Of a stretch of DNA of 64,000 nucleotides, positions 1 through 64,000 are shown in pieces; the first letter of the stretch is position 1; each line of letters starts with the position of its first letter. Made by a program: the position numbers and the translations under genes. The notes beneath the pieces were generated by a model. It was not told where the DNA came from. It was given only the letters and a program-made list of their open reading frames with translations, and ran no database searches. Source of the DNA: an uncultured Mitsuokella sp. (GTDB taxonomy: Bacteria; Bacillota; Negativicutes; Selenomonadales; Selenomonadaceae); the NCBI GenBank assembly GCA_945877355.1, contig CAMCRT010000003.1, positions 30,025-94,024 on the forward strand. Direction: 5' to 3'.

Positions 1-244
1 CCTTCTTGTGCTCCAGGAGGAGCGTCAGCGTCACGATCTTGTTCTGGCTCGCCTCGTAGAAGGGAAATACGTAGTCCTTGTACTTGTAGTAGGCGCTGCG
101 GGAGAGATCCATGGACTCCACCGCCTCGTTGATGGTGCGGGCCTCGCCCCGCTTCAGCATTTCCTTGACCCGTATGGTCTTCTTGATGGCTTCTGGGAGG
201 ATCTCTTCCCGGACGAGGAAGAAATCGCTCTTTTCCTTGTTCAT
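1..244 (-). CDS. UPF0735 ACT domain-containing protein (PheB-like), N-terminal part, truncated by window edge
   Basis: Reverse translation from ATG at 244: MNKEKSDFFLVREEILPEAIKKTIRVKEMLKRGEARTINEAVESMDLSRSAYYKYKDYVFPFYEA..., typical of the PheB/UPF0735 N-terminus; runs off position 1. Confidence 0.8.
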   Translation of the reverse strand, partial: MNKEKSDFFLVREEILPEAIKKTIRVKEMLKRGEARTINEAVESMDLSRSAYYKYKDYVFPFYEASQNKIVTLTLLLEHKK

Positions 245-284
245 CTATATGCCCCCTATTTGAATACGATTCAATGTTTTTGGA

Positions 285-320
285 ACAACAAAAAGCCAGG
301 CTGCAGGGGGCAGCCTGGCT
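285..320 (-). terminator. Rho-independent terminator downstream of plsY
   Basis: Minus strand AGCCAGGCTGC-CCCCT-GCAGCCTGGCT followed by TTTTTGTTGTT. Confidence 0.8.
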
Positions 321-424
321 GGCAAGTCCCGTTCATGTAGCTTACGGAAAAACATTATACCATACCATGCGTACAGGGGCAACAAGAATTGCTTTCAAAT
401 ATCATATTTTCGTGACATTTGTTG

Positions 425-1006
425 TCAGATTTTATTCTCCGTGCCATTCAGCAGGCGACCGATATTCGACCGGTGCCGGACGACGATGAGGATGGCGGCG
501 AGGACGCCGAAGACGGCGTAGGGCGAAGGATAGTCCATGGTGATGCCCAGTATCGCCACCACGATAGCCGCGACGCAGGAGCCCAGGGACACGTAGCGGG
601 TGATGTACACGATGATGCTCCAGAGGATGAAGGCGATGAGGCTCACGGTGGGCATGAGCATGACGAGGACGCCGAGGCCCGTGGCCACGCCCTTGCCTCC
701 CTTGAACTGCATAAGGAAGGAGAAGGAATGGCCCACGAGGGCAAAGATGGCTGCGAGCACCGCGACGACGGCCGAGTCCGACAGGTGCTGGGCTATGGCC
801 ACGGCGATGAGCCCCTTCAGAAAGTCGCAGAGAAATATGGTGATGCCTGCCTGCTTCCCGAGGGTGCGCCAAGCGTTCGTGGCGCCGATGTTGCCGCTGC
901 CGTGATGGCGAAGGTCCGTGCGCCATATTCCCTTGCCCAGGATGAGCCCGAAGGGAATCGATCCCAACACATAGGCGATGATGCTTGAAAAAATTCCTGC
1001 CAGCAT
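425..1006 (-). CDS. plsY: Glycerol-3-phosphate acyltransferase PlsY
   Basis: 193 aa, YVLGSIPFGLILGK...GSGNIGATNAWRTLGK...GKGVATGLG; PlsY motifs, multi-TM. Confidence 0.95.
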   Translation of the reverse strand: MLAGIFSSIIAYVLGSIPFGLILGKGIWRTDLRHHGSGNIGATNAWRTLGKQAGITIFLCDFLKGLIAVAIAQHLSDSAVVAVLAAIFALVGHSFSFLMQFKGGKGVATGLGVLVMLMPTVSLIAFILWSIIVYITRYVSLGSCVAAIVVAILGITMDYPSPYAVFGVLAAILIVVRHRSNIGRLLNGTENKI

Positions 1007-1009
1007 GTT

Positions 1010-2338
1010 TTATTCCTCCTCTTCGCTCCGCTTCCGGACGATGAGCCGAAGCGGCGTTCCCTCAAAGCCGAAGTGCTCCCGAAGCTTGTTCTCGATGAAG
1101 CGCAGGTAGGAGAAGTGCATGAGCTCCGGGTCGTTGACGAATAGAATGAATTTCGGCGGACGGATGTCCACCTGGGTCATGAACAAGAGCTTGAGCTGCC
1201 GTCCCTTGTGCATGGGGGGCGGGTTGATGGAGACAGCGTCCCGGATGAGCTCGTTGAGGACGCTGGTCTTGATGCGCATGGACTGCTGCTCCGCCACGTA
1301 GCGCACCAGCTCCGTCACCCGGTTCACCCGCTGGCCCGTGAGGGCCGAGGCGTAGAGCACCGGCGCGTACTGGAGAAAGCCGATCTCGTCCCGCAGGTCG
1401 TCGGTGAAGCGCAGGGTGGATTTGTCGTCCTTATCCGGGTAGATATCCCACTTGTTGACAACGATGACGACACCCTTGCCGGACTCGTGGGCATAGCCGG
1501 CGATCTTCTTGTCCTGCTCCGTGATGCCCTCGGCGGCGTTTATCATCATGAGCACCACGTCGCATCGGTCGATGGCCCGGAGGGACCGCATGACGCTGTA
1601 GCGCTCCACCGCCTCCTCCACCTTGCCCCGGCGGCGCATGCCCGCCGTGTCGATGAGGGTGAACTTCACCCCGTCCTCCGTGAAGTGGGTGTCGATGGCA
1701 TCCCGAGTGGTGCCGGGCACGTCGCTAACGATGACCCGCTCCTCCCCCAGCAGCTTGTTGACGATGGAGGACTTGCCCACATTCGGCCGGCCGATGACGG
1801 CGATGCGGATCTCGTCCTCGTCCCGCTCCTCCGCCTCGTGCTCCGGGAAAGCCGCCACGATGGCGTCCAGAAGGTCGCCGAGGTTCATGGCGTTCGACGC
1901 CGAGAGCGAGATGGGATCCCCGAGCCCCAGGTTGTAGAACTCATAGATGTCCGCCTCCCGCTGGGGGCTGTCGATCTTGTTGACCCCGAGGATGACGGGC
2001 TTCTTCGCCCGGCGGAGGATGGAGGCCACCTCCTCGTCCTGGGCGGTGAGGCCGGTGCGACCATCCACGAGAAAGAGGATCACATCCGCCTCCTCCATGG
2101 CGAGCTGAGCCTGCTGGCGCATGGAGGCCAGGATGTGGTTCGACTCGTCGAACTCGATGCCGCCGGTGTCAATCATGGTGAACTCGTGGTCGAGCCAGGT
2201 AGCATCGAGATAGATGCGATCCCGGGTGACCCCTGGCATATCGTCCACGATGGACACCCGCTTCTTTCCGATCTTGTTAAACAGCGTGGACTTGCCGACA
2301 TTCGGCCGCCCCACAATCGCTACGATAGGCTTGCTCAT
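1010..2338 (-). CDS. der: Ribosome-associated GTPase Der (EngA)
   Basis: Two tandem G domains (GRPNVGKSTLFNKI and GRPNVGKSSIVNKLL) plus KH-like C-terminus. Confidence 0.97.
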   Translation of the reverse strand: MSKPIVAIVGRPNVGKSTLFNKIGKKRVSIVDDMPGVTRDRIYLDATWLDHEFTMIDTGGIEFDESNHILASMRQQAQLAMEEADVILFLVDGRTGLTAQDEEVASILRRAKKPVILGVNKIDSPQREADIYEFYNLGLGDPISLSASNAMNLGDLLDAIVAAFPEHEAEERDEDEIRIAVIGRPNVGKSSIVNKLLGEERVIVSDVPGTTRDAIDTHFTEDGVKFTLIDTAGMRRRGKVEEAVERYSVMRSLRAIDRCDVVLMMINAAEGITEQDKKIAGYAHESGKGVVIVVNKWDIYPDKDDKSTLRFTDDLRDEIGFLQYAPVLYASALTGQRVNRVTELVRYVAEQQSMRIKTSVLNELIRDAVSINPPPMHKGRQLKLLFMTQVDIRPPKFILFVNDPELMHFSYLRFIENKLREHFGFEGTPLRLIVRKRSEEEE

Positions 2339-2362
2339 GCTTCCCTCTTTTCCTTTCCCATA

Positions 2363-3751
2363 TCAATTCACGGGCTTCGTGTAGCCCGCGTTGCTCTGCC
2401 ACATGTAGCCCTTCTCCGTGGCCCGCTCCTTGTGGTAGCCCTCCGGATTCGTCAGGGCCTGCCTGTAGTCCCGGCCGCTCGCTACCACCTCAAGGCGCGC
2501 CGCCGGGAACTCTGCCCGGAGAGCCGCCAGCGTCACATCGTCCAGGAAGATATCCTCACCCTCCCGGAGGGCGGAGGAGGGCAACAGCACGAGATCCCCC
2601 GGCCCTGCCTCCTGGAGCTTTCGTCGGATATCCGTAGCCGTCAGGAGGCCTGACACATTGACGGTGGTGCCAAAGAAATCATTGGGCACGGGGAGGACCC
2701 GAACCGTGACTCCCGGCGTAGATAGAGACGATGCCAGCTCCTCCAGCACATGGGCCACCGCCGTGCCAGAGATGACATCCACCCGATAGGCACTGTCATT
2801 CTCCCGCTTGGCGTCCTGCTCTGCCTCCCAGCCGTCGATGAAGTTCCTCGTGAGGCCGATGCCGTTATCGAGCTGGGGATAGCCGTCGTAGATCTCCGTG
2901 GGCGGCACTGGTCGCCCTGCCAGGAAGTAGAACTCGTCCCCGAGGTAGACAAAGGTGCGGCCCGTTTCCTCCCGCAGCTTCGCCTGCCACTTCTCCACCT
3001 GGTCGATGACCCGCTCCGCCCCCGCCTTGTCGAATTGCTCCAGGGGAAAGGGGTCCGTGCGGAACTTCGTGATGCCCACGGGCACGATGGCGAGATCCAG
3101 GACGTGGGGACGACGGGCGAGGATCTCCGAGATGGTCCTCTCGAGCTCTGCCCCATCGTTTAGGCCGCTGCAGAGCACCACCTGGGTGTGGTACTCCACA
3201 CCCGCCTGCTCCAAGCGGTCCAAGTGCTCGTTGATTTTTGCCGCCGCCTTGCACCGGAGGATCTGGGCCCGGAGCTCCGGATTCATGCATTGTACGGAGA
3301 CGTAGAGGGGCGAGAGGTGGAGCCTTTCTATGCGCTCGAAGTCCCGCTCCCCCAGATTCGTCAGGGTGACGAAATTGCCATAGAGGAAGGACAGGCGATA
3401 GTCGTCGTCCTTGATGGACAGTGAGTTCCGCATGTGGGGGGCAATCATGTCCACGAAGCAGAAGTAGCAGTGATTCGCACAGCTCCGTATCCGGTCAAAG
3501 ACGGCGGACTCGAACTCGCAGCCGATCTCCTCGTCCGGGTCCTTGTCGAAGGCGATGATCTCCCGCTCCCCGTCCGCATGCTCCACCAGAAGCTCGATGT
3601 CCTCGTCCGCCAAGGCAAAGCTCATGTCGATGATGTCCCGGGGATAGACCTCATTGACCTTTATGATCTTGTCGCCTGCCACAAGGCCCAGCTCGTCTGC
3701 AAGGCCCTCCGGGAATACGCGCAAGATGCGCGCCGGGTATTCTTTCGTCAT
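2363..3751 (-). CDS. DUF512 / TIGR03279 family putative radical SAM protein (PDZ-like N-terminus)
   Basis: CANHCYFCFVDMIAPHMR cysteine motif, N-terminal PDZ-like region, next to der. ORF opens at 3790; ATG at 3751 preceded by AGGAAGA is the likely start. Confidence 0.88.
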   Translation of the reverse strand: MTKEYPARILRVFPEGLADELGLVAGDKIIKVNEVYPRDIIDMSFALADEDIELLVEHADGEREIIAFDKDPDEEIGCEFESAVFDRIRSCANHCYFCFVDMIAPHMRNSLSIKDDDYRLSFLYGNFVTLTNLGERDFERIERLHLSPLYVSVQCMNPELRAQILRCKAAAKINEHLDRLEQAGVEYHTQVVLCSGLNDGAELERTISEILARRPHVLDLAIVPVGITKFRTDPFPLEQFDKAGAERVIDQVEKWQAKLREETGRTFVYLGDEFYFLAGRPVPPTEIYDGYPQLDNGIGLTRNFIDGWEAEQDAKRENDSAYRVDVISGTAVAHVLEELASSLSTPGVTVRVLPVPNDFFGTTVNVSGLLTATDIRRKLQEAGPGDLVLLPSSALREGEDIFLDDVTLAALRAEFPAARLEVVASGRDYRQALTNPEGYHKERATEKGYMWQSNAGYTKPVN

Positions 3752-3802
3752 TTGTTCTTCCTGCACCCAAGCAGGGTGTACCATATACATATACAGACAT
3801 AT

Positions 3803-3835
3803 ACAGAAAAGGAAGTGATGACATGCACCACTTCC
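3803..3835 (-). terminator. Rho-independent terminator after rpsA
   Basis: Minus strand GGAAGTGGTGCATGTCATCACTTCC followed by TTTTCTGT. Confidence 0.7.
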
Positions 3836-3852
3836 CGAAAATTCTTAGGCTA

Positions 3853-4914
3853 TTACGCGTTCTTCGCCTTCGTGATGGAGAGCGAGATGCGCTTGCGCTT
3901 CGTGTCGATGCGCAGGATCTTCACGCGAACCTCGTCGCCCACGTGGACAGCTTCGTCCGCACGCTCGATGCGCTTCTCGGCGAGCTCGCCCATGGGGATG
4001 AGGCCGTCAAAGCCCGGCTCGATTTCCATGAATGCACCGAAGTCCGTCAGCTTGATGACCTTGCCCTCGATGATATCGCCTTCGTTGTACTTCTCAGCGT
4101 TATCGAGCCAGGGATCCCGCATGGTGTCCTTGACCGAGAGGGAAATGCGCTTGTTCTCCACGTCCACGTTCTTGACGTAGACATCGAGCTGCTGGCCCAC
4201 TTCGAGGACATCCGACGGATGCTTGACGCGGGTCCAGGAGAGATCGGAGATGTGAGCGAGGCCGTCCACGCCGCCGATATCGATGAATGCACCGTAGTCC
4301 ACGAGGCGCTTGACCGTGCCGCGAACCGTCTGGCCTGCCTCCAGCTGGGAGAAGACCTCCTCCTCGCGCTTTGCACGCTCTGCCTCCAGGAGGGAGCGGC
4401 GGGAAAGCACAAGGCGCTGCTTGTGGATGTCGATCTCGATGATCTCCACCTCCACCGTCTGGTCGAGGTATACGGAGAGATCCTTTACGAAGTGAAGCTC
4501 CATCTGGGAAGCCGGGATAAAGCCGCGCAGGCCATCGACAGAGGCCACAAGGCCGCCCTTGACCACCTGGGTGATGTGGGCTTCGACCGTCTTGCCTTCT
4601 TCCTTGAGCTTCTCCATCTCCTTCCAAGCGACCATGCGGTCTGCCTTGACCTTGGAGAGAATGCCGCCATTATCGCCGCCGAGGCTCACGATGTAGACAT
4701 CGATCTTGTCGCCGACCTTGACGACATCCTCAGCAGAAGCAGGCTCCGGATACGCGAGCTCGCGCTTCGGCACGGGGATCTCCTGCTTGTAGCCGATGTC
4801 CACATAGGCCTCATCCCGGCTGACCTGGACGACCTCGCCTGTGACGACGGTCTTCTCCTGCAGATCGGGTACGGCCTGCTGGGCAAGCAATTCTTCCATG
4901 TTCATCTCTGACAC
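3853..4914 (-). CDS. rpsA: 30S ribosomal protein S1 (four S1 repeats); start GTG at 4914 or ATG at 4905
   Basis: Repeated S1 OB folds (GTVKRLVDYGAFIDIGGVDGLAHISDLSW etc.). Confidence 0.93.
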   Translation of the reverse strand: MSEMNMEELLAQQAVPDLQEKTVVTGEVVQVSRDEAYVDIGYKQEIPVPKRELAYPEPASAEDVVKVGDKIDVYIVSLGGDNGGILSKVKADRMVAWKEMEKLKEEGKTVEAHITQVVKGGLVASVDGLRGFIPASQMELHFVKDLSVYLDQTVEVEIIEIDIHKQRLVLSRRSLLEAERAKREEEVFSQLEAGQTVRGTVKRLVDYGAFIDIGGVDGLAHISDLSWTRVKHPSDVLEVGQQLDVYVKNVDVENKRISLSVKDTMRDPWLDNAEKYNEGDIIEGKVIKLTDFGAFMEIEPGFDGLIPMGELAEKRIERADEAVHVGDEVRVKILRIDTKRKRISLSITKAKNA

Positions 4915-5732
4915 TGTTTGTAAACCTCCTTGATAATCCAGTCGGGCGTAGAGGCACCGGCTGTAATACCAATTTTATTTATGTTGTCAAACCACTCGTC
5001 TTGCAATTCCGCTGCAGTTTCGATATGGTAAGTCATACACTTTTGTTTGCAAAGCTCCGCAAGGCGCGTCGTATTGGCGCTGTTCTTGCCCCCCACGACA
5101 ATCATGAGGTCGACTTCGTTTGCGAGCTTCAGTGCGGCAGCCTGTCTCTGGTCTGTCGCATTGCATATTGTGCGGAGGATCTTGATATCCTTCGCCTTGG
5201 AGAGGAGCTCCGATGCGATCTCGCGAAATGCAGCACCGGAAAACGTAGTCTGGCATACGATTCCCAGCTTGCCGCACTCGGGAAGGGCTCTCGCCTCCTC
5301 CGGCGTATCCAGGACAACTGCATTTTTGCCAGCCCACTCCAGGATACTCTTGACCTCCGGATGCTTTGGCTCTCCGATGATGACGACCTGATAGCCGTCG
5401 TCCACGAGGGACTTCGCCGACATCTGGGCATTGCGCACATGGGGACAGGTGGCATCCACCACATTGAGCCCCTTTGCCTTTGCCTCATCGTAGATCTTCG
5501 GTCCGACCCCATGGGAGCGGATGATGACCGTGCCGCTGTCGAGCTCATCGAGGCTCGACACACAGCCGACCCCCTCTTTCTCCAGCTGCTCAACCATCTG
5601 AGGGTTGTGGATGATAGGCCCCAGCGTGCTTGCCGTATGATCCTCGGAAGCATTGTCATGGGCGACGCCGATGGCGCGCTTCACCCCATAGCAAAACCCG
5701 AGATAATCTGCAAGAATCACTTCCATAGCCAT
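4902..5732 (-). CDS. ispH: 4-hydroxy-3-methylbut-2-enyl diphosphate reductase
   Basis: GFCYGVKRAI...THGP-type IspH sequence: VDATCPHVRNAQ, GVTAGAS-like GITAGASTPDWII. Confidence 0.95.
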   Translation of the reverse strand: MAMEVILADYLGFCYGVKRAIGVAHDNASEDHTASTLGPIIHNPQMVEQLEKEGVGCVSSLDELDSGTVIIRSHGVGPKIYDEAKAKGLNVVDATCPHVRNAQMSAKSLVDDGYQVVIIGEPKHPEVKSILEWAGKNAVVLDTPEEARALPECGKLGIVCQTTFSGAAFREIASELLSKAKDIKILRTICNATDQRQAAALKLANEVDLMIVVGGKNSANTTRLAELCKQKCMTYHIETAAELQDEWFDNINKIGITAGASTPDWIIKEVYKQCQR

Positions 5733-5779
5733 TCACCTAAAACATATAGACAGACTAAGAGCATACCGCTCTAAAAGCT

Positions 5780-5808
5780 AGTATATCATGCCTTGTTGCT
5801 CTAGGCAA
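5780..5808 (-). promoter_or_regulatory. Predicted sigma-A promoter for ispH-rpsA
   Basis: Minus strand TTGCCT-17 bp-TATACT upstream of ispH. Confidence 0.5.
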
Positions 5809-5839
5809 ATGTTTTTTGCCGCTTTGGGAAATATTCTAG

Positions 5840-5877
5840 AAAAAATGCCACGCATGTCCCGAAAACATGCATGGCAT
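5840..5877 (-). terminator. Rho-independent terminator after the 5897-6643 gene
   Basis: Minus strand TGCCATGCATGT-loop-ACATGCGTGGCA followed by TTTTTTC. Confidence 0.8.
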
Positions 5878-5896
5878 CTCTTGTCCGTTTTCCCGA

Positions 5897-6643
5897 TCAG
5901 TTCTCCACGAAGCTCTCGGCTCCCTTTGTGAACTCGGCGAGGGCCTGGGGGCGCAGCTTTGGCTTGTCGATGAGCTCCAGGCGGAAGCGGCCGCCCTTGT
6001 TGCCGCGGAAGATGATCTCCGCGTTCTGATAGGGTGCCGTCGCCGTGGCGTCCGGTTCCCCATCTCCGTCCGTGTCGATTTCCGCACTGAGGGCCGTGAT
6101 GGCAAAGACAGCCTTGTTCTTCTTGCTGAGCTTTCCCATGCCCACGGTCTCGTAGGGGAAGCTCGACTTGAGCTTCTCGATATAGGCCTTCTCCGTCGCC
6201 GTGTCCATCTTGTTAAAGTCCGGCACGCTCGTCTCGGAGAAGTCGTTGTAGTAGACGACCCAGCCATAGAGGATATCATACTCCTTGTTGGCAAAGATGA
6301 AGACGTCGCCGTACTTGTCCTTGTCCAGCTGGTTCGCCCCGATGACAGCCACGGGCTTTTTCGGGAGTGTGATGGTGTAGCCGTACTTCTCGCTCTTGTA
6401 GGTGTAGGGCTCGCCTGCCACCGCCAGCTCCTTCTTCAGGGCTTCCTCATCGGCCTTCTTCTGCTCGGCGGTCTCAGCTGCGGGCGTCTCCGCCTTTGCC
6501 TCAGTCGTCTGGGTATCGGTGGCCTGCGCAGTCGCCTCCTCAGCTGCAGGCGCTGCCGTCTCCTCCGCAAAGGCTTGGGGAGCCGCCAGCAGCAGGCTGG
6601 TGCCTAGGACAGCCGTAAGGGTCTTTATCCGCTTCATATTCAA
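5897..6643 (-). CDS. Hypothetical secreted protein
   Basis: Signal peptide (MKRIKTLTAVLGTSLLLAAPQAFAEE), Ala/Glu/Thr-rich linker, globular C-terminal region with a DTDGDGEPD loop. Confidence 0.75.
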   Translation of the reverse strand: MNMKRIKTLTAVLGTSLLLAAPQAFAEETAAPAAEEATAQATDTQTTEAKAETPAAETAEQKKADEEALKKELAVAGEPYTYKSEKYGYTITLPKKPVAVIGANQLDKDKYGDVFIFANKEYDILYGWVVYYNDFSETSVPDFNKMDTATEKAYIEKLKSSFPYETVGMGKLSKKNKAVFAITALSAEIDTDGDGEPDATATAPYQNAEIIFRGNKGGRFRLELIDKPKLRPQALAEFTKGAESFVEN

Positions 6644-7125
6644 TCGTCCTTCCTGTTGTTTTCGATGTAGTCAAGAACCATGCGAAGCGCCGTGTCGGCA
6701 CTCTCGCCCTTGTTCTCTGTGCGGGAGCCCTGGAATTGGCACCGCTTTACAAGCGTACCACGGGCTCCTGAAACGGCGATGAACACGAGGCCCACGGGCT
6801 TCGTGGCTGTGCCGCCGCCGGGGCCTGCGATGCCTGTGATGGCGACGCCCAGATCCGTATCGATGACGCGGCGGATGCCCTCCGCCATCTCCCTAGCCGT
6901 CTCCTCCGACACGGCGCCGTGGGCGGCGAGAGTCTCGTGCCTGACGCCCACGAGGCGCTCCTTGATTTCATTCGTATAGGACACGACGGAGCCCATGACG
7001 TAGGCGGAGCTGCCGGGGATATCCGTCAGGCGGCTCGTGAGCAGCCCGCCCGTGCAGGACTCGGCGCAGGCGATGGTGAGGTGTCTTTCCAGCAGGCGTG
7101 CGCCCACCTCTTCTTCCAGCTTCAT
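6640..7125 (-). CDS. CinA C-terminal domain protein (nicotinamide-nucleotide amidohydrolase, PncC-type)
   Basis: AESCTGGLLTSRLTDIPGSSAYVMGSVVSYTNEIK...GIAGPGGGTATKPVGLVF. Confidence 0.92.
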   Translation of the reverse strand: MKLEEEVGARLLERHLTIACAESCTGGLLTSRLTDIPGSSAYVMGSVVSYTNEIKERLVGVRHETLAAHGAVSEETAREMAEGIRRVIDTDLGVAITGIAGPGGGTATKPVGLVFIAVSGARGTLVKRCQFQGSRTENKGESADTALRMVLDYIENNRKDD

Positions 7126-8507
7126 TTCGATGCCTCCCCATCGGTGCGCTCCCCCACCACGTCGTAGGTGAAGCCCTGGAGCACCCGGACACGGACGAAG
7201 TCTCCGGGCTTTGCGGTCTCGTCACCCTCCACGTAGACAGCTCCGTCCACATCAGGGGCCTCCCGCTCGGATCGGCCGATGGCGATGGCGCGCTGCTCCT
7301 CGTCCCGGCCCTCGATGAGGACCTCAAGCTCGCTGCCCTCCAGGGACTGGTTGATCTCCTCGGAGATCTTCGACTGGAGGCTCATGAGGTCGTGGTAGCG
7401 CTCCTGCATCACGTCCTCGGGCACCTGGGGCTTCATGTCGTAGGCCGCCGTGCCCTCCTCCCGGGAGTAGGTGAATACCCCCACCTTGTCAAAGCGCATC
7501 TCCTCCAGGAAATTCCGGAGGGTCTGATACTGGGCATCCGTCTCCCCCGGAAAGCCCACGAGGAAGGTGGAACGGATGGTGACGCCGGGGATACGTTCCC
7601 TGAGCTTCTTGGCGAGGCGGCGCATGTCCTCCTGGGTGTCCGGGCGGCGCATGGCCTTCAGCACCGCATCATGGGCGTGCTGCAGGGGGATATCCACGTA
7701 GTTGCAGATCTTCGGCTCCGTGGCAATCGTCTCGATGAGCTCATCCGTAAAGTATTTCGGATAGCAGTAGAGAGTCCGGATCCAGTGGACACCCTCGATC
7801 TTCACGAGCTCCCGGAGTAGCCGCGCGAGCTGAGGCTCGCCCCCGGCAAAGTCCCTGCCGTACTCGGTGGAGTCCTGGGAGATGAGAATGATCTCCCGCA
7901 CGCCGTTTTCCGTCAGATGGCGCACCTCGGCGGCGATATCCTCGATGGAGCGGCTGCGATACTTTCCCCGGATAAAGGGGATGGCGCAGAAGGCGCAGCG
8001 ATTGTTGCAGCCCTCAGCGATCTTCACATAGGCCGTGTAGCTGGGCGTCGTGGTGATTCGGGGTGTCTTTTCGTCGTAGAGGGACTTGTCCTCCCCCGCG
8101 AGAATCACCCGCTGACCCTTCCGGGTGGCCTCCACCGCCTCCATGATGCGGCTCCAGGCGCCGGTGCCGATGATGGCATCCGCCTCCGGCAGCTCATCGA
8201 GGAGCTCCTGCCCGTAGCGCTGTCCCAGGCACCCCGCCACGATGAGGCTCTTGCACTTCCCCGTCTCCTTGTACTCTGCCATATTGAGAATCGTCGTGAT
8301 GGACTCTTCCTTTGCGGAGTTGATGAAGGCGCAGGTATTGACGATGAGGATGTCTGCCTCCTTCGGCTCCGGCGTGATCTCCACCCCATGCTCCTTCAAT
8401 ATGCCCAGCATGACCTCCGTATCCACAAGATTCTTCGAGCAGCCCAGGCTGATAAATCCAGCTTTCAAATCCTTCCCTCCTAATAAGTAATTTATAGTGA
8501 TTCGCAC
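7122..8507 (-). CDS. rimO: Ribosomal protein S12 methylthiotransferase RimO; probable TTG start at 8465 after AGGAGG
   Basis: KAGFISLGCSKNLVDTE N-terminus, radical SAM CNNRCAFCAIP, TRAM domain. Confidence 0.95.
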   Translation of the reverse strand: MRITINYLLGGKDLKAGFISLGCSKNLVDTEVMLGILKEHGVEITPEPKEADILIVNTCAFINSAKEESITTILNMAEYKETGKCKSLIVAGCLGQRYGQELLDELPEADAIIGTGAWSRIMEAVEATRKGQRVILAGEDKSLYDEKTPRITTTPSYTAYVKIAEGCNNRCAFCAIPFIRGKYRSRSIEDIAAEVRHLTENGVREIILISQDSTEYGRDFAGGEPQLARLLRELVKIEGVHWIRTLYCYPKYFTDELIETIATEPKICNYVDIPLQHAHDAVLKAMRRPDTQEDMRRLAKKLRERIPGVTIRSTFLVGFPGETDAQYQTLRNFLEEMRFDKVGVFTYSREEGTAAYDMKPQVPEDVMQERYHDLMSLQSKISEEINQSLEGSELEVLIEGRDEEQRAIAIGRSEREAPDVDGAVYVEGDETAKPGDFVRVRVLQGFTYDVVGERTDGEASK

Positions 8508-8509
8508 AT

Positions 8510-9550
8510 TTAGGATGCCAGGCGCACCTCGCGCACCCAGCGGTCCAGCAGCGCCTTCTTTTGTTCCTTTGTGAAATAGGCCTTCTGGCTGAACAGCACG
8601 ATATTCTTCCCGGCGAAAGCCTTGTAGGCCACCGTATCCGGGTTCGTCGTCAGAAAGTAGAAATTCTGCCCCTGCAGCGCCATCTGGGCATCGTCCGACA
8701 GCAGCCAGTCGGCAAAGGCCTTCGCATTTGCCGTGTCCTGGGCGCTTGCCCCGAGGGCCAGTCCTGTGCCCGTCAGGATCGCGCTCGTCCCATCGGCGGG
8801 ATAGACCAGCTTCAGGGGATAGCCGTCATGGATATAGCGAAGGGCCTCGCTCTCCACGGCGATGGCGATGTCCACCTCGCCCATGCCCGCCTGGCGCACG
8901 GGATTCGAGAGATACCTGGCATACTGCACCACATTTGGGTGGATGCCCCGCCATATCGCCAGCGTCGCCGTATCGCCGAACTGCGCCATCTGGCTGTAGA
9001 GGAGATTGGCCGAGGCATCGGCTGCCATGAAGTCCGTCACCCCGATGCGAGCCTTCGTCCGGGAGAGCTCCTGCCAGGTATCCGGCACCAGCCGCAGCGT
9101 CTTCATGTAGTCCCGATTGATGGCAAAGACCACCGGATCGTACCAGACGCCTGTCCAGTAGCCATCCGTCTGGCGGAAGGAGGCCGGCACCATATCATTT
9201 GTCTCCGATATATAGGGGATGAGGTACCCCTCCGCCGCAGCCTTTTGCAGGACGGCGGAGTCCGCCAGGACGATGGCCGCCCCATCCTTCTCCCCAGACT
9301 GATCCTTCAGACGGGCCAGCACATCGTCCGCGGACAGGGATATGATCTCGACCCGGACGCCTGCATACTCTTCATAGGCATTTGCCAGCACGCTGGCCGT
9401 CTCCACCGGCAGCGTCGTCAGCATGGAAATCGTCTGCCGTCCAGGCGGCTCCATCGCCTTCTTTTCCCGCGAGGATACGTAGAGTGTCATGCCCACCACG
9501 AGAATCAGGATGGCAGCCATGAGCCCTGCTAAGAATGCAGATCGCCTCAT
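8510..9550 (-). CDS. ABC transporter extracellular solute-binding protein (Fe3+/polyamine-type)
   Basis: N-terminal TM/signal; MLTTLPVETASVLANAYEEYAGVRVEII...GYWTGVWYDPVVFAINRDYM. Confidence 0.82.
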   Translation of the reverse strand: MRRSAFLAGLMAAILILVVGMTLYVSSREKKAMEPPGRQTISMLTTLPVETASVLANAYEEYAGVRVEIISLSADDVLARLKDQSGEKDGAAIVLADSAVLQKAAAEGYLIPYISETNDMVPASFRQTDGYWTGVWYDPVVFAINRDYMKTLRLVPDTWQELSRTKARIGVTDFMAADASANLLYSQMAQFGDTATLAIWRGIHPNVVQYARYLSNPVRQAGMGEVDIAIAVESEALRYIHDGYPLKLVYPADGTSAILTGTGLALGASAQDTANAKAFADWLLSDDAQMALQGQNFYFLTTNPDTVAYKAFAGKNIVLFSQKAYFTKEQKKALLDRWVREVRLAS

Positions 9551-9698
9551 ATCCTTGCTCTCCTCCCTTCAACCTTACATTTCTCCTATTATAGCGAAGA
9601 AACACCCTCCCTGCAAGACATGAGACCTTGTCGCCCTCCGAAATTTACGCTATAATGGGCGTAAGAACGATTCGGATTTGCATGAGGAGGGAAAGACG

Positions 9699-10106
9699 AT
9701 GGAAGAGGAATACATGCCGACAGGCCACCATGTCTATAGCGGGATGGGCTTTGGAAGGCAGCGGATGCATAACGAAGTCGTCGCAAAGGAAATGAAGCCC
9801 TTCGTCATCTCCCAGCCGGAGGCTCCAGCGCCTCCTTCCCCGACCGCTCCCGCAGAGGCCCCGGAAGAGGAAGCGATGGAAACGAGCGCAGTACCGGATG
9901 CCGAAATGGAAGAGCCCGCCCCCATCTGGGAGGAGGAGCAGGACAAGGACAGTGAGGACGAGGCCATCGATGACTACGGGGAGGCAGATCCTGAGGACAT
10001 CGCCGCCCGCATCGCCAGCGACCGCACCCAGAACCAGGCCGACATCCTGGAGGTTGCCCGCCAGCAGGCAGAGGCAGACGATACCATGGAGTCCGAAGAG
10101 ACATAA
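9699..10106 (+). CDS. Hypothetical acidic protein
   Basis: ORF from 9678; ATG at 9699 preceded by GAGGAGGGAAAGACG. Promoter TTGTCG-17-TATAAT upstream, terminator downstream, on the strand opposite to its neighbours. Confidence 0.7.
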   Translation: MEEEYMPTGHHVYSGMGFGRQRMHNEVVAKEMKPFVISQPEAPAPPSPTAPAEAPEEEAMETSAVPDAEMEEPAPIWEEEQDKDSEDEAIDDYGEADPEDIAARIASDRTQNQADILEVARQQAEADDTMESEET

Positions 10107-10117
10107 GAGATACAGAA

Positions 10118-10149
10118 AGGGCGCCCCACAGCGGGGCGCCCTATTTTTA
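10118..10149 (+). terminator. Rho-independent terminator
   Basis: AGGGCGCCCC-ACAGC-GGGGCGCCCT followed by ATTTTTA. Confidence 0.85.
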
Positions 10150-10165
10150 TGCAAAAAATATGATT

Positions 10166-10630
10166 TCAGACCTGCTCGACGGCGATATCGAGCTCCACCA
10201 CATGGCCGGCCAGATCCATGTCCACCGTCAAAAACTGCGCGTCGCTGATCTTCACCTGCAGTCCCTCGCCGATGGAAAGGGACGGGGTGGAGATATCCAC
10301 ATCGAGGCCGAGGCCCGTGAGGTTCGTGGCGGCATTTGCCGTGAGCATGTTGCTCATCTCCGAGATGGCGCTCTGGGCCATGGCGTCGAACTCCGCCACG
10401 GGCATGCCCATCATCATCTGGGAGGCGATGAACTTCGCCGTGTCCTCGCTCATGTTGTAGACCACATTGCCGCGGAGCTGCTTCGTGAAGCCCACGATGA
10501 CAGATACGCCCTTGCCCTGGGCGTGCTTCTGCTGGACATAGAGCTTTGCGCGGGTCGGCGCAGGAAAGCCCATCTGCGGCATGACGGACTCGAAGGCATC
10601 CACGAAGGGATTGACTAGCTTTGCATCCAT
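10166..10630 (-). CDS. CheX-family chemotaxis phosphatase
   Basis: AISEMSNMLTANAATNL (ExxN motif), CheX-like fold sequence. Confidence 0.8.
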   Translation of the reverse strand: MDAKLVNPFVDAFESVMPQMGFPAPTRAKLYVQQKHAQGKGVSVIVGFTKQLRGNVVYNMSEDTAKFIASQMMMGMPVAEFDAMAQSAISEMSNMLTANAATNLTGLGLDVDISTPSLSIGEGLQVKISDAQFLTVDMDLAGHVVELDIAVEQV

Positions 10631-10634
10631 TTCA

Positions 10635-11495
10635 TCATTCTCCTTCTGAAAAACCGACGTTCAAATAGATATTTCCGATTTCCGTCTTTGCCGTGATGCG
10701 GTAGGTGGTAAGGCGGGGGCTCGCGATGCGGATGCTGTTTCCGCATATAGTGCCTGGCGGCGTGATGCGCATCTCCTTGTCCTTGAAGACATCGTTGATG
10801 CTGGAGACGCCCCGGCCCACGATGATGTTAGCCGACTCCTCCACCGTGTCGCTGGCATCCTCGTCCGGAACGTCCTTCGCTTCCTTCTTCGCCACGAGAG
10901 CCGCGAAGGCCTTCATGGTCTCCGTGTCCATCATGAGGACGGCGCGGCCCACCGGGTCGCCGGTGAGGCCGATGATGACGGCGACGCCGCTGACCTCCAG
11001 GAAGCGACGCTCATCGCTCGCCAGATCCATCTCCGCCTTGAGTCCCACCAGGTCAAAGAGGCCGCCCTGCAGAGCCCGGACAAAGGGCTTCACATAGGAC
11101 TCCCGCAGGATCTGACCCTTGCTCACCTTGTTCTGGCACAGGAGGAGCAGCGTGTCGATGAGGTCATTGGCGCTGACGGGCTTCTGGAGGAAGGAGCTGA
11201 TACCCACATCCCGGCCCCTCGCTATGAGGCTTGCGTCCTTCATGGCGCTGATCATGACGATCTTCGCATTCGGATCGTAGGCCATGATGCGCTTGCTGCA
11301 CTCGATGCCATCGGCATCCGGGAGGTTCATGTCCATCGTCACGACGGCGGGCTGAGTCTCCGCATAGAGGGTAATCGCCTCTGCCGCGTTCTTCGCCTCG
11401 GCGCAGACCTCGAAGTTCGTCTTCTTGAGGCTTTCGCCCAGCATGACCCGGCTCATCTTGGAGTCGTCGACGATCATCACTTTGACTTTTTCCAC
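10635..11495 (-). CDS. Response regulator receiver domain fused to a CheX/CheC-like domain
   Basis: Receiver domain VMIVDDSKMSR...VVTMDMNLPDADG...QKPV; C-terminal VEESANIIVGRGVSSIND (ExxN phosphatase motif). Confidence 0.85.
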   Translation of the reverse strand: MEKVKVMIVDDSKMSRVMLGESLKKTNFEVCAEAKNAAEAITLYAETQPAVVTMDMNLPDADGIECSKRIMAYDPNAKIVMISAMKDASLIARGRDVGISSFLQKPVSANDLIDTLLLLCQNKVSKGQILRESYVKPFVRALQGGLFDLVGLKAEMDLASDERRFLEVSGVAVIIGLTGDPVGRAVLMMDTETMKAFAALVAKKEAKDVPDEDASDTVEESANIIVGRGVSSINDVFKDKEMRITPPGTICGNSIRIASPRLTTYRITAKTEIGNIYLNVGFSEGE

Positions 11496-11587
11496 AACTG
11501 CTCACCTGCTATCTTGCTTATATCCCATCCAAGGAGGCAGCCCATTGCCGCCTCCGCCTATAGTCCAAAAGTCGTACCCTTCTCTTC

Positions 11588-11616
11588 ATTGTAATGGAAT
11601 GATACAATTTTTTCAA
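11588..11616 (-). promoter_or_regulatory. Predicted sigma-A promoter for the response regulator/cheX operon
   Basis: Minus strand TTGAAA-17 bp-TACAAT. Confidence 0.5.
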
Positions 11617-11726
11617 TACGTTTTCCCGCCGCATTTGCAGAAAATCAAAATTTGGGTACTCTCTATATCTTTCGCCGAGCAGTCGGAATTTCCCTTCTTG
11701 TCCGCAACATTTCTGTCAAGAAATTT

Positions 11727-13115
11727 TTATTTTGCCCCCTCCATGCGGGAAAGGAGCGTGCGGGCCACATAGACGCCGGAGGCACCCGCCTGGGAAAGGC
11801 CCCGGGTCACGCCGGCCCCATCGCCTGCCGCAAAGATATTCGGATGGTTCGTCTCCAGCTCCTTTGAGAGGACGATGCGGGAGCTGTAGAACTTCACCTC
11901 CACGCCGTAGAGGAGCGTGTCGTCGTTCGCCGTGCCGGGGGCCAGCTTGTCGAGGGCCTGGATCATCTCGATGATATTGTCGAGATGGCGCTTCGGCAGC
12001 ACGAGGGAGAGGTCCCCTGGCGTCGCCTGGAGCGTGGGCTCCAGGAAGCTGTGGCCCATGCGGTGGGCGTTCGTGCGGCGTCCCTGGATGAGGTCGCCAA
12101 ACCGCTGCATGATGATGCCGCCCCCCAGCATATTGGAGAAGGAGGCGATGCGCTTGCCGTACTGGTGGGGCTCCCGGAAGGGCTCCGTGAAGTGGTTCGA
12201 CACGAGGAGCGCAAAGTTCGTATTGTGGCTCTGGAGCTTCGGGTCGCTGTAGGAGTGGCCGTTCACCGTCACGATGCCGTCCGTATTCTCCATGACCACG
12301 TGGCCGTGGGGATTCATGCAGAAGGTGCGCACCACGTCGCCGTAGCGCTTCGTGCGATAGAGGAGCTTCGCCTCATAGACCTGGCTCGTGATGGGATCCC
12401 AGACCGCGTCCGGAAGCTCTACGCGGACGCCCACGTCCACCCGATTATTCTCCTGCTCGATGCCGAGGCGCTCGCACTCCTTCGAGAACCACTCGGCGCC
12501 GGCCCGGCCCGGCACCACCACGAGATATTTGCCACCGATGCGCTCGCCGGACTCCAGCGTCACCGCATTGTCTCCCTTGCCGTCCGACTCGATGTGGGCC
12601 ACGGGGGTCTTAAAACGGAACTCCACCTTGTCCTTCAGATACTCGTAGGTATTTTCCAGCATCCGGAGGTTGTTCTCCGTGCCCAGGTGGCGGACGCTGG
12701 CCTCCAGGAGGTGCAGGTCATGCTGCAGCGCCCGGTAACCGATATCCGAGCCCTTCGTGGTGAAGATCTCCGGCGGGGCCCCGTGCTTCTGATTGATCTT
12801 GTCCACATAGCGGATGAGGTCCATGACCTGGCTGTCCTTCAGATAGTCCCCGAGCCACCCGCCAAAGGCGGTGGTGAAGTTATACTTCCCATCGGAGAAC
12901 GCCCCGGCGCCGCCAAAGCCCCGCATGATGGAGCAGGGCTTGCAGCCGATGCAGCTGGGCACCTTCCCAGCAGATATGGGACAGACCCGGTGATAGATAT
13001 CGCTCCCAGACTCCAGCACCAGCACCTTCAGATCCGGCTTCTTCTCCACCAGCTCATAGGCCGCAAACGTCCCCGCAGGCCCTGCTCCGACAATGATAAC
13101 GTCATAGTTTTTCAT
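11727..13115 (-). CDS. FAD-dependent NAD(P)/FAD oxidoreductase
   Basis: DVIIVGAGPAGTFAAYEL Rossmann FAD motif, C-terminal GDGAGVTRGLSQAGASGVYVAR. Confidence 0.85.
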   Translation of the reverse strand: MKNYDVIIVGAGPAGTFAAYELVEKKPDLKVLVLESGSDIYHRVCPISAGKVPSCIGCKPCSIMRGFGGAGAFSDGKYNFTTAFGGWLGDYLKDSQVMDLIRYVDKINQKHGAPPEIFTTKGSDIGYRALQHDLHLLEASVRHLGTENNLRMLENTYEYLKDKVEFRFKTPVAHIESDGKGDNAVTLESGERIGGKYLVVVPGRAGAEWFSKECERLGIEQENNRVDVGVRVELPDAVWDPITSQVYEAKLLYRTKRYGDVVRTFCMNPHGHVVMENTDGIVTVNGHSYSDPKLQSHNTNFALLVSNHFTEPFREPHQYGKRIASFSNMLGGGIIMQRFGDLIQGRRTNAHRMGHSFLEPTLQATPGDLSLVLPKRHLDNIIEMIQALDKLAPGTANDDTLLYGVEVKFYSSRIVLSKELETNHPNIFAAGDGAGVTRGLSQAGASGVYVARTLLSRMEGAK

Positions 13116-13149
13116 GGTGTATTCTGCTCCTAAGACATACTTCTATATA

Positions 13150-15270
13150 TTATGTAGCACTTTTCTGATCGTCCGTTTTGCGGTACCACTCGATGCGCTT
13201 CTCCCGCATCTCCGGCCACTGGCAGCCGCCGTTGTCCACGGCCTCGACGAACTCTCTGGCGAGGCTCTCCATTTTATCCCATACAGCTCTGTCCTCGACA
13301 GGCTTTGTCGTAAAGCGATGATAGAGCTCCGCCTTTGCCTCTTCCATGTTGGTGCGGCCATCCTCATCGACGATTTCCCGGGACTCCACCCGGTACTCGT
13401 ATTCCTTCGTCCGTATTGCCAGACGGAAGGGGATCCCCGGGAAAATGGACATGCTCACCGCATAGCCCCGCTCCTCACCGCCAAATACCTTCGGGAGGCA
13501 GCCCGCTGCCTTTGGTTGGGGTACTCCGGTAAGATGCGCAATCGTCGGGAAGATGTCCACGCTGCTCGTCATCTCATCTACCCGACCGAGAGCCGGCACG
13601 CCAGCCCCCCGCAGCATAAAGGCGGCCCCCACCTGGCGCTCGCTCAGAAGATAGCGCTCCTCGTCCGTATCAAACACGGAGACGCCATGGTCGGAATACA
13701 GCACGACGAGGTACTCATCCTCCTGATAATTTTTCTCCAGATAATCAAAGAGGTAGCCCATAGCCCTATCTGTCGCATGAATCCCATCGAGTACCCCCTG
13801 CTGATACAGCTCGTCATTGGGGAGATAAACAGACGTATCCTTTTGCACCCGGCGAACCGTATGTTTCTCCAACGGCACGCGAGTATCTGTCTCCATGGGG
13901 AAGGAAAATTGCTTTGCATCCCAGGGATGGATATTCATGATATGAAGGGAAAGGTATTGATCCGTATCCGCGAGTGCCTTCAGGGAGGTGATTGCCCGCT
14001 CGACAATCTCGTGAGCTTTGAGCTCGTAGGAGTTGATGAGGAGCCACTCATAGCCGCTCATGGCCCCGGTGTAGACCCCATCGCCGCCGCAGCCAAGGGC
14101 TGCCATATAGTAGCCGCGGCCCTTCAGTTCCTCCGAGAGGCACGCCACGTTCTCGTTGAGCTTGAGATACTGCTTTTCCTTGAAGAGCCGCGTCTGCGTA
14201 GGATAAAGGCTCGTCTCGATGGTCTGGACAGAGGGATAGGTGTACTCCGACACGGAATGATGGTCGTCGAAGATAACGCCTCTTTCAAAAAAGCGCAGAA
14301 GGTTCGGCACATCCTGATAGCCTCGCTCCTTGACGACCCGCCAGGGAAGTGCGTCCAGCAGGATCTGGAGAACGATCTTCCTTCGCTTCGGGCTATGCCC
14401 CAGCGGGATGGGATTCCCCACCAGGAAGGGACTGTCTGAGGAAAGAGAGAGCGCGCCTGACACACGAAAGGGGCAGAAGGACCATTTGCCGACCCAGCCT
14501 TCCACATGCTTCCCGCCGGAAAGAAAATCGATTTTCTGGCATTTCTCTTGCCCTGCAATCGGGAGGATTGCACCTGTCTCAGGGAGCTCAAGCCTGTGGT
14601 TTTCCTTTGCAGCAAGCTCCTCACCACGCATGAGTTCAAAGACAAAATCTCCTGCAACAATCCCCATCATATCCGGATTATCCTTGATGGCAGCAAGAAG
14701 CGTCCCCTTTGCCCCAAACTGCTCCTGCACGGTGTATGCTCCGACAAAGTAGGGCTTATGGGGCGAGTCCACGTCTGGCAGAAATTCGCCAGCATACATG
14801 CCCGAGTAAGCCGCAAGTCCGTTTTCCGTCAGATGCATGCGCTCGTAGGCAAAGGGGGCGTAGTTGGACTGTCCTAGTCCAAGGGAAAGCATTTCGAGGT
14901 TCTCCTCCAGGTCCTTCCGGCTGCCCTGGTAGTCGAACTGCTCCCCATAGTGGCGGGAGAGACGGCCGCTAAAGAGGAAGGATTTGCCCACTTCACCCCT
15001 TTCCATATACGCATCCCTGAGGATGCGCCAGAGCTCGATATTTACCTTACGGGTGCGATAGGCCTTCTCCCCGTACTCCAGTGCCACGTCCACATTTCCG
15101 TGGGTGAGAGCATAGCGGGCGTAGAATATCATGGCATCCTCATCCGTCTCGCGCCCTTTCCAGAACTCCGCCAGGAGTGCCAGGTACTCGTCGTCGAATT
15201 TCCCCTGGCTCAGCCAATCCGCCAGCTTGTAGAAAAGCTCGCTTCGCCTCTCCCGTTCCCTTTGCTCCAT
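13150..15270 (-). CDS. Sulfatase/alkaline-phosphatase superfamily hydrolase with an N-terminal TPR-like region
   Basis: LQILLDALPWRVV...VPNLLRFFERGVIFDDHHSVSEYTYPSVQTIETSLYP...VVLYSDHGVSVFD; no signal peptide. Confidence 0.75.
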   Translation of the reverse strand: MEQRERERRSELFYKLADWLSQGKFDDEYLALLAEFWKGRETDEDAMIFYARYALTHGNVDVALEYGEKAYRTRKVNIELWRILRDAYMERGEVGKSFLFSGRLSRHYGEQFDYQGSRKDLEENLEMLSLGLGQSNYAPFAYERMHLTENGLAAYSGMYAGEFLPDVDSPHKPYFVGAYTVQEQFGAKGTLLAAIKDNPDMMGIVAGDFVFELMRGEELAAKENHRLELPETGAILPIAGQEKCQKIDFLSGGKHVEGWVGKWSFCPFRVSGALSLSSDSPFLVGNPIPLGHSPKRRKIVLQILLDALPWRVVKERGYQDVPNLLRFFERGVIFDDHHSVSEYTYPSVQTIETSLYPTQTRLFKEKQYLKLNENVACLSEELKGRGYYMAALGCGGDGVYTGAMSGYEWLLINSYELKAHEIVERAITSLKALADTDQYLSLHIMNIHPWDAKQFSFPMETDTRVPLEKHTVRRVQKDTSVYLPNDELYQQGVLDGIHATDRAMGYLFDYLEKNYQEDEYLVVLYSDHGVSVFDTDEERYLLSERQVGAAFMLRGAGVPALGRVDEMTSSVDIFPTIAHLTGVPQPKAAGCLPKVFGGEERGYAVSMSIFPGIPFRLAIRTKEYEYRVESREIVDEDGRTNMEEAKAELYHRFTTKPVEDRAVWDKMESLAREFVEAVDNGGCQWPEMREKRIEWYRKTDDQKSAT

Positions 15271-15285
15271 CGTTCCACTTCCTCA

Positions 15286-15921
15286 TCAGATAAAGTACTC
15301 AATCGTATTGGCCGCCGTCTTTTTCGTGCGCTCGTTAAAGAGGATGACCGCCTCCCGGTCCTCCACGGGGCCCAGGGCGTAGGGGGTGAGCTCTTCCTTA
15401 TTAAAGCAGCCCTCCGGCACCCGGCGGTTGAAGGCGAAGGGATGGTCACAGTCGATGGTGATGCCCGTGCCGGAAAACTCCGGCTTCTCGGCGGACTTCG
15501 GCAGGTACCAGGGGTCGAACATCAGGATCTCCTTCTCCTCCTCCCCCGTGAGGAGCGCATAGTGCTCCACGTCATAGAAAAGGCGCACGACGGCGACGCC
15601 GCCCCGGCGCAGGGCGTCGCTCACGTAGCTCTCCTGCCCCAGGAAGACCTGTCTCCCCGACAGATAGCGGCTGGAGAGCGGCAGGTTCGTCGCGTGACCG
15701 AAGCCGTCGAGCCAGTTCGACAGGAACATCATGGCCATGCGGCTCGTGCCTGCCCGGCAGGGCTCGCCCTTTGCATTGTAGCAGTCAAGGCTGTACAGCA
15801 TGATATTGCGGATGATTTCCGGCGGGATCTCCGCCCGCTCAAAAAGGAAGCTCACGGCGTTCAGCATTGTCGTGGGCCCGCAGTCATACTCGGAAAATTG
15901 ATAGTGCAGCGGACTTTTCAT
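15286..15921 (-). CDS. C39-like cysteine peptidase family protein
   Basis: YDCGPTTMLNAVSFLFE with downstream HYALLTG and FDPWYLP, the C39-type Cys/His/Asp arrangement. Confidence 0.7.
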   Translation of the reverse strand: MKSPLHYQFSEYDCGPTTMLNAVSFLFERAEIPPEIIRNIMLYSLDCYNAKGEPCRAGTSRMAMMFLSNWLDGFGHATNLPLSSRYLSGRQVFLGQESYVSDALRRGGVAVVRLFYDVEHYALLTGEEEKEILMFDPWYLPKSAEKPEFSGTGITIDCDHPFAFNRRVPEGCFNKEELTPYALGPVEDREAVILFNERTKKTAANTIEYFI

Positions 15922-16077
15922 CGCGTTCCTTTCCAGAAGGGCACGGCTATGTGCCTCCTCTCCTTCCTATTACTTTCTCATTATACAACAACTGCATGAG
16001 AAAGAACAACACACGCATATCCAAAACCGCCTTTTCTATGGTATACTAGAATAAGATTTCAGGATGGAGGTGATGGT

Positions 16078-16908
16078 ATGAATATCATAGAGGAGCTGGA
16101 CAAACGGCGCAGGCGCCTTTCCCCGAAAACGCGCCTCACATCAGAAAACGGCATGGTCCTCGCGCAGGACAGCAATGCTTTCCGCCGGATCCTGGCCATC
16201 GGCGATATCCACGGCAGCTACAGCCGGCTCATGCGCCTCTTTGATCGCATCGACTTCTGCCCCCAGGAGGATCTCCTGATTTTCCTGGGAGATATCGTGG
16301 ACCGGGGCAGTGAGAGTGCCGAGTGCCTGCGCTTCCTCATGGATCTCCAGGAGGAGTCCCCCGCCGTCGCCGTCCTCACGGGCAACCATGAGGCGATGCT
16401 CATGGACTACTTCGAGAAGAACAGCATCCGGGAGCCCATGAATACAAACCACGGCTGGATCACCAGCGGCGGCGCCCCCACCTACGAGAGCCTCCGGGCC
16501 CTCTACGATGTCGATGCCCACCTGTATCGGGATGTGCTGGGCTTCCTGCTGTCCCTGGATCACATTGCTGCCATCGGAGAGGAATTTCTCTTCACCCACG
16601 CGGGCTTTTACCCAGGGGCCTCCTACGAAAAGCAGTACGACTCCATGCTGTGGCTGCGGGAGGAATTTCTGCGGGACTACACGGGAGATAAGACCGTGGT
16701 GGTAGGCCACACCCCTGTCCAATGCTTCGACAGGCGGCGAAGGGCTCCCCTCGTCTTTTCCAATGGCGTCATCGACTGTGACACGGGCTCCTTCCTGCCC
16801 GATGGCGCCATCACCTGCGTGGATGTGAAAGCGCGTACCTTCTGGCAAAGCGAGGGCGAAAAAGAGGAGCGCCCCCTTCCCCCTCCCATCCCCATAGCCC
16901 TTGCATAG
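16078..16908 (+). CDS. Metallophosphoesterase / serine-threonine protein phosphatase
   Basis: IGDIHGSYSRLMRLFD...FLGDIVDRGSES...TGNHEAML...VVGHTPVQ. Confidence 0.9.
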   Translation: MNIIEELDKRRRRLSPKTRLTSENGMVLAQDSNAFRRILAIGDIHGSYSRLMRLFDRIDFCPQEDLLIFLGDIVDRGSESAECLRFLMDLQEESPAVAVLTGNHEAMLMDYFEKNSIREPMNTNHGWITSGGAPTYESLRALYDVDAHLYRDVLGFLLSLDHIAAIGEEFLFTHAGFYPGASYEKQYDSMLWLREEFLRDYTGDKTVVVGHTPVQCFDRRRRAPLVFSNGVIDCDTGSFLPDGAITCVDVKARTFWQSEGEKEERPLPPPIPIALA

Positions 16909-16960
16909 CAACGGGTCTGATGCTGCTGAAAATTTTCTGGAAATATTTTTCAAAACCCTC

Positions 16961-16988
16961 TTGCATTCTGAAAAAAAGCTGATATAAT
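16961..16988 (+). promoter_or_regulatory. Predicted sigma-A promoter for the small LysM-like gene
   Basis: TTGCAT-16 bp-TATAAT. Confidence 0.5.
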
Positions 16989-17041
16989 CCAAGTTGTAAG
17001 GAAACATGACCTCAGGTTTTGCAGGATAAGGAGAGATCGAA

Positions 17042-17341
17042 ATGAAAAGATTGTGCAGCATCCTACTATTGGCTGCCCTGATTTTCGGCCTGACAGGGAT
17101 TTCGGCAGAGGCAGCAGCGAATACGGCAAGCAAGCCCTATCAGCTCATCGAGACGAGCTACACGGTGCAGCAAAGCGATACGCTACGGAGCATCGCGGAG
17201 ACCTATATGAAGAAGAACACCTACGGCCCCCGGGAGATTCGCGAGTTCGAGTCGGGCATCAAGGAGCTAAACCCATGGCTCCTGAAGAAGGATGTCAAAA
17301 AGGGCGACGTGATCCGCATCAACTACTGGATCAAGGCATAA
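17042..17341 (+). CDS. Small secreted LysM-like protein
   Basis: Signal peptide, then SYTVQQSDTLRSIAETYMKKN...LNPWLLKKDVKKGDVIRI (LysM pattern). Confidence 0.8.
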   Translation: MKRLCSILLLAALIFGLTGISAEAAANTASKPYQLIETSYTVQQSDTLRSIAETYMKKNTYGPREIREFESGIKELNPWLLKKDVKKGDVIRINYWIKA

Positions 17342-17374
17342 AAAAGCAACCTCCGCTTTGGAGGTTGCTTTTTT
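17340..17374. terminator. Bidirectional terminator between convergent genes
   Basis: AAAAAAGCAACCTCC-GCTTT-GGAGGTTGCTTTTTT. Confidence 0.9.
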
Positions 17375-17391
17375 ATGCCTCGTTTTCCCCA

Positions 17392-18690
17392 TTAGTACAA
17401 GAGCCAGGTAAAGTGGCTGGCGAGGTAGCTTCCTATGGTCTCGCCGATGTACTTCTTCCCATCGTAGTCCGGATGAAGGCCGTCCGTCGTGTAGTCCGCC
17501 CGGAGATTCCCGTAGGCATCCGTCAGAGGGCCCGTGATATCGATGGCGTAGCGCTGGCTCATGATCCAATGATTGATATACTGCTGGTGCACCTGCCAGT
17601 CCGAGGGGGGCTGCTCCACCCCCGCCCGCCGCATGAGGGAGGGCTGGATGGGCGTCGGCGTGACGAATACGGGGATGATGCCGTACATGTCGCACTTGTC
17701 CCGGATGGCGATGAGGTTGTCCACCGTAGCAGAGCCAAAGGTGCTGCCCCGGTAATCATTGACGCCCCCCATGATGACGAGGACTCGCGGGGAAAAGGGC
17801 AGCACATCCTGCTCGAAGCGGTCCAGCATCTCCTGGGTCGTGTTGCCGCTGAGGCCGAGGTTCTTCACGGGGACGCTCGAATAGGTCTCCCAATCGTAGA
17901 GGGTGTAGCCCGGCGGCAGGCTCATGACGCCGCCCCCGTGGGTGATGCTGTCGCCGAGGGCTGCAAAGGGCGTGGGGCTCGTGACGGAAAACACGCTCTT
18001 CGGCGACCACTCCGTCAGGGGCTCGCCGGAGTCCGTGACGGCGCGGACCCGCCAGGAGTAGCTGCCCCGCACATTGAAGGGCTGCGAGTCGTACACATCA
18101 TAGTCGTCAGCGGAAAGGGTCCGAAGGAGCCTCCCTCCCTCCGACTCGGAGCGCACCTCCACCTGATGATTCTTTGCACCGGCTGTCGGAATCCAGGAGT
18201 AGACGAGATACTCCGGCGTATAGGCCATCTTGCCGTACTCCGTCGTCGGTAGCGGCGCATCGGGATTCTCTGTCCCCGATGTGCTGAAGGGCAGCGGATC
18301 GCTGAAGCGGCCTATGGCATTGCCGTAGTAGTCCAGGGCGCAGACCTTCCAGTAGTAGCCCTCCGCCTCCTCGCCGAAGGAGCGCAGCGGGATGTCTACG
18401 CCTGTCGTGAAGACATCGTTCAGGGTGAGCGCGATGTTGTCGGGGGTATCCTCCGCCGACCGCAGCACGACGACCTGATATTTCACCGCATTCGGCACAG
18501 GCGCCCAGGTGACCCGCATGGAAAAGATGCGCTCCGGCCGCTTTTCCGGCAGTACGGAAGCGTGGCGAGGCGCGACTGCCTCCCTGCCCTGTCCATTTCC
18601 GGGCACCGCCCCTGCCTCGGCGATGCTCCCTATTCCTGTGACAAAAACATTTGCGGCCATCAGCAGACCGCCAAGTTTCGATAGCTTCAA
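17392..18690 (-). CDS. Secreted SGNH/GDSL hydrolase with fibronectin-like N-terminal region
   Basis: FAALGDSITHGGG (block I), VLVIMGGVNDYRG (block III), DGLHPDYDGKKY (block V). Confidence 0.85.
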   Translation of the reverse strand: MKLSKLGGLLMAANVFVTGIGSIAEAGAVPGNGQGREAVAPRHASVLPEKRPERIFSMRVTWAPVPNAVKYQVVVLRSAEDTPDNIALTLNDVFTTGVDIPLRSFGEEAEGYYWKVCALDYYGNAIGRFSDPLPFSTSGTENPDAPLPTTEYGKMAYTPEYLVYSWIPTAGAKNHQVEVRSESEGGRLLRTLSADDYDVYDSQPFNVRGSYSWRVRAVTDSGEPLTEWSPKSVFSVTSPTPFAALGDSITHGGGVMSLPPGYTLYDWETYSSVPVKNLGLSGNTTQEMLDRFEQDVLPFSPRVLVIMGGVNDYRGSTFGSATVDNLIAIRDKCDMYGIIPVFVTPTPIQPSLMRRAGVEQPPSDWQVHQQYINHWIMSQRYAIDITGPLTDAYGNLRADYTTDGLHPDYDGKKYIGETIGSYLASHFTWLLY

Positions 18691-18762
18691 ATTTGTGTCC
18701 TCCCCGCATGAAATACTTTCCCAGCATACGCCTTTTTTATTAAATTTTTATGAAATCCTTCC

Positions 18763-18791
18763 ATAAAAAAACTGCTGCAAGAATGCAGCAG
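18763..18791 (-). terminator. Rho-independent terminator after the GH13-GH77 gene
   Basis: Minus strand CTGCTGCATTCTTGCAGCAG followed by TTTTTTTATGG. Confidence 0.8.
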
Positions 18792-18835
18792 GCGAAGCGA
18801 CGGGCGCTTCCATAGGGGAATGGGGAATTTATGAC

Positions 18836-21800
18836 TCAACGCTCATATTTGGCGCTAAGCTCCTTGAAATAGCCAGCGTCTATCTTCTGGAGATAGTTTG
18901 GCTTCAGGCACCACTTCCAGTTGAGGCCGACGGTGCCGGGGGTGTTCATGCGGGCCCTGTCGTCGAGGCCCAGCATATCCTGCATGGGCACGATGGCGAT
19001 GCGGGCATTGGAGGCATAGGCGAAGGTGATGAGCTTCTTCGCCACCTCCTCGGGGCGATTCTCATCCGCGTGGACGAGGGCCGCCACCGCAGAGCGGGTC
19101 GTGTCGTCAATATCCTTCTGGAACCAGCCTGCCGTCGTGTTGTTGTCGTGGGTCCCGGTGTAGACGATGCTGTTCTCGGGGGCCACGAAGCCCAGGCGGC
19201 CGTTCTCATTGAAGTGCAGAGTAAAGTGAAGCACCTTCATGCCGGGGAAGCCACACGCATCCCGGAGCTTTTCCACGTCCTCCGTGATGATGCCGAGGTC
19301 CTCCGCCACGATGGGCATTTGCCCAAGATCCTTTTCGATCTCATCGAAGAAGGGCTTGCCCGGTCCCTTGCGCCAGCAGCCGTTGATGGCCGTCTCCGCC
19401 TTGCCGTCGATTTCCCAATAGGACTCGAAGCCGCGGAAATGGTCGATGCGGATGATGTCCACGGACTCGTAGAGCTTGCGGAACCGCTTCTTCCACCAGG
19501 CATAGCCGTCTTTCTTCATGGCCTCCCAGTTGTACTGGGGATTGCCCCAGAGCTGGCCCGTGGCGCTGAAGTAGTCGGGCGGGACACCGGCAACGGTACG
19601 GGGCGTGCCGTCCTCGTTCAGGTCGAAGAGACCTGGATTTGCCCAGACATCGGCGCTGTCCTGGGAGATGAAGATGGGCATGTCGCCCAAAATTTCGATG
19701 CCCTTTTCCTTGGCATAGGCATGGAGCCTCTCCCACTGGCGAGCAAAGACATACTGCTGGAACTTCACGAAGGCGATGTGCTCCTCGTAGCGGCGGCTGA
19801 GCTCAGCGAGGGCCTTGGGCAGACGCTTCTTGAGGCCGTCGTACCACTCGGTCCAGGGCTTGTCGTGGCTCTCCCGCTTTGCCGCCAGGAACAGGGCGTA
19901 GTCGTCAAGCCAGTAGGCTTCCTTCTGGCAGAAGGCCTCGTAGTCCGCCTGGACGCCCGCATCCTTCTGGAAGCGGGTGAAGGCTTTCTTGAGGGCCTTG
20001 TGCTTGAAGCTTATGACCCGCTCGAAGTCCACAAAGGAGCTGCTGCCGGAGGCGTAGGACACCCGCACCTCCGCCGGCATGAGCCACTTGCGCTCGATGA
20101 GCGCATCGAGATCTATGAGGAGCGTGTTGCCCGCAAAGGCCGAGGGGGACTGATAGGGCGAGTAGCCATAGCCCACGGGGCCGAGCGGCAGGATCTGCCA
20201 GACCTTCTGCCCGGCGGCAGAGAGGAAGTCGAGGAAGGCATAGGCCTCCTTCCCCAGGTCGCCGCAGCCGTATTTCGACGGCAGCGACGTGGGATGCAGG
20301 AGGACGCCTGCCTTGCGCGGGTACTTCCTCGGCTTCTCCCGATACTGGAGCAGGAAGCCCATGAGGGGCGGCACCTTTATCGTGAGCTTTCCGAAGCTCG
20401 TCTCGTAGACATTGTCCTCGTCGGTCACATCCACAAATGTGCCCTCGGCGAAGTCGCTGACATCCACGGTGACAGTGCGCTTCTCCTCCTTGTTGCGGTT
20501 GAAGACCACCACGAAGGCCTCGTCCTTCGCCTCCTGGCCGAAGACATCGCTCTCGCCCTGGATGGTGCGGGCGTAGGAGATCACGTCCCCCTCGCTGTAG
20601 AGCGGGAGAAGCGCACCCGTCTGGAGGGCGATGTGCTCATTACGCGTGTGGACCATGGCCCGGACGATATTGCAGAGGGCTGTGTCACCATTCTCCCAGG
20701 GATAGGGCCGACGGTTGTAGGGGTCCTTGAAGCCCTGCATGCCCACCTCGTCCCCGTAGTAGATGGAGGGGACGCCCGGGTACGTCATCTGCCAGAGTAT
20801 CGCCATCTTCAGGCGCTGGATGCCGAGGGCATACTGCTCCTTCGTGAGCTTCGAGCGGCTCTGGGCGATGGCAGGCATGCCCTCGTAGTAGGCCGCCTCG
20901 CCGAATATGGTCAGAGCCCGCTGGACATCGTGGCTGCCGATGAGGTTCATCATGGCATAGAAGTTTTCCTTCGGGTAGTTCTCCCGGAGGCTCTCAAAGC
21001 GACGCATGGAGTAGGCGCCATCCACGTGGCCCATCAAGAAGTCCAGGAGAATCTGGCGGAAGGGGTAGTTCATGGCAGAGTCCATTTCCCTGCCGCAGAG
21101 GTACTCCCTGGGCTGGCCGTAGGCCACCTTGTTCGACGCGTCCTCCCAGACCTCGCCGATCATGACGGCCTCGGGATTCGACGCCTTCAGCTCCTTGAAG
21201 AAGGCCTGGGAAAAGGCCGCCGGCAGCTCGTCGATGACATCGAGGCGCCAGCCGCTGATGCCCTCGCCGAGCCAGTGGTGCAGGACGCTGTCCTCCTTGT
21301 TGATGATGAAGTCCATGTAGGAGGGCGTCGTCTCCGTCACGTCCGGCAGGGTGTCAAAGTTCCACCAGCACTCGTACTCATAGGGGAAATTGCGGAAATT
21401 GTACCACTCGTAGTAGGGGGATTCCTTCGATTGGAAGGCTCCCAGCGTGTCGTACTGGCCGTATCGGTTGAAGTAGCGGCTGTTGCTGCCCGTATGGCTG
21501 AAGACGCCATCCAGGATGATGCGGATACCCTTTTCCCTCGCCGTGTCCACCAGATGCCGGAAGTCCTCGTTCGTGCCGAGGATCGGATCGATCTTGTGGT
21601 AGTCGCCCGTATCGTAGTGATGATTGCTCTCCGACTCAAACACGGGGTTCAAGTAGATGACGGAGATGCCAAGATCCTTCAGGTAGTCGAGCTTTGACTC
21701 GATGCCCTTGAGATTCCCGCCGAAGAAATCGTAGGCGATGATCTCCTTCGTGTCCGGGTCCTTGTAGTAGGACGGATCATCGGACCAGCAGGCGTGATAG

Positions 21801-22309
21801 ACAGCACCCTTCTTCTCGATGATCTTGTCCCCCAGCCGGCAGAAGCGGTCGGGGAAGATCTGGTACATGACGCTGTGCTTGAACCAGTCCGGGGTCTTCG
21901 CCCCCTTGTTGAAGACGGTGAGCTGGAAGGAGGGTGGTACATGGTCATAGACCTCCCCCACGCCGCCCAGCTGATCGTTTCCATTGCCATAGAACGTGGT
22001 GCCGCTGTCCTGGGATATGATGAAGTAGTACCAGATCAGGCACCCTTCCTCCGGCAGCTTTAGCCGCGTCTGATAATACCGCGTCTCAGAGAGCGGATCG
22101 TCCGCACTCTGGAGCTGGACGAGTTTCTCGCCCTCCCGCTCCGACCAGAGGCGCAGAAGGACGTTGTTCACCGCCTCCTTCGTCTGGATGCGAAGGCCCA
22201 GCTTCACCTTCGTGCCTGCCTCCGCCGCGCCGACAGGCGAACGGTAATATGCATTTTGGGAATTATGCTCGACTTGATTTCGTCCAAGCATCGATAGCAC
22301 TCCCTCCAT
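18836..22309 (-). CDS. Fused GH13 alpha-amylase/neopullulanase-like and GH77 4-alpha-glucanotransferase (1157 aa)
   Basis: GH13: GWRLDVIDEL, MIGEVWEDA, NLIGSHDVQRA. GH77: HPTSLPSKYGCGDLG, DIIRIDHFRGFESYW, PIVAEDLG, GTHDNNTTAGW. One uninterrupted ORF. Confidence 0.92.
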   Translation of the reverse strand: MEGVLSMLGRNQVEHNSQNAYYRSPVGAAEAGTKVKLGLRIQTKEAVNNVLLRLWSEREGEKLVQLQSADDPLSETRYYQTRLKLPEEGCLIWYYFIISQDSGTTFYGNGNDQLGGVGEVYDHVPPSFQLTVFNKGAKTPDWFKHSVMYQIFPDRFCRLGDKIIEKKGAVYHACWSDDPSYYKDPDTKEIIAYDFFGGNLKGIESKLDYLKDLGISVIYLNPVFESESNHHYDTGDYHKIDPILGTNEDFRHLVDTAREKGIRIILDGVFSHTGSNSRYFNRYGQYDTLGAFQSKESPYYEWYNFRNFPYEYECWWNFDTLPDVTETTPSYMDFIINKEDSVLHHWLGEGISGWRLDVIDELPAAFSQAFFKELKASNPEAVMIGEVWEDASNKVAYGQPREYLCGREMDSAMNYPFRQILLDFLMGHVDGAYSMRRFESLRENYPKENFYAMMNLIGSHDVQRALTIFGEAAYYEGMPAIAQSRSKLTKEQYALGIQRLKMAILWQMTYPGVPSIYYGDEVGMQGFKDPYNRRPYPWENGDTALCNIVRAMVHTRNEHIALQTGALLPLYSEGDVISYARTIQGESDVFGQEAKDEAFVVVFNRNKEEKRTVTVDVSDFAEGTFVDVTDEDNVYETSFGKLTIKVPPLMGFLLQYREKPRKYPRKAGVLLHPTSLPSKYGCGDLGKEAYAFLDFLSAAGQKVWQILPLGPVGYGYSPYQSPSAFAGNTLLIDLDALIERKWLMPAEVRVSYASGSSSFVDFERVISFKHKALKKAFTRFQKDAGVQADYEAFCQKEAYWLDDYALFLAAKRESHDKPWTEWYDGLKKRLPKALAELSRRYEEHIAFVKFQQYVFARQWERLHAYAKEKGIEILGDMPIFISQDSADVWANPGLFDLNEDGTPRTVAGVPPDYFSATGQLWGNPQYNWEAMKKDGYAWWKKRFRKLYESVDIIRIDHFRGFESYWEIDGKAETAINGCWRKGPGKPFFDEIEKDLGQMPIVAEDLGIITEDVEKLRDACGFPGMKVLHFTLHFNENGRLGFVAPENSIVYTGTHDNNTTAGWFQKDIDDTTRSAVAALVHADENRPEEVAKKLITFAYASNARIAIVPMQDMLGLDDRARMNTPGTVGLNWKWCLKPNYLQKIDAGYFKELSAKYER

Positions 22310-22381
22310 TGGGTTTCATGAAAGGGCAGGGTATCCTGTGCCCTGCCCTTTTGTTTTCTTGGCTCCCACTTCCCTCTCGCC

Positions 22382-23848
22382 TTACCGGGAGACAAGCTCC
22401 TGATAGAGATCCTCGTACTCCTTCGCCGAGGACTTCCAGCTGAAGTCCGCCGTCATGGCGTTCTGCACGAGCTTGAGCCACTCGCCGATATTGCCATAGA
22501 GCTTCAGAGCCCGCTTCAGGGCGTACATCATCTCATGGGCATTGTAGTCCCGGAACAGGAAGCCCGTGCCCTCGCCCGTATACTTGTTGTAGGGCGTGAC
22601 CGTGTCCTTCAGGCCGCCGGTCTCCCGGACGACCGGGATGGTGCCATAGCGCATGGCCACCAGCTGGCCGATGCCGCAGGGCTCATAGTCGGACGGCATG
22701 AGGAAGATATCGGAGGATGCGTAGATCTTCTGGGCCAGGTCATTGGAGAAGCGGATGTTGACGGAGCACTTCGTGGGGAAACGCCAGGCGAGGCCCTTGA
22801 ACCAATCCTCGTAGACCTTGTCGCCGGTGCCGAGGACCACCAGCTGGATATCCTCGTGCTGGAGGATTTCGTCCATCATCCGCACGATGAGGTCCATGCC
22901 CTTCGGCTGGACGAGGCGGGACACGATGGCGACCATGGGCGTGCGGCGCTTCTCCGGCAGGCCCAGGAGCCGCTGAAGCGCCACCTTGTTGTCGAGCTTG
23001 CGGTCGATAGAGTCCGCATCATAGGTCTCCTCGATGTTCTTGTCCGTTTTCGGATTGTAGACATCATAATCAATGCCATTGACGATGCCGAAGAGGGTGT
23101 CCTGACGGGCCCGAAGGAGTCCATCCAGATGCTCGCCGAAGTAGGGATACTGGATCTCCGTGGCATAGGTCTTGCTGACGGTGGAGATGAAGTCGGAGTA
23201 GATGATGCCGCCCTTCATGAAGTTGACCGCATCGTAGAACTCCAGATCCCCGTTGTTGAAATATTTCCAGTCGAGGCCCAGCGTGTCCTCCATCACATCC
23301 TTCGGGAAGACGCCCTGATACTTCAGATTGTGGATGGTGAAGATGGTCTTGATTTTCTCATAGCGCTCGTCCCCCATGTGCTCCAGCTTCAGGAACACGC
23401 TGACGAGGCCTGCATGCCAGTCATTCGTATGGATGACATCCGGCCAGAAGTCCATGGCCTCCAGAAGGTCCAGCACGGCCCGGGAGAAGAAGGAGAAGCG
23501 CTCCGCGTCATCGTCGTAGCCGTAGAAGCCCTCCCGCTTGAAGTACTCCTCATTGTCCACGAAGTAGTAGGTGACGCCGTTATGCTCCAGCTTGTCGAGG
23601 CCGACGAACTTCTTGCGCCAGGACACGGAGAGCTCCCCGTCATAGACGTGCTCCATGGCATTCCGGTATTCCTCGGGAATCATGCCAAACTTCGGCATGA
23701 TGACGCGGACATCGACGCCATCGGCTGCCAGAGCCTGCGGCAGGGACCCTGCCACATCCGCAAGGCCGCCTGTCTTGGCAAAGGGTGTTGCTTCTGCTGC
23801 TACGTAAAGTACCTTCATATCAAAATCCCCCTTTATCTCTTTTCCCAC
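22382..23848 (-). CDS. glgA: Glycogen synthase (ADP-glucose, GT5); likely start ATG at 23818
   Basis: MKVLYVAAEATPFAKTGGLADVAGSLP; C-terminal PSDYEPCGIGQLVAMRYGTIPVVRETGGLKDTV. Confidence 0.96.
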   Translation of the reverse strand: MGKEIKGDFDMKVLYVAAEATPFAKTGGLADVAGSLPQALAADGVDVRVIMPKFGMIPEEYRNAMEHVYDGELSVSWRKKFVGLDKLEHNGVTYYFVDNEEYFKREGFYGYDDDAERFSFFSRAVLDLLEAMDFWPDVIHTNDWHAGLVSVFLKLEHMGDERYEKIKTIFTIHNLKYQGVFPKDVMEDTLGLDWKYFNNGDLEFYDAVNFMKGGIIYSDFISTVSKTYATEIQYPYFGEHLDGLLRARQDTLFGIVNGIDYDVYNPKTDKNIEETYDADSIDRKLDNKVALQRLLGLPEKRRTPMVAIVSRLVQPKGMDLIVRMMDEILQHEDIQLVVLGTGDKVYEDWFKGLAWRFPTKCSVNIRFSNDLAQKIYASSDIFLMPSDYEPCGIGQLVAMRYGTIPVVRETGGLKDTVTPYNKYTGEGTGFLFRDYNAHEMMYALKRALKLYGNIGEWLKLVQNAMTADFSWKSSAKEYEDLYQELVSR

Positions 23849-23901
23849 GCCTCGGCCGCGCCTGGGAGTCCCGGACGCAGCAAAGACGCAAATCCCTTAT
23901 A

Positions 23902-26082
23902 TCAAGCGTTCGCCGTCCTTGCTTTTTTCGGCGCCGCCTTTTTCGCTGTGGTCTTCTTGCGGGTCACCGCCCCAGTCTTTGATTTGGCGGTCGCAGCCTT
24001 CTTCGTGCGGGCAGCAGGCTTCTTCGCTGCAGCTACCGTCTTCTTGGGAGCGGCCTTTTTCGTCGCTGCGATGCGGCGCGCAGGCTCCGTGGCCGCTGCC
24101 TCGGAGGCCTCCGCCTTCTTCTCCTCATGGCCCTTCACCATGAGGCTCTTCGGCGCGCCCTCGATGGAGATCTTCGCTCCGGCCTGCTCCTGGAGGCGCA
24201 GGTAGACGGTGGCCAGCGGCGGCACCGTCAGCACGATGGACTGATCCCGGTCGTGCCAGGGGATATCCTCGCTCACGAGGAAGCCCTCGTTCTTCACGCC
24301 GCTGCCGCCAAAGGCCTCGTCGTCGGAGTTGAAGACCTCCTGATAGCTGCCCTTGGAGGGGACGCCGATGCGGTAGCCATGGCGCACCTCCGGCGTGAAG
24401 TTGCAGACGGCGATGAGGAAGTCATTGCCATCCTCCGCCCGGCGGATGAGGGAGATGACGCTGTTCTCATTGTCGTTGCAGTCAATCCACTGGAAGCCGT
24501 TCCAGTCGAAGTCCACCTGCCACATGGCCTTGTTGTCACAGTAGAACTTGTTGAGGGCCCTCGTGTAGGCCAGCATCTTCGTGTGCATGGGATACTGCTG
24601 CGGCAGATGCCAGTCGAGGCTGTCGTCGAAGTTCCACTCGATGAACTGGCCATACTCGCCGCCCATGAAGAGGAGCTTCTTGCCGGGATGGACCATCCAG
24701 TAGGCAAAAAACGTCCTGAGGTTTGCAAACTTCTGCCAGTAGTCGCCGGGCATCTTCGAGATGAGGGAGCACTTGCCGTGGACCACCTCGTCGTGGGAGA
24801 GCGGCAGCACGAAGTTCTCGCTGAAGGCGTACATGAGGGAGAAGGTGAGCTTGTCCTGGTTCCACTTGCGGTACACCGGGTCGAGGGACATGTACTTGAG
24901 CATGTCGTTCATCCAGCCCATGTTCCACTTGTAGTTGAAGCCCATGCCGCCCATGTAGACGGGCTTCGAGATGAGGGGCCAGGAGGTGGACTCCTCCGCG
25001 ATCATCAGGGCCTGGGGATGATACTTGAATATGGTCTCATTGAGCTTCTTCAAAAAGTCCATGGCCTCGAGATTTCCGGTGTCGCCGTACTTGTTCGGCG
25101 TCCACTCCCCGTCCTTACGGCCGTAGTTCAGATAGAGCATGTTGGCCACCGCGTCGATGCGAAGCCCGTCGATGTGGAACTCCTCGAACCAGAACATGGC
25201 GTTCGATATGAGGAAGCTCTGGACCTCCGTGCGGCCGTAGTCGAAATTGGTGGTGCCCCACTCCCAGTTCTCCGCCAGCTGCTCATTGTCCGACTCGTAG
25301 AGGGTCATGCCGTCAAAATGGCGCAGGCCCTGCTCGTCCTTGCAGAAATGGCCCGGCACCCAGTCCATGATGATGCCGATGCCCCGCTCATGGGCCCTGT
25401 CCACCAGATAGCGGAAGTCATCCGGGGAGCCGAAGCGGCTCGTCACCGCATAGTAGCCCGTGGCCTGGTAGCCCCAGGAGCCGTCATAGGGGTGCTCGCA
25501 AAGGGGCATGAACTCGATATGGGTGTAGTGCATGTCGCAGACGTAGTCGATGAGCTGGTCAGCCAGGTCCCGATAGGAGAGGTACTCCCCATCGGCGCCC
25601 CGGCGCCAGGAGCCCGCGTGGACCTCGTAGGTCAGCATGGGCCGCTCATAGGAGGACTCATGCTTCTTTTTCTGCTGCCACTCGCCATCCTTCCAGTCGT
25701 AGTGGGAGAGGTCGTAGACCCGCGATGCCGTCTGGGGCTTTTTCTCCGCGTAGAAGCCATAGGGGTCTGCCTTCATGATATGGGGGCCGCCCCACTGGGG
25801 CTCGATGGCGTACTTGTAGACGGTGCCCTCCTGGAGGCCCTCGATGAAGGTCACCCAGATTTCCCCGTCGCCGATGCGGTCCATGTAGTTTGTCCGGGTA
25901 TCCCAGTCATTGAAGTCGCCCACGACGGATATGCTCTTGGCATGGGGCGCCCACACGGCGAAGCGGACGCCTCTCTTCCCGTCCTGCTCGACAAAGTGTG
26001 CGCCGAGCATCTCGTAGGCATGGTAATTCGTCCCCTGATGGAAAAGATAGAGGTCGAATTCACTCAGATCGGATGTTTTCAC
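23902..26082 (-). CDS. glgB: 1,4-alpha-glucan branching enzyme with Lys/Ala/Pro-rich C-terminal extension
   Basis: GH13 GlgB motifs (DWVPGHFCKDEQGL, GLRIDAVANMLYLNYG, IAEESTSWP, LSHDEVVHGK); tail ...KKAAPKKTVAAAKKPAARTKKAATAKSKTGAVTRKKTTAKKAAPKKARTANA. Confidence 0.95.
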   Translation of the reverse strand: MKTSDLSEFDLYLFHQGTNYHAYEMLGAHFVEQDGKRGVRFAVWAPHAKSISVVGDFNDWDTRTNYMDRIGDGEIWVTFIEGLQEGTVYKYAIEPQWGGPHIMKADPYGFYAEKKPQTASRVYDLSHYDWKDGEWQQKKKHESSYERPMLTYEVHAGSWRRGADGEYLSYRDLADQLIDYVCDMHYTHIEFMPLCEHPYDGSWGYQATGYYAVTSRFGSPDDFRYLVDRAHERGIGIIMDWVPGHFCKDEQGLRHFDGMTLYESDNEQLAENWEWGTTNFDYGRTEVQSFLISNAMFWFEEFHIDGLRIDAVANMLYLNYGRKDGEWTPNKYGDTGNLEAMDFLKKLNETIFKYHPQALMIAEESTSWPLISKPVYMGGMGFNYKWNMGWMNDMLKYMSLDPVYRKWNQDKLTFSLMYAFSENFVLPLSHDEVVHGKCSLISKMPGDYWQKFANLRTFFAYWMVHPGKKLLFMGGEYGQFIEWNFDDSLDWHLPQQYPMHTKMLAYTRALNKFYCDNKAMWQVDFDWNGFQWIDCNDNENSVISLIRRAEDGNDFLIAVCNFTPEVRHGYRIGVPSKGSYQEVFNSDDEAFGGSGVKNEGFLVSEDIPWHDRDQSIVLTVPPLATVYLRLQEQAGAKISIEGAPKSLMVKGHEEKKAEASEAAATEPARRIAATKKAAPKKTVAAAKKPAARTKKAATAKSKTGAVTRKKTTAKKAAPKKARTANA

Positions 26083-26197
26083 AAAAATCCTCCTTCGACA
26101 GAATCAAAATACTTCCGTGCAGGAGGCAGGTGCATGTTGCTCCACCCACCCAGTCGGAGAGCCCCAGGGGCTCTCCCATCCATGATAGGTTTCCGTT

Positions 26198-28681
26198 TTA
26201 GGATATGGTGACCGGCTTGATCTTCCAGATTTCCTTTGCATACTCCTCGATGGTACGGTCGGAGGAGAAGTAGCCGGCATTGGCGATGTTGACCGCCGAC
26301 ATGTGGGCCCAGCGCAGCTTCTCGCCGTAGCGCTTGTAGATTTCCTGATGGGCATCGGCGTAGGCATTGAAGTCCTTCAGGATGAAGAACTCGTCGTTTG
26401 CCTGGAGGATGGTGTCGAAGAGGGAGTGGAAGTCCCCGTAGGTGCCATCCGTCAGCTGGTTGATGACGAGGCGCACATTCTCGTTCTGGTTGTACTCGTC
26501 CCAGGCGGAATAGGAGCCCGTGGCGTAGTAGTTCAGGACCTCCTCCGCCGTCAGGCCGAAGATGACGCAGTTCTCGTCGCCCCCCACCTTCTCGCGGATC
26601 TCCACATTGGCGCCGTCCAGAGTGCCCAGGGTGATGGCGCCGTTTATCATGAACTTCATGTTGCCGGTGCCGGAGGCCTCCTTCGAGGCGGTGGAAATCT
26701 GCTCGGACACATCAGCGGCAGGATAGACCACCTCGCCGAGGGACACGCCGAAGTTCTCGATGAAGACGACCTTCAGCATGTCGTTTACCGCCGGGTCGTT
26801 GTTGACCTTGTCCGCCACCGCATTGATGAGGCGGATGGTCTTTTTCGCCACATAGTAGCCAGGAGCTGCCTTGCCGCCGAAGAAGTAGGTGGTGGGCAGC
26901 ATCTGATAGCTCTTGTCCGTCTTGAGCTTATGATACTGGAACATGATGTGGAGGATATTCATGAGCTGGCGCTTGTAGGAATGGATGCGCTTTACCTGGA
27001 TATCGAAGATGGTATGGGGGTCCACCACGATGCCCTGCTTCTCTTTTATGAGCCTAGCGAGGGCGTCCTTTCGGATTTCCTTGATCTTCGTGAGCTTCTC
27101 CAGGAAGGGCCGGTCATCCACATAGTCGTTCAGGAGATCCATCTGCTCCGGGTGACGGTGCCAGCGGCGGCTGCCGATGGTCTGGTCGATGAGATCCGAG
27201 AGCTCCGGATTTGCCCCCATGAGCCAGCGACGATGGGTGATGCCATTCGTCTTGTTGTTGAACATGTTGGGGTAGTAATCGTAGAAGTCCTTCAGCGTCG
27301 TGTGCTTCAGGATTTCCGAGTGGATCTTCGCCACGCCATTGACGCTGTGGCCGCCCACGATAGAGAGGCGGGCCATGTGGACGCAGTTGTCCTGGATGAT
27401 GGAGAGCTCGTGGACCTTGTCCTCGTTCTGCGGATAGCGCTCCCGCACGTCGATGAGCCAGCGGCGGTTGATTTCGTCAATAATCATGTAGATGCGGGGC
27501 AGCAGGTTGCGGAACATGCCCACCTCCCACTTCTCCAAGGCCTCCGGCATGATGGTGTGGTTCGTATAGGCGATGGTCTCGCGGGTGATGCTCCAGGCCT
27601 CGTCCCACTCGAAGTCCTTCTCATCCACGAGAATGCGCATGAGCTCTGCCACGCAGAGGGCCGGATGAGTATCGTTGATATGGATGGCCACATGCTTTGC
27701 GAACTCGTGGAGATCGCCGCCCTCCCGGAGGTAGTGGCGGACGATGCTCTGGACGCCGGCGGAGACCATGAAGTACTCCTGGATGAGGCGGGTCTGCTTC
27801 CCCTCGTAGGTGCTGTCATCCGGGTAGAGGGAGCGGGTGATGTTCTCCACGAAGCGGCGATACTCCCGCTTCTGATGGATCTGCTCCTGGGTAAGGCGCC
27901 CGTAGTCGGAAAAGTCCCGGTCCACCTCGGCGCTCCAGAGCCGAAGCGTATTCACCGTATGGTTGTGGTAGCCAACCACCGGCACATCGTAGGGGACGCC
28001 CATGATGGTCATGGCATTCTCATGGACGAGCTTCAGCTTGCCGTCCTCCAGCTTCTTCATGTAGGCATTGCCGTAGAACTTGACATCCACAGACTTATCG
28101 GGGTTCCGATACTCCCAAGCGAAGCCGTCCTTCAGCCAGTTGTCCGGGATCTCGACCTGGTTGCCGTCGATGATCTTCTGCTCGAAGAGGCCGTACTTGT
28201 AGCGGATGCTGCAGCCGTGGCCCGGCAGGCTGTGGGCAGCCAGGGAGTCGATGAAGCAGGCGGCGAGACGGCCGAGGCCGCCGTTGCCGAGGCCAGCGTC
28301 TGGCTCCTGCTCATAGACCTCCGGCAGCTTCAGCTTGAAGTCCTGGAGCACCTCGGAGACAGCCTCCTCGATGCCGAGGTTCAGAAGGTTCGACTTTAGG
28401 AGGCGGCCCAGCAGGAATTCGATGGAGAAGTAATAGACCTGCTTCGTGTTCTTCTCGCCATAGGCCTTGTTCGTATTGATCCAGTTTTCAGAAATAAACT
28501 GCTTGGCTGTGGCGGCCACCGTCTTGTAGATCTCATTTTCCGTGAGATCCTTGAGGTCGCGGCCCCACATGATGTGTGCCGTCTGGGTGAATCGGGTCTT
28601 GATGTTTTCCTTGAGCTTTTCAAACTCGCGGCTCTTTGCCTTTTGTTCTTTCGTTTCTCGTGCCAAATTCAACACTCCCAT
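26198..28681 (-). CDS. glgP: Glycogen/starch/alpha-glucan phosphorylase
   Basis: GT35 signature EASGTGNMKFMINGAITLGTLDGANVEI; GNGGLGRLAACFIDSLA. Confidence 0.97.
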   Translation of the reverse strand: MGVLNLARETKEQKAKSREFEKLKENIKTRFTQTAHIMWGRDLKDLTENEIYKTVAATAKQFISENWINTNKAYGEKNTKQVYYFSIEFLLGRLLKSNLLNLGIEEAVSEVLQDFKLKLPEVYEQEPDAGLGNGGLGRLAACFIDSLAAHSLPGHGCSIRYKYGLFEQKIIDGNQVEIPDNWLKDGFAWEYRNPDKSVDVKFYGNAYMKKLEDGKLKLVHENAMTIMGVPYDVPVVGYHNHTVNTLRLWSAEVDRDFSDYGRLTQEQIHQKREYRRFVENITRSLYPDDSTYEGKQTRLIQEYFMVSAGVQSIVRHYLREGGDLHEFAKHVAIHINDTHPALCVAELMRILVDEKDFEWDEAWSITRETIAYTNHTIMPEALEKWEVGMFRNLLPRIYMIIDEINRRWLIDVRERYPQNEDKVHELSIIQDNCVHMARLSIVGGHSVNGVAKIHSEILKHTTLKDFYDYYPNMFNNKTNGITHRRWLMGANPELSDLIDQTIGSRRWHRHPEQMDLLNDYVDDRPFLEKLTKIKEIRKDALARLIKEKQGIVVDPHTIFDIQVKRIHSYKRQLMNILHIMFQYHKLKTDKSYQMLPTTYFFGGKAAPGYYVAKKTIRLINAVADKVNNDPAVNDMLKVVFIENFGVSLGEVVYPAADVSEQISTASKEASGTGNMKFMINGAITLGTLDGANVEIREKVGGDENCVIFGLTAEEVLNYYATGSYSAWDEYNQNENVRLVINQLTDGTYGDFHSLFDTILQANDEFFILKDFNAYADAHQEIYKRYGEKLRWAHMSAVNIANAGYFSSDRTIEEYAKEIWKIKPVTIS

Positions 28682-28777
28682 TCAAATCTTGCATTTCGGG
28701 TTTGTCGGGACAGCCTCCTCGCCGTCCGTATTGCAGCCCTCCTGGCTGCCGGCAAAAGGGCTTTGCCTTTCTTCTTT

Positions 28778-28806
28778 ATTATCCTGTCAGAATACTTGGA
28801 AGTCAA
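28778..28806 (-). promoter_or_regulatory. Predicted sigma-A promoter upstream of glgP
   Basis: Minus strand TTGACT-17 bp-GATAAT. Confidence 0.55.
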
Positions 28807-28879
28807 GTAAAGAAGCTGGAACAAATTCCCTATTCCTGCAAAGGCCTGCAGCGAGCCTTCTCTTCGCCGCTTGCCGCAA

Positions 28880-28941
28880 AAAACAAAAGGTGCCGCCGTA
28901 ATATCCAGCCGTCTTTGGCAATCGAATCATTACGGCGGCAC
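28880..28941 (-). terminator. Terminator after glgD
   Basis: 13-bp perfect stem GTGCCGCCGTAAT/ATTACGGCGGCAC, then minus-strand CTTTTGTTTTTT. Confidence 0.75.
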
Positions 28942-28951
28942 GCCTTATGCA

Positions 28952-30067
28952 TTATATGACAGTACGCTTTGTGATGATGAGCGGGTAGTTCGAGGCACCC
29001 TTGAGCCATTTCTCCTTTGTGATGACCACGTTCTTGTCGGTTATCACGTTCTCCACGAGGGCCCCTTCCTTTACGGCGCTCTTCTGCATGATGATGGAGT
29101 TCTTGACCTCTGCACCCTCCTCCACCGTCACGCCGCGGAAGAGAATAGAGTTCTCCACCTTGCCGCGGATGATGCAGCCATTGGCCACGAGGGAGTTCTT
29201 CACGTCCGCCGTCGCCTTGTACTCCACGGGGACCTCATCCTTCGTCTTCGTGTAGATGGGGTGCTCGCCCATGAAGAGCGTCTCCCAGTTCTCCGGCTGT
29301 AGTAGGTCCATGTTCGCCTTGTAGAAGGAGGCGATGGAGTCGATATGGGCCACATAGCCGTCATGGGCCATGGCATACATGGTGTAGTCATTCATGCGGC
29401 GGATGATGGCATCCATGAGGAAGTCCTGGCCGCCATGCTCATAGGTGTAGCGGACCATCTCCACGAAGATGCGCTTCTCCATGAGGTAGATGCCAAGCGA
29501 CACCTTCATGCCGTCATAGACCACGGGCTTTTCTGCGATATCCGACACGAGGCCGCTGGCCTCCGTCTCGAGAACCACGTTCTTCCCCTGGGTCTCCTGC
29601 TCTGCCACATGGTAGACCATGGAAATCTCCGCCCCCGTATTCTGGTGGAAGCGCAGGAGCTTCGAGAAGTCGATGTTGTAGATGAAGCTGCCGCTCGTCA
29701 GCATGATGTACTTCTGGGAGCTGTGCTCGATAAAGTCGAGGTTGTGGTAGAAGTTCTTGAGGTCGCCCCGGCGGCTGATCTCATCCTTCTGGGGGGTCGG
29801 CAGGTAGAAGAGGCCATCGTGGCGGCGGGCCAGGTCCCAGTCCTTGCCGGAGCGGAGATGGTCGAGGACGGACCTGCCCTTGTTGGGAAGCATGACGCCC
29901 ACATTCACGACGCCGGAATTCACGAGGCTCGACAGGGCGAAGTCGATGAGGCGGTAGCGCCCGGCGAAGGGGAGGGACTCCACAGCCCGGCGCTCCGTCA
30001 GCTCCCGGATCAGAGTGTCGTCCTCCTGCATGTTGATGATGCCCATTACTGTTTTCACGTTGCTCAC
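28952..30067 (-). CDS. glgD: Glucose-1-phosphate adenylyltransferase subunit GlgD
   Basis: MGIINMQEDDTLIRELTERRAVESLPFAGRYRLIDFALSSLVNSGV. Confidence 0.95.
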   Translation of the reverse strand: MSNVKTVMGIINMQEDDTLIRELTERRAVESLPFAGRYRLIDFALSSLVNSGVVNVGVMLPNKGRSVLDHLRSGKDWDLARRHDGLFYLPTPQKDEISRRGDLKNFYHNLDFIEHSSQKYIMLTSGSFIYNIDFSKLLRFHQNTGAEISMVYHVAEQETQGKNVVLETEASGLVSDIAEKPVVYDGMKVSLGIYLMEKRIFVEMVRYTYEHGGQDFLMDAIIRRMNDYTMYAMAHDGYVAHIDSIASFYKANMDLLQPENWETLFMGEHPIYTKTKDEVPVEYKATADVKNSLVANGCIIRGKVENSILFRGVTVEEGAEVKNSIIMQKSAVKEGALVENVITDKNVVITKEKWLKGASNYPLIITKRTVI

Positions 30068-30104
30068 TCCGTTCTTACATTACTTGTCCAGCATTGGGCA
30101 TATT

Positions 30105-31259
30105 TCAGCCGACGCGCATGGTGCCATCGAGGGCGCGCACATGCTCCCCGTCGGCGATGACGGTGATGGCCTCCTTCTCGCCCGTGACCTTCGCGCCCTC
30201 CTCGATGACGCAGTTCTGGGCCACGATGGCGTACTCGACGCTGGCCCCCTCCTGGATGACGGTGGAGGGCATGATGACCGAGTCCTTCACGTGGGCGCCA
30301 CGGCCGATGCGCACGCCCGGGAAGATGACGGAGTTCTCGACGGTGCCCAGCACCATGGAGCCCTCGCTGATCATGGAGTTCGTGATTTCCGCCTCCGGGC
30401 CCACGAACTGGGGCGGCATCGGAGGATTCGAGGAATAGATCTTCCAGTCTCCATTGAGGTCCACAGGGAGGTTGTCCTGCAGGAGATCCATATTGGCCTG
30501 CCACAGGCTCTCGATGGTTCCCACATCCTTCCAGTAGCCGTCAAAGGCGTAGGAGAAGAGGCGGCCGTTATCCGCAAGCATCTTGGGGATGATGTTCTTG
30601 CCGAAGTCATGGGCGCTCGTCTCGTCCTTTGCGTCCTCCTCGAGATACTTCTTGAGGTAATCCGTGCTGAAAATATAGATGCCCATGGAGGCGAGGTTGC
30701 TCTTCGGCTTTGCGGGCTTCTCCTCAAACTCCAGGATGCGGCCCGTCTTGTCCGTGTTCATGATGCCGAAGCGGGGCGCCTCGTCCCAAGGAACCTCGAT
30801 GACGCCGATGGTGGCCTCTGCCTGGTTCATCTTGTGGGCCTCGAGCATCCAGGAGTAGTCCATGGTGTAGATGTGGTCGCCGGAGAGGATGAGCACATAG
30901 TCAGGATCCGCCAGCTCGATGAAGTTCAGGTTCTGATAGATGGCGTCTGCCGTGCCGCGATACCAATCCGCGCCCTTCTCACGAGCGTAGGGGGGCAGGA
31001 TGAAGATGCCGCCCTCCCGCTTGTCGAGGTCCCAGGGGCTGCCGGAGGCGAGGTAGTTGTTGAGCTCAAGCGGACGATACTGGGTCAGGACGCCGACCTT
31101 GTCGATGCCGGAGTTCGCGCAGTTCGACAGCGGGAAATCGATGATGCGATACTTCCCGCCGAAAGGTACAGCGGGCTTTGCGATCTTCTTCGTCAGGGCC
31201 CCGAGGCGGCTGCCCTGTCCTCCTGCCAATATCATGGCCAAGCATTCTGTCTTTCTCAT
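30105..31259 (-). CDS. glgC: Glucose-1-phosphate adenylyltransferase GlgC
   Basis: [48 protein letters not shown]. Confidence 0.97.
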
Positions 31260-31700
31260 GATAAATCCCCCTTGTCGTTTCGCGACCGGTCTCCCCTATC
31301 ACGCCGGCCGCACTGTGTACGCGAGCGCTGCGGAATATCCACAGCATTTATGTATCACATCGCATCTTTTGTCCCCTATCCTTTGGATACGCCAGCTATC
31401 AATATTTATTTTCTATGGCGTATCTTTTTCCTGTAAATCAAAACCTCTAAATTCTTTTAAATTTACAGTCTATTCAAAAAATGCGTATGCAATTATCATG
31501 GAATTTGCATCTCGAAGCAGGTCTAATCTGGAACAAAGCTTAGAGAATGCGACAACAACTCTTGTTCATTTTATACTATTTTATACGCTTATTATTCTGT
31601 ATCCGATGGATTTTTCCTGCTAGAAAATCTTGAAAAGTAAAAATTTATCCCATAAATTTTCACGCAGTACCCTTCCGGCCATTCCAGGCAGCTAAACGTG

Positions 31701-31731
31701 CAAAAAAAATAAGGGCTTTACACAAAAGCCC
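31701..31731 (-). terminator. Terminator at the end of the 31718-32062 gene
   Basis: Minus strand GGGCTTT-TGTGT-AAAGCCC followed by TTATTTTTTTT. Confidence 0.75.
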
Positions 31732-32062
31732 AGAAAAGTGTGCCAAAGAAGAGTGCGATGCTGAAGCCCCGCAGCCCGTTCGCGACAGGTGTGCGCAGGG
31801 CAGGCGGGAGATAGATGGTCAGTATGCGGCTCTCGTAGACGAGAAAGGAGAAAGCCGCCAGTGCCAGCGGGAGATCCCCATTTGCGCTGGCGTAGAGCAC
31901 GGCGATGCAGGCGAAGATCGTCCAGAGCTTCTCGCCGCGGGTCAGCCGCTTTTTCTGGCTGCGGGAGCGCGCCTCCTCCGCCTCCTGCTCCTGCTCAGCC
32001 CGCGACAGGGGCAGTCCCAGCTCATCCACCGGCGTATTCTCCTTGAACCACTGATAGCGCAC
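31718..32062 (-). CDS. Hypothetical small membrane protein
   Basis: 114 aa, charged N-terminus and two hydrophobic segments; terminator follows. Confidence 0.6.
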   Translation of the reverse strand: MRYQWFKENTPVDELGLPLSRAEQEQEAEEARSRSQKKRLTRGEKLWTIFACIAVLYASANGDLPLALAAFSFLVYESRILTIYLPPALRTPVANGLRGFSIALFFGTLFWAFV

Positions 32063-32092
32063 TGCGCTCTCCTCCTCTCCCTATCAAGATCC

Positions 32093-32677
32093 TCAGTATA
32101 TATAAGCATTTTGCGCCTGCTCGATAAGCTCCGGGAGACGCACATAGAGATTCTCCCCCGGGCAGGCTGTCGCATTGAAGTCCCGATGGCCGAAGACCGT
32201 CGAGTCCGACGGGCTGAAGCCGTAATGACGGCACAGCGCCGCGATGAGGCGGGCCGCCGCGTCCATCTGCTCCGGCTCCGGCTCCGCCTCCTCGAAGTTT
32301 CCGACGATATTGACGCCGACGGTGTGGCCGTTTTGCCCATGGCAGTGGGCTCCCACCGCCTGGAGGGGGCGCCCCTCCTCGATGGCCCCGTCCTTCCGTA
32401 TGAGGAAATGGTAGCCGATGCCCGACCAGCCATTATGAAGATGCCACTGGTGGACGGTTGCCGCCGACACGTCCGCATTCGTATTGCCGATATGATGCAC
32501 GATGATGGCATCCGTCACCGTCCGATTCGAAAGAGAGCGGAAGGAGAGATGCGTCGGGCGCACCGTGATGCCCATGAGGCTTCCGCCCGCATTCCACGCC
32601 GCCTCTGCTGCCCGTGGAAAAAGGAGCGCCCCCAATCCAAAACAAACGGCGCTCCGAATAAAATCCCTGCGTTTCAT
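32093..32677 (-). CDS. N-acetylmuramoyl-L-alanine amidase / PGRP-like, with twin-arginine-like signal
   Basis: MKRRDFIRSAVCFGLGALLFPRAAEA then IIVHHIGNTNADVSAATVHQWHLHNGWSGIGYHFLIRKDGAIEEGR...GHRDFNATACPG. Longer ORF opens at 32815, but M at 32677 fits the signal. Confidence 0.85.
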   Translation of the reverse strand: MKRRDFIRSAVCFGLGALLFPRAAEAAWNAGGSLMGITVRPTHLSFRSLSNRTVTDAIIVHHIGNTNADVSAATVHQWHLHNGWSGIGYHFLIRKDGAIEEGRPLQAVGAHCHGQNGHTVGVNIVGNFEEAEPEPEQMDAAARLIAALCRHYGFSPSDSTVFGHRDFNATACPGENLYVRLPELIEQAQNAYIY

Positions 32678-32753
32678 GAATCCTTTCCCGCGCACCCCGT
32701 GCGCAACTGATACTTTACCGCAATTAGTATAGAATCCCCACATGAAAATCCGA

Positions 32754-32780
32754 TAAAAAAAGACCGCCGAAGCGGCCTTT
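32754..32780 (-). terminator. Terminator after the EAL-domain gene
   Basis: Minus strand GGCCGC-TTCG-GCGGTC followed by TTTTTTT. Confidence 0.85.
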
Positions 32781-32786
32781 TCCTTT

Positions 32787-34469
32787 TCATGCCATTTTTT
32801 CCGCATATTTTTCAAATTCGCTGAACTCGACGGGCGGCGAGTAGTAGTAGCCCTGCAGGCTCGCTACGCTGCAGCCCAGGAGGAACGTGCGCATGGTGGG
32901 GCTCTCGATGCCCTCGACGCAGATCTTGTCGGAGTATATGGAGAGGAAGTCCGTCAGCCGATGAACGAAATTCTGGCAGGAGGCATCCTCCAGCAGGTTC
33001 ATGACGAAGCTGCGGTCGATCTTCACGCAATCCACCGGCATGGCATTCAGGATGCTGAGCGACGAGTAGCCGGTGCCGAAGTCGTCCACCGCCACCTGGA
33101 TGCCCAGGGCGCGGATCTCCGTGACGAGGTGGCGAAGCCTGTCCACCTCCAGCAGGCGGCAACGCTCCGTGAGCTCCAGACAGAGATTCTTGGGGGGATA
33201 GCCCGTCTCCTTCAGGATGGACTTCAGATTGTCAAGGAAGCTCGGATTCTCCATCTGGGAGTAGGAGAGATTCACATTCATAACGAAGTCCGGGTGATCC
33301 CGCAGGATTTCCTTCCCGTCCACCATCGCTCGGTGGAGGATCCAGTGGCCCAGCTTCTGGTAGGCGGAGTCCTCCTCCAGCACTGGGATGAAGTCATTGG
33401 GCATCACCGTGCCATAGGGCTCTCCCCGCCAGCGGATGAGGGCCTCTGCTCCCTTGAGCTTTTCCGTGGCGCAGTCCACGACAGGCTGATAGCAAAGGTA
33501 GAACCCGCGGCAATCATCCACGATTGCCTCCCGGATCTTGCTGATCTTTGCCAGGGAGTTCTGTCCGTCCTGCCCTGCCACATCCTCGTAGCTCACGAGA
33601 TTGCCGAAATAGCGGTGCTTCGACAGGCCGTAGGCGTAGAGCAGGCAGGAGTAGACCGCCTTGCCGTTCATGGCCCCGTCCCCGATGGTGAGCACGGAGG
33701 ACTTCAGTGCGAAGGGCATCTTGTGGTCGTCGATCCAGACGCCCGCCTTGATCCGCTCGTGGATCTCATTGTAGCCCCGCTGGATCTCCTGCACCGTCAT
33801 GCTGGAGGAAACCACGGCGAATGTGGCGCCATCCATGCGGTAGATGGTCCCCCTGCCCTTCAGGAACTCCTTCAGGATATGGCCGAAGGACTGGATGAGC
33901 CGGTTGCCAAAGGCATAGCCGTAGAGGTTGTTGTACTCGGAGAGCCTCTGGATGCCCGCCAGCCACACGCAGGCCTTCTGGTGCTGATTCAGCCGGTTCT
34001 CCACATCGTAGAAGAATCCGTATTGATTGCGAAAGCCCGTCAGGGAGTCAATGTAACTCTTGCTCTTATGGTTCGTCATGGAGCAGGCCAGATAGTGGCG
34101 CTGCCCCTCGCCGTCGTGGATGAGGGCGCCGTGGATCGTGACCACCACGTATTCCCCATTCACATTTTTCATGCGGGCCTCTACATCGTGGGCATTCGTC
34201 TCGCCCTCCAGGAGGCTCTTCATGCCGAGGCGGTAGTACTCCAGATCCTCCGGGTGGACAAGGGACTCCAGAGCCGCCAGGCCCTCCCCATAGTCCTCGA
34301 AGATATTCTGTTTTAAATCAAATTCCAGGAGGATGTGCTCGGAGGCGAGAAACCTCTTTGTGGAGAAGTCCAGCAAAAAGATATACGCGCCACCGGATAC
34401 GACGCGAAGCGCATCAAAGACCTCGTGGAATGAACCCGTCTCCTTGCTATTCTTTTTGATTGCATCCAT
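32787..34469 (-). CDS. PAS-like, degenerate GGDEF and intact EAL domain protein (probable c-di-GMP phosphodiesterase)
   Basis: GGDEF position reads YRMDGATF. EAL residues kept: GAEALIRW, CLELTER, VAVDDFGTGYSSL, VKIDRSFV, VEGIES, QGYYYSPPV. Confidence 0.88.
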   Translation of the reverse strand: MDAIKKNSKETGSFHEVFDALRVVSGGAYIFLLDFSTKRFLASEHILLEFDLKQNIFEDYGEGLAALESLVHPEDLEYYRLGMKSLLEGETNAHDVEARMKNVNGEYVVVTIHGALIHDGEGQRHYLACSMTNHKSKSYIDSLTGFRNQYGFFYDVENRLNQHQKACVWLAGIQRLSEYNNLYGYAFGNRLIQSFGHILKEFLKGRGTIYRMDGATFAVVSSSMTVQEIQRGYNEIHERIKAGVWIDDHKMPFALKSSVLTIGDGAMNGKAVYSCLLYAYGLSKHRYFGNLVSYEDVAGQDGQNSLAKISKIREAIVDDCRGFYLCYQPVVDCATEKLKGAEALIRWRGEPYGTVMPNDFIPVLEEDSAYQKLGHWILHRAMVDGKEILRDHPDFVMNVNLSYSQMENPSFLDNLKSILKETGYPPKNLCLELTERCRLLEVDRLRHLVTEIRALGIQVAVDDFGTGYSSLSILNAMPVDCVKIDRSFVMNLLEDASCQNFVHRLTDFLSIYSDKICVEGIESPTMRTFLLGCSVASLQGYYYSPPVEFSEFEKYAEKMA

Positions 34470-34622
34470 GTCTATCGCTCCAAATGACCCAATCCCGTCA
34501 GATAGATAACTGTTTCCATTAATGTGGATATTATAGACCTATTTTCCTAAAAAAGCAAGGAAATGAATGAACAAATCCTTGCTTTACAGATTTTTTCTAA
34601 TAAAACTTTTTTGTCTACAATT

Positions 34623-36335
34623 TCACGAAACCGCCGGAATCGCCCGCGTAGCCCACTCCCCGCCCTCCAGTTGGAGCTCCGTCCGATGGAGAGCAAAGAG
34701 GGTGGAGCGGTGGCCCACACTGACCACTGCCATATCCGGGAGCTCCTCCTGCAGCAGCTGATAAAGCTCTGTCTCCGAGGGCTCATCGAGGGCGGACGTG
34801 GCCTCGTCCAGGAACACCCAGTCGGGGCGGACGAGAAGGATGCGGGCAAAGGCGAGCCGCTGCTGCTCCCCCAGAGAGAGGATACGGCTCCAATCCTGGA
34901 TATCGTCCAAACGTCCTATAAGTGCCTTCAGCCCGACCTTTTGAAGCGCGGCGGCAAGCACCTCATCGCTCTCCGAATGCGCCCGGGGATAGGCAAGGGC
35001 CCGGCGGAGACTTCCGAGAGGCAGATAGGGGCGCTGGGGCAGAAAGAGCACCCGCGCCCCCTCCGGCACCAGCACGCGCCCCGTGCCGTAGGGCCACAGC
35101 CCCGCAAGTGTCCGGAGAAGTGTGCTCTTGCCGCAGCCGGAGGCGCCCGTCACCAGAAGCCGCTCCCCCTTCGGGATGGAGAGGGAGAGGAACGTCAGGA
35201 GGGCCTGCTCATTGGGAAGCGATACGGTGAGGGCCTCCGCCATGAAGTCTCCCCCCTCTGCCGTGAGCCGCTCCACACCATTTTTCTGCGATTCTGCCTC
35301 CTCCATGTGCTCCGTAAAGCCAGCGAGACGGCGGATGACGGCTGCCAGCTGGGCGATGGTATCGTAGGAATCGACGAAGTAGGACAGGGCATCCTGCACC
35401 CGCCCGAAGGCGGACACGGTCTGCATGAGACCGCCCAATGCCATGGCCCCCGCAAAGTACTGGGGCGCTGCCAATACAAGGGGCACGATGATGGCGAGCT
35501 GCCCATAGCCATTGACGTAGAAATTCAGGAGCTTCGTCCGCTTCATGAGCTGCCAGAAATTCGAGATGACCTTGGCAAACCGGTCGGCAAAGCCCCGGGC
35601 CTCCGGCTCCTCGCCGCCGTAGAAGGCAATGCTCTCGCTGTTTTCCCGCAGGCGCATCATGGAGAAACGGAAGTCCGCCTCATAGCGCTGCTGATCGAAG
35701 TTCAGAGCGATGAGCTTCCGCCCCACGAGGTTGGCAAGGTAGGTGCCTGCCACCGAGTAAATCAGCGAGAACCAGAACATGTAGCCATAGATGACGAACT
35801 CCTGCCCCCCGACAGGCACGGTGAAGGCCCCCGAGAGATTCCAGAGGACGACGCCGAAGGCCACAAGGGTCGTGAGCTGCTTCAAAAGCCCGATGAGGAG
35901 CTGCAGTGTGAGGGAGACAAACTGATTGATGTCCTCGCTAATTCGCTGATCCGGGTTGTCCGTATCGCTCCCCAGGAGCTGCATGCGGTAGTAGGTCTCC
36001 TTCCCGAGCCAGCGATTGACATACTGATTCGTCATCCAGGTACGCCACTTGATCTGGAGCATCTGCCGGAGATAGATGGCATAGACGGCAAGGATGATGT
36101 AGATGAAGGCCAGTGCCGCAAACTTTCCCACCAGAGGCCAGAAGGAAGCCTCCGCATACTGCTGCAACGCATTGTAAAAGTCATTGTACCAGGAATTTAT
36201 GGCCACGAGGAAATACACCGAGGCGAGATTCAGGGCAATGACGAGTGCCAAGAGGCCGATGCCCTTTTTCCTTTCCTCCGATTTCCAGTAGGCGCGGAAC
36301 AGCTTCCAAAAGGAAGACAGCATGCTTTGCTTCAA
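34623..36335 (-). CDS. ABC transporter, fused permease/ATPase (SbmA/BacA- or YddA-like)
   Basis: TM domain, VTGASGCGKSTLLRTLAGLW Walker A, LSLGEQQRLAFARIL signature, WVFLDEATSALD Walker B. ORF opens at 36455; probable TTG (36335) or ATG (36323) start. Confidence 0.85.
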   Translation of the reverse strand: MKQSMLSSFWKLFRAYWKSEERKKGIGLLALVIALNLASVYFLVAINSWYNDFYNALQQYAEASFWPLVGKFAALAFIYIILAVYAIYLRQMLQIKWRTWMTNQYVNRWLGKETYYRMQLLGSDTDNPDQRISEDINQFVSLTLQLLIGLLKQLTTLVAFGVVLWNLSGAFTVPVGGQEFVIYGYMFWFSLIYSVAGTYLANLVGRKLIALNFDQQRYEADFRFSMMRLRENSESIAFYGGEEPEARGFADRFAKVISNFWQLMKRTKLLNFYVNGYGQLAIIVPLVLAAPQYFAGAMALGGLMQTVSAFGRVQDALSYFVDSYDTIAQLAAVIRRLAGFTEHMEEAESQKNGVERLTAEGGDFMAEALTVSLPNEQALLTFLSLSIPKGERLLVTGASGCGKSTLLRTLAGLWPYGTGRVLVPEGARVLFLPQRPYLPLGSLRRALAYPRAHSESDEVLAAALQKVGLKALIGRLDDIQDWSRILSLGEQQRLAFARILLVRPDWVFLDEATSALDEPSETELYQLLQEELPDMAVVSVGHRSTLFALHRTELQLEGGEWATRAIPAVS

Positions 36336-36467
36336 AAAATCACGTCCTTTTATGTCAAGCGAATAGGACAAGTATAGCCGTTTTCCAAGGCATACACAAG
36401 GGGATATTTCCTTTCCCGGGCCAATATGGTATGATTGGGGAAACGCTTCGGTCAAATGGAGGTCGCT

Positions 36468-37124
36468 ATGGTACTCATTCTGGGGGCGCTCGTCACCCTT
36501 TTCCTTCTCGTCCTACTCTACCGCTATATGCCCCGTAGGATTTATTTCTTCGGATTTCTCGTCCTGCTCGTCGCCTGCTCAGCCGTGGTGCACCATATCG
36601 CCGCCGGCTCCGAGGGGCCGCGTCCCATGACAGAGGCCGAGCGCACGGCGCTCCTGCATCAGCAGGAAATCTTTTCCGTCTGGGACGGCACATACCAAAA
36701 GCAGATCGATGAGCTCGACCGCAACTGGCAGTGGTACCATCAGATCTTGGAGGAATACAAGGAAGGCGACATCGACACCCAGACCGTCTACATCCGCCTG
36801 AACCAGCTGGAAAATGACAGCCAGCAGGCCATGGCCCACGCCGTAGCCCTGGCGCCTCCGAAGGAGCTGGATGCACCCGCCTACGATCTCGTCGCGAGCA
36901 TCTGCCAAAAGACGGCAGAATACGCCAAGGATCAGTACAAGACCATCGCCCTCACGCGAGCCGCCTGTGATCCCGCCCAGCAAAAGGAGAACAGCCCTGG
37001 GGCCGACAGCCCTGCCCTGCAGGCCGTCATGAACCGGGAGTCGCCCCCCGCCCTCTTCATCGCCGACGAGCTTTCCCAGATCCATACCCTGCTCGCCACA
37101 CCAAAGGACGAGGAGACAGAATAA
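36468..37124 (+). CDS. Hypothetical membrane-anchored protein
   Basis: ATG at 36468 preceded by GGAGGTCGCT; two N-terminal hydrophobic segments then a soluble domain. Confidence 0.65.
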   Translation: MVLILGALVTLFLLVLLYRYMPRRIYFFGFLVLLVACSAVVHHIAAGSEGPRPMTEAERTALLHQQEIFSVWDGTYQKQIDELDRNWQWYHQILEEYKEGDIDTQTVYIRLNQLENDSQQAMAHAVALAPPKELDAPAYDLVASICQKTAEYAKDQYKTIALTRAACDPAQQKENSPGADSPALQAVMNRESPPALFIADELSQIHTLLATPKDEETE

Positions 37125-37178
37125 CTTCCCACACAAACCTCCTCCTGCGGATTCTATGTACAGCCCGTACAGAAGAAC

Positions 37179-37220
37179 AGCCTGCAAAAGTATCACGCAT
37201 AACTTTGCAGGCTGTCTTTT
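37179..37220. terminator. Terminator-like hairpin between convergent genes
   Basis: AGCCTGCAAA...TTTGCAGGCT followed by GTCTTTTATT on +. Confidence 0.6.
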
Positions 37221-37225
37221 ATTGC

Positions 37226-38116
37226 TCAGAAGGAATCATCCCCGTAGCTATCGTCGCCGCCATAGCTGTCATAATCGTCGTAGTCGTCATAGCTGTCCGA
37301 GTCCTCATCATAGCCATCGCTATCATAGTCCTCATAGCTATCATCATCATAGCCATCATCGTCATAGCCATCATCGTCATTATAGCTATCGGGGTCCCCG
37401 TCCCCGTAGCTATCCTCGCTATCGTAGCCGCCATAGTCCTCCGAGGAATAGGAGCTATCGTCCGTCCCCGTGAAATCCGGGTCGTCTTCATGCAGAGATC
37501 CGTCGTAGCTCACCGAGGTATTCTGGGTGCCTCCTGTAGCACTGGCCTCCGCCCTGCTGCCTTGATGATTGTGGAAAAGGAGCGCTGCCCCCGCTCCGAG
37601 GCCCGCTGCCGCCAAGGCAGCCGTCATGCGGCTATCATGCTGCCGCTTCAGCGTATCCTGCCGCCGCATCTCCGCCAAGGTCTGCCTTTGCTGGGGCGTG
37701 AGCTCCTCATAGGGCGAGTTCTTCCGCAGGGGAAGCGGATTCTTTGAAGGCTGGCTCGAAGCCTTTGGCTTTTGGGAAGGCTCCTCCATCTTCAGCAGCG
37801 GATTTTCATTTTCCTTCAGGGGGAATTCATCGTAGACGTATTCCTTCGGAGGAGCCTCCTCCTTCTCCTGTGGCACCCCGCCTGGGCGCGTCACAGTCTG
37901 CTTCGCCGGGTATCCTGGCTGGGGACTCACGGCAAAGTGATGATTGAGCTCCTCCCCTTTCTTCACCTCGCCCCGGGACTTGGAGGAGTAGACGCAGCCC
38001 AGGATAAAGAGGATAAAAAGGAGGAGAAAAAGCTCCATAAAGCCCACAAAAGTAAGCGTCCCCTGGGCAAAAAGAACAATATCGGCAATGACAAGAACCG
38101 GAAGAATACGCATCAT
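37226..38116 (-). CDS. Hypothetical membrane-anchored protein with Asp/Ser/Tyr/Gly low-complexity C-terminus
   Basis: ATG at 38116 preceded by GGAGGTGGCGGGT; MMRILPVLVIADIVLFAQGTLTFVGFMELFLLLFILFILG...; tail SYGDGDPDSYNDDDGYDDDGYDDDSYEDYDSDGYDEDSDSYDD.... Confidence 0.7.
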   Translation of the reverse strand: MMRILPVLVIADIVLFAQGTLTFVGFMELFLLLFILFILGCVYSSKSRGEVKKGEELNHHFAVSPQPGYPAKQTVTRPGGVPQEKEEAPPKEYVYDEFPLKENENPLLKMEEPSQKPKASSQPSKNPLPLRKNSPYEELTPQQRQTLAEMRRQDTLKRQHDSRMTAALAAAGLGAGAALLFHNHQGSRAEASATGGTQNTSVSYDGSLHEDDPDFTGTDDSSYSSEDYGGYDSEDSYGDGDPDSYNDDDGYDDDGYDDDSYEDYDSDGYDEDSDSYDDYDDYDSYGGDDSYGDDSF

Positions 38117-38277
38117 ACCCGCCACCTCCATGTGGTAAGAAAGAACCACCCCCGTCGCCTCAAGACGTGGAAACAATACGCTGTGAGTTCCGTACACAAC
38201 AATTTTATACGCAAACTTCACTCCTGTAAAGTCAAAAGAATCCCGATAACAGCTATCCGCGAGAGGATTCATCCCCA

Positions 38278-38940
38278 TCACGCACTTGCCGACCGCCATG
38301 TGGGCTCTAGGAGGTCCTCCACGGTGCAAAAGAGCACCTTTGAGAGCTTATACAGCGTGATGGCGGCGGCCTTGTTGATATCCCGCTGGCCCTGTTCATA
38401 AAGCTGGATCTGTCGCAAGGATACGCCCGCCTCCCTGGCAAGCTCCGCTTGAGAGAGGCCAACATTTTTTCGCCTTTCGTAGAGCCTTGTATGGGGCTCA
38501 TTTGCCCGCAGTCGCTCGTCCATGCGCTCTACAAAGTGCGCAATGTCCATTTCATGATACACTTCATACATCGCCAGGATTTCCTCAAGACTGACCGCCT
38601 TGAAAATCGTCAGGAAGGATGTGTCTGCATGCCACTGGTAATAAGCAAGCGCCCAGCCTGCCCAATATTCTGGGGATCTGTCGAGGTACATGGCATCGGG
38701 GGCGTCCTCATAGGGAAACGCCACGTCCTCAAGGACAGCGCGGGCAAACTCACAGCCATTCATGCCCGCCACATAGCGGGGATTTCCTGCGGCAAACAGC
38801 TCACCACTCCGAGAGACGGCCAGTGCATCCCCAAAGTCCTTCGGCGCAATGGAAAGCGTCACCAACGCAAAGTCCATCGCATCGCCAAGTATGCGCTGGG
38901 CGCTATCGAGATAGATTTCATCGTAGGCGCGGATCGCCAT
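38278..38940 (-). CDS. XRE-type HTH protein with conserved N-terminal domain; candidate antitoxin/regulator of the adjacent DUF3990 gene
   Basis: C-terminal HTH: NVGLSQAELAREAGVSLRQIQLYEQGQRDINKAAAITLYKLSKVL; overlaps the upstream gene. Confidence 0.8.
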   Translation of the reverse strand: MAIRAYDEIYLDSAQRILGDAMDFALVTLSIAPKDFGDALAVSRSGELFAAGNPRYVAGMNGCEFARAVLEDVAFPYEDAPDAMYLDRSPEYWAGWALAYYQWHADTSFLTIFKAVSLEEILAMYEVYHEMDIAHFVERMDERLRANEPHTRLYERRKNVGLSQAELAREAGVSLRQIQLYEQGQRDINKAAAITLYKLSKVLFCTVEDLLEPTWRSASA

Positions 38941-39598
38941 GGGTCATCCCCTCCCTCATGATATCGAGCATGTAGATATCCTCCAGCCCATCTGCTTTTT
39001 GCCTTGTGTTCCGATATGCGCGTCTGGCTTCACGATCGCGTGCCGCCTTCTGCTCGCTCCAAATGGAGGCCTCCGCCTTCTCTGCCCCGAGAAATCTGAC
39101 AGCTCTATGCGCCTTCTCGCTTTTAAGGACGATCTGCTCGCCAAGCTTCCCCAGGTGCATAGCTTCGGACAGCTTGGCAAGTGAAATGCCATTTGTCACA
39201 AAATCCTGTGCAAAGCTGAAGTAGGAATCATCGGCGCGATATCCAATGACCACATCATATTCCTCGGGATTCACAAAAAAATGCTCCTGCAAATACTTTT
39301 TTGCCTGCTCAGCCACGCTGCTGCTCTGCCAATAGCTTCGATAGGCCGCCAGGAGTGCCAGCCAATTCAGGATGCTGTATTCCGGCCCGTTCAGGTTGAG
39401 CACGGAAAGCCCCTCCAGCGAAAGCTCGTAGCGATTGGCAAAGCCATTCGTGCCCTTCGCACAGGCCCACTCCTTCGCCAGCTCTAAGCTCTCCGTCGTA
39501 TAAAAGCCATAGCCATAGTCATTCGCTCGCTTCCCACCATGAAAGACCGGCTGCTCGATGATATGGTCGGAACCATGAAATACAAGCACAGTGCTCAC
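38918..39598 (-). CDS. DUF3990-like (putative ADP-ribosyltransferase fold) protein, candidate toxin; GTG start at 39598 or 39589
   Basis: VFHGSDHIIEQPVFHGGKRANDYGYGFYTTESLELAKEWACAKG...EYDVVIGYRADDSYFSFAQDFV...LGEQIVLKSEKAHRAVRF. Confidence 0.75.
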   Translation of the reverse strand: MSTVLVFHGSDHIIEQPVFHGGKRANDYGYGFYTTESLELAKEWACAKGTNGFANRYELSLEGLSVLNLNGPEYSILNWLALLAAYRSYWQSSSVAEQAKKYLQEHFFVNPEEYDVVIGYRADDSYFSFAQDFVTNGISLAKLSEAMHLGKLGEQIVLKSEKAHRAVRFLGAEKAEASIWSEQKAARDREARRAYRNTRQKADGLEDIYMLDIMREGMTHGDPRLR

Positions 39599-39609
39599 CT
39601 CCCTATCTA

Positions 39610-39638
39610 ATTATATCTCTGTAGAGATATATCGTCAA
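39610..39638 (-). promoter_or_regulatory. Sigma-A promoter with embedded perfect palindrome (operator candidate)
   Basis: Minus strand TTGACG-17 bp-TATAAT; palindrome TATATCTCT-GT-AGAGATATA at 39612-39631 lies in the spacer/-10. Confidence 0.75.
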
Positions 39639-39693
39639 ATAAATTCCTAGAGCACAACAGCAAATAAATCCTGCGCCAAACAAGTAACAGAAA

Positions 39694-39745
39694 TCAAAAA
39701 GAGAGGCATTCCCCCACAGCAAAGTGCGGGGGAAGCCTCTCTTTT
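39694..39745 (-). terminator. Terminator after the RpiB-like gene
   Basis: Minus strand AAAAGAGAGGCTTCCCCCGCA...TGTGGGGGAATGCCTCTCTTTTT long stem plus T tract. Confidence 0.85.
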
Positions 39746-39755
39746 CCGTATTGCA

Positions 39756-40217
39756 TTATTCGACGGGGGCGCAATGCTTCGCGTCGATTTCCTGGACCTT
39801 CTGGATGCGGCGGCGGTATTTCTCGGCCGTCAGCGGGTCTGTGTGCATCCAGGTTTTGACGATTTCCATGGCGATGGCGGGGCCGATGATCTTGCCGCCG
39901 AGGCAGAGGACATTGCTGTCATTGTGCTGGCGTGCCAGGGCAGCGCAGAAGGGATCCTGGCAGACCACGGCGAAGATGCCTCGTATCTTATTGGCAATCA
40001 TGGCACTGCCGTAGCCAACGCCATCCACGAAGATGCCCCGGTCACATTCCCCCTTTGCCACAGCCAGGGCCGCCGGATAGACGAAGTCCGACAGGTCGCA
40101 GGATTCCTCGTCGTAGGTGCCAAAATCCTTGACCTCATGGCCCTCACCTTCCAGATAGGCCTTGATTTCCTCCTTGAGCTTCGTGCCCGCGTGATCATTT
40201 GCCATAGCGATTTTCAT
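39756..40217 (-). CDS. RpiB/LacA/LacB family sugar-phosphate isomerase
   Basis: MKIAMANDHAGTKLKEEIKAYLEGEGHEVKDFG...GIFVDGVGYGSAMIANKIRGI...ARQHNDSNVLCLGGKIIG; ATG at 40217. Confidence 0.88.
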   Translation of the reverse strand: MKIAMANDHAGTKLKEEIKAYLEGEGHEVKDFGTYDEESCDLSDFVYPAALAVAKGECDRGIFVDGVGYGSAMIANKIRGIFAVVCQDPFCAALARQHNDSNVLCLGGKIIGPAIAMEIVKTWMHTDPLTAEKYRRRIQKVQEIDAKHCAPVE

Positions 40218-40325
40218 GGTTATTCCCCCTGAGTCGATAGTTATCTCTTTTCCGATTATACCCATTCTGCCCCCTGCCCGCAACCTTTATCCTCCTATCC
40301 CCGAAATGCACTTGCATACGGCAGG

Positions 40326-40371
40326 CAAGAAAACGACCGAGTATCTTGAAAACATCAGGAGACTCGGTCGT
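40326..40371 (-). terminator. Terminator after the sulfite reductase-like gene
   Basis: Minus strand CGACCGAGT...ACTCGGTCG followed by TTTTCTTG. Confidence 0.75.
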
Positions 40372-40388
40372 ATCACGTTTATCTGGCT

Positions 40389-41942
40389 TTATTCTGCTTC
40401 GATGAAGGGGCGGGCGATTTTTTCGATTTCGCCCTCGTGGGCTTTCTTCCACTCTTCAAAGGACTTGCCGCTCTTGGCGACGGTCTTGCCGAGGGTCACG
40501 AGGAACTTCGGCACGTCCCGGTCGTACATGGCACCAAGCTCCTTTGCGAAGATCTCGTGGCCCTGCTCCTTGCTGCCGTCCAGGAAGAGGGCGAAGGCGC
40601 TCTCCTTGTTTTTGCTGGAGCCCCGAAAGCCGATGGCACCCACCTGGTGTGTGCCACAGGAGGAGGGGCAGCCGCTGAAGTGGCAGAGGGGAAGGGCGTC
40701 CGCCGGAAGGTTTGCCTCTCGGACGGCCTTGAGGCTCGCCTCGAGAACCCCGTGGGAGTCCCGGATGCCCTGCTGGCAAATGGTCCCACCCACGCAGCTG
40801 ACGGAATACTCGAAGGGGGTCTTTGCGGCGCTCCTATCCGTCACAGCGAGGATTTCCTTTGCCTCGGAGGAGGTCAGGTTCACAATGTAGGCGGTCTCGT
40901 AGGAGCCCAGGCGAAGCTCCACGCCCCGCATGGGCTTTATGGCCTCGGCGACAGCGATGAAGTCCTCGTTTTTCGGCCAGCCGCCGGTGGTGTGCCATTT
41001 GACGGTATAGAGGCCTTCCTGCTTCTGGGGGATGACCCGGGGGGCCTCCACGGTGCCGCCATCGCCCTTCTTGCGGCTGGCGGAGGTGCGGATGGAGAGG
41101 GTCAGGTCCTCCTTGGCGCGGATTTCCGCGAGGTTCTTGAAGAATTCCTTCTTGTAGCCCTCCACGCCCATGGTGACGGGGAGATAGCGAGAGCGGGCCC
41201 GGCCCCGGTTTTCGAAGTTGCCATTTTCCTGGAAGCTCTTCCACTGGGCGTAGACGTAGTAGAGGATATCCTTCGGGGAGACGGCCTCCTCCATGAGAAG
41301 GCCCATGGAGGCATTGGGCCCGAGGCCGCCAGAGGCGTAGACGTCGAATTTGTGGTCGGAGCGGGCCACGAAGCCAAGATCATGGAAGGTGGCGTGGGAT
41401 TCGTTCCGCGGGGAGTTGGAGAAGACGATCTTGTACTTTCTCGGCAGCTTCTTCGGGCTGCCGATGAAGGAGAGGGCGTAGTCGGCTGCGGCCTCGGCGT
41501 AGGGCAGGACGTTGAAGTACTCGTCCGTTTCGATGCCGGCGAGGGGCGAGCACATGACGTTTCGCGGGTTGTCGCCGCCGCCGCCCATGGTGATGATACC
41601 GTGGTCGTAGGCTGCCTTCTGGATGGCCACGAGCTTGTCGTAGTCCAGGTTGTGGAGCTGGATGCTCTGGCAGGTGGTGAAGTGAACGCCCACGTCGGGG
41701 TATTTTTTGAGGACGCCGGCGAAGAAGGCGAAGACGTCCTTGGGTACGCGGCCTGCGGTCATACGCAGGCGCAGCATGACCTTGTCGTCAGCCCGCTGGG
41801 CATAGCATCCGAAGCCGCCGGATATGCCCTTGAAGTCCTTGCGGGGAAGCTCCCCGTCGAAGTATTTTTTTGCCGCGTCCCAGAAGGTGGGAAGATTCTT
41901 CTTCCACTCGTCCAGTCGACGCTCCTTGATTGTCTGTTTCAT
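40389..41942 (-). CDS. Nitrite/sulfite reductase (siroheme-4Fe4S)
   Basis: Ferredoxin-like half domains; CVGGTICQQG...CHFSGCPSSCGTHQVGAIGFRG cluster ligands. Confidence 0.9.
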   Translation of the reverse strand: MKQTIKERRLDEWKKNLPTFWDAAKKYFDGELPRKDFKGISGGFGCYAQRADDKVMLRLRMTAGRVPKDVFAFFAGVLKKYPDVGVHFTTCQSIQLHNLDYDKLVAIQKAAYDHGIITMGGGGDNPRNVMCSPLAGIETDEYFNVLPYAEAAADYALSFIGSPKKLPRKYKIVFSNSPRNESHATFHDLGFVARSDHKFDVYASGGLGPNASMGLLMEEAVSPKDILYYVYAQWKSFQENGNFENRGRARSRYLPVTMGVEGYKKEFFKNLAEIRAKEDLTLSIRTSASRKKGDGGTVEAPRVIPQKQEGLYTVKWHTTGGWPKNEDFIAVAEAIKPMRGVELRLGSYETAYIVNLTSSEAKEILAVTDRSAAKTPFEYSVSCVGGTICQQGIRDSHGVLEASLKAVREANLPADALPLCHFSGCPSSCGTHQVGAIGFRGSSKNKESAFALFLDGSKEQGHEIFAKELGAMYDRDVPKFLVTLGKTVAKSGKSFEEWKKAHEGEIEKIARPFIEAE

Positions 41943-41967
41943 GCAAAGCTCTCCCTATTGAAAATAA

Positions 41968-43596
41968 TCAGATCACCCAGTTATTCGGCTCGATCATGGC
42001 GCTTGCCATGGCGAGGTCGTTGATTCTTGCGGCTATGGTCTCGGAAGTGGCCGCTTCGCCGCGGGCGATCTCCTTCCAGTATTTCGCGCCGGGTATGGGA
42101 TTTTCCTTCTTTTCGTCCAGCACCACAAGGACGATGAGGCCGGCATTTGCGAGGTGGGCTGCTGTAGTCACATAGTCCTCCCCTGCCTCTGGCCTATAGA
42201 GGTAGGTGTGGCGGCTGGCCCGCACGAGGCGGTACTCGGCCTCCTCGATGTCGCCGAGGGTCGTGCCGTCTGTGCCCGGCGTGAAGACGACGACGGCGCT
42301 CTCCTGCCAGTTCAGTGCTGCCCGCATGGCAGGCGTTGCCTTCTGGCGGCGGCCGCCGGAGACGGTCTTCTGCACGGTGCCGCAGGCGGAGGTCATGTTC
42401 GTGATGCGGTCGATGAGGATGAGCTCGCCTTGGGCCCGGTGGTGGGCGAAGGTGTCCACGACGATGGGCTCGGTGACGGCGATTTCCACCCTTGCAATCT
42501 CATTCTTTGCCAGGGAATCGGCTGCGATGTGCTCCCCCGTATTGATATCCACCCGGTAGGCGATGCGGGTGACGAGGCCGGGAATCTTCTTCGTGCCGAG
42601 GCGCACGAGGAAGTTCTTGCCGAGGGAAAGGGGCGTGTCGTCCATCCACAGGAGATCCGCCTCGAGGGTGGAGGCGAGGGTCACACCGCTGTCCTTCTCC
42701 AGGACGCAGCCCCTCGACACGTCCACCTCCCGGGAAAGGGAGATGGTGACCGGCTGGCCCGTGTGGGCCTCCTCTTCCTTGTGATCCGCCACGTAGATTT
42801 CCGTGACCTCTGCCGTCTCGCCGCTGGGCAGCGTCCGCACGGTGTCGCCTACGCGGATGCTGCCGCTCTCCACCTGGCCCTGGAAGCCGCGGAAGTCGAG
42901 GCTCGGTCGGCAGACCCGCTGGACGGGCAGCAGGAAGCCCTGCTCTGCCTCCGCCGTCTCCACGTCCACGGTCTCGAGGTATGGCAGGAGCGCCTTGCCC
43001 GTGTACCAGGGGATATTTGCCGAGTGCTCCATGATATTGTCGCCCTCGGTAGCGGAGACGGGGATGAGGGTGATGTTCTCGAGGCCGAGCTCCGCCTTCA
43101 GGGCCTCGATGTCCTTCTCGATGTTCCGGAAGACCTGCTCGTCGTAGTCCACCAGATCCATCTTGTTGATGGCGAAGACGAAGAAGCGGATGCCCATGAG
43201 GGCGCATATCCGGGCATGGCGGCGGGTCTGGGTCAGGACACCCTTCCGGGCGTCCACCAGGATGATGGCGAGATCCGCAAAGGAGGCGCCGCAGGCCATG
43301 TTGCGGGTGTACTCCTCGTGGCCCGGCGTATCGGCGCAGATGAAGCTGCGGTTATCCGTAGTGAAGTAGCGATAGGCCACGTCGATGGTGATGCCCTGCT
43401 CCCGCTCCGCCATGAGACCGTCCAGCAGCAGCGAGTAGTCGATTTCGCCGCCCCGGCTCCCCACCTTCGAGTCGAGAATCAGGGCCTCCTTCTGGTCCGC
43501 GTAGATGAGCTTCGCGTCGTAGAGGAGATGGCCGATGAGGGTCGATTTGCCGTCGTCGACGCTGCCGCATGTGATGAATTTCAAAAGTCCTTGCAT
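41968..43596 (-). CDS. cysN: Sulfate adenylyltransferase subunit 1 (GTPase); no fused APS kinase
   Basis: FITCGSVDDGKSTLIGHLLYDAKLI...ADTPGHEEYTRNMACGAS; ends without a CysC domain. Confidence 0.95.
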   Translation of the reverse strand: MQGLLKFITCGSVDDGKSTLIGHLLYDAKLIYADQKEALILDSKVGSRGGEIDYSLLLDGLMAEREQGITIDVAYRYFTTDNRSFICADTPGHEEYTRNMACGASFADLAIILVDARKGVLTQTRRHARICALMGIRFFVFAINKMDLVDYDEQVFRNIEKDIEALKAELGLENITLIPVSATEGDNIMEHSANIPWYTGKALLPYLETVDVETAEAEQGFLLPVQRVCRPSLDFRGFQGQVESGSIRVGDTVRTLPSGETAEVTEIYVADHKEEEAHTGQPVTISLSREVDVSRGCVLEKDSGVTLASTLEADLLWMDDTPLSLGKNFLVRLGTKKIPGLVTRIAYRVDINTGEHIAADSLAKNEIARVEIAVTEPIVVDTFAHHRAQGELILIDRITNMTSACGTVQKTVSGGRRQKATPAMRAALNWQESAVVVFTPGTDGTTLGDIEEAEYRLVRASRHTYLYRPEAGEDYVTTAAHLANAGLIVLVVLDEKKENPIPGAKYWKEIARGEAATSETIAARINDLAMASAMIEPNNWVI

Positions 43597-43597
43597 A

Positions 43598-44506
43598 TCA
43601 GAAATACCCCTCTCGCTTGCGACGCTCCATGCTTCCAGCGCCGTCGTGGTCTATGACGCGGCTCGTGCGCTCCGACTCCACTGCCCCCAGTGTCTCCTCG
43701 ACGATCTCGTCGAGGGTCGTGGCATCCGACTCTACGCCGCCCGTCAGCGGGTAGCAGCCAAGGGTGCGGAAGCGGATCTTCTTTGTCTCGATGTCCTCGG
43801 GCTTCAGGTGGAGCTTCTCCACGATGCGGTCATCGTCCACCATGATGAGGTTGCCGTCCCGCTCGATGACGGGCCGCTCCGCCGCGTAGTAGAGGGAGAC
43901 GATCTCGATGTTCTCCCGGCGGATGTACTGCCAGATGTCCTTCTCCGTCCAGTTCGATATGGGGAAGACGCGCATGCTCTCCCCCTGGCCGATTTCCGTG
44001 TTGTAGAGCTTCCACATCTCGGGGCGCTGCTTCTTCGGGTCCCAGGCCTGGGCCGCATTGCGGAAGGAGAAGATGCGCTCCTTGGCCCGGGACTTCTCCT
44101 CGTCCCGTCGGCCGCCGCCGAAGGCCGCCGTGAAGCCGTACTTCGTCAGGGCCTGCTTCAGGGCCTGGGTCTTCATGATGTCCGTGTAGGAGGCGCCGTG
44201 GTCGAAGGGGTTGATGCCCTCCCGGAGGCCGTCCTCGTTCTTGTACTCCAGCATGGTGAGCCCGTACTTCTTCGCCTGGGCATCCCGGAAGGAAATCATC
44301 TCGTGGAATTTCCAGGTGGTGTTGATGTGGAGGAACGGGAAGGGCGGCTTCTCCGGATAGAAGGCCTTTAAGGCCAGGTGAAGCATGACGGAGCTGTCCT
44401 TGCCGATGGAGTACAGCATGACAGGCTTCTCACACTCTGCCGCCACCTCTCGGATGATGTAGATGGCTTCCGCCTCCAGCGCATCGAGATGGGAGTCTTT
44501 TTTCAT
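43598..44506 (-). CDS. cysD: Sulfate adenylyltransferase subunit 2
   Basis: [43 protein letters not shown]...[12 protein letters not shown]. Confidence 0.97.
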
Positions 44507-44522
44507 AAATATCTCTCCTGCT

Positions 44523-44837
44523 TCAGTACTTGTTGGAATTTCTTCTGTCTATGAGGATTTCCCTCTGGGCGCCCGCCGGGCTCTGGATTTTCCAGCGGTA
44601 GAGGACGCCTTCCCGGGCGAGGGTCATGCGGCTGCCCCGGCCGCCCACGTCGGCCCCGAGGAAGTAGGTGATGGCCTCCACGGGACAGACCTTCATACAA
44701 GCGGTACAGCCCCAGCAGTCCCGGGGGCTCCGCATAAATGCTTTCTTGTCCTCCTGTAGGATGAGGAGCGACCCCGGGCAGGCGTTCGTGCAGGCGCCGC
44801 AGCCGATGCAGCGGGTCTTTTCAATGCGTATGCTCAT
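44523..44837 (-). CDS. 4Fe-4S ferredoxin, AprB-like APS reductase beta subunit
   Basis: [13 protein letters not shown] and [16 protein letters not shown]; overlaps the AprA-like gene by 17 nt. Confidence 0.85.
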
Positions 44838-46500
44838 AGGTTCCTCCTTTCACCAACGGCCGGCGAAGGGTCACGACCTCGCCAGCCTCCATGCGGGAAT
44901 TGATGTAGCAGTCAAAGTCTGCACTTCGCTCCGGGTGGTCTGCATTCTCCCCGAAGATATGCCAGCGGGTCTCCTGCCGGGCGGCGAGGTGGGCGATGAG
45001 GGCACGGGCCACCGTCAGCCGCTCCTTCAGCTCATAGACGTGGAGAAGGTCGAAGGGGTCCCTAGCCGGCAGATTCTTTGCCGCCTGCTCCAGGGCCTCG
45101 ATGCGCTCCTTTGCCACGGCGAGCCGCGCCTCATTGTAGCGGTAGTCCGTGTGGATGCCCCCTGCATACTCATCCATGATTTTCTGCATGGCCTCCTCCA
45201 GATCCTCAGCCCTGAGGCTCTCCTCGGAGGCGCTGTAGTGACCCTCCACCTCGGCGAGGCGCGCCCTTGTCTCCTCCATGTCAAGCTCCGGGAGCTCCGC
45301 CTGCCTGGCGTACTCGGCAGCGGCGGCGGCGGCAATCTCGCCCTCCACCATAGCGCCCGTCACATACTTCTGGGGGGCGCCCCCTGCCACGTCGCCGGCG
45401 GCAAAGAGGCCGGGGAGCGTCGTCTCCCGCTTCGTGGAGACCCAGAAGCCGCTAGCGGTATGGCCGCCCACGATATAGGGCTCCGTGCCCTCGATCTCCA
45501 CGTCCTCGCTATTGGGGCCGCCCTGCTCCACCCACTTCAATGTCTGGGCCGGGGCCATGTTGAGATAGGCCCGCAGGAGATCCTGCTCCTTTTCCTCCCC
45601 GATGCCCCTCGTGTGGAGGTAGCAGGGGCCCCGGCCCGCCCGATTCTCCTCCACGGTGCCGTAGATGCGCTCCGGCGTGGAGAGGCCATACTTCGTCTCG
45701 TAGACCTCCCCCAGGGCATTGACCTGCTTGGCGCCGACGCCCTGAGCGATGGTGCCCGTGGGGGCTATGGTGTCCTTGCAGCGAAGGGCCACAAAGCGAT
45801 TCTCCAGCGTCGTGAGCTCGGCGCCTGCCCGAAGGCCCATGGCAAATCCCGCGCCTGTGTTGAAAGGAGAGTACCACATCTTGTGGCGGGAAAAGCCAGG
45901 ATTATTGGGCCGGTAGAGCCCCGCTGCACCGCCGGTGGCGATGAGGACGGCCTTCGCCCGGATGTCATAGAAGACCCGCTCCCGGGTGGATACGCCCCAG
46001 GCGCCGGCTACCCGCTTTTCTTCGCCCTCGCCCACGGTCTTGAGGTCCAATATATTCACGTAGTTCAGCACCGTGACGTTTTTCTGCGTCCGGGCGGCCT
46101 TTGCCAGAAGGGGCTTGATGTTTTCGCCGTTTATCTTCACATTGCGCCAGCCCCGGGTGACGTGGCGGCCCTCCTCGTCCTTCAGGATGACGAGGCCCAG
46201 GGCCTCCAGCTCCTCCGTGATGCGGTTCACGTTCTGGGCGATGGTGAGGAGCAGGTCGTCCCGGACGATGCCCGCCCCGTCCTTGCGGGCGTACTCCACA
46301 TAGTCCTCCGGCCTATGGCCCGGGGCGATGTAGGCATTGAGAGCGTTGACCCCCGCCGCGAGGCAGCCGCTGCGCTCGATATTCGCCTTCTCGGCGATGA
46401 GGACGGATAGGCCGCTCTTTCCCAGCTTTGCCGCCGCAAAACAGCCCGCCGTGCCGCCGCCGATGATGAGGATATCTGTCGTGAGTTGCTTTTCCTCCAA
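44821..46500 (-). CDS. Adenylyl-sulfate reductase alpha subunit-like flavoprotein
   Basis: DILIIGGGTAGCFAAAKLGKSGLSVLIAEKANIERSGCLAAGVNALN...ATGGAAGLYRPNN; sits between cysDN/ferredoxin and the permease. Confidence 0.87.
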   Translation of the reverse strand: MEEKQLTTDILIIGGGTAGCFAAAKLGKSGLSVLIAEKANIERSGCLAAGVNALNAYIAPGHRPEDYVEYARKDGAGIVRDDLLLTIAQNVNRITEELEALGLVILKDEEGRHVTRGWRNVKINGENIKPLLAKAARTQKNVTVLNYVNILDLKTVGEGEEKRVAGAWGVSTRERVFYDIRAKAVLIATGGAAGLYRPNNPGFSRHKMWYSPFNTGAGFAMGLRAGAELTTLENRFVALRCKDTIAPTGTIAQGVGAKQVNALGEVYETKYGLSTPERIYGTVEENRAGRGPCYLHTRGIGEEKEQDLLRAYLNMAPAQTLKWVEQGGPNSEDVEIEGTEPYIVGGHTASGFWVSTKRETTLPGLFAAGDVAGGAPQKYVTGAMVEGEIAAAAAAEYARQAELPELDMEETRARLAEVEGHYSASEESLRAEDLEEAMQKIMDEYAGGIHTDYRYNEARLAVAKERIEALEQAAKNLPARDPFDLLHVYELKERLTVARALIAHLAARQETRWHIFGENADHPERSADFDCYINSRMEAGEVVTLRRPLVKGGTYEHTH

Positions 46501-46545
46501 GCTCGTTCCTCCTAGCTTTCCTAGTTTCAGCTATATATACAAGAA

Positions 46546-48051
46546 TCAATACACAAGAGAAAGAATGATGCCGACGGCTCCCGCCAGCAGCATGGGACGC
46601 GTCGGCGCCGTATGACGCACCAGCAAAAGATAAAGGGAGGCCCCCAGCACGATGAGCGTCAGTGCCTCCGCGAGGTACGGCGTCAACGCAAGGGCGGAGG
46701 CGACCCGGGCATTCGCGTGGAAGAGGGACAGGGCCACATTGATGAGGAGCCCGCCGATAATCGGGCGGATCCAGCGGCTGATGGCCTGAAAGGCCTTCTG
46801 CTCCCGATAGGTGCGGATGAGCCGCGCCACGAGGCCGAAGAGCAGCCCCGAGCCCGAGACGCTCACGGCAAAGCCTGCCACCGCGCCGAAGAGGCCCACG
46901 ACCGTGCCGCCCGCCGCCGAGCCCACCACGAAGCCGATGCCCGTGAGCATCTTGCAGAGGATGGAGCCGGGGAGCACATTGACGAGGGGCACCAGAAGGC
47001 CGAAGAAGGCAGCCTCCGGCAGGATTCCCGTCGCCACGAAGAGGCCGTCGGCGATCGTCAGATACGCGTCGCCACCGCCGAAGGAGATGAGGGAGGAGAA
47101 ATAGCCTCGGGCCACGAAGTCCGCCATGGAGGGCACCGCCAGAAGGATTGGCAGGATACTCACGGCGAGAAAGGCCAGCCAGGCACCGCCCTCCTCCACT
47201 GCCCCCCGGAGGAAGGTCCGAAGGCGGCCCCTCTCGCAGCTATTGCCAAAGCTATGGACCACCTCCCGGGCGGCGAGGGCCGTCATGACCCAGGGAAGGG
47301 CGACTGCCAGGAAGGAGGGAAGCGGCAGGCCGCTCTTTCCCTCCGCCAAAGCAAAGAGCAGGGAGAGCACGGCGCCCACGGCGATGCGGCCCCGGCTCCT
47401 GTCATTCAGAAAGAACAGGATGAGGAAGAAGGAGAGGCCCAGGGCCTTCAGGGTCGACAGGCCGAAGAACGGCGTCAAGCTGAGCCCCAGGAGCTTGTAG
47501 ACATTCGCCTCCCCCGTCAGAAGGAAGATTGCTGCCGTGATGGCGAGAGCCCCCTTCCAGGAGCCATCCTTTGCCTGGGCCTCGGCCCGGAGCGCCTTTA
47601 CGGTGTAGAGCAGCAGCAGGCTCATGATGAAGGCGCCGATGGGAATGGAGAGGGACTGGACCACATGCATGGCCTCCGCCTGCTCCCCTGAGAGGAAGGA
47701 AAGGATGCCCACGAGGAGCAGCGCCCCCGGCAGTGCCATGGCCACGGCCGCGAGAATCATGCCAAGAGAGCCCGCGACCCGCTGGCCCGTGCCTGCGGCA
47801 ATCTCCACGGGAAGGGCTCCTGGCGTGATAGAGGCCGCCACCACATCCTCCTGGTAGTCCCGCTCCGTGATGAGCCGACGGCCCTTCACCACCTCTGCCT
47901 CGATGACGGGGATGAGGGCATTGCCGCCGCCAAAGCCGATGAGGCCGATGCGGAGCATGGAGGCCATGAGCCCAGCGAGAGCACGCCGCTTTTCCCCACT
48001 GCGCCCTGCCACGAGGGCAGATAGACGCCCCTTTCGCAATACGCCTTCCAT
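46546..48051 (-). CDS. CHR-family (ChrA-like) two-domain permease; start likely 48051
   Basis: Two CHR-type halves: LRIGLIGFGGGNALIPVIEAEVV... and SSLISFGGGDAYLTIADGLFVATG.... Confidence 0.85.
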   Translation of the reverse strand: MEGVLRKGRLSALVAGRSGEKRRALAGLMASMLRIGLIGFGGGNALIPVIEAEVVKGRRLITERDYQEDVVAASITPGALPVEIAAGTGQRVAGSLGMILAAVAMALPGALLLVGILSFLSGEQAEAMHVVQSLSIPIGAFIMSLLLLYTVKALRAEAQAKDGSWKGALAITAAIFLLTGEANVYKLLGLSLTPFFGLSTLKALGLSFFLILFFLNDRSRGRIAVGAVLSLLFALAEGKSGLPLPSFLAVALPWVMTALAAREVVHSFGNSCERGRLRTFLRGAVEEGGAWLAFLAVSILPILLAVPSMADFVARGYFSSLISFGGGDAYLTIADGLFVATGILPEAAFFGLLVPLVNVLPGSILCKMLTGIGFVVGSAAGGTVVGLFGAVAGFAVSVSGSGLLFGLVARLIRTYREQKAFQAISRWIRPIIGGLLINVALSLFHANARVASALALTPYLAEALTLIVLGASLYLLLVRHTAPTRPMLLAGAVGIILSLVY

Positions 48052-48214
48052 ACCGCTTCCCCTTTCATTTATTATTGCATACTTTATAAATATGTTTTCA
48101 TTACAAACAATCATACACGAAAACAACGTAGAATGCAAGGAAAATAACGTGGAAAAATATGTTTTGATTTGTAAAAGAATCCAATACATTTTTCAAGAAT
48201 ATGAGACTTATTTC

Positions 48215-48243
48215 CTTGACAAGCCCTATTCCTTCTACTAACA
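48215..48243 (+). promoter_or_regulatory. Predicted sigma-A promoter for the PilZ gene
   Basis: TTGACA-17 bp-TAACAT. Confidence 0.45.
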
Positions 48244-48255
48244 TGGGGTCAAGAG

Positions 48256-49035
48256 ATGTATGTAAGGAAAAAGGATATGTATGGAAAAGGAGTGGTTGGA
48301 ATGGAATTGGCTGAGGAGACGGAGAATACAGAGAGGTCCCATACCGTGGACTCTCGTCCCATCACAGGGGAGGCTCGCCTGAAAACCCTTTCGGACGGGG
48401 GCGGCATATTCCTCGTCAATGATTCCATGGAGCAAAGCGTGAAGGGCTATCTAGTGGGCACGACGGAGGAGCTTCTCACCTGCAAGATGCAGATGGATGA
48501 TGCCCGCTATATCAACAGCCCGGAAAGCGGCACCGTGCTTCACTGCGCCATGCCCGGCGAGTCCTGCACCTATCGCTTTGAGGCCTATTACCAGTCCTCA
48601 AACGCCCTGCCGGAAAAGCTCTGGTATATCAAGAGCCCAACTGTGGTCTATCGGGAGCAGAGTCGGGACTTCGTGCGGGTCCCGGCCATCCTCCCCATGG
48701 TCGTTCGCTTCAAGAATGTCTACGGGGGCAGCCGGGAGCCTCGGGAGACCACCATGGTGGACATCAGCGGCAACGGAATATGCTTCATCTCCCCGGAGGA
48801 GACAGAGGAAAACAGCCCGGTGGAGATCGTCATCCCTGAGCTGCCAGGCTACGGAGAGCTTCGCACCACGGCTGTCGTCTGCCGCTGCCGGGAGAAAAAG
48901 GTTCTGAACCACGTGGTCTATCACGTGGGAGCCATGTTCACGGATCACTTGGTGCCCGCGGAAAAAATGAAGCTGGAGCGTGCCCTGACCCAGCTCCAGC
49001 GGGAATACCTGAAGCGGGGCATGGGCATCCGCTGA
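48256..49035 (+). CDS. PilZ-domain c-di-GMP-binding protein (YcgR-like); start possibly 48301
   Basis: RDFVRVPAILPMVVRF (RxxxR) and MVDISGNGICFISP (D/NxSxxG). Confidence 0.85.
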   Translation: MYVRKKDMYGKGVVGMELAEETENTERSHTVDSRPITGEARLKTLSDGGGIFLVNDSMEQSVKGYLVGTTEELLTCKMQMDDARYINSPESGTVLHCAMPGESCTYRFEAYYQSSNALPEKLWYIKSPTVVYREQSRDFVRVPAILPMVVRFKNVYGGSREPRETTMVDISGNGICFISPEETEENSPVEIVIPELPGYGELRTTAVVCRCREKKVLNHVVYHVGAMFTDHLVPAEKMKLERALTQLQREYLKRGMGIR

Positions 49036-49064
49036 GTTTCAGGAATTTCTGGAAAGGCAGTACA

Positions 49065-49883
49065 ATGCATCAATATCTTTTCTTCGTCGATGGCTTCCCC
49101 ATACGGGCCTATGGGCTCATCCTGTCGCTCTCCATCATCCTCGCCACCGGCGTGGGCTACTTCCTCGCCAAGGCGGATGGCCGGGGCTATGAGAAGCACA
49201 TCGTGGATCTCGGCATCTACACGGGAATCGCCGGCCTCATCGGCGCTCGCCTCTGGGATGTGTTCTTCTTCGACTGGGACTACTACCAGAATCACCTGTC
49301 GGAGTTCATGAATGTCTGGCAGGGGGGCATGGCTATCCAGGGGGGCGTTCTCTTGGGCGTCCTCGTGGGCGTATGGTACACGCGGAAGCATGGGCTCGAC
49401 ACGGTCCACCTCATGGACGTGCTGGCCCCCGCCATCATCCTGGGACAGGCCCTGGGCCGCAGCGCAAACCTCATGAACGGCGATGCCTTCGGCGCCCCCA
49501 CGGGCTCCTCCTTCGGCATCCTCTACCCGGAGACGACGCTGGCGTACCACACCTACGGAGCCCAGCCCCTGTGGCCCGCCGAGGTCTGGGAGTGCCAGCT
49601 GGACGTGGCGATATTCGCGGCTCTGCTGCTCTTCCGCGCCTTTCCCCATGCGAAGGGGCAGGCCTTCGCCCTCTACGTCATGCTCTACAGCACCGCCCGC
49701 TTCTGCCTGGAGTTCCTCCGGGGCGACTACACGGAGAAGGTCCTGGGCCTCTTCACCAGCGCCCAGACCACAAGCCTCGTAGCCTTCACCCTCGCCCTCC
49801 TCTGCTTTCTCCTCCTCCCCTATTTCTGGAAAAAAAGAGCTCCTCTCCCCAAGGGAAAGAAGCAAAGGCGTAAATCAGCCTGA
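49065..49883 (+). CDS. lgt: Prolipoprotein diacylglyceryl transferase
   Basis: IGARLWDVFFFDWDYY...GGMAIQGGVLLG...GQALGRSANLMNGDAFGAPTG. Confidence 0.95.
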   Translation: MHQYLFFVDGFPIRAYGLILSLSIILATGVGYFLAKADGRGYEKHIVDLGIYTGIAGLIGARLWDVFFFDWDYYQNHLSEFMNVWQGGMAIQGGVLLGVLVGVWYTRKHGLDTVHLMDVLAPAIILGQALGRSANLMNGDAFGAPTGSSFGILYPETTLAYHTYGAQPLWPAEVWECQLDVAIFAALLLFRAFPHAKGQAFALYVMLYSTARFCLEFLRGDYTEKVLGLFTSAQTTSLVAFTLALLCFLLLPYFWKKRAPLPKGKKQRRKSA

Positions 49884-49929
49884 ACGTTTCGGAACTGTCT
49901 TGCGTAACTTAGAACAATAAACCGCCCTT

Positions 49930-50105
49930 GCGAAGACGCCCTCCCATAAGCGCAGCGTTGTGGAGAGGGCGTTAAGCTTGCGTTTCTTTCGCCCTCCGCC
50001 CGGAATTCCCTAGCATAGCGGTTTAGGAATGGAGGGCGGTAAATTAAGCGGAAGAAACGCAAGTAGCCCTCGCAACTCCGTGAAGCGTTGGGAGGGCGTC
50101 TTCGC
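49930..50105. repeat. Nested inverted-repeat element (outer 17-bp perfect arms, three internal hairpins)
   Basis: GCGAAGACGCCCTCCCA (49930-49946) vs TGGGAGGGCGTCTTCGC (50089-50105); CTTGCGTTTCTT (49977-49988) vs AAGAAACGCAAG (50052-50063); CGCCCTCC (49990-49997) vs GGAGGGCG (50031-50038). Confidence 0.85.
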
Positions 50106-50229
50106 TACTCGCAGCCTCTTTTTCATCTTCTGTAAAAATTTTCGAAAAAAAGGCAAAAGCCCTTTTCTTCTCAGAGAAAATTCGCTACCATAAGAAGAAG
50201 AACAAGTCATCTCGACCGAAATAGAAAGG

Positions 50230-50901
50230 ATGAAGAATATGAATGCTACGGATATCCTAGCCCATGTGGATCACACCCTGCTGAAGCAGACGGCGACCTT
50301 TGAGGAAATCGCCACGATCTGTGAGGAGGCGCTGCGCTACCACACGGCGACGGCCATGATTCCCTCCGCCTTTGTGGCGCCCGCCGCTGCGAAGTTCCAG
50401 GGGACGGGGCTGAAGCTCGCCACCGTCGTGGGCTTTCCGAATGGCAACGCCAATACGGCGGCGAAGCTCGCCGAGACGGCCCAGGCCCTATCGGACGGTG
50501 CCGAGGAAATCGACATGGTCATCAACATCGGCTGGCTGAAGGCCGGCGATACTGCCGCCGTCACGGAGGAAATCCGCGCCCTAAAGCAGCTCGTGGGCGA
50601 CCGGGTGCTCAAGGTCATCGTGGAGACCTGCTTCCTGACAGAGGCGGAAAAGATCGCCGCCTGCAAGTGCGTCACCGAGGGCGGCGCTGACTTCATCAAG
50701 ACCTCCACAGGCTTCGGCACGAAGGGCGCGACCCTCGAGGATATCGCCCTCTTCAAGGAGCACGTGGGCAAAAATGTCGCCATCAAGGCCGCCGGCGGCA
50801 TCCACACCCGGGAGGAAATGGAGGCCTTCCTCGCGGCCGGCTGCACCCGCCTTGGCGCCAGCGCCGCCGTGAAGGTGCTCCGCTCTGAAATCGACGGCTA
50901 A
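50230..50901 (+). CDS. deoC: Deoxyribose-phosphate aldolase
   Basis: HVDHTLLKQTAT...ATVVGFPNG...DMVINIGWLKAGD...FIKTSTGFGTKGATLEDI. Confidence 0.97.
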   Translation: MKNMNATDILAHVDHTLLKQTATFEEIATICEEALRYHTATAMIPSAFVAPAAAKFQGTGLKLATVVGFPNGNANTAAKLAETAQALSDGAEEIDMVINIGWLKAGDTAAVTEEIRALKQLVGDRVLKVIVETCFLTEAEKIAACKCVTEGGADFIKTSTGFGTKGATLEDIALFKEHVGKNVAIKAAGGIHTREEMEAFLAAGCTRLGASAAVKVLRSEIDG

Positions 50902-50926
50902 AACATCTCGTAAAGGAGGGTTTCCT

Positions 50927-52099
50927 ATGAAATTCAAGCGCGTCTTTATCATCGTCCTCGACAGCATGGGCATCGGCCAGGAGCCCGATGCGGCGGACTT
51001 CGGCGATGGCCAGTGCAACACGCTGAAGTCCATCCTCACCTCAAAGGAATACGACACGCCCCATCTCGCACGCCTCGGTCTCTTCAACATTGACGGCGTC
51101 GGCTGCGGCACGCCGGCCTCCGCCCCCATCGGTGCCTACGCCCGCCTGCGGGAGCTCTCCCGGGGCAAGGACACGACGACGGGGCACTGGGAGATCGCGG
51201 GCATCGTCTCGGAGCACCCCATGCCCACCTACCCGGAGGGCTTCCCGCCCGAGATCATCGAAAAGCTCGAGAAGGCCTTCGGCAAGAAGATCCTCTGCAA
51301 CAAGCCCTACTCCGGCACGAAGGTCATCCACGACTACGGCCGGGAGCAGAAGGAGACGGGCGGCCTCATCGTCTACACCTCCGCCGACAGCGTCCTGCAG
51401 ATCGCAGCCCACGAGGACGATGTGCCCGTGGAGAAGCTCTATGAGTACTGCCGCACGGCCCGCGCTATCATGCAGGGAGAGCACGGCGTGGGACGCATCA
51501 TCGCCCGCCCCTACATCGGCGAGTATCCAAACTACGAGCGCACATCCCGCCGCCATGACTTCTCCCTGGATCCGACGGGCCCGACCATGATGGACGCCCT
51601 CTCCAAGAAGGGGCTCGCCACCATCGGCGTGGGCAAGATTTCCGATATCTTCGCCGGCCGCAGCATCTCGAAGAGCACGGGTGTCAACAAGAACAACGAC
51701 GACGGGATGGAAAAGACCCTGGCCCTCCAGAAGGAGGACTTCACCGGCCTCTGCTTCGTCAACCTCGTGGACTTCGACATGCAGTACGGCCATCGCCGGG
51801 ACATCGACGGCTATGCAAGGGCCATGACCCAGTTCGATAAGCAGCTGGGTACCTTCCTCGCCAATATGCAGGAGGACGATCTCCTGATGATTACAGCCGA
51901 CCACGGCTGCGATCCCGGCGCTCCCGGCACGGATCACACCCGGGAGTACATCCCCCTGCTCCTCTACGGCAAGCACGTGCGCCCCGTAAATCTCGGCACC
52001 TACCCCACCTTCGCTATGATTGGCGCCACCGTGGGCAATATCTTCGACGCGCCCTTCGCCACAAAGGGCGAGAGCCTCCTGCCCCGCTTTGTGGACTAA
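50927..52099 (+). CDS. deoB: Phosphopentomutase
   Basis: FIIVLDSMGIGQEPDAADFGD...TTTGHWEIAG...ITADHGCDPGAPGTDHTREYIPLL. Confidence 0.97.
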   Translation: MKFKRVFIIVLDSMGIGQEPDAADFGDGQCNTLKSILTSKEYDTPHLARLGLFNIDGVGCGTPASAPIGAYARLRELSRGKDTTTGHWEIAGIVSEHPMPTYPEGFPPEIIEKLEKAFGKKILCNKPYSGTKVIHDYGREQKETGGLIVYTSADSVLQIAAHEDDVPVEKLYEYCRTARAIMQGEHGVGRIIARPYIGEYPNYERTSRRHDFSLDPTGPTMMDALSKKGLATIGVGKISDIFAGRSISKSTGVNKNNDDGMEKTLALQKEDFTGLCFVNLVDFDMQYGHRRDIDGYARAMTQFDKQLGTFLANMQEDDLLMITADHGCDPGAPGTDHTREYIPLLLYGKHVRPVNLGTYPTFAMIGATVGNIFDAPFATKGESLLPRFVD

Positions 52100-52114
52100 G
52101 GAAAATAAAGAGCA

Positions 52115-52155
52115 AAAAAATGGCTTCAGGAACATGATTCCCGAAGCCATTTCTT
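52115..52155. terminator. Bidirectional terminator between deoB and rpmF
   Basis: AAATGGCTTC...GAAGCCATTT with flanking A/T tracts. Confidence 0.75.
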
Positions 52156-52160
52156 AATGC

Positions 52161-52340
52161 TTATTCTGCGCTTTCGAAGACTTCCTTGCCATCGTAGTAG
52201 CCGCACTCGGTGCAGACGCGATGGGGCATCTTCGGCTCGTGACACTGGGGGCACTCCACATAGCCGGGGGCCGTGAGCTTCCAGTTCGCACGACGCTTGT
52301 CGCGACGAGCCTTCGAGGTCTTTCTCTTTGGTACTGCCAA
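52161..52340 (-). CDS. rpmF: 50S ribosomal protein L32 (TTG start; absent from the supplied ORF track)
   Basis: Reverse translation: (M)[64 protein letters not shown] upstream. Confidence 0.95.
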
Positions 52341-52361
52341 TTCTTTCGCCTCCTGTCTTTC

Positions 52362-52925
52362 TCAGTCTTTGTTTTCTTTGAAGAAATCCTGCAATACGGC
52401 GAGCCTTGGATCCGGGACGAAGGTGTCGCAGTCGCAGCTGCCTTCATTCAGATCCTGACCGCACATGGGGCAGAGCCCCTTGCAATCGGGCTTGCAGAGC
52501 TTTGCGAGGGGTTGTGCGGCGATGATGGTATCCCGCACAACGGTATCGAGCACGAGCCTGTCGTTCTCGATGGGATTTGTCTCATCGCCGGGCCTAGCGT
52601 CCCGGGAGAACTCCTCCACAAATTCGTGGGTCTGCTCCTCGCGGGTGGGCTTCAGGCACCTGTCACAGTCAAAGGACTTCGTGCAGGTAATCTCCCCCTC
52701 CACCCGGTAGCGGGTCCCGGTGGGGAGCACGCGCCCCTCCACATGGATGGATCCAACGATGGCGTAGTCCTCCGCCTCGAGGGAAATGTCCTCCGCCGTC
52801 GTGTCGAAGGAGAAGGGTATCTCCTCGTAGGCGCCCTCCCGCTCTGCAACCATAATATGCATTTGCATCAACCTCAATACATTATATAGATGGCTTATGC
52901 CCTTGTCAATCCCCGAGACGTGCAC
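52362..52925 (-). CDS. YceD / DUF177 family protein
   Basis: CDRCLKPTREEQTHEFVEEFS...CKPDCKGLCPMCGQDLNEGSCDC; directly upstream of rpmF as usual for the family. Confidence 0.9.
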   Translation of the reverse strand: MHVSGIDKGISHLYNVLRLMQMHIMVAEREGAYEEIPFSFDTTAEDISLEAEDYAIVGSIHVEGRVLPTGTRYRVEGEITCTKSFDCDRCLKPTREEQTHEFVEEFSRDARPGDETNPIENDRLVLDTVVRDTIIAAQPLAKLCKPDCKGLCPMCGQDLNEGSCDCDTFVPDPRLAVLQDFFKENKD

Positions 52926-54117
52926 GCATCTGGCGCACCGCCTCGAACTGTACTTCCTTCAGGGGCACGCCCTTTTCCTCGGCCAGACGGCGGCAGTCCT
53001 CGTACTCGGCGGAGATGCTCACGATGCTCCCCGCCCAGGCGCTTATCTTGCAGCGCACTGTGCCGTACTTCGTCTCGATGGTGGCGATGCGCCTATTTGC
53101 CTCCAGCCGGGTGTCCACGGGGATGACCCGGAGCCCGATGCTGGTGGACTCGGAAAAGACGATGCCAGAGAGCTCCTCCTTTTTCTCCGTCTCGCAAAGG
53201 ATGGAGAGCGTCGCCGCCGGGCGATTCTTCTTCATGAAGATGGGCGTCGTCCAGACATCGAGGGCCCCCGCCGCCAGAAGCCTCTCATAGAGATAGCCGT
53301 AGACCTGGGGATTCATGTCGTCGATATTTGCCTCCAGGAGGCAGAGGGGCGAGGAGCCCCTTCCCTCGTAGTTGCCCACGTACATGCGCAGCACATTGGG
53401 CGTATCGAGCTCCGCGCTCCCAGCCCCGTAGGCGATGCGCTCCGCCGAAAACTCCCGGGGAAGGCTCATGGCTGGAGCCCCCAGCGCCTTCAGCACAGCA
53501 GCCCCCGTCGGGGTCGTGAGCTCTTGCTTTGTCCCCGTGTGGTAGCTCGAAAATCCCAGCAGGAGCTCTGCCGTGGCAGGTGCCGGCACGGGCATGGTGC
53601 CATGGGCGCACTCCACCGTCCCGGTCCCCGTATTCACTGCGGAGACGAATACTCTCTCGATGGCGAGATAATCCAGGGCGAGGGCCGTCCCCACGATATC
53701 CACGATGGAATCCACGGCTCCCACCTCGTGGAACGTGACCTCCTCATAGGGCTTTCCGTGAATCTTGCCCTCTGCCTTTGCCAGCACCTCGAATATGGCG
53801 ATTGCCTTTTCCTTCACAGGCTCCCCCAGGGAGGAAGCCTCCAGCATCTTGCGGATATCCGCAAAGGAGCGATGCCCGTGCGGATGGGCATGAGCCTTGC
53901 CTCTTTTAGGGTCGTTCCCCTCCAGGCGAATTTCCACGTAGGTGGCGTGAATGCCGCACCTCTCTACAAGGGAATCCTCCCAGGAAAACTCCCCGGCGAT
54001 GGGGATCCTAGAGAGCTCCTTTTTCAGAAAATCCCGGGGCACCCCCGCCTGGAGGAAGGCCCCCAGAAGCATGTTGCCACTGATGCCGGAAAAACAGTCA
54101 AGGTATATGGCCTTCAT
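52906..54117 (-). CDS. larC: Nickel-pincer cofactor biosynthesis protein LarC, single uninterrupted ORF
   Basis: MKAIYLDCFSGISGNMLLGAFLQAG...TFHEVGAVDSIVDIVG...HGTMPVPAPATAELL. Confidence 0.95.
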   Translation of the reverse strand: MKAIYLDCFSGISGNMLLGAFLQAGVPRDFLKKELSRIPIAGEFSWEDSLVERCGIHATYVEIRLEGNDPKRGKAHAHPHGHRSFADIRKMLEASSLGEPVKEKAIAIFEVLAKAEGKIHGKPYEEVTFHEVGAVDSIVDIVGTALALDYLAIERVFVSAVNTGTGTVECAHGTMPVPAPATAELLLGFSSYHTGTKQELTTPTGAAVLKALGAPAMSLPREFSAERIAYGAGSAELDTPNVLRMYVGNYEGRGSSPLCLLEANIDDMNPQVYGYLYERLLAAGALDVWTTPIFMKKNRPAATLSILCETEKKEELSGIVFSESTSIGLRVIPVDTRLEANRRIATIETKYGTVRCKISAWAGSIVSISAEYEDCRRLAEEKGVPLKEVQFEAVRQMRARLGD

Positions 54118-54884
54118 TCAGGCTTTCCTCCCATTCGTAGCTGGCGCAGGATCTTTGCTGCCATCATACCCGCGCCGAAGCCATTGTCGATGTTGACGAC
54201 AGCGACCCCCGCCGCGCAGCTTGCGAGCATCGACCGGAGAGCCGTCTCGCCCCCCGCTGCGACCCCATAGCCCACGCTGGTGGGCACGGCGATGACAGGC
54301 GCTGCCGTGAGGCCCCCCACGACGCTGGCGAGAGCCCCCTCCATACCAGCGCAGACGATGAGGACGCTGGCCTGCCGGATATCCTCCAGGTGGGCAAAGA
54401 GGCGGTGAATGCCCGCCACGCCGCAGTCATAATGGGTTTTCACAGCGCAGCCGCAAAGGCGGGCCGTGAGGCGCGCCTCCTCCGCCACGGGGATGTCGCT
54501 GGTCCCCGCCGTGAGGATGAGCAAGGGATGCGCCTCATCCACCGCTCCCGGCCGCTCCACATAGAGCATCCGCGCCCGTTTGTCATAGACGGCTTCCGGC
54601 AGCTCCCGCTGGACGAAGGCTGCAGTCTCCTGGCTGACCCTTGTGGCTAGGACGCTCTTTTCTGAGCGGGCGGAGAGGGCCTTCAGAATGGCGCAGGTCT
54701 CCTCCTTTGTCTTTCCCGCAGCGTAGATCGCCTCGGGAAAGCCCTGCCGCTCCTCCCGTCCATAGTCGAGGTCGGCAAAGTCAAAGGAGTCGCCTGCCTC
54801 GCACAGGGCCCTCTCCGCCTCCTCCAGGCTCATGCGCCCGTCCCGGCAGGCCTTGAGAAGCCCTCGAACCCTGCTTTTCCTCAT
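54114..54884 (-). CDS. larB: Nickel-pincer cofactor biosynthesis protein LarB
   Basis: LDYGREERQGFPEAIYAAGKTKEE...TAGTSDIPVAEEA...VCAGMEGALASVVGGL. Confidence 0.95.
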   Translation of the reverse strand: MRKSRVRGLLKACRDGRMSLEEAERALCEAGDSFDFADLDYGREERQGFPEAIYAAGKTKEETCAILKALSARSEKSVLATRVSQETAAFVQRELPEAVYDKRARMLYVERPGAVDEAHPLLILTAGTSDIPVAEEARLTARLCGCAVKTHYDCGVAGIHRLFAHLEDIRQASVLIVCAGMEGALASVVGGLTAAPVIAVPTSVGYGVAAGGETALRSMLASCAAGVAVVNIDNGFGAGMMAAKILRQLRMGGKPE

Positions 54885-55468
54885 AGCTTGGCGAGGTCTG
54901 TGCCCTTGTTGCCCACGGGAACAGGCGCCGACGGCTTCGGCTGCTGCGCCCGGGCCTGATTCATCTGACCCCGGGCCTGCTCCAGCACGGAGAGAGCCTG
55001 CTTCAGGCCAGTCTCCGCCTGCTGCACCCCCTGGAAGGTGCTCGTCACATGGCGGATGAGCTGGTCGAATACCTGATTGGCATAGGCATCCACATCCCCC
55101 TGCATCTTCGTCGCATTCTCCTGGGTCTTGTTCATGATGTCCCGCTGCTGCTGCTGGGTCTCCTCCATGAGGGTCCGCGCCTTTTCCTTCGCTTCCTTCA
55201 TGATGGTGTGCTCATCCGTCAGCCGGGCCGCATACTCCTTCGCATTCCGGAGGATACGGTCCGCCTCCGCCTGGGCGTCCTTTATGATCTTTTGCTCATT
55301 TTCCACGATCTCGTCCGCCCGCTTCATCTCCCGGGGCAGATCCTTGCGGAGCTCCTCCACGTAGTGGACGAGGTCGTTGTCATTGATGAGGATGCGCTCG
55401 GTGAAGGGAAGCGTGCGCGCGCCTGCCACCATGGCTTCGATTTTATTCAGTGTCTCTATTAATGCCAT
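54881..55468 (-). CDS. Coiled-coil protein (ATP synthase subunit b/DivIVA-like helical)
   Basis: MALIETLNKIEAMVAGARTLPFTERILIND... long charged helix, Pro/Ala tail; ATG at 55468. Confidence 0.75.
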   Translation of the reverse strand: MALIETLNKIEAMVAGARTLPFTERILINDNDLVHYVEELRKDLPREMKRADEIVENEQKIIKDAQAEADRILRNAKEYAARLTDEHTIMKEAKEKARTLMEETQQQQRDIMNKTQENATKMQGDVDAYANQVFDQLIRHVTSTFQGVQQAETGLKQALSVLEQARGQMNQARAQQPKPSAPVPVGNKGTDLAKL

Positions 55469-55472
55469 ATTG

Positions 55473-55961
55473 TTACTCCCTTTCTCTAGCCCTGCGGCTT
55501 TCGACCGCCCGCTCCACACACTCTGGCACGAGCCCCGTGAGGCTCGATCCGAAATGGATGAGCTCCCGGATGCCCGACGAGCTGACGAACGAATACTCCG
55601 GCCGCGTCAGGAGGAAAACCGTATCTATTTCAGGCCGGAAGTGGCGGATCATGTAGGCCTCATTCTGCTCATACTCCAGATCCTTGACAGAGCGGACCCC
55701 CCGCACGATGACATGGGCATCCTGCTCCTTCATATAGGTGGTGATGAGTCCCGAGAAGGAAGCCACCCGGACATTTTGCAGATGCGCCGTCGCCTCCCTG
55801 AGAAAGCCGCAGCGCTCCTCCACGGTGAAATAGCCCTTCTTCTCGATGTTGTTGAACACGCAGACGATGAGCTCGTCGAACATGCGGCTGGCCCGCTCGA
55901 AGATGTCCACATGGCCCGTCGTCACCGGATCAAAGCTCCCGGTGCAAACAGCTCGCGTCAT
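55473..55961 (-). CDS. coaD: Phosphopantetheine adenylyltransferase
   Basis: MTRAVCTGSFDPVTTGHVDIFERASRMFDELIV...VRGVRSVKDLEYE; ATG at 55961. Confidence 0.97.
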   Translation of the reverse strand: MTRAVCTGSFDPVTTGHVDIFERASRMFDELIVCVFNNIEKKGYFTVEERCGFLREATAHLQNVRVASFSGLITTYMKEQDAHVIVRGVRSVKDLEYEQNEAYMIRHFRPEIDTVFLLTRPEYSFVSSSGIRELIHFGSSLTGLVPECVERAVESRRARERE

Positions 55962-56542
55962 TCCACCGCCTCCTTTGCATCGCACTCTCTGAGATACGAG
56001 GCATGCTGGTAAAAGCTCACGCCCGTCACCGATCCATAGGGACGGCTGAGGACGAGGGCGAGCTCCTCTGTCGGAAACGGCCCCTCCTCTTTCCCATGCT
56101 CCAGCATGAGGATGCCCTCGTGGGCGAGGACTTCATTTCCCTCAAGGGCTCTCAGCACCGCTTCCGACAGTCCCTTCTTGTAGGGCGGATCGGAAAAGAT
56201 GAGATCGAAGGAGGAGCCGCCCCGGGCTAGGCGCCCCAGATAGGCGAGCACATCACCGGAGGCGATATGGCTCCTATCAAAAAGGTGCGTATGCCGGGCG
56301 TTTTTCTCAATGAGGGCCCCTGTCCTACTATCCACAAAGGTACAGGAGGCCGCTCCACGGGAAAGCGCCTCGAGGCCAAGAGCCCCGGAGCCCGCAAAGA
56401 GGTCGAGCACATGCCTACCCCGTACCTTTTCCCCAAGAATGCTGAAGACAGCCTCCTTGACCCGGTCCGCCGTCGGCCGGGTCGTGAGGCCCTTCGGCGT
56501 CATGAGGCGCGCACCGCGCGCCGATCCTGTGATGATACGCAA
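55958..56542 (-). CDS. rsmD: 16S rRNA (guanine966-N2)-methyltransferase
   Basis: MRIITGSARGARLMTPKGLTTRPTADRVKEAVFSILG...LDLFAGSGALGLEALSRGA...FSDPPYKKG. Confidence 0.97.
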   Translation of the reverse strand: MRIITGSARGARLMTPKGLTTRPTADRVKEAVFSILGEKVRGRHVLDLFAGSGALGLEALSRGAASCTFVDSRTGALIEKNARHTHLFDRSHIASGDVLAYLGRLARGGSSFDLIFSDPPYKKGLSEAVLRALEGNEVLAHEGILMLEHGKEEGPFPTEELALVLSRPYGSVTGVSFYQHASYLRECDAKEAVE

Positions 56543-56652
56543 GCTTTTCCACCTGTTCCTTTAGATTTCCCTCTATCTTATCATATTTTTCAGCTTTCGT
56601 GAACTACTATGATATAATACACAGAAAACATGATTTTCGAAAGGAAATGACC

Positions 56653-58353
56653 ATGCGCATAGCTCGCATCACAGGATGGCTTTCGTCGCACCGGCGGACG
56701 ATGGGGCTTCTCCTGCTATTCTTCCTCCTCATACTGCTGCCGCTCCCGCTTCTCCCCCGCTCTGGCGGGACGGTGCTTACGAGCGTCCCCGCCCCCACGA
56801 AGAAAATCGTCCTCGTGCCTCTGGACGGGCGTCCCCCCTGCCGTCAGTTCGTGGTGGACCTGGGGAAAATTGCCGGCCTCGACGTGGTGGTGCCTCCCAC
56901 AGAGCTCCAGGACTACTACTCCCAGCCAGGAGAGACGAAGGGTATGCAGGCCTGGCTAAAGCAGGAGGCAGAGGGAGCAGATGCCCTCATCGTCTCCATC
57001 GATCAGCTCCTCTACGGAGGGCTGCTGGCCGCCCGGGAAAAGGAGGCAAAGCCAGAGGAGGAAGAAGCCCTCCTCACCTGTCTCCGGGATATCCGCGCGG
57101 CCCATCCGGAGCTTCCCATCTACGCCTTTTCCATTCTCCCCCGGCTCCAGCCCCAGGACTCCATCGATGGCTACCAGGAGCGGCGGGACATCGTGGCCTA
57201 CGCCCGGCTCGTGGGAAAGCAGGCGGCGGGCGTGCCCGTGGACGAGGCGGAAATCGAGCGGCTTCGGGAGGCCATCCCGCCGAACTCCCTCGCCCGATAC
57301 CTGGGGCACTTTCAAAAGAACCAGGAGCTCAACGAGCGGCTCATCACCCTCGCAAAGGAAGGGGTTCTCTCCCGGCTCGTCCTGGGGCAGGACGACGGGG
57401 AGCCCTACGGCATCCCGAATATCGAAAAATTCGCCCTGAAATCTGCCATTTCCGGTGCAGGGCTTACAGATAAGGAAGTCTATCTCACCCATGGGGCGGA
57501 CGAGATAGCCGCCACCCTTTTGGCAAGCCACCAGGAGCGGGGGAAGGCGCCCCTGCGCTTCTATGTGAAGTACGCCGAGGAGAGCGCCCGGGAGCGCATC
57601 ATGCCCTACATGGCTGTCAGCACGGAGGAGAGCCTGCGGGAGAAAATCGAGCTCATCGGCGGCACGGTGACGGGCTCCCCTGAGGAGGCGGACGTGCTTC
57701 TCGCCGTCAGTGCCAACGATGCGGAGAAGGACACGCTGAAGAGCCGCAGGCCCCTTGCGAACTGGATAGCCGCCCACGCCGAAGAAAAGCCCACGGGGCT
57801 CATCGATATGAGCGTCCACTTTGACGCGGAGGAGACAGTCCTCCCCCTCCTGCTGGAGACGGGCGTACCCACGGGGAGCCTTGCCGCCTACGCGGGCTGG
57901 AACACCATGAGCAATTCTGCCGGCACCGCCGTCGCCGAGACCGCCCTCTTTGTCCGCAGCCTGCAGGAAGCCCAGGAGGACGGGCCAGCTCGAAATGCTG
58001 CCCTTGCCAATATCCATTTTGTGCAAAATCGGATCCTGGAGGACAATTTCTACCTCAAGAGCACCATCAGCGACGTGAACCACGCCCTCAAAAAGGCAGG
58101 CTACAGGAATACGGCGGATCTCGATCTCACGAAGAACTATCGCTGGGCCAATGCCATGGTGCAGACAGAGCTCAAGGCCCGTCTCGCCTCCTACCGCTGG
58201 ACCAAGTCCTTCCGGGCTCCCTTCCCCCTGCAGCTGCCCTCTGGCACAAGGCAAGTCCGCCTGCGGGATATGACGGTGGAGGCGAGCTTTCCCTGGCCCC
58301 GGACCTTCGAGATTTATCTGGAGACGACCCCGACGGTGGAGCTTCTCCCCTGA
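56653..58353 (+). CDS. DUF4127 family protein; start 56647 or 56653
   Basis: KKIVLVPLDGRPPCRQFVVDLGKIAGLDVVVPP...GWNTMSNSAGTAVAE; N-terminal TM. ORF opens at 56599 but a TATAAT lies at 56613. Confidence 0.88.
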   Translation: MRIARITGWLSSHRRTMGLLLLFFLLILLPLPLLPRSGGTVLTSVPAPTKKIVLVPLDGRPPCRQFVVDLGKIAGLDVVVPPTELQDYYSQPGETKGMQAWLKQEAEGADALIVSIDQLLYGGLLAAREKEAKPEEEEALLTCLRDIRAAHPELPIYAFSILPRLQPQDSIDGYQERRDIVAYARLVGKQAAGVPVDEAEIERLREAIPPNSLARYLGHFQKNQELNERLITLAKEGVLSRLVLGQDDGEPYGIPNIEKFALKSAISGAGLTDKEVYLTHGADEIAATLLASHQERGKAPLRFYVKYAEESARERIMPYMAVSTEESLREKIELIGGTVTGSPEEADVLLAVSANDAEKDTLKSRRPLANWIAAHAEEKPTGLIDMSVHFDAEETVLPLLLETGVPTGSLAAYAGWNTMSNSAGTAVAETALFVRSLQEAQEDGPARNAALANIHFVQNRILEDNFYLKSTISDVNHALKKAGYRNTADLDLTKNYRWANAMVQTELKARLASYRWTKSFRAPFPLQLPSGTRQVRLRDMTVEASFPWPRTFEIYLETTPTVELLP

Positions 58354-58354
58354 C

Positions 58355-59725
58355 TTAGCGGATGCGGGACGGCAATATGCCGATGGCGCAAATGATGGCG
58401 AAAAAAAACAAGGAGAGCGTAATGTCTCGGCGCAGCATCTCTTCCTGGGCGAGCCCTGCCCAGGGAATCGTCACTGCCAGCGTCACGATGGCGATGCTGG
58501 CCGTCTGGCCGATGAGACGCACCGTGGAGAGCACGGAGGAGGCCATGCTGTAGTACTCCGCCGGCACGGAGCCCATGATGGTGTTGTTGTTCGGCGCAGA
58601 GAAGAAGGCAAAACCGATGCCGATGGCAAAGAGGCAGGGAAAGAGTGCTACGATGCTATTTGCATGGGTGGCAATGGCAAGTGCCGCCAGCCCGAGGGCG
58701 GTGAGTGCCATGCCCACGGAGGACAGGATGGAGGCCGGATACTTGTCCGAAAGCTTCCCTGTAAGCGGCGAGACGACGGTCTGCATGACCGTCTGGGTGA
58801 GGAGCACGAGACCCGCCTCCTGGGCCGATAGCCCGTGGACGGACTGGAGATAGAGGGAAAGGAGGAAGCTCACGGCAAACGTCGCCGCGTAGTTCAGCAT
58901 GGAGGCGATATTGGAGCAGGTGAACGTGCGGTTTTTCGTAAAGATGCGCACGGGCAGCATGGGATTTTTTATCCGAAGCTCCACCCGGACAAAAAGGAAG
59001 AACAGGATCGCCCCCAGGAGCATCAGTGCCGGTGCCAGAGTGCTTTCCACAAGGGTCGTGAGGCCGTAGACCAGGAGCAGTGCGGCGATGCCATAGAGGA
59101 TTGCCCCCAGCCCGTCCTTTTCCTTCCCCACCTTGCCCCGCCACTCCTCCTGGAGGACGTGTCGGGCGGCGAAAAAGACAGCGGTGCTCAGTACTGCGAG
59201 AAAGACGAAGATGCTCTGCCACCCCAGGGTATCGTTGAGATAGCCGCCGAGGACCGGCCCTGCGGCAAGGCCGCCGTAGACCATGGCCGTCATCCAGCCC
59301 ATGGCCATGCCCCGCCCCTTGCCGCTGTATACGATGGAGAGGATCGCCATACTCGTCACATAGAGCATGGCAGCGCCGACACCCTGGAGAGCCCTCGCTG
59401 CCAGCAGCATGGCGATGGAGGTCGATAGGGCGCAGAGCACGGAGGTCAAAGCCATGATGGCATTTCCCCAGAGGAATACCCGCCGCTTCCCATAGCGATC
59501 CGCCGTGCGACCTAAGGGGAGCAGAAAGACGAGGGAGGAAAGCACGAAGCTCTCGATGACCCAGCCGAGCTGGTCCGGCGACGCCTGGTACATCCGGCCG
59601 ATATCCGGCAGGGACAGGGTCAGGGCGCTGGAGGCAAAGGGCGTGACGAAGCTCGTCACCATGATGACGATGAGGATTTTATGTTCTTTCAGTTTTTCCA
59701 GCAAAGCAGTACCTCCTTGCCGCAT
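58355..59725 (-). CDS. Major facilitator superfamily drug-type transporter
   Basis: TM-rich; LLPLGRTADRYGKRRVFLWG, ARALQGVGAAMLYVTSMAI motifs. Confidence 0.9.
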   Translation of the reverse strand: MRQGGTALLEKLKEHKILIVIMVTSFVTPFASSALTLSLPDIGRMYQASPDQLGWVIESFVLSSLVFLLPLGRTADRYGKRRVFLWGNAIMALTSVLCALSTSIAMLLAARALQGVGAAMLYVTSMAILSIVYSGKGRGMAMGWMTAMVYGGLAAGPVLGGYLNDTLGWQSIFVFLAVLSTAVFFAARHVLQEEWRGKVGKEKDGLGAILYGIAALLLVYGLTTLVESTLAPALMLLGAILFFLFVRVELRIKNPMLPVRIFTKNRTFTCSNIASMLNYAATFAVSFLLSLYLQSVHGLSAQEAGLVLLTQTVMQTVVSPLTGKLSDKYPASILSSVGMALTALGLAALAIATHANSIVALFPCLFAIGIGFAFFSAPNNNTIMGSVPAEYYSMASSVLSTVRLIGQTASIAIVTLAVTIPWAGLAQEEMLRRDITLSLFFFAIICAIGILPSRIR

Positions 59726-59751
59726 ATCACTTTCCCCGTAAATCCTACAAA

Positions 59752-59793
59752 AATCGCCCCAGCCGGCTAATTTTTCCGGTGGGGCGATTTTTA
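59752..59793 (-). terminator. Terminator after the 59802-60713 gene
   Basis: Minus strand AAATCGCCCC...GGGGCGATTTTT. Confidence 0.85.
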
Positions 59794-59801
59794 TCCGCGA
59801 A

Positions 59802-60713
59802 TCATGCGAAATTCACGGAAATCAGCTTGATGAGGTCAGCCTTCTGGTAGGGACGCAGATTGCTATGGTTGATGGCATAGCCGATGCCGACGAGATATTC
59901 GACTTTCTCCATGCGGGTGAGCTTGTCGTTCGCGTTTAGGAGCTGTACCAGCTGGAGTGCGGCAGGCTCCAGGTTCTGGGGGCCAGCGGAGCGGAGCTGC
60001 TCCACCGTCGCGAAGATGCCCGCCTGGATATGGCGCCAGGCCGAGTCCGAGACGTCCTGGAACGCTGCGGGGCGGCGCCCCTCCTGAGGTGCCTGACGCA
60101 CGGGAGGAGCGACCGTCTTCGGCGGCTGGGCAGGCAGGGTCGTCACCTTAGGCGGCTCTGCCTTTGGCTGCACCTGGGGCTGTGGCTTTGCCTGCGGCTG
60201 GACCTTGGCGGGTGCCACTGGAGCTGCAGCCCTTTCCGGCTTTGCCTGTGATCCTGCCGGGCTTGTAACCGGATCCCGGAAAAGCGGCTGGAAGGGAATC
60301 GTCTTGGCAGCCTTTGCCGCAGCAGGTGCCTTCTGCTCCGTGACAGCAAGAGCCACGGGGGCGGGAGCTGCTTTCGGCAGAGCGGAAGCGACCTTAGGTG
60401 CAGCAGAAGCGGCTGGCGCAACAGGTGCTACCTGGGCAGGCGTCTGCGGAGCCTTAAAGCCCGCCTGCGCCTTCTGTGCCTTCACATCCTTCGCCGTTAT
60501 GATGACAGGCTGCGCCTTCGTCTGCTGGCCCTGAAGTGCTGCATCCCAACGAAGGGGCGGAACAGATTTCGCCTCTACCCGTGCATTTTGCTCTGCTGCA
60601 TCCAGGAGGCGCTCACCCGTGCTCGACGGTGTCGCAGCAAGCGCTGTTCCTGAGGTAAGTGCAAGGCAGACCATTGTCGCAAGGACAGCGCCCTGCGTCT
60701 TTTTCTTTGCCAT
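59802..60713 (-). CDS. Hypothetical secreted Ala/Pro/Lys-rich protein with conserved-looking C-terminal domain
   Basis: Signal peptide, ~150-aa A/P/K/Q linker, then SAWRHIQAGIFATVEQLRSAGPQNLEPAALQLVQLLNANDKLTRMEKVEYLVGIGYAINHSNLRPYQKADLIKLISVNFA. Confidence 0.75.
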   Translation of the reverse strand: MAKKKTQGAVLATMVCLALTSGTALAATPSSTGERLLDAAEQNARVEAKSVPPLRWDAALQGQQTKAQPVIITAKDVKAQKAQAGFKAPQTPAQVAPVAPAASAAPKVASALPKAAPAPVALAVTEQKAPAAAKAAKTIPFQPLFRDPVTSPAGSQAKPERAAAPVAPAKVQPQAKPQPQVQPKAEPPKVTTLPAQPPKTVAPPVRQAPQEGRRPAAFQDVSDSAWRHIQAGIFATVEQLRSAGPQNLEPAALQLVQLLNANDKLTRMEKVEYLVGIGYAINHSNLRPYQKADLIKLISVNFA

Positions 60714-60836
60714 ACTCCATCCCTCTTTCTTATCCGAGAAATCATACTTATTTAGAATACCACAAATCGCCGTATGACTTCAAGACAAAGTTTTGAAATT
60801 TATCGGATCCATGACGATTTTCTCAGAGAAATTCCC

Positions 60837-60871
60837 AGAAAAAAGAGCCGCCTGCATACGCAAGCGGCTCG
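60837..60871 (-). terminator. Terminator after rpoC
   Basis: Minus strand GAGCCGCTTGCGTATGCAGGCGGCTC followed by TTTTTTCT. Confidence 0.9.
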
Positions 60872-60885
60872 CGAAAGTGTTTCTA

Positions 60886-64000
<3,115 letters not shown>

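Follow-up and report, generated by a model that had tools for sequence, protein, structure and literature searches.

The stretch of DNA analysed here, 64,000 nucleotides long and called the window below, carries on its minus strand a glycogen cluster in which the branching enzyme GlgB ends in a long basic tail. The features of interest are the following.

18836-22309, minus strand: ORF of 1157 residues at the end of the glycogen cluster, a fusion of an alpha-amylase-type GH13 and a GH77 4-alpha-glucanotransferase
22382..23848, minus strand: glgA, glycogen synthase, downstream in the glgB cluster, net charge -20, without basic tail (Pfam Glyco_transf_5, charge, end)
23902..26082, minus strand: glgB, 1,4-alpha-glucan branching enzyme, 726 residues (NCBIfam, Pfam)
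24187..26082, minus strand: folded GlgB body, residues 1-632 (NCBIfam and Pfam limits, PDB alignments, charge)
23905..24186, minus strand: C-terminal tail of GlgB, residues 633-726, predicted disordered (pLDDT, composition, conservation in the family as a charged tail)
23905..24087, minus strand: lysine-dense core of the tail, residues 666-726, EPARRIAATKKAAPKK...KARTANA (sequence, pattern search)
26198..28681, minus strand: upstream neighbour, glgP-like glycogen phosphorylase, without basic tail (ORF and charge; identified by sequence reading alone)
28952..31259, minus strand: two ADP-glucose pyrophosphorylase-type genes, without basic tails (Pfam NTP_transferase and hexapeptide domains)
28952-30067, minus strand: the first of these, glgD-like
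30105-31259, minus strand: the second, glgC, product of net charge -16

The glgB reading frame is uninterrupted, begins with GTG and has GGAGG upstream. Its product matches NCBIfam NF003811 over residues 10-629 (E 3.6e-282) as well as TIGR01515, and the only domains found by Pfam are those of GlgB (CBM_48, Alpha-amylase and Alpha-amylase_C). With a CBM48, a GH13 catalytic domain, an Alpha-amylase_C domain and an equivalog match, the protein is a GH13 glycogen branching enzyme, a family whose body binds glucan. The enzyme fold ends at residue 629-633 according to the NCBIfam GlgB models and at residue 630 according to Pfam Alpha-amylase_C, and alignment to solved GlgB structures (PDB) reaches only residues 628-631. 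This body is acidic, with a net charge of -34 and a pI of 5.0.

Beyond the normal end of GlgB the frame stays open for another 94 residues, which have a net charge of +20 (21 K, 5 R, 28 A, 5 P, 0 D and 6 E; pI 10.9) and terminate in ...TKKAAPKKTVAAAKKPAARTKKAATAKSKTGAVTRKKTTAKKAAPKKARTANA-TGA, a terminus also written ...AKKAAPKKARTANA. A sequence-only reading of this DNA had described a Lys/Ala/Pro tail here, and our results confirm it, with exactly the terminus that was quoted. The same reading had put the tail at about 85 residues, whereas it has about 94 (24186-23905), and the span that it gave, 23902-24150, covers the last 82 codons and the stop, i.e. part of the tail. Three KK[APT]3KK motifs lie in the lysine-dense core. 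The tail is predicted to be disordered: AlphaFold2 gives pLDDT values of 26-31 over residues 634-726 and of 70-95 over much of the body, from a shallow alignment (13 rows) and with low values in parts of the body too, which supports disorder rather than proving it. Of the window's 144 ORFs that are 150 residues or longer, GlgB alone has such an end, and the 115 neighbouring ORFs encoded on the same strand as glgB all lack one. The codon pattern for KK[SPTA]3KK occurs five times in the 2.55 Mb genome, three of them within the GlgB tail. The remaining two fall in an autotransporter (L087) and in a 48-residue frame (L088); the former (C26:5032-5052) is a short KENKAKKASAKKADKGE linker directly ahead of the beta-barrel of the autotransporter-like protein.

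We searched for GlgB in 101 genomes of the Selenomonadaceae and read 90 ends, 63 of which have tails of at least 30 residues; 58 of these 63 are net positive and 50 have a net charge of at least +10. Basic tails of at least 60 residues and a net charge of at least +8 occur in 48 of the 88 GlgB whose end is complete, i.e. not cut by a contig edge. Long tails are found, for example, in Mitsuokella sp. oral taxon 131 (L003), Selenomonas artemidis (L004) and Anaerovibrio MAGs (L007, L009). The trait is patchy, and several genera have short or near-neutral tails, as in Selenomonas ruminantium RUG12626 (L012) and in a group of S. ruminantium type (g3; L108, L111, L121-L123), where the tail is mostly near-neutral and 44-46 residues long. 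Within this group L108 has a basic tail of 73 residues, and length and charge thus vary inside one genus. The sequence-only reading suggested a comparison of GlgB C-termini across Negativicutes; outside the family, most GlgB matches in Negativicutes stop near residue 629-640, as given by match limits rather than by residue-by-residue reading. K/A-rich basic tails are also present on Clostridial GlgB, in 16 of the 69 loci that do not belong to the initial family-like set (these loci were chosen by similarity to the query, and the count is not a survey fraction), and are independent of those of Selenomonadaceae. Ruminococcus-like MAGs (L049, L064, L071) have mixed-charge or acidic E/K/A/P tails of up to 267 residues, with EVKEEVKAAPKA units in L049. 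A tree of GlgB bodies requires 12 or more changes of tail state, given thresholds that are arbitrary and to which a few tails are close. The tail of L096 contains tandem KAETKTAAKKT units, an example of repeat-like growth.

Used as a query against the 101 family genomes, the window's tail recovered nothing beyond its own genome, a single congener and a single doubtful place, owing to the divergence of tail sequences. In all 12 pairs of GlgB compared, the dN/dS of the tail is below 1 (0.05-0.48) and exceeds that of the body (0.014-0.08). Across 50 GlgB tails picked on length only (at least 60 residues), K+R content is 27.7 +/- 3.0% and independent of local G+C over 37-61% (rho -0.15, p 0.31; the tails are related by descent, which makes p-values indicative). 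The alanine content of these tails and their choice of lysine codons (AAG share) follow G+C. Drift driven by G+C is thus ruled out as the cause of the K+R content, although alanine content and codons do track G+C. A constant K+R content whatever the G+C, together with dN/dS below 1 in all 12 pairs, implies that selection keeps the charge at the protein level. Judging from these comparisons, the charge of the tail is maintained while its sequence turns over fast. The possibility, raised earlier, that the tail is peculiar to this assembly is excluded, since tails are widespread and under purifying selection. In-frame tails in both congeners and in most genera, with dN/dS below 1, also rule out a frameshift or assembly artefact.

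The tail had been likened to those of H1-like DNA-binding proteins. The window's tail has no match to Pfam HC2 above the gathering score, which does not place it among histone H1-like nucleoproteins, it contains no AT-hook core (RGRP flanked by K/R), and when searched alone against Pfam and NCBIfam it gives nothing above cut-off. The tails of relatives reach at most 17.5 bits with Pfam HC2 (cut-off 40) and 12.6 bits with Pfam AT_hook (cut-off 17.4). When the 63 family tails were compared with shuffled versions, KK[APST]3KK was present in 26 tails for 1.8 expected, and (K/R)RGRP, which has the AT-hook core of GRP flanked by basic residues (PMC11354804), in 10 tails of 5 genera for 0.01 expected, examples being PKRRGRPRMTEEEK and KPKRRGRPPKKK. 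The latter motif corresponds to 4 changes on the GlgB-body tree, hence not to 10 independent events. There was no clear enrichment in SPKK minor-groove motifs (6 tails for 2.9 expected). H1-like and AT-hook elements are combined in one disordered basic region in CarD of Myxococcus xanthus, a transcription regulator whose core and role are unrelated to those of GlgB.

Other carriers of such segments were sought with the KK[SPTA]3KK codon pattern and by tail searches of genomes. We read 60 further stretches with this pattern in family genomes, 20 of them picked by eye and 40 taken from the listed remainder, and found a long ORF with H1-like surroundings in TopA (7), in ParA (1) and in one seemingly out-of-phase frame (L214). 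The K/A/P extensions of RpoD are longer and of mixed charge; they fall short of this criterion and count as weaker. These Lys/Ala-rich extensions of Selenomonadaceae proteins (TopA, L179-L184 and L198; ParA, L192; RpoD, L191, L193 and L194) were confirmed by Pfam for one TopA, the ParA and one RpoD, and the other carriers were named by reading. Apart from GlgB itself, the tail query over 81 genomes matched just three loci, all identified as TopA. As far as the sequences tell, the clear carriers besides GlgB among the sampled places are DNA-acting proteins (TopA and ParA, more weakly RpoD). Their KKTAAKK-rich segments are of the same kind as the GlgB tail, although their cores act on DNA and that of GlgB does not. 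A DNA-binding role for the tail like that of H1, PhaF or AlgP is thus supported indirectly, because charge is conserved, relatives have AT-hook cores, and TopA and ParA have like segments.

The architecture of GlgB resembles that of PhaF of Pseudomonas putida, where a store-binding part leads into a C-terminal region that is disordered, rich in Lys/Ala and able to bind DNA, and where a role in the spacing and partition of storage granules has been proposed (PMC3574117, PMC9239181, PMC13052382). The H1-like AlgP of Pseudomonas aeruginosa has a long disordered Lys/Ala/Pro C-terminal region, and its loss alters granule number and spacing (PMC9239181). In both proteins the disordered Lys/Ala tail binds DNA and keeps storage granules spaced (PMC3574117, PMC9239181), and losing these KPAA tails disturbs the spacing of polyP or PHA granules (PMC9239181). 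In Cupriavidus necator, the histone-like C-terminus of PhaM couples the polymer-synthesising PhaC to DNA (PMC13052382). GlgB shares with PhaF/AlgP-like tethers a C-terminal region rich in Lys/Ala, predicted to be disordered and within their range of about 80-200 residues, and Pfam finds in it neither a phasin nor an AlgP N-terminal domain; it may work like these tethers and is not a member of their class. PhaF is a phasin dedicated to PHA, with an amphipathic helix and a leucine zipper, whereas GlgB is a catalytic enzyme of glycogen with no phasin domain and with putative DNA binding. AlgP is not a glycogen enzyme, sits on polyP granules and has regular KPAA repeats, in contrast with the irregular KKAAPKK/AAKKPA motifs of the GlgB tail. 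PhaM is a separate adaptor protein, whereas GlgB would be an enzyme that itself carries the tail.

Our preferred reading, to which we give a probability of about 0.45, is that GlgB, like PhaF and AlgP, contacts DNA non-specifically with its tail, while its body sits on glycogen. The body (CBM48 and GH13) would be placed on the growing glycogen particle, and the 94-residue Lys/Ala tail would project outward and bind chromosomal DNA non-specifically through its charge, with AT-hook motifs reinforcing the binding in some relatives. Having many GlgB per particle would make the attachment of glycogen to the nucleoid multivalent and reversible. Such attachment would spread the particles in the cell and share them between daughters, whereas without it the nucleoid would drive them poleward. 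The sequences show the tail, its predicted disorder, its conservation, selection on its charge and the AT-hook cores of relatives; that the ligand is DNA, and that glycogen is thereby tethered and partitioned, we infer from these. The granule-to-DNA tether suggested in the sequence-only reading seems a good conjecture. Counting against it are the patchy distribution of the tail, the lack of an AT-hook in the window's own tail and the sub-threshold Pfam HC2 and AT_hook scores of even the best relatives.

The glycogen of E. coli accumulates at the old poles, and its over-production can lead to exclusion of the chromosome and a shorter lifespan (PMC4836754). Glycogen is made by S. ruminantium, for which rosette-like particles have been reported (PMC8116748, PMC10395257). 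A DNA tail built into the branching enzyme would be a simple way to partition glycogen. PHA and polyP stores are already known to be positioned on the nucleoid through Lys-rich tails, and glycogen is absent from the account of a 2025 review of organelle positioning (PMC13052382). We found no report of GlgB tails in the literature searched, which covered few subscription papers and is weak evidence of absence. The broader proposal, that GlgB itself acts as a chromosome tether in Selenomonadaceae and, by convergence, also in some Clostridia, where an H1-like or AT-hook tail would fix glycogen to the nucleoid and ensure its inheritance, is more doubtful, and we hold it only tentatively. If it is true, glycogen would be the third storage polymer, after PHA and polyP, to be positioned in this way, with one of the pathway's own catalytic enzymes as the tether instead of a dedicated adaptor.

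Disordered tails rich in lysine can bind polyanions of any kind, and it is conceivable, if rather unlikely, that the ligand of the GlgB tail is RNA, ribosomes or polyphosphate, either in place of DNA or to the same extent, which would place glycogen synthesis in RNA- or polyP-rich cytoplasm or in a condensate. Such an anchor would fit the location of the KPAA-tailed AlgP on polyP granules (PMC9239181) and the presence of a PPK1 gene in the window's genome. Yet PPK1 is missing in 23 of 48 tailed genomes, which disfavours polyphosphate as a necessary partner, at least when made by PPK1, the kinase looked for, and tails are longer in genomes without PPK1 (median 164 vs 113 residues). The AT-hook cores and the company of TopA and ParA also point to DNA.

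Alternatively, the basic tail might gather acidic glycogen enzymes or fold back on the acidic GlgB body, and so concentrate or regulate glycogen synthesis. The net charges in the cluster (GlgA -20, GlgC -16, amylase/MalQ fusion -30, GlgB body -34) and the conservation of charge rather than sequence would agree with this, but acidic enzymes are the rule in bacteria, which makes the partner not specific, and the AT-hook cores of relatives are left unexplained; we consider it unlikely. Slightly less probable again is that the tail is an entropic bristle, keeping GlgB soluble or glycogen particles apart, with charge sign being secondary. The fast turnover of the tail sequence fits this, as do the mixed-charge or acidic tails of the Ruminococcus-like MAGs, which a pure DNA tether does not predict and which count as evidence against it; a more general role of the tail is therefore possible. 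Against the bristle, nearly all Selenomonadaceae tails of at least 30 residues are net positive (58/63) and their K+R fraction is tightly held. Finally, functionless low-complexity growth at a permissive C-terminus is very improbable, since the patchy distribution with its 12 or more changes on the tree, the repeat-like extension seen in L096 and the higher dN/dS of the tail than of the body in every pair are outweighed by the lack of such ends on 115 neighbouring ORFs, by dN/dS below 1 in all pairs, by a K+R content constant over 37-61% G+C and by the same enzyme having acquired tails again in Clostridia.
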